Source: Deltaproteobacteria bacterium
GTDB lineage: Bacteria; Desulfobacterota; Desulfarculia; Adiutricales; Adiutricaceae
NCBI GenBank assembly: GCA_031264185.1
Contig: JAISEL010000006.1
Span: forward strand, 62,001-126,000
Direction of reading: 5' to 3'
DNA length: 64,000 nucleotides
The notes below the pieces were generated by a model. It saw nothing but the letters and a program-made list of their open reading frames with translations, was not told the origin of the DNA and did no database searches. Positions 1-64,000 of this stretch are shown piece after piece (the stretch's first letter is position 1; every line of letters begins with the position of its first letter). Position numbers and translations under genes: made by a program.

Positions 1-1
1 C

Positions 2-1303
2 GCGGATTTTGTCCGTCTGGACGCCGGAAGGATTAACCGTTACGTTGAGGGCACCGGCCTGGGCCTTTCCATCGCCCGGAACCTTTGCCAGATGATGGGC
101 GGCGATATTTCCGTGGAAAGCGAGTTCGGCAAAGGTTCAAAATTTACGGCTTCCTTCATTCAGGTTGTCTCCGATTCCGTACCTTTGGGCGAACTGACCG
201 ATCTGACTTTAGTCCCCAAGGCGCCGGAGTCAAAAGTCTCTTTCAAGGCTCCCGGCTATCCGGTACTGGTTGTCGATGACATTAAAACCAATCTGGTGGT
301 GGCCACCGGCTTGCTGGAACCTTATCTGATGAAGGTCACCACTTCCCTGTCCGGAATGGAGGCGGTGGAACTGGCCAGGCAGCAGCCTTTTGAACTGCTG
401 CTGATAGATCACATGATGCCCGGTCAGGACGGCATTGAAACACTGCGTAAAATTCGGGATTTAAGTGAACATTACCGGAAGGTGCCGGCCATTGCTTTTA
501 CGGCCAACGCCGTCTCCGGCATGAGGGAGATGCTGCTTTCCCATGGATTTGACGATTACATTTCCAAACCCATTGAGACTGACAAATTGACCGCTCTCTT
601 AGACAGCTGGATTCCCATGGAGGCCAGGGAAAATATAGAACTGCCTTATCTGTCAGCTCAGACCGATCAGGCTAGACCGGCCGGTGACGGGCCGGTCAGG
701 CCCAAATCAGAGACGGCCAGAAGCCGGGCCGTTTTGTCGGCCTTAGATTATCCGGGCTGGAACGTTAAACTGGGACTGGAAAGATGCGGCCGCAATCAGC
801 AGAAATTTATCGGGGTTCTGGATGTATTTTACAAAGATGTCGAAGGCCTGGCCGGCTATCTGACTGTCCCGGCCAAGGATAACCAAAGAGCATTTTCCGA
901 CCTGGCCATCCGGGTCCATGCCTTAAAAAGCGCTGCAGCCAGCGTGGGGGCCGAACTGCTGTCCGGCCAGGCGGCTGAGCTGGAAAAAGCGGCCAAGGAA
1001 GCTGATATCAGCTATTTAACCAAACACCTGGACAGTTTCCGTCAGGATATGTCCAAATTTTCATTTTATGTCCGGACGAGTCTGAACGGAAACGGTTCGG
1101 ACGGTCCTCAGAGTAAAGGCAGTTTCGGCCTTTTGCGTGAAGCTTTGGAAGCTAAGAATATCCGCCGGGTGGACCGGCTGATTGAGGAAATCGCCGAAAA
1201 GGGCGATGATCAGACCAGACGGACTTTATTAGAAATCTCTGACCAGATTCTGATCTCCGATTTTACCCGGGCTTTGGAACTGGTCAGTGATTTGGAGAAA
1301 TGA
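2..1303 (+). CDS. Hybrid sensor histidine kinase, C-terminal part (HATPase-receiver-Hpt)
   Basis: The reading frame is open from base 2, so the start and the N-terminal sensor lie outside the window. The first visible residues are the end of a histidine kinase ATPase domain (G2-box GTGLGLSIARNL). A receiver domain follows; its acidic pair is VDD (bases 272-280) and its phospho-acceptor Asp is at bases 407-409 in LLLIDHMMPGQDG. The C-terminus is an Hpt domain with its His in VHALKSAAASVGA (around base 917). The protein should pass phosphate His to Asp to His as a phosphorelay kinase. The stop overlaps the start of the HD-GYP regulator by 4 bases, so the two are probably co-translated, and that regulator is the likely final target. 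The input signal cannot be judged. Confidence 0.93.
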   Translation, partial: ADFVRLDAGRINRYVEGTGLGLSIARNLCQMMGGDISVESEFGKGSKFTASFIQVVSDSVPLGELTDLTLVPKAPESKVSFKAPGYPVLVVDDIKTNLVVATGLLEPYLMKVTTSLSGMEAVELARQQPFELLLIDHMMPGQDGIETLRKIRDLSEHYRKVPAIAFTANAVSGMREMLLSHGFDDYISKPIETDKLTALLDSWIPMEARENIELPYLSAQTDQARPAGDGPVRPKSETARSRAVLSALDYPGWNVKLGLERCGRNQQKFIGVLDVFYKDVEGLAGYLTVPAKDNQRAFSDLAIRVHALKSAAASVGAELLSGQAAELEKAAKEADISYLTKHLDSFRQDMSKFSFYVRTSLNGNGSDGPQSKGSFGLLREALEAKNIRRVDRLIEEIAEKGDDQTRRTLLEISDQILISDFTRALELVSDLEK

Positions 1304-2439
1304 GGCGTATCGTGAACGGGTTTAACCCAGAAGGCACCAAAATCATGGTGGTGGACGATTCCGTGACCACCTTAAAAAGTGCCAAGGTCGCCTTGTCGGA
1401 ATTGGGAGATGTTTTTACTCTGCCTTCAGCCACAAGACTTTTTGAGATACTGGAAACAGTTGACGCATCTTTGATTCTGCTGGATATTTTCATGCCCGGA
1501 ATGAACGGTCTGGAGACTATCAAGCTTTTGAAAGCCGATCCCCGGTACCGAGACATTCCGGTTATTTTCCTGACCGCTATCTCCGGCCAGGATTCGGAGT
1601 TCATGGGCCTTAATTTAGGGGCCGCTGACTACATTACTAAGCCTTTTAACCCGGATCTTCTGAGAAAGAGGGTGGAGATTCAGCTGACTATTTCGGCCCA
1701 GAAAAAGGCCTTGGAGCAGCAGAGCCGCCTTCTGACTATCTATAACGAAGATCTCCAGAAGATGGTCTTAGGGGAAATGGAGAAAGTTAACCGTCTCCAG
1801 AATAAGATCCTGGACACCATGGTCGATATGGTCGAAAGCCGTGACAAGCTCCCCGCCAGCCATATCCGGCAGACCATCAACTGGCTGGGTATTTTAGTCA
1901 ACGGCCTGAAAGAGTCGGGCCTGTATACGGACATCATTGAGCCCTGGGATCTGGCGGTTTTTCTGCAGTCGGCCCGTCTCCATGATGTGGGCAAGATTTC
2001 CATAAGCGACCGTATTTTGAAGAAGCCCGGCAAGCTTGACGTGGACGAGTTTGAGGCCGTCAAGCTCCACACCACCTTTGGGGCCCGAATTATAGATGAG
2101 ATCTCCCAGGGGCTGTCGGAAATGGAAAACAGTTATTTTGAGCAGGCCCGGGTCATGGCTCTGACCCACCATGAAAAGTGGGACGGGACCGGATACCCCA
2201 ACGGCCTGGCCGGTCAGAATATTCCCCTGGAAGGAAGGCTCATGGCCATTACCGATGTCTACACGGCTTTGGTCTCGGACAAACCCTATAAGGATCCCTT
2301 ACAGCACAGCCAGGCCGTGGAAATTATCCTGGCCGGGTCGGGGACGCATTTTGATCCGGTTTTAGTCAGCGTATTTAATAATATCCAGGAACAGTTCACA
2401 GCGGTGCGCGGAGATTTGACTGAGCAGAAGGCTGAGTGA
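1300..2439 (+). CDS. Response regulator with HD-GYP phosphodiesterase domain
   Basis: This 379-residue RpfG-like protein has an N-terminal receiver (VVDDS near residue 17; phospho-acceptor Asp62 in LLDIFMPGMNG). A coiled linker leads to an HD-GYP domain with LHDVGK (His228-Asp229) and HHEKWDGTGYP (residues 290-300). The HD-GYP family hydrolyses cyclic di-GMP, and both metal-binding signatures are intact, so activity is expected. The ATG overlaps the upstream kinase stop (ATGA), indicating a two-gene operon in which kinase phosphorelay controls c-di-GMP turnover. No clear terminator is visible downstream, and the sequence runs straight into the decayed restriction-modification region. Confidence 0.93.
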   Translation: MRRIVNGFNPEGTKIMVVDDSVTTLKSAKVALSELGDVFTLPSATRLFEILETVDASLILLDIFMPGMNGLETIKLLKADPRYRDIPVIFLTAISGQDSEFMGLNLGAADYITKPFNPDLLRKRVEIQLTISAQKKALEQQSRLLTIYNEDLQKMVLGEMEKVNRLQNKILDTMVDMVESRDKLPASHIRQTINWLGILVNGLKESGLYTDIIEPWDLAVFLQSARLHDVGKISISDRILKKPGKLDVDEFEAVKLHTTFGARIIDEISQGLSEMENSYFEQARVMALTHHEKWDGTGYPNGLAGQNIPLEGRLMAITDVYTALVSDKPYKDPLQHSQAVEIILAGSGTHFDPVLVSVFNNIQEQFTAVRGDLTEQKAE

Positions 2440-2604
2440 AAAATTTAAGGCTCTTTCCCGGCCGGGGGGAAGAGCGTGTCTTTTTTATAATTCATCATAA
2501 TTTAGTCTTAATAACTCTGGTTAAATGTATAATTATAGATGTTTCCTTCCTTAACTGTCTGTTAAAATCAAAGTAAGATAATTAAAAGTTAATATTTAGC
2601 CTAG

Positions 2605-2895
2605 GCCAATGCCAGCGGTGAGCAGGGGAATAGACGGCTGTTAGCTGATCGTCCGGGATATACGATACGCGCTGAACGTCATGGTACCATTCAATTTCAT
2701 TACTCATTGCCGCGCAGCATAATTTCCATGCGTGAGACTGCCAGGATACAGTCATTCCCCGATACGTTTGTTTTCCCGTGTCAGCTCAGGAAAGCAGAGC
2801 GGCAAATTGGAAACGCTGTTCCTTCTGTATTAGCCTGGCACGTTGCCGAATCAGTTAAAAAACTATTGAGGAGAAATAATTGTGACGAAAGCTGA
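2605..2895 (+). pseudogene. C-terminal relic of a DNA cytosine-5 methyltransferase
   Basis: The frame is open only from 2605. It encodes the last ~96 residues typical of C5 methylases: PGYTIRAERHG, then RETARIQSFPDTFVF (motif IX region) and QIGNAVPSVLAWHVAES (motif X). The catalytic PCQ domain and target-recognition region are missing, so this cannot methylate DNA. Its stop lies inside the start of the next relic (a GTG at 2882), preserving the tight overlap normal for a methylase-endonuclease operon. It is read as the surviving end of the methylase of a decayed type II restriction-modification system. Confidence 0.82.
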
Positions 2896-4229
2896 GTTTG
2901 AGCAACTTTTTGACAGTTGCTGTGAACAGCTAACAGATGAGGCCCGTTCAGCTAGTTTCAAAATATCTCCGCAATTTTAGAACAGGGTGCGTGAGGTTTT
3001 AAGCGAATTAACAAAAAATGACAGTTATTTTGAAATTGATTTTGCTCCGCACCCGCAAGCGCTTCCCTATATTGCGACAGGTGAGTTTGGTGCTGAGGTT
3101 AAGTTCACTTTGAGCGATACTTGGCGTAGTGCCGTCAATAGTGTTTTGGAAACGTAACGAATTGAGAGCGTGAAGCATATTTGCATAGTTTTCGGCAAAA
3201 TGGGCGGCGTTCCGGGAGTGCGTTGGGCTGATTATGAGCAATGTGTCATTCACGTTCGCACTTCTCATGCTTCACGTTCCGCGTTTTGAAGTGGAGCCGC
3301 CAAGTGAAAAAGCGCCAGTCAAAGAATCTCTTTTTGAGGGCATGGGGGTTCGATATAACGATTTTCGCAAATTACCTATATAGGAGAAGATGAAATGTAT
3401 TCGCGCATATGCCAGAAAAATTCACCCTGACGGGCGCTTATGGTGGATTGAGGATAAAGACACGGATGAGCACATTTTGCCGGTCGAAGTCCGTCTTTAT
3501 ACAAATCTCTCCAAAGGAGATAGAATAAACCTAAAATTCCGGACTTTTTAACCTGCTTTTATGCATAAACTGGAATAAAACATAAATACAAAGGAGAGTT
3601 GATGGTTAGCAAATAACGTTTTGCAGGTTAAAATTTTTTAACCTGCAAATATAAAACATGACATTAATTTCTGCGGTTAGGTAAATACACATATTTCTAT
3701 GAAAATAGCCGAAGGTTCGGGATTATTGGATTCAATATATTTGGGCCATTAACAAAACAGCAAAAAAATTTGATTCAAAGTGTTTTGTAAACCATTACCT
3801 CGCTAAATTTTTAAGCTGCAGTTTAAAAATTTTCCGGGAATTTAGGAATAAATCTTCAGGCAGAAGCGGCGCTGCTTTGTCCGAATATCGTAAAATCAGA
3901 CGGTTGCGCAAAAAATACGATGATATGGTCTTGTATTTGCTAACTTATCATGGGGTGCTTTGCCGTCAAGCAAGGATCTGTTCTCTGCCGGAAGTGTGGC
4001 AAATCCAAGTAATGATAATGAGGGGGGCAGTTACATTGAGCGAGCCTTGAAACTCAAAGAAATGCGCGAGGCCGCGCTTACAATGGACAGCGCTCTTTTT
4101 GTAGAGTTTTGGGGCGGGAATGAGCCGCCCGGAAAACGGATACAGCGATGGCTTGAGAGAGCGGACGTAACAGCAAGCAGCTGGAAGCCATCCGCAAGTC
4201 TGTTTTTGGATCAGCAGGAGGCTTTTTAA
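2882..4229 (+). pseudogene. Decayed type II restriction endonuclease, split by a mobile element
   Basis: A GTG at 2882 opens a frame overlapping the methylase relic. The frame has in-frame stops (about 2981, 3155 and 3381) and a frameshift near 3270, yet reads as one protein when pieced together: FAPHPQALPYIATGEFGAEV, TLSDTWRSAVNSV, then KHICIVFGKMGGVPGVRW and LHVPRFEVEPP. It breaks at about 3530 where a 317-bp element sits. Coding-like sequence resumes after it (KKYDDMVLYLLTYHGVL, then a frame from 3960 with ALKLKEMREAALTMDSALFV and RWLERADVTASSWKPS) and ends with a TAATG overlap onto the Vsr relic. Position between a C5 methylase and a Vsr gene makes a restriction enzyme the best reading. 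The specific enzyme family is not identified, and joining the 3' part to the 5' part is inference. Confidence 0.6.
3530..3846 (+). mobile_element. ~320-bp non-autonomous inverted-repeat element, copy A
   Basis: The stretch is bounded by imperfect terminal inverted repeats, CCTAAAATTCCGG on the left and CCGGGAATTTAGG on the right. An inverted, clearly homologous copy lies at 53707-54028. Inside are four copies of a 10-mer: TTTAACCTGC at 3547, a palindromic pair GCAGGTTAAA/TTTAACCTGC at 3623-3646, and GCAGTTTAAA at 3818. All carry C at the second position here, while the other copy carries T at every one. No intact transposase is encoded, though one frame (YFYE..., IIGFN, LTKQQ) is partly shared with the other copy. 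It interrupts the restriction endonuclease relic. It is read as a MITE-like element of unknown parent. Confidence 0.72.
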
Positions 4230-4658
4230 TGTCAAGGACGCCTGAAACTACTTACAAATTAATGCCTTCTCTTCAATAAGATCCGGAAATACAGTGCCAG
4301 ATATGGCTTTACGTCGCGTTTTTCGGTCAAGAGTCATGAGATGTCGAGCGAATGTCAACTCTTTGGTCGGCAAGCCGGATATTTATTTTCAATAGTATAC
4401 GGTAGCGATGTTTTGTGCTATGGCGGCTACTGGCCTGGACATAACCGGGCAACCTGATGATTTGCTTCTATTATCGAAAAATTGGAACAATACGCGCCGC
4501 ACTGGAAGGATAAAATTCACGGCAATGTCAAGCGTGACTGCGACAAAATCACGCTATTGGAACCGGCTGGATGGCATATTATCCGCTTTAGGGAAACCGC
4601 AGTATATGCGGATGTTAAAAAATACGATGAGATTTTCGCTGATTGTTATAATTTATAA
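4229..4658 (+). pseudogene. Decayed Vsr-type (very short patch repair) endonuclease
   Basis: Read across frameshifts, the sequence follows the Vsr family from end to end: start MSRTPETTYKLM, then IRSGNTVPDMALRRV, SLVGKPDIYF (the catalytic Asp region, GKPDI), a degraded equivalent of the CFWH block, and the C-terminal HWKDKIHGNVKRDCDKITLL...GWHIIRF. Vsr nucleases cut T:G mismatches produced by deamination at C5-methylcytosine and are commonly encoded beside C5 methylase genes. At least three frame changes and internal stops make it inactive. Its ATG overlaps the end of the preceding relic (TAATG), preserving the original operon layout. Confidence 0.75.
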
Positions 4659-4687
4659 GAGTTGCGACAGCAAACGGAGAGAAAGAG

Positions 4688-5508
4688 ATGATAATCAAAC
4701 AGCTTGATCCACAACAGCTTGCGGCATTGTGCGGCGTACTTGCCGACACAAGCAGAGGGCTTTCCAAAAGTGAGATTACACAGTTGCTTGGACAATGCGG
4801 GATTGCCGCAGTTGATGAAGGGTTGAACAAACGTAGCTGGCTGTATAAATGCTTCGGCAATGATATCCGTATGCGCAAATCATTTGTTGGTGTATACAGC
4901 TTTACTAAGGCTGCGCTTGCCCCGGTAAGATTTACTGATTCAGGTAAGCGCGATTCATACGAATATCTGTTTGAAGAAACTAATAAAGTGCTTGTTTTGG
5001 CGGGGCTGTCAATAGATAAAACCGGATCGATCTCTGAGGTAGTCAGCGCGGCTACTCTTGATGAAGCTGATATACGAGTTAACAGCTTGAAACAAAAATT
5101 CTATCATCGCGCTATTCACAGCGAAGTTACGAAATATTGCGTTAAGGACAAGGACTGTCTGCGTAAAGATTATTACGATGCTGTATTTGAAGCCGCAAAA
5201 GGATTAGGGGAACGAATTCGGCAGCTTTCCGGGCTTGATTCGGACGGCAGTGCTTTATTCAATAAAATTTTCTCAATGGGTAGCCCGTATCTAGCTTTTA
5301 TGAGCTTAAAACCGCTAGTGAGCGGAGCGAATTTTTAGGGCTGAAAGAGCTGTGCGAGGCCATATTTCATTTGATCAGAAATCCTGTGGCGCATACTCCA
5401 AAAATTCACTGGAAAACAGACGAAACCAAGGCGCTTGATGTATTGACGCTTATATCTTTTGCCCATAAGTATTTAGACGAGTGCTTTGCGGTTTCGAGGC
5501 GAAATTAA
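4688..5508 (+). pseudogene. TIGR02391 (Hypoth_Ymh, HEPN-type) protein, frameshifted
   Basis: A 216-residue frame starts at ATG 4688 behind a good ribosome-binding site (GGAGAG) and carries the family's C-terminal domain start: HRAIHSEVTKYC, YYDAVFEAAKGLGERIRQL, SGLDSDGSALFNKIFSM. It is thrown out of frame near 5310. The missing end continues in another frame to 5508 (SERSEFLGLKELCEAIFHL, IRNPVAHTPKIHW, ALDVLTLISFAHKYLDEC). The IRNPVAH segment is the RNxxxH motif of HEPN ribonuclease-like domains. The family often accompanies restriction and abortive-infection genes, which fits the neighbours. One indel seems enough to have broken it, so this is the freshest pseudogene of the cassette. A sequencing error or programmed frameshift is possible but unproven. 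Confidence 0.75.
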
Positions 5509-5567
5509 ATGCCTTGACGGCGGGTACAATCCTCACCGTACCTTGTCCATTATCTGAAAACTGTTTT

Positions 5568-5700
5568 TTATGCCCCATCATTGGTCAGCCTCATTCCTGA
5601 GCAACGTATGCGTTGTTTGATGAGCGTTTTATTTGCGGCTTCAGTTACACCGCTGCCAATTAATTGTTTGTTCTTTTGGTCTGTACGTTGTCCGTTCTTT
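5568..5700 (-). pseudogene. Transposase C-terminal scrap
   Basis: On the minus strand the bases before a TAA at 5568-5570 encode KNKQLIGSGVTEAANKTLIK followed by QRIRCSGMRLTNDGA. The pattern IGSGxxEAA..K..KQR...SGMRW is typical of the C-terminal part of ISKra4-like and related transposases. Only about 40 residues survive and no inverted repeats were found, so it marks an old insertion at the edge of the restriction-modification relic. The family assignment is tentative. Confidence 0.55.
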
Positions 5701-5864
5701 CTGACTGTTGCGGTGATTTGTTTTAACCTGGGTCTGTAAAGTAAAGCCCAAGTCCCGGCCTTGTTTTTGGTATCGTAATAATATTTTTTGAGGCCTATCG
5801 ACCTAAATTTCGATTTTGACCACTGGCCTCCTATTAAAGGTATTTAAGGGATGAGGGCTTTAGC

Positions 5865-6854
5865 TTATTTTTGGACCGCCTGGGAGATCTCAGGCCGACT
5901 TGCGGGGGCGACCGTATTGTCCGGCCGGCAACAGAGGCAAAGACGGTAAAATCCGGCTAAGGCAATTAGGATCCAGATCAGTAAGGCGTCTAAAATCAAC
6001 TGAAAAAGAAAACCGGCAGCCTCCAGAGCAGGACCTTCCGGGACAGTCTGAATGACTATCAGGCCCAAAGCTACGGCCGGGACAATCAGGGCCAGAATCC
6101 AGGCAGCCGTTGCCTGGTTTAAGTAAGACGGAAAGCGGTTTAAATGGGTGAATATAGCTTTAACTCCGTATTGGGCGTAAAGGCCGTCCAGGTAGGAAAA
6201 AAACGGGATGACCTGAAGACACATGATCCGGCGGAAGAAAGGCCAGAACAGATAGTAAAACCCGAAAGCCAGGAGGACCAGTCCCAAAAGTCCAAGAAAC
6301 GGTCCGCCCTGTTCGCCGCTTAAGGAGGTTAGTATGGCGACCGGCAAAGAAATGAGTGTGGCCAGAACAGCTAAAAAGATAAAATACAGGCTGATATAAA
6401 AGCACAGGCCCATGGCCGCCGGATACTTTTTAAAAGCGAAAAGGAGGTCGTTAAGACTGGGAGCGTAGTTGTCCCAAAGGCCGAGAGCCACCCGGCACAT
6501 GGCCAGAAAAACAATGGGCAGAAACAGCCACGGCAGGATAAAGCCGCCTAAATAGGAAAAAAGTATCGGCTCGCTTCCGGGGGCGGTTAAATCGGTGATC
6601 AGTTCCTGGACAGCCAGTTCCGGTTCGGTTTGGACTATAGCCGAAAAACGAAGCAGCAGTGGAGCCATGGGGGCCATGAGTTTATGGGCCCCGTAGTTCA
6701 TGATCAGGCGGCAGGCGTTCAAAACGAACAGAAAAATAAAAAGTTTTTGGGGATACTCGAACAGAATGTTTTTGGCGTTTTTGAATATTTCCCAAAAGGC
6801 CGGAGCCTCGGGGTTAGGTTCGGGCCACTGGGCAGGCTGCTGGGAGGCTGGCAT
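5865..6854 (-). CDS. Multi-pass inner membrane protein, unknown function
   Basis: The gene encodes 329 residues. A soluble proline-rich start (about residues 1-35) precedes several hydrophobic segments, for example LFIFLFVLNACRLIMNY (38-54), LGGFILPWLFLPIVFLAMC (101-119), FYISLYFIFLAVLATLISLP (151-170), a LGLLGLVLLAFGFYYLFWP stretch (187-205), and two more near the C-terminus. Six or more membrane spans are likely. No recognised catalytic or transport motif is seen. It is followed at 8-bp distance (upstream on the minus strand) by the 135-residue gene at 6863-7270, so the two probably share a transcript. No function is proposed. Confidence 0.8.
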   Translation of the reverse strand: MPASQQPAQWPEPNPEAPAFWEIFKNAKNILFEYPQKLFIFLFVLNACRLIMNYGAHKLMAPMAPLLLRFSAIVQTEPELAVQELITDLTAPGSEPILFSYLGGFILPWLFLPIVFLAMCRVALGLWDNYAPSLNDLLFAFKKYPAAMGLCFYISLYFIFLAVLATLISLPVAILTSLSGEQGGPFLGLLGLVLLAFGFYYLFWPFFRRIMCLQVIPFFSYLDGLYAQYGVKAIFTHLNRFPSYLNQATAAWILALIVPAVALGLIVIQTVPEGPALEAAGFLFQLILDALLIWILIALAGFYRLCLCCRPDNTVAPASRPEISQAVQK

Positions 6855-6862
6855 GGACGGGC

Positions 6863-7270
6863 CTAGAGCTTTTCCTGGGCGGCCAGAGTCAGGTATTGGT
6901 CCAGTTCCAGCAAAATCTGACGGTAGCCGTTATAGACGTCGATCAGGTTCTGGTTCGTCCGGTGTTCTTCGATGGTCAGAAGCAGGACCGGCAGCCGGGC
7001 CATAAGATTGAACAGGCCCTTGATGGCCGTAACGGCGGTCAGTTCTTCCTGGGGCAGACTGCGGGGAGAGGTTTTCTGGATAATGGCCCTTAAATCCGGC
7101 GCATAGCCGGCTAAGGCTTTGGCGTCCCGGAAGGCCAAATCGTGAAGCGTCGATCCGGGGGCCGGTTCCTGGGGCGGATTTATCTTCTGCAGAAGCCCGG
7201 GCCACAGTTCCCCGTCTAAATTATTGACAAGGCCTCTTAAACGGCGTTCCAGTTCGGCAAAGGTCAGCAT
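6863..7270 (-). CDS. Hypothetical soluble helical protein
   Basis: This is a 135-residue, mostly helical protein with no signal peptide or membrane span and no recognised family. It starts at ATG 7270 (MLTFAELERRLRGLVNNLD) and ends 8 bp before the membrane protein at 5865-6854, with the same strand and codon usage, so the two look co-transcribed. It lies about 95 bp downstream of malQ and could be the third or fourth gene of a minus-strand operon beginning at 9313, though the gap leaves room for a separate promoter. No function is proposed. Confidence 0.7.
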   Translation of the reverse strand: MLTFAELERRLRGLVNNLDGELWPGLLQKINPPQEPAPGSTLHDLAFRDAKALAGYAPDLRAIIQKTSPRSLPQEELTAVTAIKGLFNLMARLPVLLLTIEEHRTNQNLIDVYNGYRQILLELDQYLTLAAQEKL

Positions 7271-7364
7271 ACAGTACCTTTTGGTTTTTGGGTTTGAAAT
7301 TTTCCGGCCGCACTGACGTTTTGGCTTCAGGAAAAAAACAACCTATAAAATTTCGGCCCAAAGA

Positions 7365-8903
7365 TCAATAGGTCAGGATATTGGGGTGGGCCATGTTGTC
7401 CCGGCCGGCCAGAGCGGTCAGTCTGCCTAAATTGTCTAAAGCGCTGTCCTCGGGAAAGCGGGTCATGCGCCAGGACCAGTTGCCGGTGGCCAGGCCGGGA
7501 GTATTGAAGCGGCTTTTCTCGTCTAGGTTCAATAAATCGGCCATTGTCGTCATGGCTACAGCCCCCGGCGACAGCCAGGCCAGACGGGTCAGGGCCTGGG
7601 CCGCATTGGTTTCGCTGACTTTATAGCCAACCAGATCCGACAGCCTCAGCCGGTCAGCTGGCAGCAGTTCCTCCCGGAACCAGCCCCGGGTCGTATTATT
7701 GTCATGGGTGCCGGAGTAGACGAAATTGTCCGGCTCAATGCGGAAAGGGGTGTGCAGGGACAGCGGCTGGTCGTCTCCGACACCGAACTGAAGAACCCTC
7801 ATGCCCGGCAGCCGGTAAGTCTGGCGCAGGCAGGTGACGTCCGGGGTAATGATGCCCAAATCTTCGGCAATAATGTTTAAAGGACCGTTTTTGTTCAATT
7901 CCCGGAACAGCTGATCGCCCGGCGAACGGACCCAGAAGCCTCCGGCCGCCGTCTTCTGTCCGGCCGGAACCGACCAGCAGGCGCTCATGGCCCGGAAATG
8001 ATCTAGCCTGGTCCAGTCAAAATGCTCAAGACAGTGATTCAAGCGGTATTTCCACCAGCTGAAATCACTGGCTGAATGGCTGGGCCAGTTATAGACCGGA
8101 TTACCCCACAGCTGACCGTCTTTGGCGAAATAATCCGGCGGCACTCCGGCCATTTGAGCGGCGGCTCCGTCTTGATCCAAAGAAAAAAGCCACTGGTTGG
8201 CCCAGACATCCGAGGAGTCATGGTTAACGTAAAAAGCCGTGTCGCCGATTAAAGCCAATCCTTCTTTATTGAAAGCGGCTTTCAGCTCTTTCAGCTGCTT
8301 AAAAAATAAATACTGCCCGAACTTGCGCCTTAAAATGGGCCGGAACAGCCTGGTGCCGTGAAAGGCCAGAGCCGAATCCTCCCGGTGCCTTAATTCCGGG
8401 GGCCAGCCGGACCAGGGCGCTCCGCCGAAGTCGTCTTTGGCGGCCATAAAAAAAGCGAAGTCATTGAGCCAGACTGCGTTTTGCCGGCAGAAGCTCTGGA
8501 AATCTTCCTGATTCAAAATAGTATCGGCTTCCCGGGTAAAGATCAGATCGATTAGGGCTGTTTTATGGTGGCTGACTTTCTCAAAGTCAACGGTCGGATT
8601 CAGGGGCATCTGAAAGCCTTCCGCCTCGCTTTCGGTCAGCCACAGATCCTGAACCAGCTGTTCCGGAGAGATCAGTAACTCGTGCCCGGCAAATGCCGAG
8701 TAAGCCGAATAGGGCGAATTGCCCAGACCGGGAGCTGTAGGCACCAGCGGCAGGACCTGCCAGAAGGTGAGCCCCGCTTTTTTTAAGACCTCAATCATAG
8801 CGTAGGCGCTGGGCCCTAAATCGCCGATGCCGTACCTGGTGGGGAGAGTGGTGACATGGGTCATCAGACCAGCCGCCCGCCAGCCTTCACTGAAGCGGGT
8901 CAT
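7365..8903 (-). CDS. malQ: 4-alpha-glucanotransferase (amylomaltase, GH77)
   Basis: The enzyme moves alpha-1,4-glucan segments between maltodextrins and glucose in cytoplasmic glycogen or maltodextrin metabolism. The 512-residue length is normal for bacterial MalQ. Family features are visible in order: GIGDLG and TFWQVLPL near the start, GNSPYSAYSAFAG (61-73), the nucleophile Asp301 in RLDHFRA, the acid/base Glu347 in IIAEDLG, and Asp401 in SGTHDNNTTRGW. All three GH77 catalytic carboxylates are present. Its ATG shares one base with the stop of the upstream 136-residue gene, indicating translational coupling. pgi, another glycolytic or glycogen-linked gene, is divergently oriented just upstream. 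Confidence 0.96.
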   Translation of the reverse strand: MTRFSEGWRAAGLMTHVTTLPTRYGIGDLGPSAYAMIEVLKKAGLTFWQVLPLVPTAPGLGNSPYSAYSAFAGHELLISPEQLVQDLWLTESEAEGFQMPLNPTVDFEKVSHHKTALIDLIFTREADTILNQEDFQSFCRQNAVWLNDFAFFMAAKDDFGGAPWSGWPPELRHREDSALAFHGTRLFRPILRRKFGQYLFFKQLKELKAAFNKEGLALIGDTAFYVNHDSSDVWANQWLFSLDQDGAAAQMAGVPPDYFAKDGQLWGNPVYNWPSHSASDFSWWKYRLNHCLEHFDWTRLDHFRAMSACWSVPAGQKTAAGGFWVRSPGDQLFRELNKNGPLNIIAEDLGIITPDVTCLRQTYRLPGMRVLQFGVGDDQPLSLHTPFRIEPDNFVYSGTHDNNTTRGWFREELLPADRLRLSDLVGYKVSETNAAQALTRLAWLSPGAVAMTTMADLLNLDEKSRFNTPGLATGNWSWRMTRFPEDSALDNLGRLTALAGRDNMAHPNILTY

Positions 8904-9313
8904 CAGGTATCCTTTTTGGGTTTAATGAGACGTAAAGCCGGGCGTTCCGGCTTTTTGGGCTCCGGGGAGTCTTTGGCCGGAGAGGCGGCCGGCTTGTCCT
9001 TGGACTTCTGGTCCGCCTTGGAGGGCTGCCGGCCCGGAACTTTCCGGATATCGGGTTTAATCGTCACCGGCTGCCGGTCACGGTCTTTGTCTTTCCGGCT
9101 CATGTAGCCTTTGAGCTCTTCGGAAAACTGGGCCGATTTGACCCGGAAGCCGTTTATAATGAAGTATATTATGACCGATTCTTCCCACTCCTGGCTGGGC
9201 GTAAAGTTATCCATGCGCTTGCGGTACTTGGGGATGAGCCTGACCAGTTCATCTTCGTCCAACGCCAGGATACGCCGGGCCAGAGATCTTAATGTATCTT
9301 CCAAGTTAGCCAT
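8903..9313 (-). CDS. Hypothetical protein with basic, proline-rich tail
   Basis: This 136-residue gene is translationally coupled to malQ (TGATG junction). The first ~70 residues are likely folded (DTLRSLARRILALDEDELVR, IPKYRKRMDNF). The second half is low-complexity and rich in Lys, Pro, Ser and Asp (KPDIRKVPGRQPSKADQKSK onward), so probably disordered. No known domain is recognised. It is the first gene of the minus-strand run. A coupled partner of malQ could be regulatory or glycogen-associated, but nothing in the sequence shows this. Confidence 0.72.
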   Translation of the reverse strand: MANLEDTLRSLARRILALDEDELVRLIPKYRKRMDNFTPSQEWEESVIIYFIINGFRVKSAQFSEELKGYMSRKDKDRDRQPVTIKPDIRKVPGRQPSKADQKSKDKPAASPAKDSPEPKKPERPALRLIKPKKDT

Positions 9314-9750
9314 GGAAACCTGAATTTAAGGCCAGTGTTCGGCCTAAAAAAAGGCCCTTAAAAACAAAACTCCGGGTTTGTCTGTTTTTATTGGGCAATA
9401 TATAGGAAAAAGACAGTAAAAGATAAGAATAAAATATTTAATTATTATAAAAAATAATTATTTTCTATTAAATTTGACCAGTCAGACTATAATCATAAAG
9501 GCTATGCCTTGATTTTCCAATACCTTAAAAGTATACTGTCGAGGTAGTAAGATTGCAAGAGCCGGACACTGACTGGCCCTAAAAAGCTCTGTTTGTTCGG
9601 GAATTTTTTGGGGTTTTAAAGGGTTTTTAGATTTCTGATTTTTTAATTTATAATTTTAAAGGGCGATTTGGTTTTTAGTGATGTATAATATATGATGTTT
9701 TAAGGTGCATTTAAAGTCATTAAGCGTTCAGCGTCACAGGAGGCCGGATT
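9314..9750. other. Divergent intergenic region between the malQ operon and pgi
   Basis: This 437-bp AT-rich spacer separates two divergent transcription units and must hold promoters for both. A TATAAT-like hexamer (TGTATAATATATG, about 9682-9694) lies roughly 60 bp before the pgi start and is a plausible -10 box, but no good -35 was identified. Runs of A and T at 9420-9470 may act as an UP-like or curved element. No coding signal was seen. Confidence 0.5.
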
Positions 9751-11175
9751 ATGGCGGGCCGCACTCAAGGTTCCAAATGTCTTCTGAAAGTAGATTACAA
9801 TAACTTAACCGCTCAGGCCGTCGGTTCGGCCGGACTTGCTCCGGAAGAGCTGAATGATCTGAAAGCGTCGGCCTCCGAGGCATTAAACGATGTCTTAAGC
9901 CGCCACAAAAAAGGGGACCTGCCGTTTATGGATCTGCCTCTGGATGAGGCAACGGCCAGATCTTGCCAGAGATTGGCTGACCGGAGCCGCCGGAAATGCC
10001 GGGATGTGGTCGTTTTAGGTATCGGCGGCAGCGCTCTGGGCACCGCAGCCATTTATACGGCGGTCAAGCCTTTAAACTACCACCGCCTGCCCGAGGAAAA
10101 CAGACACTGGCCCCGCCTGAGTGTGGCTGACAATATTGATCCCGAAGGTTTTCAGGCTGTTTTAGAGAACATGGACCTGGAAAAGACCTGCTTTAACGTT
10201 ATCTCCAAAAGCGGGGCCACGGCCGAGACCATGAGCCAGTTCATGATTATCTTCGACCTGCTCCGGAGAAAGCTGGGCCCGGAGGAGATAGTAAACCATT
10301 TAGTAGTCACCACAGATCCCAAAAACGGCGTTTTAAGAAAGATTGTCAAGGCCCATAATCTGGTCTCTTTTGAGGTGCCGCCCGGAGTCGGGGGGCGTTT
10401 TTCGGTTTTGACCGCCGTCGGACTGGTGCCTTTAGCCATGGCCGGGGTTAATATCAAGGAGCTTTTGGCCGGCGCTCTTTCGGCCAGGGAAGACGGTCTG
10501 AAAAGCTTTTCTTCCAACATCGCCGCCCTTATAGCCGGTCTCAACTGGTATATGACAACCAAAAAAGGCCGCGCCTCTCTGGTCCTGATGCCCTATGCCG
10601 ATTCTTTGGCTAAAGTCGCGGACTGGTTCGGCCAGCTGTGGAACGAATCTTTGGGCAAGGCCCGAAAACTGGACGGCCAGCCGGCCAATTCCGGCCAGAC
10701 GGCCATTAAAGCGGTCGGAGCCACCGATCAGCACAGTCAGCTCCAGCTGTATATGGAAGGCCCTTCAGACAAAACAGTCATGTTTTTAGGGACCGAAAAG
10801 TTCCGGAAAAAACAGCCCATACCGGACATATTTTCCGAGTACCCGGAACTGGCCTATTTGGGCGGCCGGAATCTGGGGGAGCTTCTGGAATTTGAACGAA
10901 AAGGCACGGCCCGGGCTTTAGCCGAAAACGGCCGGCCCAATCTGACTCTGACCATGCCGGAGATTAGGGCCAGGACCATCGGCTATCTGATCCAGACCCT
11001 GGAACTGGCCACGGTAATTTCGGGCTCATTATACGGAATCGATCCTTTGGATCAGCCGGGAGTGGAGCTGGGCAAGAAGTTTACTTACGGTCTCATGGGC
11101 AGGCCGGGCTTTGATGATTTTCTCGACCGCTACAATAAAGGCAATTCGGCCAACCGGAAATTCATTCTGCCGTGA
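9751..11175 (+). CDS. pgi: Glucose-6-phosphate isomerase
   Basis: The enzyme interconverts glucose-6-phosphate and fructose-6-phosphate in glycolysis and gluconeogenesis. The 474-residue length fits the bacterial short form. Signatures include VVLGIGGSALGTAAIYTAV, the sugar-phosphate loop NVISKSGATAETMSQF, GGRFSVLTAVGLVPLA, ATDQHSQLQLYMEGP and the C-terminal GVELGKKFTYGLMG. The start follows a GGAGG-like site (CACAGGAGGCCGG). The sensor kinase begins with a GTG overlapping the stop, so the kinase is probably co-expressed with pgi, an unusual pairing. High confidence. Confidence 0.96.
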   Translation: MAGRTQGSKCLLKVDYNNLTAQAVGSAGLAPEELNDLKASASEALNDVLSRHKKGDLPFMDLPLDEATARSCQRLADRSRRKCRDVVVLGIGGSALGTAAIYTAVKPLNYHRLPEENRHWPRLSVADNIDPEGFQAVLENMDLEKTCFNVISKSGATAETMSQFMIIFDLLRRKLGPEEIVNHLVVTTDPKNGVLRKIVKAHNLVSFEVPPGVGGRFSVLTAVGLVPLAMAGVNIKELLAGALSAREDGLKSFSSNIAALIAGLNWYMTTKKGRASLVLMPYADSLAKVADWFGQLWNESLGKARKLDGQPANSGQTAIKAVGATDQHSQLQLYMEGPSDKTVMFLGTEKFRKKQPIPDIFSEYPELAYLGGRNLGELLEFERKGTARALAENGRPNLTLTMPEIRARTIGYLIQTLELATVISGSLYGIDPLDQPGVELGKKFTYGLMGRPGFDDFLDRYNKGNSANRKFILP

Positions 11176-12815
11176 ACAGGACTTCTGCCGCCCCGGAGGA
11201 AAAAATAAATAAACCCGCCGGGGAAAAGCCTTTCCGTCTGGCCAAGTATTTTTCAACAGTGGCCATTTTAGCCATTTTCGCGACCTGTCTGATCCTGGCG
11301 GCCTTCATGAGCCGCCGGGCCGAGGAGATGATCCAGGAACGGATGGTGGAAGATACCATCATGATCATGGATAATCTTAATTTTCAGCTCTATAACAGTT
11401 TTTTAAGGCCAATTTACGAAAGCCGGGGGGCGGCCAGATTAAGCGATCCCGAGGCTTATGATTTTTTAAACAGCGTCATCCAAAGCACTATCCACGGTTT
11501 TGACATCAGCCGGGTGGCCTTATACGATGCCCGTTACGGCATGATGGTCTATTCCTCGGATTCGGCCGAACCGGTGGTGGTCTACAAGCAGTCGCCGGAG
11601 ACCGGGGAGATGACCCCCAACGGTCAGTTTGCCCAGCCTCTGTCCGCTTATCTGGAAGCCGTCAGCCGTTTTTTTCTGCCCCCGTCCGATGAAACGCTCA
11701 AACTGGGCAGCGGCCAGGCGCCGAAGTTCTGGCGGCCGCCCGGCGATTCGGGCCGGGCGGCCTATTTAAGCTACTTAAAAGATCGGACCGTGATTGTCTG
11801 GGAGCACGGGGGCTATTTGTTCGGCTCGTTTTTTCCCCGGGGCAAGTTTGCTCTCCGCTGCTTTAAGGCCATGGAAGACTATTTTTCCCCCGATCTGTCC
11901 GGGGTCCTGGAACTGACCCGGGATCTGACCCCGGAGTATGGCCAGATAGCCTCCATGCAGTATACGGCTCTGGCTGTGGCCGTCTTCACTTCCCTTTTAC
12001 TGACATTTGTCTTGCGGATGGTCGTGGTCCGGGGCGAAGAGATAATTAATCAGAAAAACGCTGAAAAAGCGGCTTTAAGCGAACGCTTAAACCAGGCCGA
12101 ACGGCTGGTTAATTTAGGCCGCATGGTGGCCACTGTTTCTCACGAAATAAGAAATCCTCTGGGCATTATCAATTCCTCAGCCGATTTTTTGGCCGGCGGC
12201 TTAAAGGATTTTCCTAAAATGGCCCGCCTGGCCGAGGCCATTGTCGATGAATCCGAACGGTTGTCGGCCATAGTGACTGATTTTTTAGATTTTGCCCGCC
12301 CTAAAACCCCGGTCTTCGGTCCGGTCATTATTGAAGAGCTTTTGGAAGAAATATTCATTCTGCTGGAAGTTAAAATGAGCCGGGCCGGGGTGGAACTTAA
12401 GGCCTCTTTGGATCCTGAGCCGGGCGCCATAACGGCCGACCGGGCCTTAATGCATCAGGCTCTGGTCAATCTTTTGGTGAACGCCATTCAGGCTATGCCT
12501 GACGGCGGTCTGCTCAAAGTCCGGACCTACCAGGAAACTCCGGTCGAAGAGACCGGCTATCTGGTTCTGGTCATTGCCGATACCGGCTCCGGCCTGTCGC
12601 CGGAAGCGGCCCAGAATCTTTTTACGCCCTTCCATACCACTAAAACCAAAGGCACGGGTCTAGGCCTGGTTCTGGTCCGCAATATTGTGGAAAGCCACGG
12701 CGGACGGATCGATCTGGCCAATGTTCAGGGTGAGGCCAGCGAAGGCGAGGAGGCCCACGGCTTAATTGTGACCATCAGACTGCCTCTGCCGGGGTTTGAG
12801 CCTGGAGGAGGCTAG
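11172..12815 (+). CDS. Membrane sensor histidine kinase (NtrB/AtoS-like)
   Basis: This kinase of 547 residues starts at a GTG that overlaps the pgi stop. It has a membrane span at about 28-46, a periplasmic sensor region of about 220 residues (roughly 47-264), and a second span near 265-284. The HisKA domain follows with phospho-acceptor His324 (ATVSHEIRNPLG), then an ATPase domain with N-box ALVNLLVNAIQAMP, DTGSGLSPEA and GTGLGLVLVRNIVESHGG. Class I kinases of this build usually pair with sigma-54 NtrC-type regulators. One such regulator lies 2.86 kb downstream on the same strand (15673), so the pair was probably one operon before the intervening material arrived. The ligand is unknown. Confidence 0.93.
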   Translation: MNRTSAAPEEKINKPAGEKPFRLAKYFSTVAILAIFATCLILAAFMSRRAEEMIQERMVEDTIMIMDNLNFQLYNSFLRPIYESRGAARLSDPEAYDFLNSVIQSTIHGFDISRVALYDARYGMMVYSSDSAEPVVVYKQSPETGEMTPNGQFAQPLSAYLEAVSRFFLPPSDETLKLGSGQAPKFWRPPGDSGRAAYLSYLKDRTVIVWEHGGYLFGSFFPRGKFALRCFKAMEDYFSPDLSGVLELTRDLTPEYGQIASMQYTALAVAVFTSLLLTFVLRMVVVRGEEIINQKNAEKAALSERLNQAERLVNLGRMVATVSHEIRNPLGIINSSADFLAGGLKDFPKMARLAEAIVDESERLSAIVTDFLDFARPKTPVFGPVIIEELLEEIFILLEVKMSRAGVELKASLDPEPGAITADRALMHQALVNLLVNAIQAMPDGGLLKVRTYQETPVEETGYLVLVIADTGSGLSPEAAQNLFTPFHTTKTKGTGLGLVLVRNIVESHGGRIDLANVQGEASEGEEAHGLIVTIRLPLPGFEPGGG

Positions 12816-13362
12816 AACTTCCGATTTGCCGGACAAGGAAGCCTCAGCCTATCCTGGTTTCTGGCGCTGCAGATTGGAATTCTATCCGGGCGGTCCGATT
12901 GCTCCGTCTATTGGCCGGGCGCTGCCATCTCCCCCAGTCCGGGAGTCCTGCGGTTTGAGCGCCGGCTCACGAAGAGCGCGAAGTTCCGCTTCAGCCGGAT
13001 TCTGCCGGCTTCCGGGCTTTGAGGTCCGGCGGATTGCCGCCGACCTTTCGGCCAGTCGGACGGAACGGCCCTACAGGACGAGGCCGCTTCATTATGGTGC
13101 CTGTCATATGCAGCTTTCGAAAGCCCGGCGCTTTTCAGTGATGTAATATTCCATGAAGCTGGCCCTGGCGATCGGTTTCAGCCTCTTGGGAGCAGTCCCG
13201 TTCCCTGAGGTGCATGGCCGTCAGCAGGACTGGATATATGACATTTATTTAGATTTTAATTTACATAAAATAATTATAAAATTAATGCTATAACTGATTA
13301 AAAATAAAAGTTGATTTTGGGCTCAGGCCATGCGATAATTAAAAAAAGTAACTGGGGCTTTC
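12816..13362 (+). other. Gene-poor spacer after the sensor kinase
   Basis: A GC-rich frame (12796-13146) overlaps the kinase end, but its composition (Arg/Ser/Pro-rich, no motif) suggests it is not expressed. The rest becomes AT-rich towards 13320. No promoter or terminator could be assigned with confidence. The stretch may be the eroded edge of the insertion that separated the kinase from its regulator. Confidence 0.4.
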
Positions 13363-14186
13363 TTGGCGGAAAAAGGCAAAATACTTGAATACAAGTTCTC
13401 CAACGATGTTTTGTTCAAAATGCTGTTTGCCGGACGGACTGACCTGCTGAAAAAGTTCATCGCGCTGATTCTGGGGCTGAATGAGGACGGCACTGCAGAG
13501 TTTGCTGTTACTAACCCTGAGCTGCCGCCGGAGGAAATCGGCGACAAGTTTTGCCGTCTTGACATTAATATGGCGGCTGACGGAGTAAGGATCATTTTGG
13601 AGGTTCAGGCCGATAAAAAAGGCGACTTCCGCGATCGTTCTCTGTTCTATTGGTCCCGTGAGTTTTCATTGTCGCTTAAGGCCGGCCTTATTCCTCGCTG
13701 CCGGAGGTTATTTTTATCAGCCTTTTGGACTTCGTTCTGTTCGAGGGCGGTCATTATCTGAATAAGTTCAACGATACCGGAGAACTTACGGGAGAGAAGT
13801 TAACTGACAAAAAATTGCTTGTCTTTGTTGAGACCAAAAAATTGCCGCCTCTGCACGCCATTGACAAAAGTGAAGTTTTGGCGCTTTTGTTCTGGCTGTT
13901 CCGGGCCAGGACGGAAGAGGAATTGAAAGCGATTGAAGATAAGGCGGTGCCTGTCGTGAATGACATGATCAAAGAGTACCGTGACATCACTGTGTCGGAT
14001 AAATTCCGGGAGTTAGACCGGCTGCGTGAACGGGCCAGACATGATGAAGCGTCGGCTATAAAATCAGCGGTGGAATCAGCTGTGGACGAGGTCAATCTTA
14101 AATGGCAGTCCGTTGTCGAGGCCAAAGACAAGGAACTCGCAGCCCTCAGGGCAAAACTTGCTCGATCTGACTCATCATCAAACTAG
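13363..14186 (+). pseudogene. PD-(D/E)XK nuclease family transposase (PF12784-like), frameshifted
   Basis: The first part (TTG start at 13363) reads MLFAGRTDLLKKFIALILG, then the nuclease core FCRLDINMAADGVRIILEVQ, with the Asp and Glu-x-Gln arrangement expected of this family, followed by DRSLFYWSREFS. Near 13690-13730 the frame shifts and continues as LLDFVLFEGGHYLNKF, VFVETKKLPPLHAI and a charged C-terminal tail (LRERARHDEASAI...LKWQSVVEAKDKELAALRA). In this family the gene is related to Rpn/YhgA recombination-promoting nucleases. The core residues survive but the frameshift should inactivate it. Its C-terminal half is repeated twice downstream. Confidence 0.75.
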
Positions 14187-14230
14187 AGCTGATTGGCCTT
14201 CGTTCGGCCTCTCGGCCAGAGATTATTTTT

Positions 14231-14712
14231 ATTGGGCTTTTGGACTTTGATATGTTCGAGGGCGGTCATTATTTGAAAAAGTTTTACGTGACCTAAGGAT
14301 AGCATGAGACAAAAGTTAACGGATAAAGCGTGCCGGATTTTTGTTGAGACTAAAAAACTGCCGCCTCTCCGCACCATTTGGTGAAAATGACTGAACGGAA
14401 CTTATTCTCCCGCTGTTCCGGGCCTTGACGGAAGAGGAATTGGGAGAGATTGAAGATAAGGGGGTTCCCCTGTCGTGAATGACATATTCGACGAGGATTT
14501 TGGAATCACGGTGTCGGCTGAGTTCCAGGAGATAAACCGCCTGCGTGAACGCGCCGGACATGACGAAGCGTCGGCCATAGAATCAGCGGTGGCGAGGCTA
14601 ATCTTAAATGGCAATCCGTTGTCCGGGCCAAAGACAAGGAAATAGCTGCCATAGAGGCGGAAAATGCGGCCTTTGAGGCGAAACTTGCCCGGCTTAACTC
14701 GTCATCCGAATA
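14231..14712 (+). pseudogene. Second, degenerate copy of the PD-(D/E)XK gene C-terminus
   Basis: The copy lacks the nuclease core and begins at the LDF...FEGGHYLKKF region. It carries stop codons (for example after FYVT near 14294) and several frame changes, yet FVETKKLPPL, FRALTEEELGEIEDK, EFQEINRLRERAGHDEASAI and a Lys/Glu-rich tail are readable. Pieces of it are more like copy 3 than copy 1. No product is expected. Confidence 0.7.
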
Positions 14713-14757
14713 AGGCTGATGAACTTTCGTTTCGCCTCTGTGACAGAGGTTGGTTCT

Positions 14758-15257
14758 ATAGGGCTTTTGATTTTGAACCGTTCGAGGGCGATCATTATCT
14801 GAAAAAGTTTCACGTGACCTGAGGACAGCGCGAGACAAAGGTTGCCGGATAAAGCGTGCCGGATTTTAGTTGAGACTAAAAAACTGCCGCCCCTCCGCAC
14901 CATTGGTGAAAATGACTTAACGGAACTTATGCTCCCGCTGTTCCGGGCCTTGACGGAAGAGGAATTGGGAGAGATTGAAGATAAGAGGGTTCCCCTGTCG
15001 TGAATGACATATCCGATGAGGACTATGGAATCACGGTGCCGAACAGATTCCACGAATCAGACCGATTGTGCGAAAGCGCCGGACATGATGAAGCGTCGGC
15101 CATAAGATCAGCGGCGGACGAGGTCAATCTTAAATGGCAATCCGTTGTCGGGGCCAAAGACACGGAAATCGCTGCCGTTAAGACAGAAAATGCGGCCCTT
15201 CAGGCGAACTTGGCCGGCTTAACTAATAATCCGACTGAGGTCCATGAGCCTCATTAA
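14758..15257 (+). pseudogene. Third copy of the PD-(D/E)XK gene C-terminus
   Basis: The 5' half is frame-shifted like copy 2. From 15000 an 85-residue frame is open (MNDISDEDYGITVPNRFHES, ESAGHDEASAIRSAADEVNL, then a coiled tail). The open stretch is too short to hold a domain and has no visible ribosome-binding site of note, so it is counted as part of the degenerate array, not as a gene. Confidence 0.65.
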
Positions 15258-15672
15258 AGAATCCATTAAACAATAACGCCTAATTTGCAGGATGAAAATG
15301 CCTGATCCGCATATCTGAGTTTGCAAATTATTGCTTTGTCATGGATGCCGGTTGTTTCTGACTCTTGGCCGGACTTTAACTTCACGCCTATGTAATGTTC
15401 GTGCCGGAAAATTGGTGTTCCAAGCCTAGCTGATGAGAACGCTGAACCCGATCCAGGCTAAATCCGGCCATTTTCCAGGATTGGCGGACAGCTGATTTCC
15501 AAGCTTTGGGACAAGCGGAACTTTATTTCGGGCGGAAAGTCTCCTTACCTTTCAAAATTCAAGCTGCCCGCGATCAGGGCTTTTGTCTTTTTCATTTTGA
15601 CTATAAAGACAGCTCAAATAGCCTTGTCCGGAACTAAGTTAAGAAAGCGCCCCTTATCAGGAAAATTGTTTC
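15258..15672 (+). other. Spacer upstream of the NtrC-type regulator
   Basis: No coding signal, terminator hairpin or sigma-54 site was found in these 415 bp. A promoter for the regulator is expected here now that it is cut off from the sensor kinase gene, but none is clear. Confidence 0.35.
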
Positions 15673-17391
15673 ATGAGCCAGGCTGAGACTATTTTAATCG
15701 TCGATGATGAGCCTAACTACCTTCTGGTCATAGGCGAGCTTCTGGAAGCCGAGGGCTATGACATCATGCAGGCCCAATCTGGCCGGCTGGCTTTTGATCT
15801 TTTCCAGGAACACGGGCAGGTCGATCTGGTCCTGACCGATATGACCATGCCGGACGGGGGCGGCATTGAGCTGCTGGTCAAAGTCAAGGAACACAGTCCT
15901 GAGGTGCCGGTTATCTTACTGACCGCCCACGGCACCATAGAAAGGGCGGTCGAGGCCATGAAAGAAGGGGCCTTTGATTATCTGACCAAACCCTGCCGAA
16001 ATTCCGAAATCCTGAGAGCTGTGGCTAAAGCTCTGGAAGTCAGCCGCTTAAGCCGCCAGAATAAGGAACTTCGGGCCGCCTTAGCCGACCGTTTCAGTTT
16101 CGGCAAACTGATCGGCAAATCCAAGCCCATGCTGGAACTCTACCGGTATTTGGAAAAAGTGGCCCCGACCCGGGCCAATGTCCTGATTACCGGAGAAAGC
16201 GGCACGGGCAAGGAACTGGTGGCCCAGGCCATTCACTATAACAGTCCCCGGTCCGGACATTCTTTTGTGGCCGTTAACTGTTCGGCCTTGTCGGACAGTC
16301 TGCTGGAGAGCGAACTATTCGGCTATGAAAAAGGGGCCTTTACCGGCGCCGGGGCCACCCGGGCCGGGCGCTTTGAAATGGCCCACGAAGGGACTATATT
16401 TTTGGATGAGATCGGCGAAATGGGTCCCTCGGCCCAGGTCAAACTGCTGCGGGTCTTGCAGGAAAGAAGCATAGAGCGGGTCGGGGGCGGCACGCCCATT
16501 AAAGTCGATGTCCGGGTCGTGGCGGCCACTAACCGGGATCTACGGCAGGAAGTGGCTTTAGGCCGGTTCCGGGAAGATCTGTTTTACCGCTTAAATGTGG
16601 TTCACCTGCGTCTGCCGACTTTAAGGGAACGCCTGGATGATCTGCCTCTTTTAATAGAGCATTTTCTGGAAAAGCATAAGCAGGGTCCGGATAAGGTCGC
16701 CCTGAACCCGGAGACCAAAAGGCTTTTATACGCCCATCTCTGGCCAGGCAATATCCGGGAACTGGAAAATGTCATTGAAAGAGGTCTGGTTTTAGCCCGG
16801 GATCAGGAAATAATGCCGGAGGATCTGCCCGAGGAGCTGAGGCGGACCGAGCCGGCGGCTGAGGTAAACAGAGAGAGAAATATTGAGCCGGCAGCGGGCG
16901 GAAGCGCTTTTGGGACCGCCCGAACCGGCCTTTCTGAAATTAATGATCCGGGGGGCTCATTTTCTGGCCGGCCGGAAGCTGTCCCTCCTGCCAGTCAGGC
17001 CTGGACCTTGAAAGCCATGGCTGCTCTCCCCCCGGATCTGAGCTTAACCGATACTTTAGGCGCTCTCCAGGAAGGCCTTGTCCGGAAAGCTATGGCGTCA
17101 GGCGACGGAGTTCAGAGCCGGGCAGCCGAGATATTGGGTCTGAAGCGCAATGTCTTTAAATTCAAATGGGATAAGTACGTGGGAGCCGAACCCGCGCCTT
17201 TATCGGAAGTCCTGGCCGAAATTGCGCCCGAGGGCCTGGATCTGGTCACGGCTTTAGAAGAACTGGAAAAACAGATGCTCAGGCAGGCCATGGCCCAAAG
17301 TCAGGGTGTCATGTCCCGGGCGGCCGATTTGCTGGGCCTTAAGAAAAATCTCATGGCCCATAAGCTTAAAAAATATCCCAACCTGAACTGA
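15673..17391 (+). CDS. Sigma-54-dependent NtrC-family regulator with two Fis-type HTH domains
   Basis: The protein has 572 residues. The receiver (1-120) has phospho-acceptor Asp56 ([12 protein letters not shown]). The AAA+ sigma-54 activator domain (about 142-375) has Walker A GESGTGKE at 174-181, the sigma-54 contact loop GAFTGA at 221-226, LDEIGEMG and ATNRDL. After a variable linker come two consecutive Fis-like helix-turn-helix domains: about 460-505 ([19 protein letters not shown]) and about 525-572 ([19 protein letters not shown]). One Fis domain is the rule in this family, so the duplication is unusual. The protein should activate sigma-54 promoters, probably in response to the kinase at 11172. 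A sigma-54 site lies upstream of the glycosyltransferase at 32805, but a link is not shown. Confidence 0.94.
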
Positions 17392-17452
17392 TTGGGCCTA
17401 AAAAAATTCGCCTCAAAACTAGCCCCCCGCTTAAACCAATTAAACCAAAATT

Positions 17453-17631
17453 ATTAACCCGGCGGATAATTGTGATAGATCAAATATTCCTTATTATTTA
17501 TAGATGATCACGGTATAATAATTCTTTAGCCATACTACAAATAGATTATAGAAATTGCATAATTTTGAGTATGCTGAAGACTGAAGAACCAAAGGATAAA
17601 CTCTTTTATCATAATTATCAGCCTGGGTAAT
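17453..17631 (+). mobile_element. MITE, ~180-bp class, copy 1
   Basis: The ends are ATTAACCCGGCGGATAATTG and the inverse of ATTACCCAGGCTGATAATTA. The ~140-bp interior matches the reverse complement of 53447-53627 nearly throughout (shared blocks include GATCACGGTATAATAATT and ACAAAGGATAAACTCTTTTA, one changed base each). It has no coding capacity. It lies ~60 bp after the NtrC-type regulator gene. Confidence 0.82.
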
Positions 17632-17682
17632 ATATAACTCGATAGGCTCCTAGAACTATTAATCTCAATACTTCTCGATAAT

Positions 17683-17784
17683 ATTACTCCGGCGGATAAT
17701 TTTGACCATGATAAAATTAAATACGTGAAAGTCAATGTGAAACCGAAGAATAAATAGATTCTCATAATTATCCGCCGGAGTAAT
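17683..17784 (-). mobile_element. MITE, 102-bp class
   Basis: The terminal repeats are near perfect (ATTACTCCGGCGGATAATT and its inverse ending CCGCCGGAGTAAT). Read on the minus strand, the first ~25 bases after the terminal repeat (GAATCTATTT) resemble the start of the 91-bp class, while the remaining interior is different. It sits ~50 bp from the 180-bp element, so two related MITEs landed side by side. Confidence 0.75.
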
Positions 17785-18020
17785 ATGAACAATCACAGGA
17801 ATCAAAGCTTGCGAATCATGTCATGGGCACCATCGGAACGAACAAAGGTTATGAGCTTGAGGTTATCGCCGCCGCTTTCTTAATGAACGAAGTAGTCAAG
17901 CCATGGCCAGAAAGCCGGCTGCGAGAAATCCGTTTGTCCGGTTTTGACGAGAACCGGCTGGAAACGGGACGCGTGCCAGTCGGCTACTCCACTAAGGGCC
18001 CACACTTAACCCATCCCAGT

Positions 18021-19736
18021 TCAAACCTCCTGCACCCCATAGTAATTTTTGCTCGGATCTAATTCCAGGGTCCAATTTTTTGCTTCCTCAAAAATGACCA
18101 GGACATCGTTGCGGCCGGCGATAATCAGAGCGGTTTTATAAATTTTATTACCCTGGCCTTGAAATTTCAGGGCATATTTTTTGTCCTCTATCTGGGTCAT
18201 GGCCTCTTTGGCCGCCTCTGCCTTTTTTATCCGGATTTCTTCTTTCGAAAGTTTCCGGCCCTTCTCCTTCTCCCGGACATACTTCATCTCAATAATGTAA
18301 TCATTCCCGTCCCTGGTGTTTATATGGACATCAAACTGGCCGTCTCCGGCCGAATCCTGGCAGGCCCAAGTCTGATCGGCCATACTCATGGCCCAAAGAA
18401 AGACCGTATTGTAATAGGCCTCATACCCGAGCTTGATCTGCCAGGGGACAGCGGCCAGGAAGCTCGCGAAAGTTTTTTGGAAATCATCGGCTCGTCTTTG
18501 GATAAGCGTTTCTAATACCGTCTGGGCCTGCCTTTTCAGTAACAAGGGGGCCTCTATAGGACTGTCCAGGAACAGCCAGAGACTGCTTAAGGCCGCTTGA
18601 ACATCCAGGTTGGGGAAACGCAGGTAAAATTTCTTTTTTTTCTCTCCTATTTTTTCAGTCCGGCCGACAGTCAGATAGCCGGCCTGGAACAGCAAAGTTG
18701 TGGGGCTGAAATTGGCGCCGACATCTATGGTGTTTAAACTGTCCGTGAGGAAATCGCGGCTGTTGAAGGAGGCTAAATTAATTTTACGTTCTTTGATGAA
18801 GTCAGCTAAAAAAGAGGTGCCGCCGGAATCGAACCAGTATTCCGAAAATTCATAGCGTTCAAAAAAATTGAGAACTGACCAGGGGTTCAGGACTCGGGTT
18901 TGTCCGTCCCAGGAATAGCCGTCATACCAGTCAAGGATCTTGTTTTTTAAGTCCTCTTCAGTGGCGTCAGGCTCCAGATCGCCTTTGGATTTGGCCTCGG
19001 CCAGAGCCAGTGGCAGCCGATCGGCAAACAAGGAATCGAATTCCTTTAAGGTAAAGCCGCAGATTGAGGCGTACTCGGGGTCCAGGGTCAAGTCCAGAAG
19101 ATTGTTCAGGGTGGAAAAAATGGAGGCTTTCGTAAATTTAGTCACTCCGGTGATGAAGGTAAAGCCGCGATTTTCCTCAGCTGATTTCAGAACACCGTAG
19201 AAATTGCTGAGAACCTCCCGTATCCCATTGGCTAAGTCCGGTCTGGTGATTTTAGACAGAATTGGGGCGTCGTACTCGTCTATGAGTACCGCGACATTCC
19301 GGTCATATTTATCATTAAGTTTATTGATCAGAGCCTCAAAATAAGCGGAAGGCTGGTTCCTGCCGATGGTTATATTTTCCGCTTCGGCTACATCCATCAG
19401 TTTGCTGATCAAAGAGCATTCCAGCTTGTCGAGGCTGAAAGTGCTGACAGAGTTCATACTCAGATGAATGACCGGGCTGGGCGTCCACTCGTAATCCGAA
19501 TGGTCGTGAATCCAAAGCCCCTCGAACAGCTTCTTATTGTCGCCTCCTTTAAGGATAGCCTTAAGGGTACTCACTAAGAGGGATTTGCCGAACCGCCGGG
19601 GCCGGGACAGGAAATAGGGTACAGGAATTTTGACCAGCTGGCGGAGAAGCTTAGTCTTGTCGGCATAGATACAGTTATTCTGACGAATTGTCGGGAAACC
19701 GGCGATCCCTATGGGTATATTTTTTAAATCAGCCAT
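18021..19736 (-). CDS. AAA-ATPase-like / PD-(D/E)XK protein (DUF1703 family)
   Basis: This 571-residue protein has an N-terminal AAA-ATPase_like domain (NIPIGIAGFPTIRQNNCIYA; modified P-loop SRPRRFGKSLLVSTL; Walker B VAVLIDEYDAPI). A C-terminal PD-(D/E)XK nuclease-like domain follows with GQFDVHINTRDGNDYIIEMK, where the Asp and ExK-type residues are kept. The family is abundant in Bacteroidetes, spirochaetes and gut anaerobes, often in many copies, and its function is unknown. The gene is intact and flanked by MITEs on both sides. A truncated relative lies at 41040-41730. Mobile or defence-related roles are only inference. Confidence 0.9.
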   Translation of the reverse strand: MADLKNIPIGIAGFPTIRQNNCIYADKTKLLRQLVKIPVPYFLSRPRRFGKSLLVSTLKAILKGGDNKKLFEGLWIHDHSDYEWTPSPVIHLSMNSVSTFSLDKLECSLISKLMDVAEAENITIGRNQPSAYFEALINKLNDKYDRNVAVLIDEYDAPILSKITRPDLANGIREVLSNFYGVLKSAEENRGFTFITGVTKFTKASIFSTLNNLLDLTLDPEYASICGFTLKEFDSLFADRLPLALAEAKSKGDLEPDATEEDLKNKILDWYDGYSWDGQTRVLNPWSVLNFFERYEFSEYWFDSGGTSFLADFIKERKINLASFNSRDFLTDSLNTIDVGANFSPTTLLFQAGYLTVGRTEKIGEKKKKFYLRFPNLDVQAALSSLWLFLDSPIEAPLLLKRQAQTVLETLIQRRADDFQKTFASFLAAVPWQIKLGYEAYYNTVFLWAMSMADQTWACQDSAGDGQFDVHINTRDGNDYIIEMKYVREKEKGRKLSKEEIRIKKAEAAKEAMTQIEDKKYALKFQGQGNKIYKTALIIAGRNDVLVIFEEAKNWTLELDPSKNYYGVQEV

Positions 19737-19920
19737 GGCGGCGACCTCTTAGCTCAGCAGCTGTCTTAGGTTTAGGAAACTGGCGGCGATAATGGCTTTG
19801 GCGGAGATATGGCTAATCCATGTCTCTATTGTACAGCGGACATGGCGGAAAAGGAAATTTTACGGGCTAAACGGCTAAGCATTACACTATGATTTGAGAA
19901 GGCCATGAAAATCCAAATCT

Positions 19921-20130
19921 TTAAGCCGCTGTAAGAGAGGCGCTGGCCCAGCAGTTCTGCTTGTATTGATTCGCCGGCCCTTGGACCTGACGTTCTTGAA
20001 GGTTTAGTTCTCCGTCCGCCTCGGTCCGGGCCATTAGGCGCTGCGCACCCTCGTTAATAAGCTGCGGCGATTGCCAATAGTCAGGATCTTCGAAGAAATA
20101 GCTTGCCTCTTTTTTTAGCCAGGAAAGCAT
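19921..20130 (-). CDS. Short uncharacterised frame, possibly a gene remnant
   Basis: This is a 69-residue frame with protein-like composition (MLSWLKKEASYFFEDPDYW, then LQERQVQGPANQYKQNCWAS). No family is recognised and no good ribosome-binding site is visible. It ends abruptly, and a 91-bp MITE lies 35 bp beyond its start. It may be the 5' stub of a lost gene. Confidence 0.3.
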   Translation of the reverse strand: MLSWLKKEASYFFEDPDYWQSPQLINEGAQRLMARTEADGELNLQERQVQGPANQYKQNCWASASLTAA

Positions 20131-20165
20131 GGTCGAATGTCCAATGAAGGAGAATCGGACATTTT

Positions 20166-20256
20166 ATTACCTCGGCGGATTATTATGATAATCTATTTCT
20201 TTATTGATTTTACCTTATGGTGATTTGTTTGTATCAAAATTATCCGCCGGGGTAAT
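20166..20256 (+). mobile_element. MITE, 91-bp class, copy 1
   Basis: The ends are ATTACCTCGGCGGATTATTA and the inverse of ATTACCCCGGCGGATAATTT. The interior TCTTTATTGATTTTACCTTA and TGATTTGTTTGTATC matches the copies at 52191 and 52670; all three are exactly 91 bp. Most of the element can fold on itself. Non-coding. Confidence 0.85.
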
Positions 20257-20330
20257 AATGTCAGTGTCAAGTGAAGCGGGGCATTGTAAAATGTTTCCGG
20301 CGATTCGGCCTCAAAACAGCTCCTTCCGGT

Positions 20331-21281
20331 TTAAATCAGTGTTACTATAATCCGGAACAGAGGAATGGTTATAAGCGATAAGAACGTGGACAATGAGACG
20401 AGAAGAGAGGCGTAGTCCGGATCAGAGCGGTAATAGCCTGCCATTATAGAGGCGGCGGCCAGAACCGGCAGAGAGGATTGAATTGTAAAAACCTGGGCCG
20501 TCAGGGTCGGAGCGTGAAACCATAAGCAGAAAGCTAAGGTAATGGCCGGACAGATGAAAAACCGGCCGCTTAAGACTGTGATTATTTCTTTGGCCGGTCC
20601 TAATTTTGACAGCGACAAGCCGTGAAAACCCAGGCCTATGTACATAAGAGCCAGAGGAGTATTCATGGCCCCGATATTGGAGGCTGCGGCCATGAAAAAA
20701 TTAGGCGGCTTGATTCCGGTGACGACGGAAAATATTCCGATGATAAACCCGATCATAGGCGGCGGCAGAAGTCTTTTCAGGGTGTCGAAACTGATAAAGG
20801 GCGCCCGGCCGACCTGACCGTCCAGACTCATCAGATAGTTCCCGGCCGACCAGAAGAAAAGGGCGTTAGCCAGAAAATAGGCCATAGCCGGACCTAAGGC
20901 CTTTTCGCCGAAGAGGGCTAAATTTATGGGAATTCCTATGTACATGGTGTTGGAGGCCGTAAAGGCGGCGCAGTAAATGCCTTTTCGGCGACCCTGGGGA
21001 CGGACGAGGCGGCTGAAAGATAAGGCTACCAAAAAGGTCAGAAAGACAGTTAAAGTTCCTACGCCCACCCAGATGCCTAATTCGGCCAGCTGCTCCTGGG
21101 AGTAGCTCTTAACGGTAGTACTGAATAAAAATAAAGGCAAAGAAACCCTGACCACCAGGAAGGTGAAGACATTTTTCAGTTCTCTGGAGATTGAACTGAA
21201 TCTGGCCGTCAAGTAGCCGACTAATCCCATTAAGAAGAGAGTCAGAACACTGTTTAGAGCTTGGGAAAGAACCCCGGACAA
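20331..21281 (-). CDS. AEC-family transporter (auxin efflux carrier / malate permease-like)
   Basis: This 316-residue integral membrane protein has about ten hydrophobic segments in two groups of five, the usual AEC build (PF03547). Recognisable parts are the first span (LTLFLMGLVGYLTARF), the conserved AFTASNTMYIGIPINLALFG region (108-127) and NTPLALMYIGLGF near residue 210. Family members export or exchange organic acids or related anions, and the substrate cannot be read from sequence. It stands alone between a MITE and a 314-bp divergent spacer. Confidence 0.88.
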   Translation of the reverse strand: MSGVLSQALNSVLTLFLMGLVGYLTARFSSISRELKNVFTFLVVRVSLPLFLFSTTVKSYSQEQLAELGIWVGVGTLTVFLTFLVALSFSRLVRPQGRRKGIYCAAFTASNTMYIGIPINLALFGEKALGPAMAYFLANALFFWSAGNYLMSLDGQVGRAPFISFDTLKRLLPPPMIGFIIGIFSVVTGIKPPNFFMAAASNIGAMNTPLALMYIGLGFHGLSLSKLGPAKEIITVLSGRFFICPAITLAFCLWFHAPTLTAQVFTIQSSLPVLAAASIMAGYYRSDPDYASLLVSLSTFLSLITIPLFRIIVTLI

Positions 21282-21595
21282 GGTCAGTACCTCCAGAAAA
21301 TCACGTTAACGCCGATTATTATCCATAATAGTGCCTAAGAAAGATTAATCAAAATTTATCTTATGGTCGATAAGAGAAATGGAGAAGCGACAGATTAATA
21401 GTCTTAGCCTCTTCATTTGGAAAAATCAATTAATTTCAAGCGTTTAAGGGTATAAAACCTTAAAAGCGGTTTAAGAAAGGAGGTGAATTACTTCAGGTTC
21501 GGTGAATAGATCATCTCCGAATCAAGGTAAAAATGCCGGCAAGGATGTCGGTTTAATCTACCCCCTTATGGGGACATGCTTTCACGGAGGAAAAC
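21282..21595 (+). other. Divergent spacer with possible structured leader
   Basis: The spacer holds the promoter side of the AEC gene (minus) and the leader of the 132-residue gene (plus). From about 21478 the plus strand has a GGAGG followed by ~110 nt with short complementary blocks (ACCCCCTTATGGGGA near 21560) before the true ribosome-binding site CACGGAGG. A cis-regulatory leader is possible, but no known riboswitch class was recognised. Confidence 0.35.
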
Positions 21596-21994
21596 ATGGG
21601 CATTCATGATGAATACGAGCTGGCGGCTAGCTGTTTAGCCGGCAGCTTGGGTGGAGCCCGAGAGCGTCTTGGCCCAGCCATAGACCGTCTTTCGCGGGTT
21701 TGGCCACCGGGTGCCTGTAGCATTCCGGACGGCCGAAGTCCGGACTGCCGAAGTCCGGCCCGAGCTGCCGCCATAACCCAGGCTTTTAACGAGTTTACCG
21801 ATGCCTGGCAGGGCCTTTGGTCCCGCTCGGCTAAGTTTCGGGAAGCAGACCGACTGTTTACCGCTCTAAAAGACAGGGTTCTGGCCGATTTGGTCCCGGA
21901 ATCAGCCGTATGGTCTGATTACCCGAGTCTGGCTCAGAGCCTGATTGGGTTGACAATGGAGTCAAGTCTGGATAACCAGGCTATCTGTCTTTAG
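21596..21994 (+). CDS. Hypothetical protein
   Basis: This 132-residue soluble protein starts at ATG 21596 with a strong ribosome-binding site (CACGGAGGAAAAC). It is followed by a clear rho-independent terminator, so it is a single-gene unit. A repetitive DGRSPDCRSPAR segment near residues 45-56 comes from a small DNA repeat (GGCCGAAGTCCGGACTGCCG). The rest is probably helical. No family is recognised. Confidence 0.65.
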   Translation: MGIHDEYELAASCLAGSLGGARERLGPAIDRLSRVWPPGACSIPDGRSPDCRSPARAAAITQAFNEFTDAWQGLWSRSAKFREADRLFTALKDRVLADLVPESAVWSDYPSLAQSLIGLTMESSLDNQAICL

Positions 21995-22068
21995 ACCTGG
22001 GAATCCAGAAAGCCTCCAGCCATTATATAAATTATTTGTGATGGTCTGACGGCGTTGAAACTCTTAGC

Positions 22069-22111
22069 CGGTGATGGGATCAATAATGGATCCCATCACC
22101 GTTTTTTTTTT
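22069..22111 (+). terminator. Rho-independent terminator
   Basis: A perfect 13-bp stem (CGGTGATGGGATC paired with GATCCCATCACCG) has a 7-nt loop and is followed by ten T residues. It ends the transcript of the 132-residue gene 75 bp upstream. Confidence 0.93.
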
Positions 22112-22635
22112 GCCCTGCCGGGTTTTACCCAGATGGTTTTTTTACCGTAAAGCAAAGAATGTTTGAAAGAAGTTAAAGAAAGGTCAGGTCTCAGGGCCTG
22201 GAGGCTGGGAAGCTGCAGTACAAGAGGATTATAAGACAGGAGATTGTGAGACCGGGGGCGTAATGACGGGAGATCAGAAGACCGGCCGGGCATAAGCGGA
22301 TATGCTCAAAGATTTGCGATCCAAAACGGCTCTTCGTTCAATCAAAATTGATCCGCGTCACCTTGAAAAATGCCATGGGATAAGTGAACCCTCCAATTTT
22401 TAGCCATAAACGGCTTCTGACTCCTCTAGCGCAGCTCATCGGCCAAAATTAGAATTGATGGCGGAAACGGGGAAACGGCTGCCAGGCTGCCTCTTTAATT
22501 TTCCTTATGGTTGGTCTATAATCTCAGGGAAAGTTTTTAAAGATTTTTCTATTCTTTAAGTCCGGTTGCGGGGTCGGATTAATTATCCGCAGTCATTTTG
22601 GGCCGGATTTATAAGGACAGACTAAAAGGATATTT
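22112..22635 (+). other. Intergenic spacer before the AMMECR1 gene
   Basis: No convincing gene, repeat or RNA signature was seen in these ~520 bp. A promoter for the downstream gene should lie in the AT-richer last 150 bp. Confidence 0.35.
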
Positions 22636-23202
22636 ATGCCGGACACCATGAAGCCTCTGTCGGAAGAACTGAAAAAACAGGTCCTGGACTGGTGCCGGGA
22701 GCTTATCCGAGTTCGTCTGGCCAAAGGAAAAAAGCCTGAGTCTCCGGATTTAGAAGGCCGGCGAGGCGGGGTTTTTGTGACCTTAAAGCGTTTAGGCCGC
22801 CTGAGAGGCTGCATCGGCCGGTTTGCTTTCAATGAGCCTTTGGATGAATCCATAGCCGATATGGTTTTAGCCGCCGCTTTTCAAGATCCCCGTTTCCCGG
22901 CTATGACTAAGACTGAACTGGACGGTCTGGACATTACGGTCTCTATTCTAACTCCGCCCCGGGAGCTTAAATCATTGGATGATCTGCTTATCGGCCGGGA
23001 CGGCCTTTATCTCGTTCATCCCCAGGGCCGGGGAGTGCTTCTGCCAGTTGTGGCAGTTGAACACAATTTTACGCCCGAGCAGTTTGCCCGCCAGACATCC
23101 CTTAAAGCCGGACTGAGCCCTGAATCCTATAAAGATCCAGGGGCCCAGCTTCTGGTTTTTACGGCTCCGGCTTTTTCGACCGATCCCAGCGAAAACGACT
23201 GA
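22636..23202 (+). CDS. AMMECR1-domain protein
   Basis: This 188-residue protein covers the whole AMMECR1 domain: GGVFVTLKRLGRLRGCIGRF (with the family's RGCIG motif), AAAFQDPRFPAMTKTEL, ITVSILTPPREL, and GLYLVHPQGRGVLLPVV. The family occurs in archaea, eukaryotes and many anaerobic bacteria, and is often fused or adjacent to Memo-like and radical-SAM (AmmeMemoRadiSam) genes. Neither partner is visible here; the next gene is a ferredoxin-containing aldo/keto reductase. The biochemical role is unsettled. Confidence 0.93.
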   Translation: MPDTMKPLSEELKKQVLDWCRELIRVRLAKGKKPESPDLEGRRGGVFVTLKRLGRLRGCIGRFAFNEPLDESIADMVLAAAFQDPRFPAMTKTELDGLDITVSILTPPRELKSLDDLLIGRDGLYLVHPQGRGVLLPVVAVEHNFTPEQFARQTSLKAGLSPESYKDPGAQLLVFTAPAFSTDPSEND

Positions 23203-23318
23203 CCCCTGAACTGTATTATTTAAAATACCTGGGGTCTCAGCCTGTTTCCGGCCATATACAACCCAAAAACCGATTTTCAAAAATTTTCTGAGGTACATCA
23301 TCATTACGGAGGATACCG

Positions 23319-24488
23319 ATGATTGAAAAAAGACGGTTAGGCCAAAGCGGAGTGGAAGGCACTATATTGGGCTTTGGCTGTATGCGCTTGCCGTTAAACG
23401 GACCTAAACCGGACAATATAGATACTGATCTGGCTGCCAGGATGCTTCATTCGGCCATAGATCGCGGAGTTAACTACGTAGATACCGCCTATCCCTACCA
23501 CAGCGGTGGCGACCGGCAGACACCCGGCGCCAGCGAAACTTTTGTAGCTCAGGCTCTGGCTAAAGGCTACCGGGAAAAAGTTCTTCTGGCCACGAAGCTC
23601 CCTACCTGGATGGTGGAAAGCCGGGCCCAGATGAATGAGATTTTAGATTTTCAGCTCAAAAGGCTGGATGTCCGGCAGCTGGATTTTTATCTGGCCCATA
23701 ACATCAATATTTCGGTCTGGGATAAGCTTTTATCTGTCGGGATCAGGGAATTCTTTGATGAGGCGGTCAGAGACGGCCGGATTCGTTTCCCTTCCTTTTC
23801 TTTCCACGACAGCTACTCATTGTTTGAAAAGGTAGTGACCGGCTATGACTGGGTTATGGCTCAGATCCAGTACAATTATCTGGACAAGGACTACCAGGCC
23901 GGTCAGAAGGGGGTTGAACTGGCCGCTGGCCGGGGAGTGGCTCTGGTTATTATGGAACCCTTGAGAGGCGGATTTCTGGTCAGTCAGGTGCCTCAGGAAC
24001 CAATTGATATATTTAAGGAAGTCCGGCCTGACTGGTCTCTTCCGGCCTGGGGCTTCAACTGGCTCTGGAACCGGCCGGAAATTTCGGTCGTCTTAAGCGG
24101 CATGTCGGATATGGCTCAGGTGGAAGAGAATCTGGCTCTGGCCGAAAAATACCGGCCGGAAATCTTTACTGACAAGGAAGAGGCGGCGGTCAACAAAGTC
24201 AGGGATTTCTTTAAGCGCCGTCTTCAGGCCGACTGCACCGGCTGCGGATACTGCCTGCCCTGTCCGTCCGGGGTGGAGATCCCCAAAAACATTAACTTTT
24301 TGAATCAGTTTTTTCTTTTTGACAGTCAGGACGCCAAAGACCGCTGCCGGTATTTTTACGGCATCCAGGTCAATCAGGAAGAAAGGGCCGAAAACTGCGT
24401 CTCCTGCGGGGAATGCGAGGAAAAGTGTCCCCAGCATCTGGCAATTCCCAAGTATCTGTCTAAGACTGCCGAGCTTTATCAAGCTTAG
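23319..24488 (+). CDS. Aldo/keto reductase with C-terminal double [4Fe-4S] ferredoxin domain
   Basis: The 389-residue protein has an aldo/keto reductase TIM barrel at 1 to ~300 (GFGCMRLPL; catalytic-type Asp-x3-Tyr in NYVDTAYPYHSGG; LATKLPTWMV; LAHNI). A ferredoxin-like module with two clusters follows: CTGCGYCLPCPSGV (about 306-319) and CVSCGECEEKCPQHL (about 359-373). This fused type is common in strict anaerobes and presumably links carbonyl reduction to ferredoxin electrons; the substrate is unknown. It starts after a GGAGG site and lies 116 bp downstream of the AMMECR1 gene, so the two may share a transcript. Confidence 0.93.
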   Translation: MIEKRRLGQSGVEGTILGFGCMRLPLNGPKPDNIDTDLAARMLHSAIDRGVNYVDTAYPYHSGGDRQTPGASETFVAQALAKGYREKVLLATKLPTWMVESRAQMNEILDFQLKRLDVRQLDFYLAHNINISVWDKLLSVGIREFFDEAVRDGRIRFPSFSFHDSYSLFEKVVTGYDWVMAQIQYNYLDKDYQAGQKGVELAAGRGVALVIMEPLRGGFLVSQVPQEPIDIFKEVRPDWSLPAWGFNWLWNRPEISVVLSGMSDMAQVEENLALAEKYRPEIFTDKEEAAVNKVRDFFKRRLQADCTGCGYCLPCPSGVEIPKNINFLNQFFLFDSQDAKDRCRYFYGIQVNQEERAENCVSCGECEEKCPQHLAIPKYLSKTAELYQA

Positions 24489-25779
24489 GGCGGCATAGGC
24501 TCTGGGCCTGGTTTTAACTGAGTGCTTGAATCGTAATTTGAGGTCCAGAGTCACAAAATAACACCTCAGCTGATTAGATGCCTGAAAGCTGCGGGCTTGC
24601 GGATTTTAAGGGATCCTGTTGGATTCCTCCGGGCTCACGGCTTTTTAATTTAAAACTGGGCCAGTTCCGCCAAAAGGCTGCAGCCTTTTGTCAGGTGCCT
24701 TCCAGGTCAGGGGTCAAGGCTGTTTTGAAAGGCGAAAAAACTGATAAACATATTCATTGACGAATGTCGGAAGGTTAAACGGCAGCCGAGGCTGTCAGAT
24801 GGGCTGTAGGGGTGGATAATATATGGTGGGCCTGTGAATAAAAGCCTCAGAAATAGTTGGGCCGGCCAATGGCCTGTAATTAAAGCTATCTGAGTAAAAC
24901 ATACACAAGTTTTTTATTTCCAGTGAATTTCCGACAATTTAGTTTATAATTTGACAAATACCGAGGTTTGAGTAAAATAATCTTGGTCGGCTTGCGGCCG
25001 GAAAGGTTTGAATCTAATTTTTTGACAGATTTTTAAACTACGCCTTTAGTCTGTGGGAATTTGGAGCTTATCTAAAATTTTATCAGTGCAGGTCTGATTT
25101 GGCGGCTAAATTTAAGGTCAGAACCGAGCAGTTTCAGTTTTTTTCATGATATATGGTCCTTTGGGATTAGTTCGTCCATATAAAGGGCATTTGACTTTCG
25201 GAAGTTTTAACTTACTTTAGGTAAAGGCCTGAGATATTCATATGTCCGGAGTTTTACGGCCGGGCAGTATTATGTTTTTTTGGTTAAAAACGGGCTGATT
25301 TGAGTCTTTTTTATCCAACCAATAGAATCATCAAATGACTGGCAGGTAAAGGACTGTTAAAAAAATCAGTAATTTCAAGGTCTTTTTCTGTTTTTGGAAC
25401 TTTTTGGCTCGTTAATTTGTTTGTCCTGGGATTTGTTAAGGGATTATTATTTATCTGTAAAATTTGGTCGCAGAAGTATCAAAGGTGATGAAGGTAATAC
25501 CTTGAAATCATTATATTTTTGATGGTCAGTTGTTTGGCTCAAGTCAGGAAACCTTTAAAAATCACTGGAAAAACTTCTGAAAAAAATTTACAAAATCGGG
25601 CTTGTTTATATTTTTTGATTGGGTTATACTCTGTTAGATAAGTTTTCTCTGGTAATAGCTCCAGAGGCGCATTTTGGGCTGGCTTCCTTGACGGTTTCAC
25701 CCGGGTTTGGGCAATTCGGGTAAAAAGCACGGTCAGGGTGCTATGAATAAATTAAGCTTTTTTTACTAAGGAGAAACTG
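24489..25779 (+). other. 1.29-kb non-coding region before the first porin
   Basis: The stretch is AT-rich with no credible gene (a 60-residue frame at 24578 lacks a start signal and homology). It contains one near-consensus sigma-70 promoter at 24951-24978 about 800 bp before the porin start. That leaves room for a long 5' leader or a small RNA. Confidence 0.55.
24951..24978 (+). promoter_or_regulatory. Near-consensus sigma-70 promoter
   Basis: TTGACA at 24951-24956 and TAAAAT at 24973-24978 are separated by 16 bp. There is no gene within 700 bp downstream on this strand, so the product would be a long porin leader or an RNA. This call is based on sequence match only. Confidence 0.5.
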
Positions 25780-27234
25780 ATGAAAAAGCTTTTAGTCTTT
25801 GCCTTGGCGGCGATGCTGGGTATGGCTATGGCCATGCCTGCTCAGGCTCAGTCCAAGGTTCAATTTAGCGGTTGGTACCGGGTTCTGCATCATAATCTGG
25901 TGAACTTTGGTCGGGCATGGGACAAAGATCAAGGTTTTCCTGCTGGCTATGAATCTGATTCTTTTTTTGAACACCGTCTGAATGTGAACGTAGACTTCAG
26001 GCCTACTGATGATGTTCTGATTCACTGGACCCTGCGGGCTCCAAATTTCCAGAGGTGGGGTGCTGGCAGTATGCAGCAGGGCACCACTAATGCCGCTACT
26101 GTATGGACCAGGGCAATTTATGCCACCATTACTCAGGATTGGGGTACATTTTCCATTGGGCGTCTTGAGGAAACATTTCCAACTTCTATGAACGGCCTCA
26201 AAACTCTTGGCTATTCCTATGGGACAACCTATATCTATGCCAACCCTTTTGACTACAAAGATGTGGCTGATGGAATGGTTTATAATTACCAGTGGGACAA
26301 CGGCTTCGGTATTAATGTTTATTACGCCAAGTATGCGACCCAGGATCCAGATAATGCTACTGCTAACTTAGATGCAGATGTTGATTATGATCGATTCGGT
26401 GTAGAGCCTACCTATAAGTGGGAAAGCGGTGCGGCATCAATTAATATTGAATATGACCGGGATATGAGAGACCGTGGGGCTGGTCCTACTGTCAAAGATT
26501 ATGCTTTCTTTGTTAACCCAGCGATTATGCAGTCTTGGGGAGATTTCTCCATCCGTTTCGAAGGTAAGATCGGTTGGGGGAAAAGAGAGATTACGACTGG
26601 CGCTGGCAAGAGGACATCAGATCTGGCCGGTTTAGGTGCTTACCTCCAAGCTACCTATAAATATAGTACTGCCAATCATGGTTCCGGTGACATTAACATC
26701 ATGGGTTGGTATGCCGATGGCTCAAGCCGTGATGAGATGGCAAATCCATTCACCCAGAAGCAGCATGATTTAGTCACTATGGGTGATTTTGCGCCTTTTT
26801 TAGTGGCTTATTATAATACTAACTTGCCTAACAGAGTCCGTGGTGGTGCCACAAACGGCATAGATAATGGTATTATTGGTAGGACAACCGGAAGGATGAA
26901 TGACAACCGGAATTTGAAAGGTTCCAGCAACCATTGGGGAATAGGCCTTCTGGGAAATCACAATTTTACCGATACAATCCGATTCAACTGGGGTATCGGT
27001 CACTTCCGTCTGGTTGAACAAGTTTTCCCTGGGCAGAGCAAAGAAATTGGAACTGAAATTGATGTCGGTATCCGGATTGGGCTTATGAAGAGCGTGACTT
27101 TTGAGTCTCAGTTTGGCTATATGTTTAATGGGAAAGCCTATGAGAGAAATGACGGTACAGCAGATAATCCCCGTTGGACAGCTGATGCCAAGGATACTTA
27201 CGCCTGGCTGAACGCTCTTCAGTTCGCCTTCTAA
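25780..27234 (+). CDS. Outer-membrane porin, paralogue 1
   Basis: The 484-residue protein has a clean signal peptide (MKKLLVFALAAMLGMAMAM...AQA, cleavage near residue 24). The mature protein consists of alternating aromatic-rich amphipathic beta strands (WYRVLHHNLVNF, FSIGRLEETFP, IRFEGKIGWGK) and ends in a C-terminal Phe (NALQFAF), the usual signal for outer-membrane assembly. Its look fits the homotrimeric porins abundant in sulfate-reducing deltaproteobacteria. A good ribosome-binding site (AAGGAGAAAC) precedes ATG, and a terminator follows at 27289. It is paralogous to the next gene; conserved blocks include YRVLHHNLVNF, AP.FQRWG and HDLV.MGDFAPFLVAYY. Confidence 0.88.
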   Translation: MKKLLVFALAAMLGMAMAMPAQAQSKVQFSGWYRVLHHNLVNFGRAWDKDQGFPAGYESDSFFEHRLNVNVDFRPTDDVLIHWTLRAPNFQRWGAGSMQQGTTNAATVWTRAIYATITQDWGTFSIGRLEETFPTSMNGLKTLGYSYGTTYIYANPFDYKDVADGMVYNYQWDNGFGINVYYAKYATQDPDNATANLDADVDYDRFGVEPTYKWESGAASINIEYDRDMRDRGAGPTVKDYAFFVNPAIMQSWGDFSIRFEGKIGWGKREITTGAGKRTSDLAGLGAYLQATYKYSTANHGSGDINIMGWYADGSSRDEMANPFTQKQHDLVTMGDFAPFLVAYYNTNLPNRVRGGATNGIDNGIIGRTTGRMNDNRNLKGSSNHWGIGLLGNHNFTDTIRFNWGIGHFRLVEQVFPGQSKEIGTEIDVGIRIGLMKSVTFESQFGYMFNGKAYERNDGTADNPRWTADAKDTYAWLNALQFAF

Positions 27235-27288
27235 TTTCTGCTATCTAACTGGCAGATTTAATTTAGCCAATAAATAGTTGATGATAGA

Positions 27289-27318
27289 CCTGCGTCTGGC
27301 AACAGGCGCGGGTTTTTT
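27289..27318 (+). terminator. Terminator after porin 1
   Basis: CCTGCGTCTG and CAGGCGCGGG pair through G-C and G-U over 10 bp with a GCAA tetraloop, followed by TTTTTT. It separates the two porin genes transcriptionally. Confidence 0.8.
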
Positions 27319-27829
27319 ACTTGGAGAAAAAGGTAGGGCTTTGGTGAAATTAGTAATATCATAGGAAAGTGCTGTTAAATGGAGTATATATTGATAATAG
27401 ATAATTAGATAATATTATTTTGTCCTGAAAATAGTTATAGGAACTTTATGAGCCTAAATTTTTAGTATTATGCCCAAGTTACAAAAAAGCATCATTTCGG
27501 TCAAATTATTGTGGTCAAAAAGCCACAGTAGGGGCAACTATCTTGGCTTTTTAAAGATAAACCCTTGAAAATAAAGGGTGTTAAAAAAAATGTAGTTGGC
27601 TTGATTATTGCTTGTAACGGAAAAAGTGTATCTAAAGAGGGGCATTTGGCCTGTTTTGGACTTAAAGAAAACTTGTATTTTTATTGAAAATTTTTTATAT
27701 TTCAGTGGGCGATTAAAATCAGAGGAATCTTGCGGCTCCATTCAGTCCAAAATCTTGGGCGGTTTCGGGCTGGGACAAAATGGTTGATCCGCTTTTTTCC
27801 CTCTTAACTGTATTTACAAGGAGAAACTG
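27319..27829 (+). other. Spacer between the porin genes, with a weak sigma-54-like site
   Basis: This AT-rich spacer must carry the promoter of porin 2. TGGCTTGATTATTGCTT at 27597-27613 has the GG-N10-GC geometry of a sigma-54 promoter but departs from TGGCAC at the -24 box. It is about 215 bp from the start codon. No gene was seen. Confidence 0.35.
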
Positions 27830-29254
27830 ATGAGAAAACTGTTAGCATTGGCCATATGCGCACTCTTCCTGGGAGTGGCTGTCCAGGCTAAGGCTCAGAG
27901 CAAGTTAGAAATTGAGGGAACGTATAGGGTTCTGCACCACAACTTGGTCAACTTTAACCGGGCTAGTAATGGTGACATGGAGCAGACCGATTCATTTTTT
28001 GATCATCGGCTGGAAGTAGCTTTTACTTTCCATCCTACGGATGATGTAGAGGTCCATTGGAGATTGAGGGCTCCAGACTACCAGCGGTGGGGTGCCAATG
28101 CTGGAGGAGATAATTTTACTCAGGGTTCCTCCAATGCCGCAACTGTCTATACCCGGTCAATTTACGCTACCATTAGTCAGGATTGGGGTAAACTTTCTGT
28201 TGGGCGCTTGGAGGAAGATGCCCCTACCAGTCAGGCCGGTTTGCGCACTTTGGGCTACGCTTACGGCGGAGACTATATTTATGCTATGCCCTTTGATTAT
28301 TCGGAGATAGCTGACGGTATTCTTTATCAATACAGTCAGGGCGAGGACAGCGGGTTTGGTATCAACGTCTATTACGTCAAATCTGATACGTTGGACGTAA
28401 ATAATAACTGGGGTTTTAATGACGCTGACGTAGACAGGGATCGTTACGGAGTTGAACCTTTCTTTAAATGGAACAACGGCGGCGCTACTCTGGCTCTGGA
28501 ATATGAACGTGATATGACTGACCAGAATGCCAGAAAGAACTATTCTTTCTTTATCAACCCAGCCATTATGCAGACATGGGGGCCTTTCTCTCTCCGTTTT
28601 GAAGGTAAAATCGGCTGGGGCAAGACTGAATATAACTGGGCCGGTGACAATGCGATCGAGTCACAGGGCTTAGGTCTTTATCTGGAAGCTAACTACAATT
28701 ACGGGGCCGGAGACATTAACCTGATTACCTGGTATGCCGATGGATCAAGTATTGATGAAGCAGCTAATCCATGGACGCGGACGCAGCATGATCTGGTCAA
28801 CATGGGTGATTTCGCGCCTTTCCTGGTGGCTTACTACGGAACGACTCTAGGCGACCGGGTCAGTATGCACGATGACCCCAGATACGGTGCCGGTCCGTTG
28901 AACAATGGTGCTGAAGGCCTTAGAGACGTTCAGGGTGGCGGGAATAACCATTGGGGAATCGGTATCTTAGGCAACCATTCCTTTACTGATTCCATAAAAT
29001 TTAATTACGGTATCGGTTACATGGCTTTGGTCGAGCAATATTATGAGGGTCAGAAAAAGGATCTGGGTGTCGAAGTTGATGTCGGTGTCCATATAGATCT
29101 TTTGGACAACGTGAGTTTTGAGACTCAATTCGGTTATATGTTCAACGGCAAGGCTTACAGGGATTTTAGAGTGGACGTTAACGGCGATCCTATTGATTTC
29201 AGGGACCCCAAGGATACTTATGCCTGGCTGTCGGCTCTGACTTTTAGTTTCTAA
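27830..29254 (+). CDS. Outer-membrane porin, paralogue 2
   Basis: This 474-residue paralogue of the preceding porin has a signal peptide (MRKLLALAICALFLGVAVQAKA) and the same beta-strand blocks (YRVLHHNLVNFNRA, RSIYATISQDWGKLSVGRLE, FINPAIMQTWGPFSLRFEGK). It ends in Phe (LSALTFSF). The identical ribosome-binding context, AAGGAGAAACTG before ATG, shows that the duplication included the leader end. Its own terminator follows. Differences cluster in regions likely to be loops, so the two may differ in substrate selectivity or surface exposure. Confidence 0.88.
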   Translation: MRKLLALAICALFLGVAVQAKAQSKLEIEGTYRVLHHNLVNFNRASNGDMEQTDSFFDHRLEVAFTFHPTDDVEVHWRLRAPDYQRWGANAGGDNFTQGSSNAATVYTRSIYATISQDWGKLSVGRLEEDAPTSQAGLRTLGYAYGGDYIYAMPFDYSEIADGILYQYSQGEDSGFGINVYYVKSDTLDVNNNWGFNDADVDRDRYGVEPFFKWNNGGATLALEYERDMTDQNARKNYSFFINPAIMQTWGPFSLRFEGKIGWGKTEYNWAGDNAIESQGLGLYLEANYNYGAGDINLITWYADGSSIDEAANPWTRTQHDLVNMGDFAPFLVAYYGTTLGDRVSMHDDPRYGAGPLNNGAEGLRDVQGGGNNHWGIGILGNHSFTDSIKFNYGIGYMALVEQYYEGQKKDLGVEVDVGVHIDLLDNVSFETQFGYMFNGKAYRDFRVDVNGDPIDFRDPKDTYAWLSALTFSF

Positions 29255-29285
29255 AATTTTCTTTTTATGATTGCTTGCTTCATAT

Positions 29286-29321
29286 GCCCCGGCTCTAACC
29301 TAGATCCGGGGCTATTTTTTT
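29286..29321 (+). terminator. Terminator after porin 2
   Basis: A 7-bp perfect stem (GCCCCGG with CCGGGGC) has a 13-nt loop and is followed by TATTTTTTT. It lies ~30 bp after the porin stop. Confidence 0.85.
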
Positions 29322-29702
29322 CCTAATGTGCCTTTCATACTTCACCTCAACGACTACTGATTTAAGCCGAAACTAAAATTCGGATCCTGTTCTGGCTCCA
29401 GTCTCCGGCTTTGTTTTTTCAGGAAAATATATGCCAGAAAATTGTATTTACATATTTAATAATCGGCATGAAAGTCATTTTCAATTTTTCTGCTCAGAAA
29501 GAGAGAATAAAAGCCAGATACTCTGTTATTATCCAGGATGACAGTCTCTTTGTATGGGATTGTTGGGCCGAAAATACAGAAAGCCAGGCCGATAGCAATA
29601 TGCGATCAGGACTGGCTCTAATATTTTGACAGATGTATTTAGGTGGTGAAGACTTATATTTTTCAGAGAAATATAAGTCTTCAGCAAAAGTTCCTTTCCT
29701 GA
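29322..29702. other. Convergent spacer between porin 2 and fliS
   Basis: The stretch contains a 10-bp perfect inverted repeat (GACTTATATT...AATATAAGTC, about 29649-29677) that could end transcription of the minus-strand flagellar operon, although a T-run is lacking. A 72-residue frame at 29411 has no supporting signal. Confidence 0.4.
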
Positions 29703-30140
29703 CTAAAGGGTTCGGGCAGTGCTGCCGATAGTTTCTCCGCCGGTATCTTTAGGGGTGACCTTGGCAGCTTCGGGATCCTGACAGACTACATGCCAGGCCT
29801 GTGCCATAGAGGTCATCATACCTTCAACATCGGACAGCCCCTGCCCGTCGCGGCTGACTTTGGCCTTGAGAAGGTGTTCGTTCCAGAATTTGTAGATCCG
29901 CCGGAGGTTGACGGCAATGTCGCCGCCTTCCTGCATGTTGAGGGACTGGTTCAGTTCGGTGATGATGTCCAGTGCCCGGTTAATGGCGTTGGCCTTGGCC
30001 GGAATATCCCCGGCCTCCTGAGCTTTTTGGGCCTCCCTGATGAACTTGATGGCCCCTTCATACAAGATGATGATCAGTCGGCCTTTGTCCACCGTGGTAA
30101 CTTGGGTTTGCCGGTAAATTTCGCTGCCGTAGGCGTTCAT
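29703..30140 (-). CDS. fliS: Flagellar export chaperone FliS
   Basis: This 145-residue flagellin chaperone binds flagellin in the cytoplasm and prevents early polymerisation. Family features are NAYGSEIYRQTQVTTVDKGR at the start, LIIILYEGAIKFIREAQKA and the helical LDIITELNQSLNMQEGGDIA region, with a C-terminal extension of ~25 residues. It lies 96 bp downstream of fliD on the same strand, the classical fliD-fliS order, and is probably transcribed from the sigma-28 promoter before fliD. No flagellin gene is present in the window. Confidence 0.95.
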   Translation of the reverse strand: MNAYGSEIYRQTQVTTVDKGRLIIILYEGAIKFIREAQKAQEAGDIPAKANAINRALDIITELNQSLNMQEGGDIAVNLRRIYKFWNEHLLKAKVSRDGQGLSDVEGMMTSMAQAWHVVCQDPEAAKVTPKDTGGETIGSTARTL

Positions 30141-30236
30141 TTTCGACCTCTTTCTGAGCTTGACCTTGACTTGGACCGAATGGCCTGAAACATAAGTCAG
30201 GGCTTGGGTGAGTATGGTTGCAGACCTTTCCGGCCC

Positions 30237-32606
30237 TTAACTGCTGCTGTTGCTGCTTAACGAAGATATGGACGATTCCAGCTGAGACTGTTTGTCCTGC
30301 AATTGCTGAAGAGCGGCTTCCAGACGGTTGAAGCGGTCCGTGTACCGGGCTCTGACAGCTTCGATCCGTCTTTCTTCACGGGCTATTTTGGCGTTGATGT
30401 TCTCAATGATGCCCTGATAGTTTTCCTGGAGCAGGACCATAGTGCCCTTGCCCTTCTGGATCATGTTGCCGGCATCGTCGTAGACATCCGTGTCGCTGGT
30501 CATTTTCGTCAGGATGTAATTCAGTTCCTGATTTACCCCTCTGATTTCAACCATTTTGGTCTTTCCGTCCGCTCCGACATCGGCGTATTCGTCAGTAAAG
30601 GTGAAAAGCTTAATGACGGCCTCGGGGTTTTGGTTGATGCATTCCAAAAGCTTGGCCTGCTCGACTTTATAGAGTCCTTTGTTGTCCGGGTCGGAAGTGA
30701 TGCCGATATCGGAAAAGGAGGTGTAAACGAGCCCGTTGTCCTCGCAGTACTTCTGGCGCTTTTCCAGCCGGGCCTTTATATCCAGAGACGGATCCTCGGA
30801 AAAGGGAATTATGGAGGTATTCATGATCCGGTCCAGGTTGGACTGGGCAATCTGGAAGCCGTAGTTGCCGATCATAAGGCCGTTGGGGTTTTCCCGGCTG
30901 GTCGTAATCTCTCCGGTGGACTCGTCCATGCCGGTGACCAGGTTAGAGCCGCCCCACTTGGTATTGTCCAGAATATAAGTCTTGCAGAAGTTAATGGATT
31001 CCACGATCTGAACGATTTTATCGCGCATGCCGGCGGCGTCATTATTGACTGTTAAAGTGCTGTCGCCTACCCCGTTTAAGGTGATGACGCAGCCGTCCAC
31101 CACATCGCTGACCTGATTGGACGCCCTTTGGAGCCAGCTGTCATCGCCGGCCGGAAAACCGTCAACTTTAACCATAGCGTTGCCCGCTTCCCGGGCTTTG
31201 GTGAAATTGGCCGCCTCAAAACCGGCCAGGGTCGTTTTATCGGAAATTTCCAAGGTAGACTCAGCTCCGGTATGATTACCGGTTAAGACCAGGTGATAGG
31301 AAGTCGACGTCCCCTGGCCGTCGTTAACTACGGTGGCCGTAACGCCGGGATTGTCTTCGGAGCTGTTGATGAGATTGGCCAGGTTGCCTAAACTGGTTCT
31401 GTCCGGTACGGTTATAGTGTGTTCCTGGCCCTGATAAATATAGGTAAATACGGCCGAAGTGCCGCTGATAATCGGCGATATCTGGTCGGCAAAGCCGTCG
31501 TGCACCATTTTATCGCTCTGGGCCATGCCGCTGTCCTGGCCTTTCTGGAGAACAGGGGCCTGACAGTCGATGGAAAAGGCCTCATTGGCCACCAGACGGC
31601 CGTAAGTTCCGGTATCGAAGTTTATGCTTAGGCCCTGGAAGATTTCGTATTTTTTGCTGGGAGTGGCGGCCCATTCACTGGCTACGACCGTAAATTTTCC
31701 GGTATGTCCTTCGGTGTCGGCCCACTGGAACTGGAGATCGTCAGTCCCTAAAACTCCGGTGTTTAAAGCCATAAAAGTAAATGATTTATTGACCGCTCCG
31801 GTGTATTCAGAGGTTGGGTCAATGCTGGCCACCAAGTCTGAGCCTAAAAAGGCGTTGTAGACCGGCTGATCAATATAAGTGGACCCCAAATGGAGATCAG
31901 TTTGAGTGGTATCGTCGTCAGGATCGCCGTCAGTCACGGTGATGTGGTTTTGGGAGCCTCCGTCGGTTGAGGTCAGGACCAGTCTTTTGGTCTGGACGCT
32001 GCCGATCATCTTGTCATTAATGACTGACACCTTCAGGTTCATGTCAGGCGGGGCGCCAGGATCCTGGAGAGCGGCTTCAATGGCCGCCGCTAAATCCTCA
32101 ATATTTCCGCCAGTATAAAAGTAGCCAACGGGCGGAGAAGGGTTAGTGTCGTCTGCTATTAAAGTAATCTTCCTGGCGGGGTCACTGCCTACTTGGATGA
32201 CAATGGTTTGACCGTCAGTTCCGCCAACGGGATCTGGTTCATTATAACTGCGGGAGGCCCATTTTTCCTTGATATTGGTGCCGACCGTAATGTCGTACGA
32301 ACCTAAGGAGGCGGTGGAAGTATTGACGACCGACATGACTGATTCGTTAGTGACCGTGGCCTTCCTGGTCAGAAGTTCGCTGCGGATGTCTTTGGACTGG
32401 GCGTCAAGTTTCAGGGACACGAGACGGGTATTCAGCCCGCTGATGGCCGTAATCTTCTCCTGCCATTCCGCTTTCCAGGTTTCCTGACGGGTGATGGTCC
32501 GGCGTTCGATGGCTACAAGTTTATCGACCACTGAGGCGAAGTCTGTGCCTGAGGCCAAGCCGGTCCATTTGATGCTGCCTGAGATTGACCCTGTAGTGCT
32601 GGACAT
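30237..32606 (-). CDS. fliD: Flagellar hook-associated protein 2 (filament cap) FliD
   Basis: This protein caps the growing filament and drives flagellin polymerisation. The N-terminal region matches FliD (WTGLASGTDFASVVDKLVAI, then RLVSLK), as does the C-terminal coiled coil (INAKIAREERRIEAVRARYT, FNRLEAALQQLQDKQSQL). At 789 residues it is longer than typical FliD (about 450-680), the excess lying in the variable surface domains (about 100-550). A poly-Ser end (SSISSLSSNSSS) closes the protein. A near-perfect sigma-28 promoter lies ~70 bp upstream. Confidence 0.94.
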   Translation of the reverse strand: MSSTTGSISGSIKWTGLASGTDFASVVDKLVAIERRTITRQETWKAEWQEKITAISGLNTRLVSLKLDAQSKDIRSELLTRKATVTNESVMSVVNTSTASLGSYDITVGTNIKEKWASRSYNEPDPVGGTDGQTIVIQVGSDPARKITLIADDTNPSPPVGYFYTGGNIEDLAAAIEAALQDPGAPPDMNLKVSVINDKMIGSVQTKRLVLTSTDGGSQNHITVTDGDPDDDTTQTDLHLGSTYIDQPVYNAFLGSDLVASIDPTSEYTGAVNKSFTFMALNTGVLGTDDLQFQWADTEGHTGKFTVVASEWAATPSKKYEIFQGLSINFDTGTYGRLVANEAFSIDCQAPVLQKGQDSGMAQSDKMVHDGFADQISPIISGTSAVFTYIYQGQEHTITVPDRTSLGNLANLINSSEDNPGVTATVVNDGQGTSTSYHLVLTGNHTGAESTLEISDKTTLAGFEAANFTKAREAGNAMVKVDGFPAGDDSWLQRASNQVSDVVDGCVITLNGVGDSTLTVNNDAAGMRDKIVQIVESINFCKTYILDNTKWGGSNLVTGMDESTGEITTSRENPNGLMIGNYGFQIAQSNLDRIMNTSIIPFSEDPSLDIKARLEKRQKYCEDNGLVYTSFSDIGITSDPDNKGLYKVEQAKLLECINQNPEAVIKLFTFTDEYADVGADGKTKMVEIRGVNQELNYILTKMTSDTDVYDDAGNMIQKGKGTMVLLQENYQGIIENINAKIAREERRIEAVRARYTDRFNRLEAALQQLQDKQSQLESSISSLSSNSSS

Positions 32607-32673
32607 AATCGCGACCTTTAATTTCTGACCTTAAGCATAGCCTGCCTGACTAGTCCCGGCGGGCTTTTGTTTA

Positions 32674-32701
32674 ATATCGGCCGATTTATAAAAAACCTTT
32701 A
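32674..32701 (-). promoter_or_regulatory. Sigma-28 (FliA) promoter of fliD-fliS
   Basis: On the minus strand TAAAGGTT (32701-32694) and GCCGATAT (32681-32674) are separated by 12 bp, matching the flagellar sigma-28 consensus TAAAGTTT/GCCGATAA. The fliD start codon lies ~68 bp downstream. The same spacing is seen in the promoter at 38626. Confidence 0.85.
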
Positions 32702-32804
32702 AAATTCTTTAAGTTAGGCAGTCCGGCGTTCTTTGGCCCGGCCTGAACTTAAATTATTTGATGCAGACTTCCGGCCCAAAATGTTGGGCCGGAAGTAAAG
32801 CTGC

Positions 32805-35090
32805 CTACCATACCAGCGGGGTAGAGTCCAAAAGACCGGGCAGAAGATCGGAACTGATCTCCGGGATAAGGCTTTCCTCTTCCATAACCGCTTCATCGGG
32901 ATTAAACAGGCGCTCTTTATCGACCTTGGCTTTGACCCGGTCCAGGATGCTCTTGGCCACCGGGTTTTTGCTGTCCAGATCCAGGGCTTTTTCGGCGCAC
33001 GTCCGGGCCAGAAACTCGTTGCCCAGATTAAAGTAGACGGCGGCCAGACGGGCTTGGGCCCCGGAGTGGTCCTCGTTATGGAGGACAAAGTTCTTCAAAG
33101 GTTCGACCATATCCGTCCAGCGGCCCAGGCCGGCTCCGGCGAAGTAGAATGGATCGACGTTTTTCTCGTCTTCCGGGCCCAGCTCAAAGGCTTTTTTCAG
33201 GCAGTCAAAGGCCAGGGGCAGATTTTTCTTCTTACGGCAGATGGCCGAGACAATCCGGTGGGTTTCGGGGTCATTTTTCCCGGCCGGCTGCGGCAGACGG
33301 AGAATGGCACCCTCGGCTCTGTCCAGATGACCGGCTTCCAGATAAGTCCGGGCAAAACCCAGGAACGGTTTGTGGGAGTCGGATTTCAGTTTCGAGGCCA
33401 TGTGGAAGAACCGGGCCGCTCCGCCGAAATCCTTCAGCTCCAGACTGGTCTGGCCCATGTCCATAAAGAGGGTGAAGGTATGGAGTTCGTTGCCCAGCTT
33501 GAAGGGGAAACAGTCGGCCTCAAAGTCCTCGAACTTAAGGCCCAGGCTCTCCATGGCCTTATATCCGGCCTCCAGGAGTTCCTGCCTGCGGCCGGTAACC
33601 TTGTAGAGGCGGGCCAGCCGCATGTAATTGTCCGGCTGATAGCCTCTCTCGATCAGGGCTTTGGTCTCGTTTTCCAGGCGTTCGTACTGTTTGGTTTTGA
33701 GGCACAGGCCCTCTAAATCGTTAATGAGGTACTGGATGTGGGGGAAACCCTTCTTCTCGGCCAGAATGGCGTCCATGGTCGTGTTGGCCTGATCCCATTC
33801 TTTCTTGTCCCGGAGGCGCTGGAACTCACCGTACATGATGTCAAACTTGAAGCCCTTAGGCGGCATGACCGTCACTCCGGGCACATTGACCACCCTTCTT
33901 CCGCCGGGTTTGGTGTGGGTCAGGAAGTAATCCCGGTAGATAAGGCACTCGAACTGGGTCTTTTCCTTTTCCTCGCCTTCCACCCCCCACCGGAGGGAAA
34001 GCATTTCCGGGTTTTCCTTAAAAAGATCCATGCTGGCAAAAAGGCGCCTGGGCGCCTTGACCGCCTGGAGAGCCGGGGTGACCAGGAATAAAAATTTGGC
34101 CGCCGATTCCTTGGCCGCTTTCCGGAAAGCTAAAATGGGCTGGATCTTCTGGGGAATCCGCATGATTTCGATGTTATTAAGCTCCGCCAGTTCCTTAAGG
34201 CTCTTCCAGGCCTCATCCAGACTAAGGCCGGCGCCGTTGGCGATGAGCTTTATTTTCACGGGGTGATCGAAGTTGTCAATGATCTCCCGGAGGTGCTGAT
34301 TGAGCTTGGGGCCCCAGCGGTCGACCAGGTACAGAAGGTCGATTCTTTCGACTTTCGGCCAGGGTTCCGGCGGCAGGTTGCAGCGGATCTTCCGCAGGTT
34401 ATGCTGGTAGGAAGCCTGATTACGCCGCTCCCGGACCGAGATGCGGTCGGACTTGAAGATGGCCAGGTGATATTCGCCGGTCGGCACTTCCACGTGGACA
34501 AAGTCATAAATAAAAGCCAGACGCCGGGTCAGACTCCACTCAATCAGAACCTTGACATCATTGGCGAAGCCGCCCACCCTTAAAGCGGCCGATTTCCTGT
34601 GCATCAGGCTGACGTGCAGGACGTGGTTGTAGTGGAACATGAACTCCCGGTTGAAGTCCCTGGAAACCATCATCTGTTTGTCCAGGATATGGCGGCGTCC
34701 GGTTTTGTTGTCCGCCACCGAGGAGGCGGCGTAGAGATCGGAATAGGCCAGGCCCGCTTCTGGATTTTCGTCCAAAGCCCTGGACAGGGCGGCAAAATGG
34801 TTGGGGTAGAAGGTGTCGTCATCGTCCAAGTAGCAGATGTACTCGCCTCTGGCCAGGTCAATGCCCTGATTCCGCCGAAAAGCCGCGCCCCGGTTAACCG
34901 AGTCGTGGACGTATCTGATCCTGGGGTCGGCAAATTTTTCCGCCACCGCGCCGACATCGACGCCGCCGTCATTTAAAATGATGAGTTCCCAGTCGCTCAT
35001 GCTCTGACTGACAATGGAGGCAATGGACTCATGGAGGTACTGGGGCCGGTTATAGGTCGATATGATGGCGCTGACCTTGGGATCGGACAT
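32805..35090 (-). CDS. Family 2 glycosyltransferase fused to TPR region
   Basis: The protein has 761 residues. An N-terminal GT-A glycosyltransferase (SAIISTYNRPQYLHESIASI; nucleotide-sugar/metal site YICYLDDDDTFYP near residues 90-102) is followed from ~400 by helical repeats with TPR character (for example YMRLARLYKVTGRRQELLEA, GFARTYLEAGHLDRAEGAIL, AQARLAAVYFNLGNEFLA). It lies just upstream of fliD-fliS and has a sigma-54 promoter of its own, which suggests flagellin or surface glycan modification co-ordinated with flagellar assembly. That role is inference from context, and the acceptor is unknown. Confidence 0.87.
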   Translation of the reverse strand: MSDPKVSAIISTYNRPQYLHESIASIVSQSMSDWELIILNDGGVDVGAVAEKFADPRIRYVHDSVNRGAAFRRNQGIDLARGEYICYLDDDDTFYPNHFAALSRALDENPEAGLAYSDLYAASSVADNKTGRRHILDKQMMVSRDFNREFMFHYNHVLHVSLMHRKSAALRVGGFANDVKVLIEWSLTRRLAFIYDFVHVEVPTGEYHLAIFKSDRISVRERRNQASYQHNLRKIRCNLPPEPWPKVERIDLLYLVDRWGPKLNQHLREIIDNFDHPVKIKLIANGAGLSLDEAWKSLKELAELNNIEIMRIPQKIQPILAFRKAAKESAAKFLFLVTPALQAVKAPRRLFASMDLFKENPEMLSLRWGVEGEEKEKTQFECLIYRDYFLTHTKPGGRRVVNVPGVTVMPPKGFKFDIMYGEFQRLRDKKEWDQANTTMDAILAEKKGFPHIQYLINDLEGLCLKTKQYERLENETKALIERGYQPDNYMRLARLYKVTGRRQELLEAGYKAMESLGLKFEDFEADCFPFKLGNELHTFTLFMDMGQTSLELKDFGGAARFFHMASKLKSDSHKPFLGFARTYLEAGHLDRAEGAILRLPQPAGKNDPETHRIVSAICRKKKNLPLAFDCLKKAFELGPEDEKNVDPFYFAGAGLGRWTDMVEPLKNFVLHNEDHSGAQARLAAVYFNLGNEFLARTCAEKALDLDSKNPVAKSILDRVKAKVDKERLFNPDEAVMEEESLIPEISSDLLPGLLDSTPLVW

Positions 35091-35191
35091 GGTATTACCT
35101 CAATATGTGGTATATCGAACGGTTGAAAGCCGCAGGGCTTCTCGTCTCTGAGCGCTGCCGGCGGCCAAAATGACCGGTCTGACTGGGTTTT

Positions 35192-35208
35192 AAGCAAACA
35201 GTGTGCCA
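35192..35208 (-). promoter_or_regulatory. Sigma-54 promoter of the glycosyltransferase gene
   Basis: Read on the minus strand the sequence is TGGCACACTGTTTGCTT: an exact TGGCAC at -24 and TTGCTT at -12 with the required 5-bp spacer. It is ~100 bp upstream of the start codon at 35090. Transcription would need an NtrC-type activator such as the one encoded at 15673 or another in the genome. Confidence 0.82.
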
Positions 35209-36719
35209 GAAAATTGAAAGATCCTTAAAGTCCTTTAAAAGTCTTAGATGACTCTGAGCTTGAGATTTAACGGTCAGGTGGATTTTGAAGGGAAATTGGT
35301 CTTGGAGCTGAACAAGCCATAATAAAGCAGGACTTTTAAGCCTTAAGCTGCCTGGTTCCGAAGTTCTGAGCCTCAAAGCCCAATAAATGTAATTCAGTTG
35401 AGGCCTAGAATCTGAGGGCGCGGCCGGAAAAAAGAAGCAGCAGAGAATCGGAAAAGAATTGAGGCAGCAATCAGGCTAAAAATCAGCCGTTAATGACAAT
35501 GCGTCAGAGGATTTTTTTGAAAAGAGATCTGAAATCTGTACTTTTTACGGGCTTTAAATTGACCGGAGACAAAGAGTCGGAAAAAACATCTGGGAATGGT
35601 TTTTGGCCTCAGAGCCGGAGACGGGGAGACCGTAGGAGGACGGCCGCTGCAGGGGAGAGTCCCGGAGGCCCAAAAGGATTCCGGCTTAACTGAAACCAGC
35701 CAGAGGTAACGCTGAAGGATTGGCGGCGGAGCCATTCTTAGTCTGGGGAAATCAGCAGGGACTATAGTGCCGGCAGCGGCTCTGGAAAAGAGGCTAATTA
35801 ATATATGAATTGGTTAATTATATCCTAAAAATAATTTTTCTAAATAATTTATTGTCCAGGCGATAGCACACTTGGGTACTGCCACGGAAGTGAACTTTTG
35901 AAAAATAAGCCGAGAACGCTTAATGGAAAGGTAACCGAATTTGACCGCCGGTAAAATAGCCCGGCTCTGGCCATTCAGGCATTGAACGGATACGGCTGTA
36001 TCTGAGCTATATTGAACTGGAGGCTTTCTCCGGTCTTTTTGATGAGGATGGTCAGATTCCGGTTGTTGTGTAGTCCCAGGAAGAAGAGTTGCCGGATTCA
36101 GCCTAAATACCGATTTTCTGGCCGGTACAGCCGAAAAAAATGTGTCTGCGGGTTCAGTATGTCAGGGCAGCGAAAGCCAGGCAGGCATTCGTCAGCAGCT
36201 CATCTTAGTTCTTTCAATGATCTGCCGCCGTGGCTGAGAAATCCTTTCTTTTTCTTTTAAGAAGGAGACACTCATTCCGCCCATTTGTCCCAATTTTGCT
36301 CTGGTTTCAACGGTTTTAATGATAAAGGAGATGAGCCGCCGCCGCTGGCCTCCGGTATTGCGGCCGGTCAGATACGGTCCTTTTTTGAATTGATGGAGAA
36401 TGTTGCAGCTTCATTAATCGGGCTTTTCTTCTGCACCTCTCCCTGGCTTTTCTTTCATGAGACCGGCAGTATACGCCGCATCTGCTTCGGCTGGTGGATC
36501 TGACTTCGTGCACTCCGGCCTGACCATTGTTCGGGGAATTTTGCGGAGGATATTTAAGCGCAGAATAAGCCATGCCAAAGGCTCTGGCTGGCGGCCAGGC
36601 GGCGTTGTTAGCCCCTTATTTCTTGGGCATAATGAACAAAATCGTCTGGAATGAAACTCTAGTAAGGAGGCGGGTTTACCCTGATAAATAGTCCCTGCCA
36701 ATCCATAGAATCACAAAGG
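35209..36719. other. Gene-poor region, probably eroded genes
   Basis: Short frames on both strands (maximum ~95 codons) have no homology, start signal or consistent coding bias. A few stretches read like protein (for example YIELEAFSGLFDEDGQIP near 36010) but break after 20-30 codons. No RNA gene or repeat was recognised. The region separates the glycosyltransferase from the AT-rich block. Confidence 0.4.
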
Positions 36720-37140
36720 ACAGACAAAGAATTGGATTCATAAGTTACTCTTCAAAAACAAGATTCACCAAATTTACTTTTCATTTTCATTGATACTTTA
36801 TTTAAAGTATTATTTTAAGTAAAAAATATTTTAAAAATATATGTTTTATATGAATTAAATTTAAAATTAAACATATAAGATTTTTTTATCCAAAAAATAT
36901 CATCATAATAGTATGGAAAAGATTACTCAATAAATATATTTTTATTATTAATATATGTAAAATTATTAATTTTATTATTAATAATATTATTATTAGATTA
37001 TTATTTAAAATATATATTGTTTTGGTTTAAAAAATAATGCAATAGATATATAAAAAATAGCAGAAGATACGATTAGTAAAATTTAAAGTGATAAAAATTT
37101 TTTTATAGAAAATTTCACTGTCTAACTGCCATAAAAAGGA
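36720..37140. other. ~400-bp extremely AT-rich block
   Basis: Almost the whole stretch consists of A and T (runs such as TATTTTAAAAATATATG and TATTATTAATAATATTAT), in strong contrast to the GC-moderate surroundings. It holds no coding frame. It ends at a ribosome-binding-like AAAAAGGAG directly in front of the small frame at 37146. It could be a promoter/silencer region, a xenogeneic-silencing target or a replication or transfer site; none can be chosen from sequence alone. Confidence 0.6.
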
Positions 37141-37145
37141 GTAAA

Positions 37146-37283
37146 ATGATTAAATATTCAAAAAACATCCTTAAAGCTGAAATTACAGTGGCCAGAGCCT
37201 CTTGCGGCCTGATTCAAATTTCCTCTAACTCCGCCGGCACGGCTGGCCTAAAGTTTCGCAGCTCTCAATTAGTAAAGCCTTAA
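37146..37283 (+). CDS. Possible small protein (45 residues)
   Basis: The ATG lies 5 bp after GGAG in AAAAAGGAGTAAA, an excellent ribosome-binding site, at the exact edge of the AT-rich block. The product starts MIKYSKNILKAEITVARASC and ends SSQLVKP. It has no membrane span or known motif, and one Cys near the middle. Because it is short and isolated, expression is uncertain; the start context is the main support. Confidence 0.35.
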   Translation: MIKYSKNILKAEITVARASCGLIQISSNSAGTAGLKFRSSQLVKP

Positions 37284-37378
37284 GAAGCGCTTGGCAGTAC
37301 AGGCAGCAAGATTTAAACGCCAAGTTTCAGGAAATAATATAAGGGTTAGGAAATTGTCAGTCGACAAAAGAGCCGTCC

Positions 37379-37636
37379 CTAAGCTTTGGTGAGGGGGTTG
37401 TTGAGCTTTTCCTTGTCTTTATTGTTCCCGGCAGCCTGATCTTTGGAGGTCAGAGTTTTCCGGCCAGGAATTATAAAGTCACCGGGCTCCAGTATGGGGC
37501 GTTTTGGGGGCCGCTTTTTCCTCCTGACTGACAGCCGGTAAATTTTTCCCGCCATTATGGGGTCACAGTCTCTCAGAAAGCCCCTGTCTTCAGTTTTTTC
37601 CCGAAATTCATCGGCCGGCCTACGGCTTGATGCCAT
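37379..37636 (-). CDS. Hypothetical basic small protein
   Basis: This 85-residue frame is rich in Arg and Lys (RRKKRPPKRPILEPGDFIIP) with an Asp/Asn/Lys-rich end. Base composition resembles that of real genes nearby, but no family or clear ribosome-binding site was found. It may be a remnant. Confidence 0.3.
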   Translation of the reverse strand: MASSRRPADEFREKTEDRGFLRDCDPIMAGKIYRLSVRRKKRPPKRPILEPGDFIIPGRKTLTSKDQAAGNNKDKEKLNNPLTKA

Positions 37637-37819
37637 GCCTTAGCAAAAACCTCCCCTGTTTTCAGAAGTTGGGTTCAAAAAAATATAATGATATCAATTA
37701 GTTATAAATATAATTTCTTAAAATAGGCTTATTGCGAGGCCGTCAGGCCTGACTGGAACTGGGGTTTGTGAACTGGAAGCCAATTTTGCAAGGAAACAGG
37801 TTCAGCATTTTCCGGCCAG

Positions 37820-38420
37820 GACCAAAGTTAATTATTGCGGTCGGATCCAGCTCCACGGCTTTGGCCTCTATTTTTATGCCGGAGGGCCAGAAGTGATTAT
37901 CTTAAGCGCCGAGCTGACCTTAAGGTTTTAGGGCTGAGTCTGATCGGACAGACTCAGGGGCTTCAGCCTAACCATGGAATCAATAGACAGCTTTTCAGGC
38001 CTCTCCGACTGGTCTCTAAGCAGAGGTCATGCGAACAGAATATCATCAACCGGAGTTAAAAGCTTCCGGATTAGCGGTTCCCGGTTCCGTTTAATAAAGC
38101 TGCCTCTGCGATCAAGTGCAGGCGGCGGTTATTTTTCCGAGATGCTGCCGTTTTTTCCGGCCGGAATCTTTTCGGCCGCGCCTGTGGCAAAAATTTACAG
38201 GCTGACTGAGGGTCCATTCCATCCATATTCGGCATATTCCTAAAATCATCAGCGTGATCAGGCGGCCTGCTTTAAAGGACAGGTTTTCTGGTACAGGACC
38301 GTGACGGGGAGGTGGCCGGGATCAACTTCGGCTGCCGCGAACAGGCGGATTTTAATCAGGCGGCGCTGCGTCAGCCCCTAACTCCGCTTGTTTTGAGAAA
38401 AGCTCTGGAAAATGGGTTAT
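37820..38420 (+). pseudogene. Possible unidentified decayed gene
   Basis: Coding-like segments occur in changing frames: YCGRIQLHGFGLYFYAGGPE and VIILSAELTL near 37830-37920, LIGQTQGLQPNHGIN near 37940, and FLVQDRDGEVAGINFGCREQ ending KALENGL before a TAA near 38419. Together they suggest an eroded protein gene. The family was not identified, and the joining is speculative. Confidence 0.25.
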
Positions 38421-38625
38421 AATATAAGAAGTAAGGCTTTACCTTTTTGGCGGCAGCTTCCGGAAAGCTTCCGGGCGGGGAATTTGGCCTTGATTTTGCT
38501 TAATTATCTGGGAAAGACGGCGGTTCAGATCAGTATAGCTGATTTGAGTAGCTTCGTCTCTACTGTCCTCCCAGATTAATCTCAGGTAAAGAACAAAATA
38601 AAATCGAAAAAAGTGTTTTTTTCGT

Positions 38626-38653
38626 TAAAGTTCCAAACTGATTTAGCCGATAA
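38626..38653 (+). promoter_or_regulatory. Sigma-28 (FliA) promoter of the flgM unit
   Basis: TAAAGTTC (38626-38633) and a perfect GCCGATAA (38646-38653) are separated by 12 bp, the same spacing as the fliD promoter. The GTG start of the following gene is 27 bp downstream. This places the anti-sigma factor gene flgM under the sigma factor it inhibits, the standard feedback layout. Confidence 0.88.
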
Positions 38654-38680
38654 ATTAATCAGGCTGGGGGAAGAAACAGG

Positions 38681-39178
38681 GTGGCTGATAAAGCCGGACA
38701 AATAGGCCAATTGGTCAGAACCCTGGGCGGACAGCTTAAAGGCGCCTTGAGCGAGGCTTTAGGGCTTCAGGAACCGGGCCGGGACGACCAGGCCGCCAGA
38801 CGGGTGGTCATCGGGCTCGTAGCCAGGAAAGCGGTGGCCGAACTGGTTAATCAGGCCAAAAAGCACCCCCAAAGAGGCGACTTAGCCTCAGCCAATCCGG
38901 CCTATGTGGCTTTGGCTGAATTGAGCGAAAATCACGGTTTGCCGGGACTGGCCTTAGGCCTTAAGTTTGAAGCCGGCGAGATTAGTTTCCTGGATTTAAG
39001 TTTGGATCCGGAAACGGCTAACAGAATAGGCGGGGCCTTTTTTGATCGCCCCATGAATAGAATGCTCTGGCGGCAGCTGAAAAAACTGGTGGGCATAAAA
39101 GTGGACCGAACCATGCTGGGACCGGTTAAACCCATCAGATCGCCTGAAGATTTTATGTGGCCAGATGAGGGAGAGTAA
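38681..39178 (+). CDS. Hypothetical protein of the flgM operon
   Basis: This 165-residue soluble protein starts at GTG 38681 after GGGGAAG and a sigma-28 promoter. It is helical in the first half (GQIGQLVRTLGGQLKGALSE) and ends in an acidic tail (EDFMWPDEGE). FlgM starts 2 bp after its stop, so it belongs to the flagellar regulon. FlgN, the usual neighbour of FlgM, is not recognisable in it. No family is proposed. Confidence 0.8.
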   Translation: MADKAGQIGQLVRTLGGQLKGALSEALGLQEPGRDDQAARRVVIGLVARKAVAELVNQAKKHPQRGDLASANPAYVALAELSENHGLPGLALGLKFEAGEISFLDLSLDPETANRIGGAFFDRPMNRMLWRQLKKLVGIKVDRTMLGPVKPIRSPEDFMWPDEGE

Positions 39179-39180
39179 CC

Positions 39181-39489
39181 ATGAAAATTGACCCGACTAA
39201 CAGCCAGCCATTGGTCAAGAAGACTGATTCAAATAGCGCCCGGCCTAATCTTGGCCAGTTGACCATTGATTCGGCGGAGTCCTCAGCGTCTCCTGTCTCG
39301 GATCGGGTCAACATTTCCACCAATTCCCGGCTTTATCAAAGAGCTATGGAACTGGCGGCCATGGCCCCGGACATAAGGTCCGAAAAGGTAGCCGACCTGA
39401 CCGCCAGAATCGCGGCCGGAACTTATAAAGTCAGTTCCGAGACGGTAGCCGACGCCATTATCAGGAAGAGCATCTCTGAATTCGTCTGA
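39181..39489 (+). CDS. flgM: Anti-sigma-28 factor FlgM
   Basis: This 102-residue protein binds and inhibits FliA until it is exported through the completed hook. FlgM-type features are a flexible N-terminus (MKIDPTNSQPLVKKTD), DRVNIS in the middle, and the C-terminal sigma-binding helices (IRSEKVADLTARIAAGTYKV, ADAIIRKSISEFV). It lies directly behind the 165-residue gene and the sigma-28 promoter. The rest of a typical flg operon is not found downstream, where the sequence decays. Confidence 0.92.
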   Translation: MKIDPTNSQPLVKKTDSNSARPNLGQLTIDSAESSASPVSDRVNISTNSRLYQRAMELAAMAPDIRSEKVADLTARIAAGTYKVSSETVADAIIRKSISEFV

Positions 39490-40081
39490 GACAGCTTGAA
39501 TGTTCGGATATCGGCGGCCTTTATTCTGGGTCAGAACTCAGGTAAAGGCCGCTTTGATTATGGTGATGGTTGAGTAGTCATTTTTGAGACAAAGACACTG
39601 AAGCTTAACGCCCCGGATTACTTCCCCAGTACTGCTGCCAAAAACCCGTATAACGTAAAAAATCGAATAAAAAGCCAGCCTAAAGGATCATTTGGGGCAA
39701 AAATGGCTTTGATGTTTTTTGGGCGGCTGCTGTAATACGCGGTTATAAGAAACTCTCTTAAAAAACTGGGCTTTGGTTTTAAAAACAGGCCAGGCAGCGG
39801 CGTTTCGGCTGCCGTTCTTTGGTCAGAAAATTTATGACAGAACTTTCAGTTTTATGGTTTTTTGAAGGAAAACAGGTAAGAGCCGTTCCGGGACCGGACA
39901 TTGCATTAGGCGCACGGGCGTTTTTATTTGAGAGCCGTATGCCAGAGGTGAATTTCCACGGGGCTGTTTTTTGTCTCGTAATATCAATATTCGGCGGTCT
40001 TGCGGTTCTGGCCTGTTGCTTCAAAGTTTTTTGGAAAACGGTCCGAACCTTGGGTCATTATTCCGGCGGACGGTTCTTTTA
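39490..40081. other. Spacer downstream of flgM
   Basis: No gene is supported. An 87-residue frame (39819-40082) overlaps another frame and has no start signal or homology. No terminator hairpin was identified directly after flgM. Confidence 0.35.
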
Positions 40082-40615
40082 ATGAAATTTCTGATATTTG
40101 GAGGCATTTTGGGTGCGGGTACCGCCGGTCCCGGCCCGGCAGTTACGGCCAAGCGAATTTGGCAGGCTCCGGACGAGCGGCAGAAGACAGAACCATCTGC
40201 TTTAGGACCAGTGACAGATAAGTTCATCGGGCGGACTGGCCTCCCGCCCAGCCGACGGCATAACTGGGCCAGGAGGGGCAGACTTTATCGCGGAATAGGG
40301 CGAAATATCCGGGAGCGGACAGACGGGCTGGACCATGACGATCCCCTGAAACCTCTTTTGCTCAAAGCGCTGGAGGACCTGAAGCAGCGGACTGATGAAT
40401 AGTCCCTGGAGGCGGCAAAAGCGTCCAAACTGTCGGAAAGGGCTGAGCAGGAAAACATAATCCCGCCGTGCCTCCTGAAGCTCGAAGTCAGGGTGAACCG
40501 CCTTATGTATTTTTATGACGGATTATTGAAGCTTACAGAAAAGTACGCTCAAGATCCGTCTGTTCCCGGCGGCAAACAGGCGTCATTCCCAAAGTACCGG
40601 CCCTCAAAAGGCTAA
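40082..40615 (+). pseudogene. Hypothetical gene interrupted by one in-frame TAG
   Basis: From ATG 40082 the frame codes for MKFLIFGGILGAGTAG, TAKRIWQAPDERQKTEP, a basic middle and ...KALEDLKQRTDE, then a TAG at 40400. Without any frame change it continues for ~70 more codons with normal composition (SLEAAKASKLSERAEQENII, CLLKLEVRVNRLMYFYDGLL, SFPKYRPSKG) to a TAA at 40613. A single nonsense mutation in a once intact ~177-codon gene is the simplest reading; amber read-through is an alternative. No family is recognised. Confidence 0.45.
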
Positions 40616-41039
40616 GTTCGGGACTGGGTTCTGCCCGTGCTTATATATTTTTTTCCGATAAAATTAAAGCGGGAGGAAAGTGCGGCCGCCGGCCAGCTGC
40701 GGCAGGCTGTTGGCAGCCGGAAGGCGGCTGCGGCCAGGAAAGCAAGGCTCCTGCAGGGAAGAAGACTTTAACCTTCCGGTCAGGTTGAATTCAGGCACAG
40801 CGGCTCGTCAAATTGGCAGTTTATTTATTCCTGATGTCAGGCGGTTTTAGAGAACTTAGAGTTGATTTTCTATGAGTCTATTGCTCGGGCGCATCCTCCA
40901 ACAGTCAGCGGAACGAGATTTTTGCCAAATTTTCTGTCATCCTGGAGGCGATGCCGGCAGGGCATAGCTTATATAAATCCGGCTGCATTCCCCATGGAAC
41001 CTCTTTTGACCAGGGCCACGGGCAACATGTGCATAAAAA
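40616..41039. other. Non-coding spacer
   Basis: There is no supported gene, repeat or RNA. A frame at 40862 runs into the antisense of the neighbouring pseudogene and is not credible. Confidence 0.35.
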
Positions 41040-41730
41040 TGAAAGGTAAAGCCGCAGATGGAGGCTTATTCGGGGTCCGGAGTCAAGTCATAAAGATTGT
41101 TCAGGGCGGAAAAGACGGAGGCTTTTGAAAATTTGGCCGCTCCGGTGGTGAAAGCAAAGCCGCGATACTCCTCGGCGGATTTCAGAACGCCGTAGAATTC
41201 TCTGAGAACCTTACTTATCCCGTTGGCCAAGCCGGGCTGTGCCTGGCAGAATCTGGGCGCTGTACTCATCAGTAAGTACCGCGACATTCCGGCCACATTT
41301 AAGATGAAGTTTATTGGTCAGAGCCTCAAAATAAGCGGCGGGCCGGTTTCTGCCGGTGGTTATGTTTTCCGCTTCGGCTGCATCCTTCGGTTTGCTGATC
41401 AAAGAGCATTCCGGCTTGTCGAGGCTGGAAGCGCTGACCGAGTTCAGATTCAGATGAATGACCGGGCTGGGCTTCCAATCATAATCCGAACGGTCGTGAA
41501 TCAGAAGGCCCTCGAGCAGCTTCCTATTGGCATAGCCTCCTTTAAGGATAGTCTTGAGGGTGCTCACCAAAAGGGATTTGCCGAACCGACGGGGCCTGGA
41601 CAGGAGATAGGGTATGGAAGTTTTGACCAGCTGTAGGAGAAGCTTGGTTCTGCCTGCGTAAAGATGGCCTTTCAGGCGGATTGTCGGGAAACCGGCGGTT
41701 CCGATTGGTATATTTTTAACTCAACCATGG
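41040..41730 (-). pseudogene. Truncated DUF1703 AAA-ATPase-like gene
   Basis: This relic matches the first ~225 of 571 residues of the intact gene at 18021-19736. Shared segments include IPIGTAGFPTIRL, the P-loop SRPRRFGKSLLVSTLKTIL, HDRSDYDWKPSPVIHLNLNS, CSLISKPKDAAEAENITTGR and VLREFYGVLKSAEEYRGFAF. The Walker B Asp region is altered (VAVLTDEYSAQIL against VLIDEYDAPIL). It has frameshifts near 41560 and 41260 and lacks the nuclease half. It shows that the family was present at least twice in this segment. Confidence 0.85.
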
Positions 41731-42671
41731 CGGAGAACCTGTTTGCTCAATACTGCTTATGATTTTGGCAAATCAGACTTGACAGCGGCCCTGACGGAAA
41801 TACGGCTCACTAATCATCTATTATTCAGCCGACAGGGTCTGGAGGGAAATATTATTACGGACTTGGACGGACAGCTGACTGAACTGTTAAGATGCGGGAT
41901 CGTCAGGAGAAATTCCGGCTTTATTCCGCCGGGTGAGCGGAGGTTGGCTTTGTGCTCCGGGACAAGGCGGGTGGCTTATATTGGCAAGCCAGACCAGGGC
42001 CAATTGGATTGGGAGTTAATGGCCAGGCTTCATCGATTTGGCCGTCGTGGGGAGGAATGGCCGGGGAACGTTTACGAAGAATAGGCAGTCGGAAACACTG
42101 GACAGGGCTATGTTCGGCCAGAAAAATCACAAGTTGCTGTTTTTTACCGGAGTTTTTTCACTTATCCTGAAAAATGCGGCCTGAATCCGGCTGTTCCTGG
42201 CAGGACTGGCAAGTCATTCCCCGGGGGTTCGATGAAATTGAACCAAAAATATCATCCTTGACTGAGATGTGAGACCTCCCTGGGCTTAGAGTTTTTCCAT
42301 GGCTTTTGGAGGGAAATCAGTTTAAGCGATTGCACCCTGTTTCAGGGGAATAAAGGACTGCATAGCCTGAATAGGTTTTGAAAAGTCGATTCGGGCCGGT
42401 TATGTAAAAAACAGTCCGTTTTTAAAGAGGACTTGGAAATTTGCCCGGTCCGGAACTTTAGGGAAACGCAGCGGAATCTTTGGGTCATAAAAAGCTCATT
42501 CTGGATTTAGGCGGCCGTTTTTTCTTACCTGAACGGCTTTAAATTGATACACTGATCCGGGTGACATCGGAGCTGACGCGGACTCCGGTCATTTTCCGAA
42601 TCATCCGCCGAAACCGGAGGCAGTTCCGCCGTGAAATCCTGTAAAAGTCATTCATTTAAGGGAGGCATAAA
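41731..42671. other. Gene-poor stretch before the cupin gene
   Basis: A 113-residue frame at 41743-42084 has some protein character but no homologue in memory and no ribosome-binding site, and it starts inside the edge of the pseudogene. The remaining ~590 bp show no gene. A GGGAGG ribosome-binding site for the cupin gene lies at the end. Confidence 0.35.
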
Positions 42672-43115
42672 ATGCTTAAATTTTTCCTGTTTGGCTTGGG
42701 TCTGGTCCTGCCAGCCGTCTTAACCTCGAGCCTTTCGGCTCAGAACCAAAACCAGAAGCAGGTTTACAGCCAAAAGGAATTCAGAACATTAGACCGGGAA
42801 AAATTGGCCGGGGGAGAAGGGATGATTGCCGGTAAGTTCTCCTTCCTGCGTAATGATCCGGAGACACCGGAAAAAGGCATCTGCGAAATAGGCTGGCTGA
42901 CCATCCAGCCCGGAGATTCCATCGGTCTCCATGAACACAAAACAGAGGAAGATGTCTATGTGATTGTTTCGGGCCAGGGGATTTTCACCGACGGTCAGGG
43001 GGCGGAGACGGAGGTGGCCGGAGGGGACATTACCGTCACCCGGCGCGGCCAGTCCCATTCTCTGAAGAATACCGGCCAGACGCCTATGATTGTTTTGGAT
43101 GTCCTGGCCAGATAG
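42672..43115 (+). CDS. Exported cupin-domain protein
   Basis: This 147-residue protein has a signal peptide (MLKFFLFGLGLVLPAVLTSSLSA) and one cupin barrel. The metal-binding pattern is visible as GLHEHKTEEDVYVIVSGQG (His, His and Glu) and the second motif as RGQSHSLKNTG. Small cupins of this kind bind divalent metal. The periplasmic location and single domain leave the substrate open (sugar, oxalate-like or sensor roles are all known in the superfamily). A GC-rich hairpin follows. Confidence 0.85.
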   Translation: MLKFFLFGLGLVLPAVLTSSLSAQNQNQKQVYSQKEFRTLDREKLAGGEGMIAGKFSFLRNDPETPEKGICEIGWLTIQPGDSIGLHEHKTEEDVYVIVSGQGIFTDGQGAETEVAGGDITVTRRGQSHSLKNTGQTPMIVLDVLAR

Positions 43116-43126
43116 GCAGTCAGTTG

Positions 43127-43149
43127 CCGGCCCGCCTTCGGCGGGCCGG
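43127..43149 (+). terminator. Hairpin terminator after the cupin gene
   Basis: A perfect 10-bp GC-rich stem (CCGGCCCGCC with GGCGGGCCGG) has a TTC loop and is followed by ACCTTTT. The T-run is short, so termination may be partial. Confidence 0.65.
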
Positions 43150-43305
43150 ACCTTTTGGGATTCGCCTTAGTTTACCGAAATGACCGGAATCTAAGGCAAT
43201 AATGGCGGGGTTTTTTAGAGAAATTATTAAATTGATATTTTAGCTTCCTGTTCGGGGCTTTTGGTTTCCTTTATTTAAGAAAAATTTTCTGATAAATTAC
43301 CTAAA

Positions 43306-43941
43306 ATGAATCTCCGGACTGAAATATTCCGGGTATTGTCCTGGCTATATCTGGGGCTGGCCTTGACCGGCTGCTCCTGGTTCGGCGGCGATCGCCCCAA
43401 ACCTGTGGAAAGGGCCGAGTTTGACCAGCTGACCGGGCGGGTGACCCATCTGGAAGATGTGGTCTTAAATAATCCGGCCGCCGGTTGGCTTAATGTCAGT
43501 CCAGGCCAGCCTCCTGTTCCGGCCCGGACCCAGACGGCGGCTTCGGCCGGCCCGGCCAGGCCGGCCGGTTACGGAAGCTACCAAATGGCTTTGAGACTGG
43601 TCAGAAGCCGGAGATATGCCGAGGCCGCCCCCATCTTTGAGGCCATGCTGGCCGGAAATCCCCAAGGCCGTTTAGCGCCCAATGCCCGTTACTGGTTAGG
43701 GGAGTGCTATTATGCCCGGGGTGATTTTGCCCGGGCCATGACTGAGTTCCAGCGGGGGTTTTATGATTACCCAGCTTCAGGCAAGGCGCCGGACTGCTTA
43801 TTAAAGATGTCCTACAGCCAGAGCCGTCTGGGAGACGGTCCCGGGGCGATGGAGACGATGCGCGTTCTTTTGGAAAGATACCCCGATTCCGATTCGGCCA
43901 GACTGGTTATGTCCGGCCGCTCGCGTTTTGGCGGTTCTTAA
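43306..43941 (+). CDS. TPR lipoprotein, CpoB/YbgF-like
   Basis: The 211-residue protein has a lipobox LTGC (lipid-anchor Cys23) after a short signal peptide. A coiled segment follows (FDQLTGRVTHLEDVVLN, about 40-56), then an Ala/Pro linker and C-terminal TPRs (YQMALRLVRSRRYAEAAPIF, ARYWLGECYYARGDFARAMT, DCLLKMSYSQSRLGDGPGAM). This order is that of the Tol-Pal accessory protein CpoB, which in other bacteria co-ordinates PBP1 activity with outer-membrane constriction. A class A PBP gene lies 260 bp downstream, consistent with that role. tolQRAB-pal are not in the window. Confidence 0.8.
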   Translation: MNLRTEIFRVLSWLYLGLALTGCSWFGGDRPKPVERAEFDQLTGRVTHLEDVVLNNPAAGWLNVSPGQPPVPARTQTAASAGPARPAGYGSYQMALRLVRSRRYAEAAPIFEAMLAGNPQGRLAPNARYWLGECYYARGDFARAMTEFQRGFYDYPASGKAPDCLLKMSYSQSRLGDGPGAMETMRVLLERYPDSDSARLVMSGRSRFGGS

Positions 43942-44199
43942 TTTATAGAGCTGTTTTATTTGGGATTCAGCTGATATCCGGATTTTTCAGGCTGACCCGG
44001 AAGTGTCTCTTTTGAGATTTTGGCCTCTTTAACGTTTGGGATTATAATGGACCTGGGTGACTTGGAAACTTAGCTCTCAACCGATTATAAGATGTCCTGA
44101 AAAATCAGTTCAGAGTTAACAGGCTCTAAATAAATTGAAATTCGTATAAATTATGTCTAAAAACTTTAAATTGGCTTTTTTGAGCCGAGATATATTGTT

Positions 44200-47100
44200 T
44201 TGAGTAAAGCGCCCGAAAAGCCGCCGATCCCAGAGGCTGGCCGTAACAGTTCAGCTGCCCCGGAGCGCCGGGAGGGCGGACCGTCCGCAGTCGGCCCGAA
44301 AAAATCCTCTCCGGACCGGAAAGCCGTCCCGGCTGAACCTTTAAATTCCAAGAAGAATTTAAAGGCAGGTCCGGGCTTTAACTCAAAATCGGCCCCGGCG
44401 GCCAAAAGCTCTACGACTGCTCAGGCTTCCAAAGCAGGGCCTGAGACGGCTGAATATAAAAAAACGACCGGAATGCCGGCGGCCGGTTCGGAAAAATTCT
44501 CTTCGGCTAAAGCGACGGCGGCTCAGCCGGCGGACAATTTACTGGCCAAAAAAGATCAGGCCAGAAAAGATCAGGTTAAAAAAAATCCGCCAAAAAAAGA
44601 ACTCCCTAAAGAATCAGCCGGAGGCCAGGAGGCCGAAAATACCGTTGAGCCCCAAAATCTCCTGGATTTATCAGACTTGAAGGATTCCCCGGACCGCCGG
44701 GACAACCCTGAAGATCCTCAGTCTAAGGCGGATAAAAAAGACAAAAAGGCTAAAAAAGCCATGAAAGCCGGGGCCGTAGTCAAGACTGAACCTGTGCCCA
44801 AGGCTGGAACGGCCGACGAAGCGGTCGTAGCGGCGGTCAAACCCTGGACCCATCCCCAAGCCTGGGTGCCTTTGGAACTGGCCTTTTACCTCTTTTTAGC
44901 TCCTTTTTTCTTCTGGCCTTTGGCCGTCGGGGCTTTGGTCCTTCAGATCTACAGCCAGGATCTCCAGGGAGTGCCCGTTGACAGTTTAAAGAACTATAAC
45001 CTGCCCACAGTTACCTATATCATGGCCGCCGACAATACCCCAATGGCTGAGATCTACAACGAGCACCGCTTAGTCCTGACTTTAGACCAGATGCCGCCGG
45101 TGGTCATTGAGGCTTTTTTAGCGGCCGAGGACAGTTCTTTTTACCAGCACCAGGGGGTCGATCTTTTCGGCATAATCCGGGCCGCCCTGGCCAATTTCCG
45201 GGCCCGCCAAACAGTTCAGGGGGCTTCGACCATTACCCAGCAGATGATCAGGACCTTTCTTCTGACCAATGAAAGGACTTATGACCGCAAGCTCAAGGAG
45301 ATGATATTAGCCTGGCGGGCCGAGCGGATCCTGACTAAAGACGAGATTTTGTATCTCTACCTTAACCGGATTTATCTGGGACGCGGGGCTTACGGAGTAG
45401 AATCGGCGGCCAGACTCTATTTTAATAAGACTTTAAGAGACGTTACCTTAGGCGAGGCGGCTATGCTGGCCGGTCTGGCTCAGGCTCCGGGCCGTCTTCA
45501 GGCCCATCTCGGCACCGAGCAGAGCATTGACCGGCAAAGATACGTCTTAAACCGGATGCTGACGGTCGGCTTTATTACCCAGGAACAGGCCCGGTCGGCT
45601 TTGAATACCCCCTTAAAGTTTTTAGCCCGGAAACCCAATCTCTACCGTCAGGTGGCTCCTCAGTTCGCCGAGGTCGTCCGGCTCCAGATGAGCGATCACT
45701 TAGGGGCGGACACGGTCTTAAACGAGGGTCTCCGGATTTACTCAACCTTGGATTTAAAGGCTCAGGCCCAGGCCGAAGCGGCCGTGCGCCAGGGCCTGGA
45801 CAATTTAGCCAAACGCCAGAGGATGAGTCCTCTGGTCAGGCGTCTAACGAAACGGGAAGCCATTGACTACATGAGGAGAGCCCGGGCCAGTCTGGCCAAC
45901 CGGGCCCTGCTTGTCAATCAGGAACCGGCCGGCCTGGTGACTAAGATTGAGACAGGGGAAGAGCCCGGATTATGGATTTCCATAGGCGATGAGACCGGAT
46001 TCTTGCCTGCCAAGTCTTTGGACTGGATTTTAGGCCGCCGAAAAATAGGCGATGTCTTTCAGCTGAATGATCTGGTCATGGTCAGAGCCTTGGGCCAGGA
46101 TCCCCGGAACGGAGTGTGGAGTTTAGGTCCGGCACCGCCGCCGGAGATCCAGGGGGCCTTAGTTCTGATGGAGAATAAGACCGGACGGGTTCTGGCTATG
46201 GTCGGAGGCCGGGATTTCGGCCTGGACGGCATCGGGAACAGCGATTTTAACCGGGCTGTCTTAGCCTTAAGGCAGCCCGGCAGCTCCTTTAAGCCTTTTG
46301 TTTATACGGCTGCGCTGGACCACGGCTATACCGAGGCCTCAGTCGTCTATGATGTGCCCATCAGTTACCCAGACGGTCCGGGCAAAATATGGCGGCCTAA
46401 AAACTACGGCGGCGGCCACAGCGGAGCTATGACCATTTTTGATGCCATAAAAAGATCGGTTAACGTGGTCGCGGTCAAGGTCTGCGAGTCCATCGGCCCG
46501 CCGACTGTGGCCGAATACGCTCACCGCATGGGCATAACCTCCCAGCTTTCACCGACTCTGTCCCTGGCCTTGGGCGCTTCGGAAGTGACTTTACTGGACC
46601 TGACCAAGGCCTATACGACTTTTCCGAATCTGGGCTCCTGGGCCTGGCCGACCTTCATTTCCAGGGTCGAGGATCGCTGGGGCCGGACTATCATGGATTT
46701 TAAACCGTACCTGACCGAGGCCATCTCGCCCCAGACAGCTTACATAATGGTCGATATGCTCCAGGCAGTAGCCAGCCGGGGTACGGCGGCCAGAGTGGCA
46801 GGAGCTTTGAAGGTTCCGGTCGGCGGCAAAACCGGCACCACCAACTCCCAGGCCGACGCCCTTTTTGTCGGCTTTACTCCGGAATATACGTGCGGAGTCT
46901 GGGTCGGCCGGGAAACCCGGGTCTCTTTGGGCGGCGGAGAGCAGGGCGGACGGACGGCGGCCCCTATTTTCATTGATTTTATGAAGGAGTTCTTAGCCGA
47001 CAGAGAGACCGGCACTTTCCAGATGCCGCCGGGAGTTGTCCGCCAGAGATTAGGCGGCGGCTATGACGATATGGGCGAATATACGTCGGCCAGTTTTGTC

Positions 47101-47244
47101 TTTAAAGTCGGCGAAGTAGGCCGAGGCCGGGAAGATACTAAATTAGGCGATGAATATGAGGCCATCGAAGGGCCGATGGACGCCAGGGCTCAGGCTCAGG
47201 ATGAAATTGACCGCCGGCTGTTTGACTATCTGGCTGATTATTAA
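44200..47244 (+). CDS. Class A penicillin-binding protein (PBP1A-type) with long N-terminal extension
   Basis: This bifunctional peptidoglycan synthase has 1014 residues. The first ~215 form a Lys/Ala/Pro/Ser-rich cytoplasmic tail. A membrane span (LAFYLFLAPFFFWPLAVGAL, about 228-247) follows, then GT51 (catalytic Glu near 310 in AEDSSFYQHQGVD; GASTITQQMIRTFLL; RIYLGRGAYGVE) and the transpeptidase with SxxK nucleophile (PGSSFKPF, Ser near 695), SVN (near 758) and KTGTTN (near 876). Both active sites look intact. The TTG start is the first in frame with the tail; a later start could shorten the extension. rdgB follows 18 bp downstream. Confidence 0.94.
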   Translation: MSKAPEKPPIPEAGRNSSAAPERREGGPSAVGPKKSSPDRKAVPAEPLNSKKNLKAGPGFNSKSAPAAKSSTTAQASKAGPETAEYKKTTGMPAAGSEKFSSAKATAAQPADNLLAKKDQARKDQVKKNPPKKELPKESAGGQEAENTVEPQNLLDLSDLKDSPDRRDNPEDPQSKADKKDKKAKKAMKAGAVVKTEPVPKAGTADEAVVAAVKPWTHPQAWVPLELAFYLFLAPFFFWPLAVGALVLQIYSQDLQGVPVDSLKNYNLPTVTYIMAADNTPMAEIYNEHRLVLTLDQMPPVVIEAFLAAEDSSFYQHQGVDLFGIIRAALANFRARQTVQGASTITQQMIRTFLLTNERTYDRKLKEMILAWRAERILTKDEILYLYLNRIYLGRGAYGVESAARLYFNKTLRDVTLGEAAMLAGLAQAPGRLQAHLGTEQSIDRQRYVLNRMLTVGFITQEQARSALNTPLKFLARKPNLYRQVAPQFAEVVRLQMSDHLGADTVLNEGLRIYSTLDLKAQAQAEAAVRQGLDNLAKRQRMSPLVRRLTKREAIDYMRRARASLANRALLVNQEPAGLVTKIETGEEPGLWISIGDETGFLPAKSLDWILGRRKIGDVFQLNDLVMVRALGQDPRNGVWSLGPAPPPEIQGALVLMENKTGRVLAMVGGRDFGLDGIGNSDFNRAVLALRQPGSSFKPFVYTAALDHGYTEASVVYDVPISYPDGPGKIWRPKNYGGGHSGAMTIFDAIKRSVNVVAVKVCESIGPPTVAEYAHRMGITSQLSPTLSLALGASEVTLLDLTKAYTTFPNLGSWAWPTFISRVEDRWGRTIMDFKPYLTEAISPQTAYIMVDMLQAVASRGTAARVAGALKVPVGGKTGTTNSQADALFVGFTPEYTCGVWVGRETRVSLGGGEQGGRTAAPIFIDFMKEFLADRETGTFQMPPGVVRQRLGGGYDDMGEYTSASFVFKVGEVGRGREDTKLGDEYEAIEGPMDARAQAQDEIDRRLFDYLADY

Positions 47245-47262
47245 GTTTGAAAGCGTCTGTCT

Positions 47263-47868
47263 ATGGCCTCTCTTCTGATTGCTACCCACAATAAAGGCAA
47301 AGCCAGGGAACTTCTGGCTCTCCTTACGCCTTTAGGCCTTTCCTTAATCACCCTGTCTGAAGTAGAGCCGAAAATACCGGAGCCTCAGGAGTGGGGCCAT
47401 GATTTTTTGGCCAATGCCCGGATAAAAGCCCATTACTATGCCGACGCTGCCGGTTTCCCGGCCTTAGCCGACGATTCCGGTCTTCGTGTTACGGCTTTAG
47501 GCGGTCGGCCGGGAGTCAATTCGGCCCGGTACGGAAGGGAGGGCTTAAGCGATGAGGCCAGAAATTCAGCCCTGCTGGCCGAAATGGGGAATATCTCCGA
47601 CCGGCGGGCCTATTTTGAGGTCGTTCTGGTTTTGGCCAAGCCTGAGGGGCCGGATCTCTGCTGGACCGGTCGGCTGGACGGGGAAATAGCTTGGGAGCAA
47701 ATAGGCGATCAGGGCTTTGGCTATGATCCCATTTTCATTTTTCCGCCTAAAGGTAAAACCTTAGCCCAGCTTACCGGACCGGAAAAAAACAGCCTCTCTC
47801 ATCGGGCGGCGGCCATTTTGGCTCTGAAAGAAGATTTAGATAAAGTGGCCTTATTTCTGGCCAAATAA
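47263..47868 (+). CDS. rdgB: XTP/dITP diphosphatase (RdgB/HAM1)
   Basis: The enzyme hydrolyses non-canonical purine triphosphates (XTP, dITP) to keep them out of DNA and RNA. The 201 residues match the family: LLIATHNKGKARELLALL, the catalytic region FPALADDSGLRVTALGGRPG with Asp69-type residues, SARYGREG, GFGYDPIFIFPPKGKTLAQL and SHRAAAILAL. It starts 18 bp after the PBP stop with no terminator between, so the two are probably co-transcribed. Confidence 0.95.
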   Translation: MASLLIATHNKGKARELLALLTPLGLSLITLSEVEPKIPEPQEWGHDFLANARIKAHYYADAAGFPALADDSGLRVTALGGRPGVNSARYGREGLSDEARNSALLAEMGNISDRRAYFEVVLVLAKPEGPDLCWTGRLDGEIAWEQIGDQGFGYDPIFIFPPKGKTLAQLTGPEKNSLSHRAAAILALKEDLDKVALFLAK

Positions 47869-48179
47869 AAGGTCCTGAAAGAGCTAGCCCCAAAAGCCCC
47901 AGACTCATCCGATCAGCGGCTACAGAAGAGCAAAATGAGAAAAGCTTTTTGGAGCCAAAATAAAAAATGTTATTGATTTTACTGAGATGGAGAACTATAA
48001 TTTGTAATCAGTAAGTTATTGACATTGAGGATTCTATTTGATGCCTTCGCAAACTGTGTCATGAGGTCAGAGTTTCGTCCTCGGGTCATGAATAAGACCA
48101 TTAGTAGCGGCTCGCCATCAGAACATATGGGTATCAAAAATACCTATAAATATAAAATGTTGTCTGATTCACTGTAAAC
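47869..48179 (+). other. Left edge of the second accessory island
   Basis: This spacer follows rdgB. Composition shifts from the host-like pattern to a less GC-rich one near 47960. No gene, repeat or RNA was recognised, and no attachment-site direct repeat could be confirmed. Confidence 0.35.
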
Positions 48180-49544
48180 TGGCGATTCCTCGACCTTGCC
48201 TACGGCTGTGGAAACGTTCCTCATCATCACATACCGCGAACTTCGGAAGTTGGGGTTTGATGTCCTAAAATGCGATTTTCATCGAACCAAATGTTACTTG
48301 ATGTGTCGGCACTTTTGAAAGTGAACGTGACGAAGTTTTACGGCATTGAGTACGGAGAATTCCCGTGCCAAATCGCGCAGATGGGAAGTAGTTTATTGAC
48401 CACTAAATGAACCTGCGCCTATCGGAGCAGTTTGGGCAGTATTGCGCTCACCTGTTGCTGACGTAAAGTTCAACTTATTGTTCACAGCAACTTTCTGCGG
48501 CTTGACTGGGAGGGCATTGTGCCTAAGTTGGAATTGTCGTACATACTTGGCAATCCGCCGTTTTAGGGCTTGTCGTTAAGTTCACCTGAACAGCAGAACA
48601 ATACGGAAGCAGTTTTCGCGGACAACGACATTGAGGGACGTTTGGATTATGTTGCCACGTTGTATAAAATAGCGACACAATATATATAAGTATACATGGT
48701 AGGCGAATAGAATGTGCTTTTGTATATACAACTCAATAATACAGGGAGAGAAAGTACCTATTTTATAGGGTGATTTATGCGGAGCCGGTTGGGTAAAGAT
48801 AAACTTTGCTTACCGCACTTTCACTTTGAGTAACGAGGCGAAATGCAAAGCTAGCCGTGCATTGCGTGATGTTTGATTCTCATAGCTTAAGTGAAAGGCA
48901 AGCTGTTATTTGAGCCTGACGAAAACGGTGAACTTCTCTGGAAGAGTTTCACGCATTTTAATGGCTATTTTATCGCCACAAGCGATATATTTATTGAGTT
49001 GCGTGGCAAAGTGCATTCTGGATATCCTCGTTTCATGCAAGGTAGCAAACCTGAGGAGGAGGGTTTCTAATATTGTCTGAAACCGAACGAGTGGAACTGT
49101 TGTTATTCTAAGTCGCTTTTAAGACAGCAGTAATTAAAATCAATAATGCAGAAATAAAATTATTTATCACAGTTGTGATTATCCATGAAATAGCCAGTCA
49201 TAGCTAACTTTTCTGAGATAAAAGTGAGTATTATAGCCTGAAGCGACTCCATTGCTGTTTTTAAGAATAACTGCGATCTTGAAAACAATTTAGAATTACG
49301 ACACCCGGAAGTGGAGCCTTTTGTCCGCCAGTATGTAGGGTCAAGCGAGTTTATAAATAATGGAAAGAGGTATTGCTTGTGGCTGAATGGTGTATTGCCA
49401 ACGGAACTCCGTATGGCGCACCAAGCCAACGGCAAGGCAGTTATGAAGTTGTATGGCTTCACCGTTGGCAAGACGACAGAGGTGGATTGCGTGACGATGT
49501 TGATGGAGAGGTATGTAAGCTTGAATAAAGGATGTAATGCGTAA
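48180..49544 (+). pseudogene. Heavily decayed large DNA methyltransferase (MmeI-like / class I N6-adenine)
   Basis: Segments in changing frames line up in the order of this family: a SAM-binding motif I remnant (DLAYGCGN, from DPACGCGN), FYGIEYGEFPCQIAQMG, LSYILGNPPF (catalytic motif IV NPPF), KINFAYRTFTLSNEAK, GYFIATSDIFIELRGK, then VRQYVGSSEFINNGKRYCLW and KLYGFTVGKTTEVDCVTMLM up to the stop at 49542-49544. More than five frame breaks and stops make it inactive. Its last stop overlaps the ATG of the Dam-like gene (TAATG), showing that it was the first gene of that operon. Confidence 0.75.
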
Positions 49545-50422
49545 TGCGTTTTTACTCACCTTTAAGATACCCCGGCGGTAAGAGCAAACTGGTGCCGCTG
49601 GTTAAACTCTTGATAAAGAATTCCGGGCGCGAGGGCGCGACATACATAGAACCATTCGCGGGCGGCGCAGGCGTTGCTTTGTCGTTATTGTTAGATGGAA
49701 CCGTCGAAAGGATTGTGATTAACGATTACGATAAGGCGGTCTACTCGGTTTGGCGAGCCATTAAACGTGAGCCGTCTGAATTAATAAGGCTAATTGATAA
49801 AACGCCTGTTACTATTGATGAGTGGCAGCGGCAACGAGCTATTTACATCGGTTACTCTCGTGGGTATAGCGTGGAGTTGGCTTTCGCCGCACTTTTTCTG
49901 AATAGAGTTAATCGGTCCGGAATTATAACCGGAGGCCCGATAGGCGGGTTTGCTCAAGAGGGTGATTGGAAACTTGACGTGCGTTTTAATAAAACCGCAA
50001 TTATAGAGCGAGTTAACGATGTTTCAAAAAGGCGCAACGCTATCAAGGTGTATAACCAAGATATTATCCGTCTGGTGGATTCGTATGTGCCGCAGTTTGC
50101 TGACGAAGCGTTTATTTACTTCGACCCACCGTACTTCAACAAGGCGAATAAATTATATAAAAACGCCCTGTCACACGGCGACCACGTCCGCATTGCTGAC
50201 CGCATACTCAATAATGTAGCGTGTCCGTGGATGTTGACTTATGACGATGTTCCTGAAATTCGGGCGCTGTATCAACATATGGAAATACGGCGGATTGACC
50301 TGACGTACAGTGCTGCTAATAAGGGCAAGGCATCGGAGATTATTGTTTGCAGCGACTCCAAATTCTATCCATCATACGATGATATATGCAATGACATTTT
50401 TGGTCTAAATATGCGTAACTGA
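49544..50422 (+). CDS. D12-class (Dam-like) DNA adenine methyltransferase
   Basis: This 292-residue protein methylates N6 of adenine in duplex DNA. Features in order: the start block FYSPLRYPGGKSKLVP, SAM-binding motif I EPFAGGAGVALSLLL (about 38-52), NDYDKAVYSVW, the target-recognition middle (FLNRVNRSGIITGGPIGG) and catalytic motif IV FDPPYF (about 194-199). The length and FxGxG...DPPY order fit D12 enzymes. The ATG overlaps the preceding methylase stop, and the next gene starts 11 bp after its stop. It is intact, with more AT-rich codon use than host genes, indicating transfer. A GATC-type target is only a family expectation. Confidence 0.92.
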   Translation: MRFYSPLRYPGGKSKLVPLVKLLIKNSGREGATYIEPFAGGAGVALSLLLDGTVERIVINDYDKAVYSVWRAIKREPSELIRLIDKTPVTIDEWQRQRAIYIGYSRGYSVELAFAALFLNRVNRSGIITGGPIGGFAQEGDWKLDVRFNKTAIIERVNDVSKRRNAIKVYNQDIIRLVDSYVPQFADEAFIYFDPPYFNKANKLYKNALSHGDHVRIADRILNNVACPWMLTYDDVPEIRALYQHMEIRRIDLTYSAANKGKASEIIVCSDSKFYPSYDDICNDIFGLNMRN

Positions 50423-50433
50423 GCGGGTGTAAA

Positions 50434-52164
50434 GTGATTATTAAAGAGGTTCAGATTGAGAAGTTTAGGGCTTTTAATAATACATCTTTTAAGCTCGGAA
50501 AATACATTACGGCTATAGCAGGGAGGAACGCCACGCAGAAAACCACTGTGCTTGGATTAATCGGGCAGCCCTTTACAATTTCACAGAAAGACCACCCTTT
50601 ATTTGGGTGCAAAACTATTGACGGCTATGACTTTAAGTCACAGTTTAGCGAAAAGTTTAAGTTTTCGGACAGAGAGCAAGCAGGTGAACACAGATGGACG
50701 GTACATTTGTATAATAGTGTCTACATCTACAAAGGCGAGTCCAAGTCCTACTTTACATCTGAGACCATTGTTCGTGAACGGAGAACTGGCAAACTGCGTA
50801 TATGGAACGCCGAGGATAAAAAACGCGAAACTGGTGGCGGATACGTTCAAGTGCCAGTATACTATTTGAGCTTGAGCAGACTTTTTCCCATTGGTGAGAC
50901 CGTTGGACGAACAATACCGCTTGATGTGCAATTGACACAGAAGGAACACGAGTATTGTATGAATTGGTACAGAAAAATATTGCGTATTCAAGCGGACGAG
51001 GCGACTGCGCCTGCAACAGAGAATATCCAACCGGTGTTTGGGGTAGAGGAGAAAACAGCCAAATTGAAGTTTGCAGGTGTTACAGATGGCAAGCACGATA
51101 TAAAGACTAATTCAGCAGGCGAGGGTAATATTTCCCGTATTATTCTTGCTATGCTTTCTTTCAAACGTCTTTACGATCAAAAAAATGCAAACTGCTATAG
51201 AGGTGGTCTTCTGCTCATTGATGAACTTGATGCGGCAGTATATCCCCGTTCACAAAAAGAGTTAGTAAAATATTTGCGAGCCGAGGCTAAAAATTATAGG
51301 GTTCAAGTAGTCTTTACGACTCATTCGCCTATTGTATTACAAGAATTGAACGATATTCACTTGGAGGGAAAAAAGCGGATTATAGGCCTAAAGTCTAAAG
51401 CTAATTCATATAAGTATACAATAGTATACTTAGAGCCTGACTCAAGTAAAATTGGTCAGGTTAATGCTAGAAATATTGGTAGCGCAAGGGAATTGAGGAG
51501 ATGCTTGGATAATATGGATTTTAAGCCTACCATGTCCGATCCACAGATGAGAGTGTATTGTGAAGACGCCGTTGCCAGCGGCTTTTTGAAGTATGTCTTG
51601 GCGAAATATATAGATAATACTGGAGAATTTTTTGATTTTCAAGAGATAAATTTTGGCTGGACGAACTATGTTACACTCCTCGAAAAAAACGCGTTTAAGG
51701 TCCGTGATAGTCTTATAATGCTGGATGCAGATGTGCCAACACTGGCTGGCTATGATAAACATAAAGCACTGATTGAAGAATGTAAAAATGTTGTCATACT
51801 CCCTATTGTAGTTGAAGAAGGGTTATTCCGATTGCTTAAAGACAAAAATAGTTACTCAGCGTTTTTATGCTCTTTGCATGGAAAAGATTTCCCTTATGAG
51901 GTATGCTTTAATGAGTGGATTGAAACATCATGTTACTATAAAAATAATGACAGAAAACAATTTAAACAATGGTATAAGTATGTAGTGCAAATTGTAGGGG
52001 TGCAGCCATTGTACGATTTTTGGCTCACAAAAAATAAAGAAGATGCCGATACGTTTGTTAAGTTATACATCAATGCATATAATAAACTTGCGGATAGACT
52101 CAAACTTGACCCATTACCTATGCCAGTAGATACAGAAGGTGAAGGTGAAGACGTAGAGGCGTAG
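50434..52164 (+). CDS. ABC-type ATPase with C-terminal TOPRIM-like region (OLD-like)
   Basis: This 576-residue protein starts at GTG. The N-terminal AAA/ABC ATPase has MIIKEVQIEKFRAFNNTSFK and a variant P-loop AGRNATQKTT (30-38, Gln in place of the last Gly). A signature-like SAGEGNISRI lies near 226, Walker B LLLIDELDAAVYP near 256-268 and the H-loop TTHSP near 297. The C-terminal part has MRVYCEDAVASGFLKYVL (about 371-388) and DSLIMLDADVP (about 425-435), the Glu and Asp-x-Asp arrangement of TOPRIM nucleases, so the whole resembles OLD/GajA-type defence ATPase-nucleases. It is coupled to the Dam-like methylase. The nuclease assignment rests on pattern only. Confidence 0.8.
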   Translation: MIIKEVQIEKFRAFNNTSFKLGKYITAIAGRNATQKTTVLGLIGQPFTISQKDHPLFGCKTIDGYDFKSQFSEKFKFSDREQAGEHRWTVHLYNSVYIYKGESKSYFTSETIVRERRTGKLRIWNAEDKKRETGGGYVQVPVYYLSLSRLFPIGETVGRTIPLDVQLTQKEHEYCMNWYRKILRIQADEATAPATENIQPVFGVEEKTAKLKFAGVTDGKHDIKTNSAGEGNISRIILAMLSFKRLYDQKNANCYRGGLLLIDELDAAVYPRSQKELVKYLRAEAKNYRVQVVFTTHSPIVLQELNDIHLEGKKRIIGLKSKANSYKYTIVYLEPDSSKIGQVNARNIGSARELRRCLDNMDFKPTMSDPQMRVYCEDAVASGFLKYVLAKYIDNTGEFFDFQEINFGWTNYVTLLEKNAFKVRDSLIMLDADVPTLAGYDKHKALIEECKNVVILPIVVEEGLFRLLKDKNSYSAFLCSLHGKDFPYEVCFNEWIETSCYYKNNDRKQFKQWYKYVVQIVGVQPLYDFWLTKNKEDADTFVKLYINAYNKLADRLKLDPLPMPVDTEGEGEDVEA

Positions 52165-52190
52165 ATACTGTATGCTTTTGCGGTTCTACT

Positions 52191-52281
52191 ATTACCCCTG
52201 CTGATAATTATGATAATGTATTTCTTCATTGATTTTAGCTTATGATGATTTGTTTGTATCAAAATTTTCCGCCGGGGTAAT
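52191..52281 (+). mobile_element. MITE, 91-bp class, copy 2
   Basis: The ends are ATTACCCCTGCTGATAATTA and the inverse of ATTACCCCGGCGGAAAATTT. The interior is the same as the copy at 20166 with a few changes. It lies 27 bp after the stop of the ATPase gene and may serve as its transcription end by folding. Confidence 0.82.
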
Positions 52282-52669
52282 ATGAAACTAAGGAGCTGGA
52301 AATAAATAACTTTTACGTTTCCCCAAGAAATTTATTTTTTTTGCATTAGTTACCTTGATTCCTATCATCTTTAATCTATTTGCAGTATAGGTATGGCTAA
52401 TAAGATAAACTATAGTTTCTGCCTAATCCTGTAAAGGTTGGCCTTTCCAATTGGATTAATATGTGTATAGCGATTACGTGAGGAGCTATACATATTAAGG
52501 AAGCAATAATTTATCAAGAAATTGGCCTCTGTAGTAGTTGGCACAATTTTTTGCGTTGGTTAAAGCAGTTTGTCAAGTGGTATGTTTTTTGCAGATTATC
52601 TCAGATCCCACTTATTTTGTTGGGAAATTGTGTTACGCGACTAGCCATCTATTGCCTTCCGGTACTTAT

Positions 52670-52760
52670 ATTACCCAGGCGGATAATTATGATAATCTAT
52701 TTTTTCATTAATTTTACCTTATGATGATTTGTTTGTATCAAAATTATCCGCCGGGGCAAT
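52670..52760 (+). mobile_element. MITE, 91-bp class, copy 3
   Basis: The ends are ATTACCCAGGCGGATAATTA and the inverse of ATTGCCCCGGCGGATAATTT. It is 91 bp and the closest match to copy 1. The 388 bp between copies 2 and 3 contain no recognised gene. Confidence 0.84.
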
Positions 52761-52950
52761 AATTTAATATTCAATTTGTCTCTAAATCCAAATTATTATT
52801 GAATAAAATAGTTTTCACATTTTATTAATTGAACTATTAAAAATTTCACTCTTATGATAAATTTAAATCAGGATTGGCATAAAATTTGCTATTGCGGTGA
52901 TCGGCTACATAAGGACCGGCGATTGATAGCGCAGCTTGTTTTTTTTGACT

Positions 52951-53115
52951 TTATATAATGTCGATGCACTTGTTCTGGGGGTTTTTAGCCGTCTTCCGCC
53001 AATCATGGTGTCCGATCATCAAGGCCGCGCCGGTGGTTTCAGTGCCGTGCTCAAGCCAGGACTTGCATTCGCGGGGAGTGGTCAAGAGCGTCTGAAGTTT
53101 GGGGATGTAAGCCAT
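52951..53115 (-). CDS. Short frame, possible gene remnant of the conjugative relic
   Basis: This 54-residue frame on the minus strand starts MAYIPKLQTLLTTPRECKSW and continues ETTGAALMIGHHDWRKTAKN with protein-like composition. A further coding-like segment lies upstream in another frame (YLLNHDVLNYDLSLDAVGIF). No family is recognised. Orientation agrees with the conjugation relics downstream. Confidence 0.33.
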   Translation of the reverse strand: MAYIPKLQTLLTTPRECKSWLEHGTETTGAALMIGHHDWRKTAKNPQNKCIDII

Positions 53116-53446
53116 CCCTGTGAAACTGTCACCTAATCAATCCACACTCCCAGAATATTCCCACCGCATCCAAGCTAAGGTCATAGTTGAGGACATCGTG
53201 GTTCAGCAGATAGACGGCAGTCGTCTGTGTCGCGTAAGCAGGTCAACTTCTCCAGCGTGTGCGCATCATTTGACAGGAATCCACTCCCTGGGTCGGTGGT
53301 TCCGGTTTAACTGCCAGAGGCGGGTTTAAGCTTCAACGGCGGCGGTTTTTTCAATCTTGTCGGTCATGGCCGTGTTCCTTCCCTGGCGTTTTAAGGCCAG
53401 TTCGAAAAAAATGAAAGCGGTTGATATGTACCTAAAATTGGTACAT

Positions 53447-53627
53447 ACTAGCCCGGCGGATAATTTTGATAAAAGAGTTTATCCTTTGTTTCTTCAGTCT
53501 TTAGCAGACTCAAAGATTTATGCAGCTTCTATAGTCTATTTGTAATATGGATATAAAATTATTATACCGTGATCGTATGTAAATAATAAGGAGTATTAGA
53601 TCTATCATAATTATCCGCCAGGTTAAT
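53447..53627 (-). mobile_element. MITE, ~180-bp class, copy 2 (inverted)
   Basis: This is an inverted match to 17453-17631 over the full length. Ends on the plus strand are ACTAGCCCGGCGGATAATTT and the inverse of ATTAACCTGGCGGATAATTA. It lies 80 bp from copy B of the ~320-bp element, so two unrelated element families sit together. Confidence 0.82.
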
Positions 53628-53706
53628 AATGAGATTATGAAGTGGACAGTCCGTTACAGCTCCAAAGTCGGCAAACAAGCTCGCAATCTGCCTTAAGCGG
53701 TACTAA

Positions 53707-54028
53707 CCTAAATTCCCGGTAAATTTTTAACCTACAGCTTAAAATTTTTGCGTGGTACCGGGATACCAAACACTTTAAATTAAAAAATTTATTTTGCTGT
53801 TTTGTTAATGACCTAAAGACATTGAATCCAATAATCCTGAAACTTTGGCTCTTTTCATAGAAATATGTGTATTTGTATAACCGCAAAAATTAATGTCATA
53901 TTATCAATTTGTAGGTTAAAATTTTTTAACCTACAAATCGTCATTTGTCAACTATCAAATCTCTTTTGTATTTATGTATTATTCCAGTTTATGCATAAAA
54001 GTAGGTTAAAAAAGTCCGGGATTTTAGG
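53707..54028 (-). mobile_element. ~320-bp non-autonomous inverted-repeat element, copy B
   Basis: The ends are CCTAAATTCCCGG (53707-53719) and CCGGGATTTTAGG (54016-54028). It is homologous to copy A (3530-3846) in the opposite orientation. The four internal 10-mers all read GTAGGTTAAA or its complement (53726, 53911, 53925, 54001), while copy A has GCAG in every one. The shared frame on the minus strand has IIGFNVFRSLTKQQ. It has removed or displaced the promoter and 5' part of the toxin gene that follows at 54036. Confidence 0.75.
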
Positions 54029-54035
54029 GTACTAA

Positions 54036-54242
54036 AGGCCCTGGATCCTAATCGCGGATATAGAGTTGAACGGCCCGGTACGGGGCGACTGGCCCAATTA
54101 CAGTAAGCTGACCGACAAGGATCATCACTGCCATCTGAAAAAAGGTCGTCCGACGTATGTGGCCGTGTGGTCGGAAGAAGACGGGGACATACGTCTGGTG
54201 GAGGTGCAATATGTTGGAACCCACGAAAAAGCCCCCTATTGA
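54036..54242 (+). pseudogene. Toxin gene of a toxin-antitoxin pair, 5'-truncated
   Basis: The surviving ~63 codons read IELNGPVRGDWPNYSKLTDK, CHLKKGRPTYVAVWSEEDGD and VQYVGTHEKAPY. These align with the C-terminal two-thirds of the toxin at 56387 (EEEGPERRNWPYYGPV...VYIAVWLV...RCVGTHENEDY), a RelE/HigB-like cytotoxic fold. The N-terminus and promoter are replaced by the ~320-bp element 7 bp upstream. The product should not be made, leaving an orphan antitoxin. Confidence 0.72.
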
Positions 54243-54558
54243 TATTTTCAAGGTCATCTGCCCGGCGGATATCGCCGGGGCCATGAAGAAGTATTTGCGT
54301 GAGCACGGATGCCAGCTCGAAGTTACCTTGAGCCCGGAGGAAGTCTTTCCCCAGCGCAGTCCTGGTACGCTTCTCCAGGGGGCGCGTTATCGCGAAGACT
54401 TGACCCAGGCGGAACTGGCTAAACTCACCGGCATTCCGCGCCGTCATATTTCCGAAATGGAAAATGGTCACCGGAGCATCGGCAAACAGACGGCCAAAAG
54501 GCTGGCGCAGGCGCTCAATATTGACCATCGCCTTTTGCTTGGAGATATCGGGCGGTAA
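54211..54558 (+). CDS. HTH-type (XRE/HigA-like) antitoxin, orphaned
   Basis: This 115-residue frame (from ATG 54211, overlapping the toxin end) has an N-terminal half rich in acidic and hydrophobic residues. An XRE helix-turn-helix follows: GARYREDLTQAELAKLTGIP, RRHISEMENGHRSIGKQTAK, RLAQALNIDHRLLL. It is homologous to the antitoxin at 56667 (AREGITQKQMADKLGI...HISEMEKGVRPI). The frame is intact although its toxin is truncated and its promoter lost. It may be silent or read from outside. Confidence 0.82.
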   Translation: MLEPTKKPPIDIFKVICPADIAGAMKKYLREHGCQLEVTLSPEEVFPQRSPGTLLQGARYREDLTQAELAKLTGIPRRHISEMENGHRSIGKQTAKRLAQALNIDHRLLLGDIGR

Positions 54559-55092
54559 GAGCGTCCCTTCCACGGCCTCCGTCTCTTTATCCCAAAGCCG
54601 GACCGACTGAACCACTTGAATGGAATCCAGCGATACCAACCCGAAATGACGGCTGCCGAAGCTGCCGTGGTGGTCCTGGGAGAGCACCAAGGCCAAGCCC
54701 TCGGGAATGGGACCGCTTTAACGAAGCGACGGTGGAATGTTGCGGCCGGAGCGGTCACGTTCCGGCCTTGCCGTGCCTGGAAGCCGACGACCATTCAGCG
54801 TCAGCCCGACCGTGGTGATCTCCAGCAGATCACCGGACAGGCCCACCAGTTTTTTAAGAAGAGGCTGGAGCCAGGAGGGACAGGAGCCGGTCAGCAGGTA
54901 GCCGCGTTCGTGGGCCAGGACGCAGAGGGGATTGTTTGACTCCAGGCAAAAAGTCACCAGGTCGGCGGAGGCGTGTCCACCTGCCGATAAATTCCTCTGG
55001 GCAGGGACGAGGTCAGGTTGATCCGCAGGCTCCCACAAAGCCAGGCCGAGCAGGGCGCTGATGGCAACCAGGCTCAAAGCTATTTCAAGCAT
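54555..55092 (-). pseudogene. TraF-type conjugal transfer signal peptidase, frameshifted
   Basis: From ATG 55092 the minus strand encodes VAISALLGLALWEPADQPDL, LTGSCPSWLQPLLKKLVGL, SGDLLEITTVGLTLNGRRLP and RDRSGRNIPPSL. After a shift near 54720 it reads EGLALVLSQDHHGSFGSRHF, GLVSLDSIQVVQSVRLW. The order matches TraF S26-family peptidases that process pilin in conjugation systems (GDxxxIT..GxxxNG, then GSRHFG). At least one frameshift is present. It lies between two toxin-antitoxin modules and convergent to the first. Confidence 0.68.
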
Positions 55093-55137
55093 CGAAAAAG
55101 TTTTGATACTAATAGAGCAAGCACCCTTCTGAATGGG

Positions 55138-56290
55138 TTACTGCCTCTTAGGCCAGCGGGGCCGGAATAACTTCCTGGCTCTGGCCGTCAGTGAGCGGCC
55201 TGGGGAAATGAAGGGGATCGGACAGGCCACGGGAATAACCGTTAGCCACGCCGGGGACTTTGACTTTGGCCCGAGCGGAAAACACCGGGTCCAGAAAAAA
55301 TAGAATCTGCCGACCGTAGTTCGGTGGATTGCCATCGTGAAAATGAGCATGTCGCCGGGTACGGCGTTGTCGGCCGTTTCTTTTGAAAGGCCCGGCAGGC
55401 GCATGCATTCGTCAGGCGTCAGTATCGGCCGGGAGGTTTCGGAGATGGAGGTAGAGCGGGACTTGCCGCCTTTGGCCCTGCCGGAGATGGAGATTTTTTT
55501 ATCCAACACGGTGGTGGTTCCGACCATTTTCGGCAGGTATTCAGCGGTCTCCGGAAGGTTGGGCGCATAGGCGATACGCACGTGGCAGGCTGTCCGCCGG
55601 GGATGCTCATGGCCGAATCGAGGCGGACTTTGGCCAGGGGATTGAAAGCCGACGATGTTCCATCCGAATCCGAAGGATCGAAGCGCAAAACCTTGCGGCC
55701 TTGGCTTTTGAGATGCCCGACGGTCAGAGCGAAGTTTTCCCTCTTTATGCCAAGGACCGGGGAACTGGGCGGCTAGGACAGGAGCGCGGGCAGGACCAGC
55801 CCCCCTTTGCCGCTCCGGGTCGGGGCGAAACAGAGGACATGCTCCGGCGTGTTGTGCCGGAGGTAATAGAGGATGCGCTTTTTCGGCTCCCAGAAGCCGC
55901 CGGTGCAGACGCTCTCGCCTTTTAGGCAGTTCAGCGCCTTGATGTCTTAGAAGGCAGCCCAGCGGACGGAGCCGTGGAGGTCGTCACGGCCTTTGAGCCC
56001 ATGCTGGCCAGCCATGCAGAGAATGAAGCCCAAGAGCGGCAGGCCGATACACGCCAGACAGGCTTGATCGACGTAGCGACCTGCTTCCTCATGCCCGGGG
56101 CGAATCGGCTGGACCACTCGGAGAGCTTCCAGGGACAGAAAAAGGCATGGTCCTGAATCTGGAACAGGGGTGTCCCAGGTCCGGGTGATAGTCGAACAGG
56201 CCAGCCGCCAGAGGCCGATGGGCGTGAGCAATACCCAGCGCCAGGCCCAGCCTCCTTGCTGTTTGTTTTTGGCGACTGAGGTGACCGTAT
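55138..56290 (-). pseudogene. TraG/VirD4 coupling protein, internally deleted and frameshifted
   Basis: On the minus strand the relic starts with a membrane region (LLTPIGLWRLACSTITRTW), then HGSVRWAAF, YLRHNTPEHVLCFAPTRSGK (Walker A), VLRFDPSDSDGTSSAFNPLA and AMSIPGGQPATC. It jumps directly to the C-terminal part: IAYAPNLPETAEYLPKMVGT, TTVLDKKISIS and ETSRPILTPDECMRLPG, followed by a frame change to QILFFLDPVFSARAKV. About 300 residues between VRL...MSIP and IAYAPN are missing. The family is the ATPase that links the relaxosome to the type IV secretion channel. Non-functional. Confidence 0.75.
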
Positions 56291-56319
56291 TGCTTAGTTG
56301 GCGGCATACCGCCGCCTTC

Positions 56320-56347
56320 TTGACAATATACCTGTGTCAGGTATAAT
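56320..56347 (+). promoter_or_regulatory. Promoter with embedded operator of the toxin-antitoxin pair
   Basis: TTGACA (56320-56325) and TATAAT (56342-56347) are perfect sigma-70 boxes with 16-bp spacing. Between and overlapping them lies the perfect inverted repeat ATACCTGTGTCAGGTAT (56328-56344), well placed for repression by the HTH antitoxin. The toxin start is 40 bp downstream. Confidence 0.85.
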
Positions 56348-56386
56348 AGAATTATCATTGTGGGGTGCGGACCGACATCAAAAAAT

Positions 56387-56710
56387 ATGGCAAAACAAGA
56401 AAGCGGACCATGGCAGCTGTCTTTCTCCGGCAAGGCTGAGAAACAAAAAGAAAAACTCCCTGAAACCATCAAGTCCGCTCTGAACTTGCTGCGGCGCGAA
56501 CTTGAGGAGGAAGGCCCCGAACGCCGGAACTGGCCGTATTACGGCCCGGTAAAGGCCAGGGCAAAAATGTTGATATGCGTTCATTGTCATTTGAACAAGG
56601 AGCGGACTGTCTACATCGCGGTATGGCTGGTCGTGGACAACATCATGCGAATTTTGGAGGTGCGCTGTGTCGGCACACATGAGAATGAAGACTACCGGCG
56701 AATCAGTTGA
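56387..56710 (+). CDS. RelE/HigB-like toxin
   Basis: This 107-residue protein starts at ATG 56387. It is a small basic protein with SGKAEKQKEKLPETIKSALN, LLRRELEEEGPERRNWPYYG and the C-terminal strands VYIAVWLVVDNIMRILEVRC, VGTHENEDY. The arrangement (toxin first, HTH antitoxin second, overlapping) and the fold-like pattern fit HigB/RelE-type mRNA-interfering toxins. The antitoxin start lies inside its 3' end. It is a homologue of the truncated toxin at 54036. The exact toxin family is not certain. Confidence 0.82.
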   Translation: MAKQESGPWQLSFSGKAEKQKEKLPETIKSALNLLRRELEEEGPERRNWPYYGPVKARAKMLICVHCHLNKERTVYIAVWLVVDNIMRILEVRCVGTHENEDYRRIS

Positions 56711-57047
56711 AATAAATATCTCCCTGGTTGTGCCTGTCCCTGAATCGAAGTTGGTGGCCGAGGCCCTTAAGGGGGTACTGGCTTTGGCCGGCCACGAAAT
56801 ACGGCCGGTTAACAATGAGGGCGATGAGCTGTATACGGCCGAGGAAGTGTTTTCCGATACTCATCCCGGGGGTATGATCAAGGGACTTCGGGCTCGTGAG
56901 GGCATTACCCAGAAGCAAATGGCCGACAAGTTGGGAATCAGGCAGCACCATATTTCAGAAATGGAAAAAGGTGTTCGTCCCATCACCTTGGAAATGGCCA
57001 AGCGCATCGGGAAGGCCCTCAACATTTCGTACAAGGTTTTTCTGTAA
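56667..57047 (+). CDS. HTH-type (XRE/HigA-like) antitoxin
   Basis: This 126-residue protein starts at GTG 56667, placed 6 nt after GGAGG and overlapping the toxin gene by 44 bases; an ATG at 56679 is an alternative start. The N-terminal toxin-binding half is followed by an XRE helix-turn-helix (GLRAREGITQKQMADKLGIR, QHHISEMEKGVRPITLEMAK). It probably neutralises the toxin at 56387 and represses the promoter at 56320 through the palindrome there. Intact. Confidence 0.88.
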   Translation: MSAHMRMKTTGESVEINISLVVPVPESKLVAEALKGVLALAGHEIRPVNNEGDELYTAEEVFSDTHPGGMIKGLRAREGITQKQMADKLGIRQHHISEMEKGVRPITLEMAKRIGKALNISYKVFL

Positions 57048-57281
57048 AGTTTCCCGCCATACGCCCCCCGAAAGCCGCATCCCTGGTGACCGCCACGTTG
57101 AACTGACAGCCGGGCCTGATTGCCAGGGTCGGCTTGATGTTCAGATTTTTCCGGAGCAGCTGCAGCGTGGCCTGGCCGAGCAGGACGGCCAGGGCGGCGG
57201 TAATTTCGTTCTGGATGGTGGTGGAGTTGGCATTGCCGTTGGAATCGTTACCCGCGACCTGATCCCCGGCGTAGCTCATGT
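57035..57281 (-). pseudogene. TrbI/VirB10 C-terminal relic
   Basis: On the minus strand YAGDQVAGNDSNGNANSTTI, then LRKNLNIKPTLAIRPGCQFN and VAVTRDAAF resemble the C-terminal end of VirB10/TrbI proteins (LNIQPTLxIRPGxxFNVxVxKD). Only ~80 residues remain, and the IS66 remnant abuts the 5' side at 57278. It is the third conjugation gene recognised in the island, all on the minus strand. Confidence 0.65.
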
Positions 57282-58119
57282 TCAGGAAGGAAGCCTACGA
57301 AATCCTCCTTGAGAAGTTTAGGCCGTGGGCGCGGGATAAGCTTAGAAACTCAAAGGCAGTTCAACTTGATGAGACAGGGATCAAAGGCCCGTTTAATTGG
57401 ATCCATCTGGCAGCAGACCCTGAAGTTGGCCTGCATATGCCCTACGAAAAAAGAGGTGTTGAGGCGATGGATGATACGGGAATAATCGCCTGGCCGGATG
57501 AAGATTCTGTTGCATGCCATGGCCATTGGAAACCATATTGCACCTGCACTGACTGCGAACACAGTCTTTGTACCGCTCACATCTTCCGGGAGCTTCTTCG
57601 CGCTGAGGACAGTGAAGGCATAAGCGGCCGGAGACGATGAGGGAATTTCTGTTTAAGTTAAACGATTCGGTTCCAGAGGCAGGCGGAGCATTGGATGAAG
57701 CTGGCCAAAATAAGGCCCTAACCGACTATCGCAGAATAATCCTACTGGCGGAGGCAGAAAGTCCCTGCACAAGTGTCAAAAACGGAACAAGAGGCCGGGC
57801 AGGAAAAACACCGGCCGGAAATCTCATTGAGATTTTAAGGGACTTTGGGCCGGAAGTTCTGCGGTTCATGACAGGAGAAGATGTTCCTTTCGCCAATAAT
57901 ATGGCGGAGAGAAACCTGAGGATGGCCAAAGTCCAGCAAAAGGTCTCCGGATGTTTCAGGAGCAAAGAAGGGGCCGAAATATTTTGCCTGATTCGCAGCT
58001 GTCTCATTTCCTGCAATAAAAGCAATGCAAATCCTATGGATGCTTTTCAGTCGGTGTTTGGCGGCAATTTGCCGTCATTTGCAGAGGCTGAAGATAACGA
58101 TGTAGATATTGCCGCATAA
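57278..58119 (+). pseudogene. IS66-family transposase, N-terminally truncated and frameshifted
   Basis: The first frame has QLDETGIKGPFNWIHLAADP (first catalytic Asp), KRGVEAMDDTGIIAWPDEDS, CHGHWKPY (the second Asp of HDHW is lost) and CTAHIFRELLRAED. After a shift near 57620 the second frame reads VLRFMTGEDVPFANNMAERN, LRMAKVQQKVSGCFRSKEGA. This is the DDE_Tnp_IS66 domain with its final Glu (AERNLRM). The N-terminal third and any inverted repeat are missing. Inactive. Confidence 0.82.
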
Positions 58120-58403
58120 AAAGCAATTCGTACAGATACTCATTCACCAAACCATTTTGCCCAGGCCTAATGGTTTTTATTGTATCCAATACATAAATGT
58201 TATAGACAGAAGTCCAATATATAATTTTGCATTTAACATAATTCAGAAAATAAATTGCTTTTCTATGCAGATATATGCCAGTGCCGTCTGAATAGTTGCG
58301 GTCTGGTGAGATTTAGGATCGGCACGCAGTCATGGCGCTATAAGTGGCAGTTAATAAGGGCCTGAACGGCTACTAAAGACAGGCATTTTGTTAAGGTAAT
58401 ATA

Positions 58404-58433
58404 TTGACAGTTGAAAGGTTAATTTTCTAAAAT
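58404..58433 (+). promoter_or_regulatory. Candidate sigma-70 promoter of the TonB cluster
   Basis: TTGACA and TAAAAT boxes are 18 bp apart, about 250 bp upstream of exbB. A repeated box starts 12 bp after the -10, a position suited to an operator. Confidence 0.42.
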
Positions 58434-58444
58434 TTGTCAATATA

Positions 58445-58576
58445 TTAATTTATTGCCGATTAATTATTTTTTTCTTTGTATTTAAGCCGTAACCCACTAA
58501 AAAAATCTTGAAATACCATTGACATTTTATTGATATCCATTTATTATCTGTTTTTGTGATGTTAATTTATTGCCGA
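58445..58576 (+). repeat. Repeated 15-mer upstream of exbB
   Basis: TTAATTTATTGCCGA occurs exactly at 58445-58459 and 58562-58576. A weaker TTAGTTTGTTGCC follows near 58601. Chance identity is unlikely even in AT-rich DNA because of the GCCGA end. It could be the binding site of an iron or haem-responsive regulator; a classical Fur box was not recognised. Confidence 0.5.
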
Positions 58577-58686
58577 CTTATCCGTTATTCGTCAAAGAAT
58601 TAGTTTGTTGCCTTTAAACTGAAGATTAAGCCTCAATGTTTCCTGGGTTATGTCGACATCCAAAATCACGGTTCGGTGAGGATTTC

Positions 58687-59361
58687 ATGAGCAGCGGCCA
58701 AACAATCCGACACATCTATATGCTGATCGGTCCGGCCGGGGTGGCTTTGGCCGCTCTGGCCGTGATCGGCCTGATTATCATTTTGCGGAACTGGATTTTT
58801 TTATTTCTGACCTCCAGGGATTTCAAAAAAGCGGCCGGAACCATGACCATGTCCCCCGGGCTGACGGAGAGCCTTTTGAGCCGCTACGCCAATAACCCGG
58901 TCATCGGCATCATAGGCGATGTCTTAAAGACTCACGGCCGCCATTCCAATGACTTAAAAGCCGAAGTGGCTTATCTGTTCCATCTGCATTTCTCCAGGAC
59001 GCAAAGAGATCTGTCGGTCCTCAGGATCATTGCTCTTATTTCGCCTATGCTGGGCCTTCTGGGCACTCTCCTGGGACTTTCGGGTGTCTTCAGGACTCTG
59101 GCCGTGTCCAGTTCCCTGAATACTTCGGCTATTCTGGCGGCCGGTATCTGGGAGGCCATCCTGACCACCATCATGGGTCTGACTCTGGCTATCCCGGCCC
59201 TGATTGCCTGCAATCTTTTCAGATTAAGGCTAAAGGGCTTCCACCTGGCGGCCATTGAGTACGGCTACCGTTTTTTGGACTCCATGTCTCCGGAGTCCGA
59301 ACCTGAGGCTGAACTGCCAGGCCAGCAGGACAGCCATTACGAAAGGGCGGCCAATGCATGA
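58687..59361 (+). CDS. exbB: ExbB/TolQ-family proton channel protein
   Basis: This 224-residue inner-membrane protein starts at ATG 58687, chosen for its GGTGAGGA site; an upstream in-frame ATG at 58636 lacks one. There are three membrane spans: LIGPAGVALAALAVIGLIII near the start, and LRIIALISPMLGLLGTLLGL and GIWEAILTTIMGLTLAIPAL in the second half, the conserved MotA/TolQ/ExbB region. With ExbD it turns proton flow into TonB movement. It overlaps exbD by 4 bases. Confidence 0.93.
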   Translation: MSSGQTIRHIYMLIGPAGVALAALAVIGLIIILRNWIFLFLTSRDFKKAAGTMTMSPGLTESLLSRYANNPVIGIIGDVLKTHGRHSNDLKAEVAYLFHLHFSRTQRDLSVLRIIALISPMLGLLGTLLGLSGVFRTLAVSSSLNTSAILAAGIWEAILTTIMGLTLAIPALIACNLFRLRLKGFHLAAIEYGYRFLDSMSPESEPEAELPGQQDSHYERAANA

Positions 59362-59846
59362 ATCTTGATTCACCCTTGTCCGACCCCTGGTCGGACGACG
59401 ATTCTCTCGACATGACCTCCTTAATTGATGTGGTCTTCCTGTTGCTGGCTTTTTTTATTCTGGCTGCCAGTTTTGCTGTTCCGGCCATGGACGTCCGCCT
59501 GTCGGAGGCTAAAAACGCCGCCGCTGCCAAGGCTGACGACCGCTCCCTGACCATTACGGTTAACGCCGGAGGAATGATATTCCATGGCCCTGATCCCATT
59601 AATACGGCGGAACTTAAAAGCATCCTTGAAAATCATCCGGCCGAGGCGCCAATCTATTTTAACGTCGATAAGGACGCGCCGTTCGGGGCCTTTTTAGGTG
59701 TTCTGGATGAGGCCAAAAGCCTTCACCGGGAACGTTTCATGATCAATGCCAAGGGCCTGAGCCGGGACGGGGATGAGGATGCCGCCGGCCGGCAGCCCGG
59801 CATCGCAGCCGGGACTTCGGGAGTTTCGGCTCCGGCGGCTCCGTGA
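59358..59846 (+). CDS. exbD: ExbD/TolR-family protein
   Basis: The 162-residue protein has one membrane span (about 25-45) with the conserved proton-binding Asp in TSLIDVVFLLLAFFIL, then a periplasmic domain (NAAAAKADDRSLTITVNAGG, VLDEAKSLHRERFMINA). A ~30-residue Gly/Ala/Pro-rich tail follows. ATGA overlap with exbB shows translational coupling. It is the partner of ExbB in TonB energisation. Confidence 0.93.
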   Translation: MNLDSPLSDPWSDDDSLDMTSLIDVVFLLLAFFILAASFAVPAMDVRLSEAKNAAAAKADDRSLTITVNAGGMIFHGPDPINTAELKSILENHPAEAPIYFNVDKDAPFGAFLGVLDEAKSLHRERFMINAKGLSRDGDEDAAGRQPGIAAGTSGVSAPAAP

Positions 59847-59991
59847 CCGGGGTCCGGACAGCCGGGTTAAGTTAAAATGACCCCCCAAAATTTTTCCGGG
59901 AGTTAAGCTGCCCCTGGTTTTTGGTCCGGACAGACTGCTGCCGGGGCTGGGGCGGGCGCAGGAGTCAGAAAATAATTTTCACCTGTAACTT

Positions 59992-60822
59992 TTGGCGCAG
60001 CAGCCGGAAAAACGGCCGGCCGCTGCGAACGGAGAATGCTTGTCTCAGCCAGGAACGACAAAAGCGCCAACTTTTTTTCCATACGGCCGTCCGGAACCGG
60101 CCGGCCGGTTTCAGGCCGGCGACCGTTACCCGGAGGCCAGGAGGCTCAGCAACCTCATCAGTTTGGGGTTGGCAGCGGCTCTGACCTTCTGGCTGTTTGC
60201 CCATCCGCCCGGGCAGGGCGGGGATCAGGCTCCGGTCATTTTGGATCAAACGCCCGTGACCGTAGAACTGTGGGAAGAACCGCCGCCCGAGCCGGTCCCT
60301 GCGCCGGAACCAGCGCCTTCGGTAGAACCGGAACCGGAAATTTTTCCTGAACCTGAATCTGAGCCGGAACCGGTCCATGAGCCCGAGCCGGTCCCCGAAC
60401 CGGCGGTTAAGCCGGTTAAGGCTAAAGTGCAACCCAAGGCTAAGCCCAAATCTAACCCTAAACCGGTCGTTACTGCAGCCGCTCCGCCGGTTCAGGAAGC
60501 TAAAGGCGGCCAGGACGGCCAGGCAGCCCCCGGGGGCGATCCGGACGAAAGCCGCCGGTTTGTGTCGGAATTTCTGAGGCTGGTTGAGAGAAGCAAGTTT
60601 TATCCCCACGAAGCCCGAAGGGATAACGTCACCGGCACGGTCAGAGTCAGAGTCCGCTTCGGTTCCGGCGGGCAGATTACGGCCGTTAGCCTGATCGGCG
60701 ACTATCCGGCCGTTCTGGGTCAGGCGGCTCTGACCACCATGGACAGGGTCAGCTCCCGCTGGCCGGGCAGAGCCGGGGGGCCAGACTCTTTGGTAGTGCC
60801 CATAGCCTTCAGGATTAAGTAG
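59992..60822 (+). CDS. tonB: TonB-family energy transducer
   Basis: The 276-residue protein (TTG start) has a ~50-residue cytoplasmic N-terminus and one membrane span (NLISLGLAAALTFWLF, about 48-63). A long Pro-Glu and Pro-Lys region follows (PEPVPAPEPAPSVEPEPEIF ... VKPVKAKVQPKAKPKSNPKP), typical for crossing the periplasm. The C-terminal TonB domain (about 190-276) has SKFYPHEARRDNVTGTVRVR and VRFGSGGQITAVSLIGDYP. It transmits energy to the receptor encoded at 62504. The longer than usual cytoplasmic start is uncertain, and an internal start is possible. Confidence 0.9.
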   Translation: MAQQPEKRPAAANGECLSQPGTTKAPTFFPYGRPEPAGRFQAGDRYPEARRLSNLISLGLAAALTFWLFAHPPGQGGDQAPVILDQTPVTVELWEEPPPEPVPAPEPAPSVEPEPEIFPEPESEPEPVHEPEPVPEPAVKPVKAKVQPKAKPKSNPKPVVTAAAPPVQEAKGGQDGQAAPGGDPDESRRFVSEFLRLVERSKFYPHEARRDNVTGTVRVRVRFGSGGQITAVSLIGDYPAVLGQAALTTMDRVSSRWPGRAGGPDSLVVPIAFRIK

Positions 60823-60858
60823 ACGGCCGGTCCGGCCTTCAGTTTCGGAGAGTTTTAT

Positions 60859-62328
60859 ATGGTTATGACGGAAAATGCCCGTGAGGCTGCTGCGGCCGCC
60901 TATGTCACTGATACTGACGGCAATGATGCCGGAGGCCGGGAAAACTCAGCGGCGCGGGTCATGGGACAGACGGCGCCGAATCAGGCCAGGCCGGAACCGG
61001 AAGGACCGGAGCGGTTTCTGGCCAAAGTCGGGGTTCGGCCGGGACAGGCTTTTGCCAGCAAGTTCGCAATCCATGCCGGCACCTCAGGCCGGACTCTAAG
61101 CGGTCCGGAGGTCCGGGAGAGCTACGAGCGTCTCCTGGCAGCTTTTAATCCGGGTCCTATGGCTGTCTACCTCCATTTGCCGTTTTGTCTTAACCGGTGC
61201 CTGTACTGCGGGTTTGCCGGCCAGAACCCGGATAAGGATCTGGTGGACCGGTACGTCTCGGCTCTGGAGGCCGAAATGGAGCACTACGGAACTGTTTTCC
61301 CGGCCAAACCGGGACCGGTCAGAGCGGTTTATTTCGGCGGCGGGACGCCGACCGTTCTGGAGCCCGGACAGCTGGCCCGTCTGACTGAGGCTGTCGCCAG
61401 AACCTTCGATTTGGCCAATGACGCCGAGATAACTCTGGAGGGCCGGGTCTCCGATCTCAGCCGTGACCGGGCGGACGGCTTTTTAAGGGCCGGTTTCAAC
61501 CGTTTTTCCCTGGGGGTTCAAAGCTTTTCGACTGAAGTCAGAAAGAGTCTGGGTCGCCACAGCCGGGGTCATGAGGCGATTTCCTTTCTGAATAATCTCA
61601 TCAGGCGCCAGAAGGCCGTAGTGGTCATAGATCTCATCTACGGCCTGCCGGGCCAGAGCATACCCATGTTTCTGGCCGACCTGGAGACGGCCTGCCAAAT
61701 CGGGGTTGACGGACTGGATACGTACCAGCTGAACACCTTTCCAGGCGGAGCGCTGGAGCGGGCGGTGGAGGGCGGCCGGCTGCCCGCTCCGGCTCCTTTA
61801 GCCGGGCAGGCCGACTATTATCTGGCGGCGGCCGGGTTTATGGCTGACCGGAAATGGCGGCGGCTGTCCCTGAGTCACTACGCCCGGGACACCAGGGAAC
61901 GCAACATTTACAATCCCTGGGCCAAAAGCCGGAAAGACTGCCTGGCCCTGGGAGCCGGGGCGGGCGGCTTTATTGATAATCATGCTTCCTACCGGCTGCC
62001 GGAAGTCCGGGCTTACATTGAGGCGGCCGGAAAAGGCCTCTTCGCCCCGGACTTTCTGACCCTGCCTTCGGGCGGCGAAGCTCTCACCGGATTAATAGTC
62101 AGCCAGCTGGAACTGGGCCGTCTGGACTTAAGGAGCCTGCCCCCCTTTATGGGGAGCGATTTAAGCCCTGTTCTTCTTTTAGCCGAAAATTGGCAGGAAG
62201 CCGGACTTTTAGAGCAAAGCGGGGATTGTCTGGAACTGACCGAGGCCGGCCGCTTCTGGGGGGTCAATCTGACTCAGGCTATGGTTGTCACCGCCTCGGA
62301 AGCCATGGCCAAAGGTCAGGCGGTCTGA
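60859..62328 (+). CDS. HutW/ChuW-like radical SAM enzyme (anaerobic haem degradation)
   Basis: This 489-residue radical SAM protein of the HemN/HemW superfamily has cluster-binding Cys110, Cys114 and Cys117 (FCLNRCLYCGF). SAM-binding and barrel motifs are VRAVYFGGGTPTVLEPGQL, GFNRFSLGVQSFSTEVRKSL and DLIYGLPGQSIPMFL. The N-terminal ~90 residues (KVGVRPGQAFASKFAIHAG) and the placement between tonB and a TonB receptor fit the ChuW/HutW branch, which opens the haem ring without oxygen and releases iron. A coproporphyrinogen dehydrogenase role is less likely in this context. No ChuY/ChuZ-like partner is visible before the window ends. Confidence 0.82.
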   Translation: MVMTENAREAAAAAYVTDTDGNDAGGRENSAARVMGQTAPNQARPEPEGPERFLAKVGVRPGQAFASKFAIHAGTSGRTLSGPEVRESYERLLAAFNPGPMAVYLHLPFCLNRCLYCGFAGQNPDKDLVDRYVSALEAEMEHYGTVFPAKPGPVRAVYFGGGTPTVLEPGQLARLTEAVARTFDLANDAEITLEGRVSDLSRDRADGFLRAGFNRFSLGVQSFSTEVRKSLGRHSRGHEAISFLNNLIRRQKAVVVIDLIYGLPGQSIPMFLADLETACQIGVDGLDTYQLNTFPGGALERAVEGGRLPAPAPLAGQADYYLAAAGFMADRKWRRLSLSHYARDTRERNIYNPWAKSRKDCLALGAGAGGFIDNHASYRLPEVRAYIEAAGKGLFAPDFLTLPSGGEALTGLIVSQLELGRLDLRSLPPFMGSDLSPVLLLAENWQEAGLLEQSGDCLELTEAGRFWGVNLTQAMVVTASEAMAKGQAV

Positions 62329-62458
62329 ATTAATGCCGCAGGCTTTACTTGTCTGCATCGGAGATTTCAGCCGGAAAACCGAATTCGGTCCGCCCGTCTG
62401 CCAGGAACGGACGGACCGGAAAAACCGGCGAATGTTAAGGCTCTTTACGGGTCCGGGC

Positions 62459-62498
62459 ATCAATTTCAAGGAGAATGACTATCAATTTCAAGGAGAAT
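62459..62498 (+). repeat. Tandem duplication of the ribosome-binding region of the receptor gene
   Basis: ATCAATTTCAAGGAGAAT occurs at 62459-62476 and again at 62481-62498 (period 22 bp). Each copy carries AAGGAGAA; only the second is correctly spaced from ATG 62504. Confidence 0.85.
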
Positions 62499-62503
62499 AA
62501 CTG

Positions 62504-64000
62504 ATGAGAAAAGCAATCCGTGCAGCCGTCCTGCTTCCGCTGGCGGCTCTTTTATCCTGGCCGGGAGCCTTGCCAGGGCAGGCAGAGGCTCAGGAAATCG
62601 AAACCCGGGAGGTCACCGTCACCTCTACCCGGACCGAGAGGGATTTGTTCGTAATTCCCATGACCGTGGGGGTCAAGACGGAAGAGGATCTTGAGTGGCA
62701 GCCCCAGACGAATGTGGCCGAATTTCTGGCCGATGTGCCGGGGGTGGTCATCATGGACGGTGGCATGCCGGGCGGCAAAAGGGTCATGATCCGGGGCGAG
62801 AGCCCCACCAGGAGTCTCATCTTAATCGACGGAGTCAAGGTATCGGAGCAGAAGAGCATGAGCGGACCGGCGATTTTGGTGGACACCAGCCAGATTGAGC
62901 GTATAGAGGTCATCAAAGGTCCGGCTTCGGTCCTCTACGGTTCCGAGGCCATTGCCGGAGTCATCAACATCATTACCAAAAAAGGCGGCGACAAGCCGGT
63001 CGGCTTCAGCCAGAACGTTATCGCCGATTCCTCAACCCGCAGCGTCGAATCCCAGACCGCCCTCTTCGGCTCCTACAAAGGCTTCAGTTACCGCTTTTCA
63101 GGCAGCGTCTTGAACGCCGGAGAACGCGAGACACCCGGCGGACGCCTGGCCAATTCAAGTTACAAAAACAGCTATCTGACCGGCCGCCTGGGCTATGACT
63201 GGGACAAAGGCTCCGTCTATGTCCGGGCCGATAAATACCGCAGCGTCATCCACATTCCCAGCGACTCGGCGCCTGTTATTAGTTTTACCATGGGCGCTTA
63301 TTACCGAAGTACGGCCACCGTCGGACTCGATCTGCCGCAATGGGATCGGGAATCCGTATCCGGAGGCTTTGAGTTAAGAGACCTGACCTCATTTTTGAAA
63401 AAAATAAAGCTTGATATGTATTATCAAAATATGAAAAAGGATTTTAATAATACAATCCAGGTAATGAATTATCGTTATTTAGACAATTCATTCGCCGGCG
63501 GCATCCTGACAGGAGTCCATACCTTTAATGACCAGGACAGCATCGGCGGTTCTTTGCAAAGCGACTGGAAACTGGGAGACCATTACGTCATTGCGGGCCT
63601 GGACTACAATAAAGATGATTTGAAAGCCGATGACGACCGTACTCCGACCACCAGAATAACGGCCGCTGGGGGGACAATTCAAATGGGGGGGCCGGAGAAT
63701 TTCAAGTATAAAGCCGAGCAGAGCACCTTAGGGCTGTTTGTTCAGGACGAATGGACCCTGCCGGGCGATTTCACGGCCACTTTAGGTCTCAGAAACACCT
63801 GGGTGGAATCAAAACTGACCGGCAATGACAACCCCGGCCTGCCGGCGGCCGGGGAGATGACCGACACCAAGCTGGTCGGCAACGTCGGACTGGTCTACAC
63901 GGGTTTCCAAAACATCTCCCTCCGGGCTTCCTGGTCCCAGGGATACAAGTTTCCGCCCCTGAACGACCTGTATCTGGGCACCGTCCACGGCTCCAGCGAT
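62504..64000 (+). CDS. TonB-dependent outer-membrane receptor, partial (probably haem)
   Basis: The frame is open from ATG 62504 to the window end (499 codons, 3' end missing). A signal peptide (MRKAIRAAVLLPLAALLSW...AEA) is followed by a TonB-box-like segment (REVTVTSTRTERD). The plug domain (VAEFLADVPGVVIMDGGMPG, GKRVMIRGESPTRSLILIDG, GPASVLYGSEAIAGVINIIT) precedes beta-barrel strands. In CirA/HemR-like receptors the ligand-specific motifs lie in the missing part. Context (exbB-exbD-tonB and HutW) points to haem or another iron-porphyrin as ligand. The duplicated ribosome-binding region lies directly upstream. Confidence 0.92.
   Translation, partial: MRKAIRAAVLLPLAALLSWPGALPGQAEAQEIETREVTVTSTRTERDLFVIPMTVGVKTEEDLEWQPQTNVAEFLADVPGVVIMDGGMPGGKRVMIRGESPTRSLILIDGVKVSEQKSMSGPAILVDTSQIERIEVIKGPASVLYGSEAIAGVINIITKKGGDKPVGFSQNVIADSSTRSVESQTALFGSYKGFSYRFSGSVLNAGERETPGGRLANSSYKNSYLTGRLGYDWDKGSVYVRADKYRSVIHIPSDSAPVISFTMGAYYRSTATVGLDLPQWDRESVSGGFELRDLTSFLKKIKLDMYYQNMKKDFNNTIQVMNYRYLDNSFAGGILTGVHTFNDQDSIGGSLQSDWKLGDHYVIAGLDYNKDDLKADDDRTPTTRITAAGGTIQMGGPENFKYKAEQSTLGLFVQDEWTLPGDFTATLGLRNTWVESKLTGNDNPGLPAAGEMTDTKLVGNVGLVYTGFQNISLRASWSQGYKFPPLNDLYLGTVHGSSD

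What the first reader, a model, noticed from the sequence alone, without database searches (positions are those of the whole stretch)
49544..52164. Candidate two-gene defence module: Dam-like methylase plus ATPase-TOPRIM protein
An intact D12 adenine methylase is followed after 11 bp by an intact ATPase with TOPRIM-like residues, resembling OLD/GajA-type nucleases. Both survive in an island where the first methylase of the same operon and nearly everything else is decayed, suggesting selection to keep the pair. A self-protecting methylase with an ATP-driven nuclease would be a compact restriction-like system. I do not know a described system with exactly this pair.
Basis: partly seen in the sequence, partly recalled or inferred. 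Interest (0 to 1): 0.65.

Follow-up and report, generated by a model that had tools for sequence, protein, structure and literature searches.

The report
Methylase plus OLD-type nuclease defence pair
Two neighbouring genes, a DNA-marking enzyme and a probable ATP-driven DNA-cutting enzyme, form a widespread mobile module that is probably anti-viral; it shares its marking enzyme with a known defence system (PD-lambda-5) but uses a different cutting enzyme, and even some E. coli prophages carry it unrecognised.

Summary
Both ORFs are intact (MTase 49544-50422; ATPase 50434-52164; 11 bp apart) beside the remains of a decayed MmeI-type methylase. The MTase belongs to the PD-lambda-5_B family (PADLOC 3.9e-107). 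Its partner is not the ParB-like PD-lambda-5_A but an OLD-class ATPase with a C-terminal TOPRIM-type domain. Across 67 sequences (homologues 19-47% identical to it) the only invariant residues are ABC-ATPase motifs and E377, D378, D431 and D433. The AF2 model (pLDDT 87) best matches the Retron-Eco8 effector, TsOLD and GajA.

The pair is recurrent. In an ATPase-anchored scan, 74 of 80 viral contigs also have the MTase. In an MTase-anchored genome scan, 27 of 80 loci have the ATPase and 44 the ParB-like protein (4 have both). Partner type changes at least 17 times on the MTase tree, so the MTase is a shared module with exchangeable effectors (ATPase-TOPRIM, ParB-like, sometimes HerA-NurA). The pair often sits beside phage integrases; 85 of 5,426 complete E. 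coli genomes carry a close copy under generic names.

No description of this pair was found in the papers held; one relevant survey was not held. Best mechanism: a methylation-guarded nuclease. This is inferred; no function was tested.

The parts
49544..50422 (+). D12 N6-adenine DNA methyltransferase, PD-lambda-5_B family (292 aa)
   Evidence: ORF; PF02086 9.9e-23; PADLOC PD-Lambda-5_B PDLC04018 3.9e-107 over nearly the whole protein; nearest relatives are clostridial MTases with the same ATPase partner, up to 58% identity
49649..49678 (+). MTase AdoMet-binding motif I (EPFAGGAGVA, residues 36-45)
   Evidence: E36, G40 and G41 in 138 of 138 family members
49892..49993 (+). MTase segment aligned to the Dam/DpnM target-recognition hairpin (residues 117-150, FLNRVNRSGI..GPIGG..Q.G...D.R)
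   Evidence: 11 of the 42 positions conserved at >=95% in 138 MTases fall in residues 120-147; alignment to EcoDam and DpnM
50123..50134 (+). MTase catalytic motif IV DPPY (residues 194-197)
   Evidence: 138 of 138
50434..52164 (+). OLD-class ATPase with C-terminal TOPRIM-type domain (576 aa), proposed effector
   Evidence: AAA_15 3.1e-17; AF2 model pLDDT 87.0, pTM 0.85; Foldseek best hits Retron-Eco8 effector 3.3e-13, TsOLD 5.4e-12, GajA 6.8e-11
50521..50547 (+). ATPase Walker A, G30-R-N-A-T-Q-K36-T-T38 (variable at two of the usual glycines)
   Evidence: K36 in 66 of 66 ungapped homologues; residue 35 is S, G, M, Q, A or C
51112..51129 (+). ABC signature (S227-x-G229-x-x-N232)
   Evidence: S227 and G229 in 67 of 67
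51205..51234 (+). Walker B (G258-LLLIDELDA-267)
   Evidence: D263 and E264 in 67 of 67
51304..51327 (+). Q291 to H-loop TTHS298
   Evidence: Q291 and S298 in 67 of 67, H297 in 66 of 67
51562..51567 (+). TOPRIM-type first acidic motif E377-D378
   Evidence: 67 of 67; end of the strand modelled at 372-376
51724..51732 (+). TOPRIM-type DxD motif D431-A-D433
   Evidence: 67 of 67; end of the strand modelled at 427-430
48468..48686 (+). relic of a MmeI-type (type IIG/IIL) MTase domain with one stop; decayed neighbour, not part of the working module
   Evidence: PF20473 1.9e-14
49311..49544 (+). relic of MmeI TRD and C-terminal domains, probably the end of the same decayed gene
   Evidence: PF20466 1.5e-7, PF20467 1.2e-6; PADLOC REase_MTase_IIG 2.4e-15

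Best explanation
This is a mobile two-gene defence module built around the PD-lambda-5-type methylase but with a different effector. The MTase marks adenines in a target sequence on the host chromosome. The partner is an OLD-class nuclease: an ABC ATPase head that senses or gates with ATP, joined to a TOPRIM-type metal-dependent nuclease. It attacks DNA that lacks the mark, chiefly incoming phage DNA. Because the same MTase family has been re-paired many times with unrelated effectors, the specificity of the module most likely lies in the methyl mark or in the MTase, and the effector is a replaceable killing part. Shown here: intact genes and catalytic residues, recurrent adjacency, partner exchange, mobile-element cargo position in relatives. 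Inferred: methylation of host DNA, nuclease activity, restraint by methylation, and defence itself.
For: The MTase is PD-Lambda-5_B, a family member of an experimentally validated anti-phage system; that system was tested in a host with the mrr region deleted (PMC9519451), which I read as a sign that its MTase methylates DNA in vivo. ATPase-anchored scan of viral contigs: MTase within 3 kb in 74 of 80; of the six others, five loci end just past the ATPase and only L174 lacks it with sequence to spare. All eight plasmid records with an ATPase match also hold the MTase next to it. Gene order varies (MTase first in the window, Clostridia and L004; ATPase first in most viral and proteobacterial loci; convergent in L009) while adjacency is kept. 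Invariant ATPase and TOPRIM-type residues over 67 sequences; OLD-class model matches. Partner type changes at least 17 times on the MTase tree. MTases about 74% identical can carry ATPases about 22-25% identical. Cargo position next to integrase in phages and E. coli prophages. This fits an RM-type logic: one constant modifier, several alternative nucleolytic partners.
Against: No function was tested. PD-lambda-5, the validated cousin, protects more strongly against T-even phages, whose heavily modified DNA resists most classical restriction, so direct restriction of unmethylated DNA may not be the whole story. The isolated TOPRIM-type domain matches OLD C-terminal regions as ranks 1, 2 and 5 but only at E 0.06-0.24, and its first motif is E-D rather than the E-G-x-x-[D/E] of classical OLD (my recollection). 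The Walker A of the window copy lacks two usual glycines (GRNATQKTT). The target motif is unknown.
Confidence: 0.55

Rival explanations
1. Guard or abortive-infection system: the OLD nuclease is held off in a normally methylated cell and is released when a phage blocks or overruns the MTase (DNA mimics, unmethylated replicating DNA, phage nucleases), killing the cell by cutting DNA or tRNA, as PARIS does.
For: Vassallo et al. describe PD-lambda-5 as a compacted prophage version of an RM+Abi system. The nearest modelled OLD relatives, the Retron-Eco8 effector and GajA, act in abortive or DNA-end-sensing systems. The PARIS TOPRIM nuclease AriB cuts tRNA. Effectors diverge freely while the MTase is conserved, as expected if the effector need not read a DNA sequence.
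Against: No direct evidence for toxicity or triggering here. One clear ATPase without the MTase (L174) shows that such a protein can at least exist without the MTase nearby.
Confidence: 0.27
2. Methylation-dependent (Pgl- or type IV-like) system: the MTase marks phage DNA and the nuclease cuts marked DNA.
For: Modification-dependent nucleases and the Pgl system exist (established knowledge; a Pgl paper is listed). The same genome-level data would result.
Against: An active resident MTase would also mark the host chromosome, making the pair self-destructive unless expression is switched; no regulator gene is seen directly next to the pair.
Confidence: 0.07
3. Not primarily defence: the MTase and ATPase serve the mobile element itself, for example protecting prophage DNA from host restriction and helping its DNA metabolism.
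For: Prophage and plasmid homes next to integrases and recombinases. Many phages carry MTases of this broad kind.
Against: It sits outside the phage core modules at the integrase end, a usual cargo site. The same MTase family pairs with a validated defence protein and with HerA-NurA. The partner is exchangeable and the module sporadic.
Confidence: 0.08
4. Chance neighbours or decayed remnants with no joint function.
For: The local island is heavily decayed and the genome's second copy is broken.
Against: 74 of 80 adjacency in the ATPase-anchored viral scan, and all eight plasmid records.
Confidence: 0.03

Closest known systems
PD-lambda-5 (Vassallo et al. 2022, PMC9519451)
   Same: Same MTase family (PD-Lambda-5_B, 3.9e-107); two genes; prophage homes; ten non-redundant loci carry both partner types near one MTase.
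   Different: Partner is an OLD-class ATPase-TOPRIM protein instead of the ParB-like PD-Lambda-5_A; no PD-Lambda-5_A found in this genome with the two queries used.
OLD nucleases classes 1-4 (GajA of Gabija, retron I-B effectors such as Eco8, PARIS AriA/AriB)
   Same: ABC ATPase head plus C-terminal TOPRIM-type domain; best structural matches; weak sequence match to retron I-B ATPase-Toprim.
   Different: The genetic partner is a DNA methylase, not a UvrD helicase, a reverse transcriptase with ncRNA, or nothing; the review of the classes does not mention methyltransferases. The first TOPRIM motif is E-D.
Type II restriction-modification
   Same: Adenine MTase next to a putative nuclease on mobile DNA.
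   Different: The nuclease is an ATPase-TOPRIM protein, not a PD-(D/E)XK or HNH endonuclease; the MTase is shared among unrelated effectors; a shared target sequence is untested.
BREX-associated TOPRIM-linked OLD-ABC modules (PMC12839542)
   Same: OLD-ABC ATPase-TOPRIM proteins placed next to methylation-based defence.
   Different: There they are auxiliary to a multi-gene BREX locus; here the pair stands alone with a D12 MTase.

Membership tests
PD-lambda-5 | PD-Lambda-5_B-type D12 methylase | tested here: met
   PDLC04018 3.9e-107 over residues 1-278
PD-lambda-5 | adjacent ParB-like PD-Lambda-5_A | tested here: not met
   The ATPase C-terminal region hits only ATPase-Toprim_I-B, and no PD-Lambda-5_A is among the 25 best models for the whole protein; PD-Lambda-5_A models hit the ParB-like protein of L015; none found in the own genome with one PADLOC model and one ParB-like query, both without a positive control
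OLD family nuclease | N-terminal ABC ATPase with Walker A/B, signature and H-loop | tested here: met
   K36, S227, G229, D263, E264, Q291, S298
OLD family nuclease | C-terminal TOPRIM domain with E and DxD | tested here: met
   E377, D378, D431 and D433 in 67 of 67; model strand-helix order consistent; Foldseek ranks 1, 2 and 5 are OLD C-terminal regions, at weak E 0.06-0.24
Gabija | GajB UvrD-like helicase next to GajA | tested here: not met
   no such ORF next to the pair; the partner is the MTase in the homologues
Retron I-B | reverse transcriptase and retron ncRNA next to the ATPase-Toprim | tested here: not met
   no RT-sized ORF in the neighbourhood; ncRNA was not searched with a model
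PARIS | DUF4435 AriB, separate or fused | tested here: not met
   no DUF4435 hit for the protein or for any of 67 C-terminal regions
Type II restriction-modification | nuclease and MTase act on the same sequence, cleavage blocked by methylation | not testable with these tools
   needs methylome and cleavage assays
Anti-phage defence system | protects cells against phage | not testable with these tools
   only indirect: MTase family and mobile-element context

The most novel reading that the evidence does not exclude
A general 'plug-in' logic of bacterial immunity: one conserved adenine methylase family writes a family-wide self mark and unrelated effectors (ATPase-TOPRIM OLD protein, ParB-like protein, HerA-NurA, MrfA-like helicase) plug into it interchangeably. 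The OLD pairing would be a new, methylation-guarded OLD class. The near-invariant target-recognition segment predicts that family members in bacteria and archaea mark the same or a very similar sequence.
Probability: 0.35. Interest if true: 0.78.

Novelty: new variant of a known kind. Interest (0 to 1): 0.56.

Why it matters
OLD nucleases are a recurring effector in bacterial immunity, but how they tell self from non-self is open (for example for Gabija). A widespread class tied to a DNA methylase would give a concrete and easily tested answer: a methyl mark. The repeated exchange of effectors around one methylase also suggests that PD-lambda-5 is one case of a modular series. Close copies are in 85 of 5,426 complete E. 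coli genomes under generic names, so the module can be tested directly in K-12.

Tried and rejected
A genome-contig scan with the single ATPase sequence found nothing, as its patterns were probably too specific; the MTase alignment worked. An ATPase search in 297 genomes of the window's own phylum showed only this genome plus two weak partial hits without the MTase, so the module is not native to the lineage. Profile searches of the TOPRIM-type domain in PDB sequences and Pfam gave nothing, so the domain assignment rests on invariant residues and models. PD-lambda-5 membership was considered and rejected because of the partner. A one-to-one co-evolution signal between MTase and ATPase was looked for: r = 0.25 against a permutation maximum of 0.12, with only 17 of 66 nearest neighbours shared; it is above chance but weak, which supports exchange more than tight co-evolution, and relatedness was not controlled. 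Residues in the MTase that would tell the partner type were not found: the best single-column frequency difference was 0.46. Ten literature searches found no description of the pair; the ABC-ATPase survey cited is not held and may have mentioned it.
Full report
Observation. ORF 1 is a D12 adenine methylase. ORF 2 is an AAA_15-type ATPase whose C-terminal third has no Pfam match but weakly matches the PADLOC retron I-B ATPase-Toprim model. The island is AT-rich.

What the methylase is. PADLOC assigns it to PD-Lambda-5_B over nearly its full length (3.9e-107). PD-lambda-5 is an experimentally validated E. coli system; its authors called it a compacted prophage version of an RM+Abi system and used a host lacking the mrr region (PMC9519451). 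The PD-Lambda-5_A models recognise a ParB/Srx-like protein, and the window ATPase is not such a protein. The NCBIfam Dam subfamily cut-off is not reached (73.5 of 114.85 bits).

What the ATPase is. I aligned it with 66 relatives from genome and viral contigs (A3). Identity to the window protein is 19-47%, and the only invariant residues are S227, G229, D263, E264, Q291, S298 (ABC signature, Walker B, H-loop region) and E377, D378, D431, D433 (TOPRIM-type E and DxD). Walker A lysine K36 is present in 66 of 66 ungapped rows. AF2 gives pLDDT 87.0 and pTM 0.85. Foldseek puts the Retron-Eco8 effector, Thermus OLD and GajA on top (E 3.3e-13 to 6.8e-11; TM-scores over the whole chain are low because the domains are placed differently). 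The domain alone (pLDDT 91.0) has the Xanthomonas and Burkholderia OLD C-terminal regions as ranks 1, 2 and 5, at weak E-values of 0.06 to 0.24. I read this as a divergent TOPRIM in an OLD-class protein; the fold call rests on motif plus model, not on significant sequence similarity.

Is the pair real? Yes. ATPase-anchored: 74 of 80 viral loci have the MTase within 3 kb; five of the other six loci end just past the ATPase gene, and one (L174) lacks it with sequence to spare. All eight plasmid records with an ATPase match hold the MTase next to it. MTase-anchored: of 80 genome loci 23 have the ATPase, 40 the ParB-like protein, 4 both, 13 neither; of 39 viral loci with a family-level MTase the numbers are 12, 25, 1 and 1. 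Gene order and orientation differ between groups while adjacency stays. The pair also occurs a second time in the same genome, on contig C16, where the MTase is interrupted by an insertion and the ATPase is truncated next to a transposase-like ORF.

A shared methylase with exchangeable partners. On a tree of 138 non-redundant MTases the ATPase/ParB label needs at least 17 changes; well supported branches alone force 10 changes for the ATPase label and 12 for the ParB label (quick tree). MTases about 74% identical can carry ATPases 22-25% identical. Some loci hold all three genes, for example Vibrio phage ValB1MD-2 (where the ParB-like gene is split over two ORFs) and Rheinheimera L042. Several of the 13 'neither' loci have other partners: HerA plus NurA in L028, a MrfA/DEAD helicase in L030, a DndB-like protein in L041. 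The segment aligned to Dam's target-recognition hairpin is among the most conserved parts of the family, holding 11 of the 42 columns conserved at >=95%, so the members may mark a common sequence; this is inference.

Home and spread. The pair is cargo of mobile DNA: beside or near integrases in Streptococcus, Citrobacter and Vibrio phages and in E. coli prophages, and on a small Staphylococcus plasmid. 85 of 5,426 complete E. coli genomes hold a close copy, labelled only AAA family ATPase and DNA adenine methylase in the records listed. In the window's own phylum it is rare, and its closest relatives are clostridial, so it was probably acquired.

How it most likely works. The MTase marks host DNA; the OLD-class partner, gated by ATP, attacks DNA without the mark. 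The chain of shown steps ends at intact catalytic residues and conserved pairing; marking, cutting and protection are inferred. A guard or abortive version is the main rival, and PD-lambda-5's strength against T-even phages keeps it open.

Novelty. The MTase family and the OLD architecture are known; the stand-alone two-gene combination, a branch beside PD-lambda-5 and beside OLD classes 1-4, is not described as far as the papers held show. An ABC-ATPase survey not held is the main unread prior art. I file it as a new variant of a known kind.

Noticed in passing
window 52190-52282, 52669-52761, 53446-53628: MITE-like elements with 26-nt terminal inverted repeats (TATTACCCxGGCGGATAATTATGATA); the repeat end matches about 370 times in the genome at up to 3 mismatches against 10 for the reversed control. 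Translated sequence flanking the broken C16 MTase copy looks like the same repeat end (read by eye).
   Followed up: partly
G000:C16:1646-5938 (L002, L003, L017, L018, L264): Second copy of the same pair in this genome: MTase interrupted by an inserted transposase-like element, ATPase lacking about 60 C-terminal residues with a transposase-like ORF behind it.
   Followed up: yes
G000:C88:92826-93128 (L019): Fragment of a third related MTase with an in-frame stop.
   Followed up: no
L028, L032, L036, L023 (Clostridia): PD-lambda-5_B-type MTase followed by a HerA-like and a NurA-like gene (domains confirmed for L028 by Pfam; the others by similar ORF starts), in L036 preceded by a Schlafen AlbA protein: a possible third effector type.
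   Followed up: partly
L030, L038: Same MTase family next to a 1655-aa DEAD/MrfA-type helicase (Pfam run on L030 only).
   Followed up: no
L009 (Vibrio phage ValB1MD-2) 4001-8019: ATPase-TOPRIM gene and a PD-Lambda-5_A-like gene, the latter split over two ORFs, around one MTase.
   Followed up: partly
window 55138-55578 (-): Fragment of a T4SS coupling protein (TraG/VirD4, PF02534 3e-13), suggesting remains of a conjugative element near the island.
   Followed up: no
window 54157-54555 (+): HTH_3 regulator (1.1e-13) at the right edge of the AT-rich stretch.
   Followed up: no
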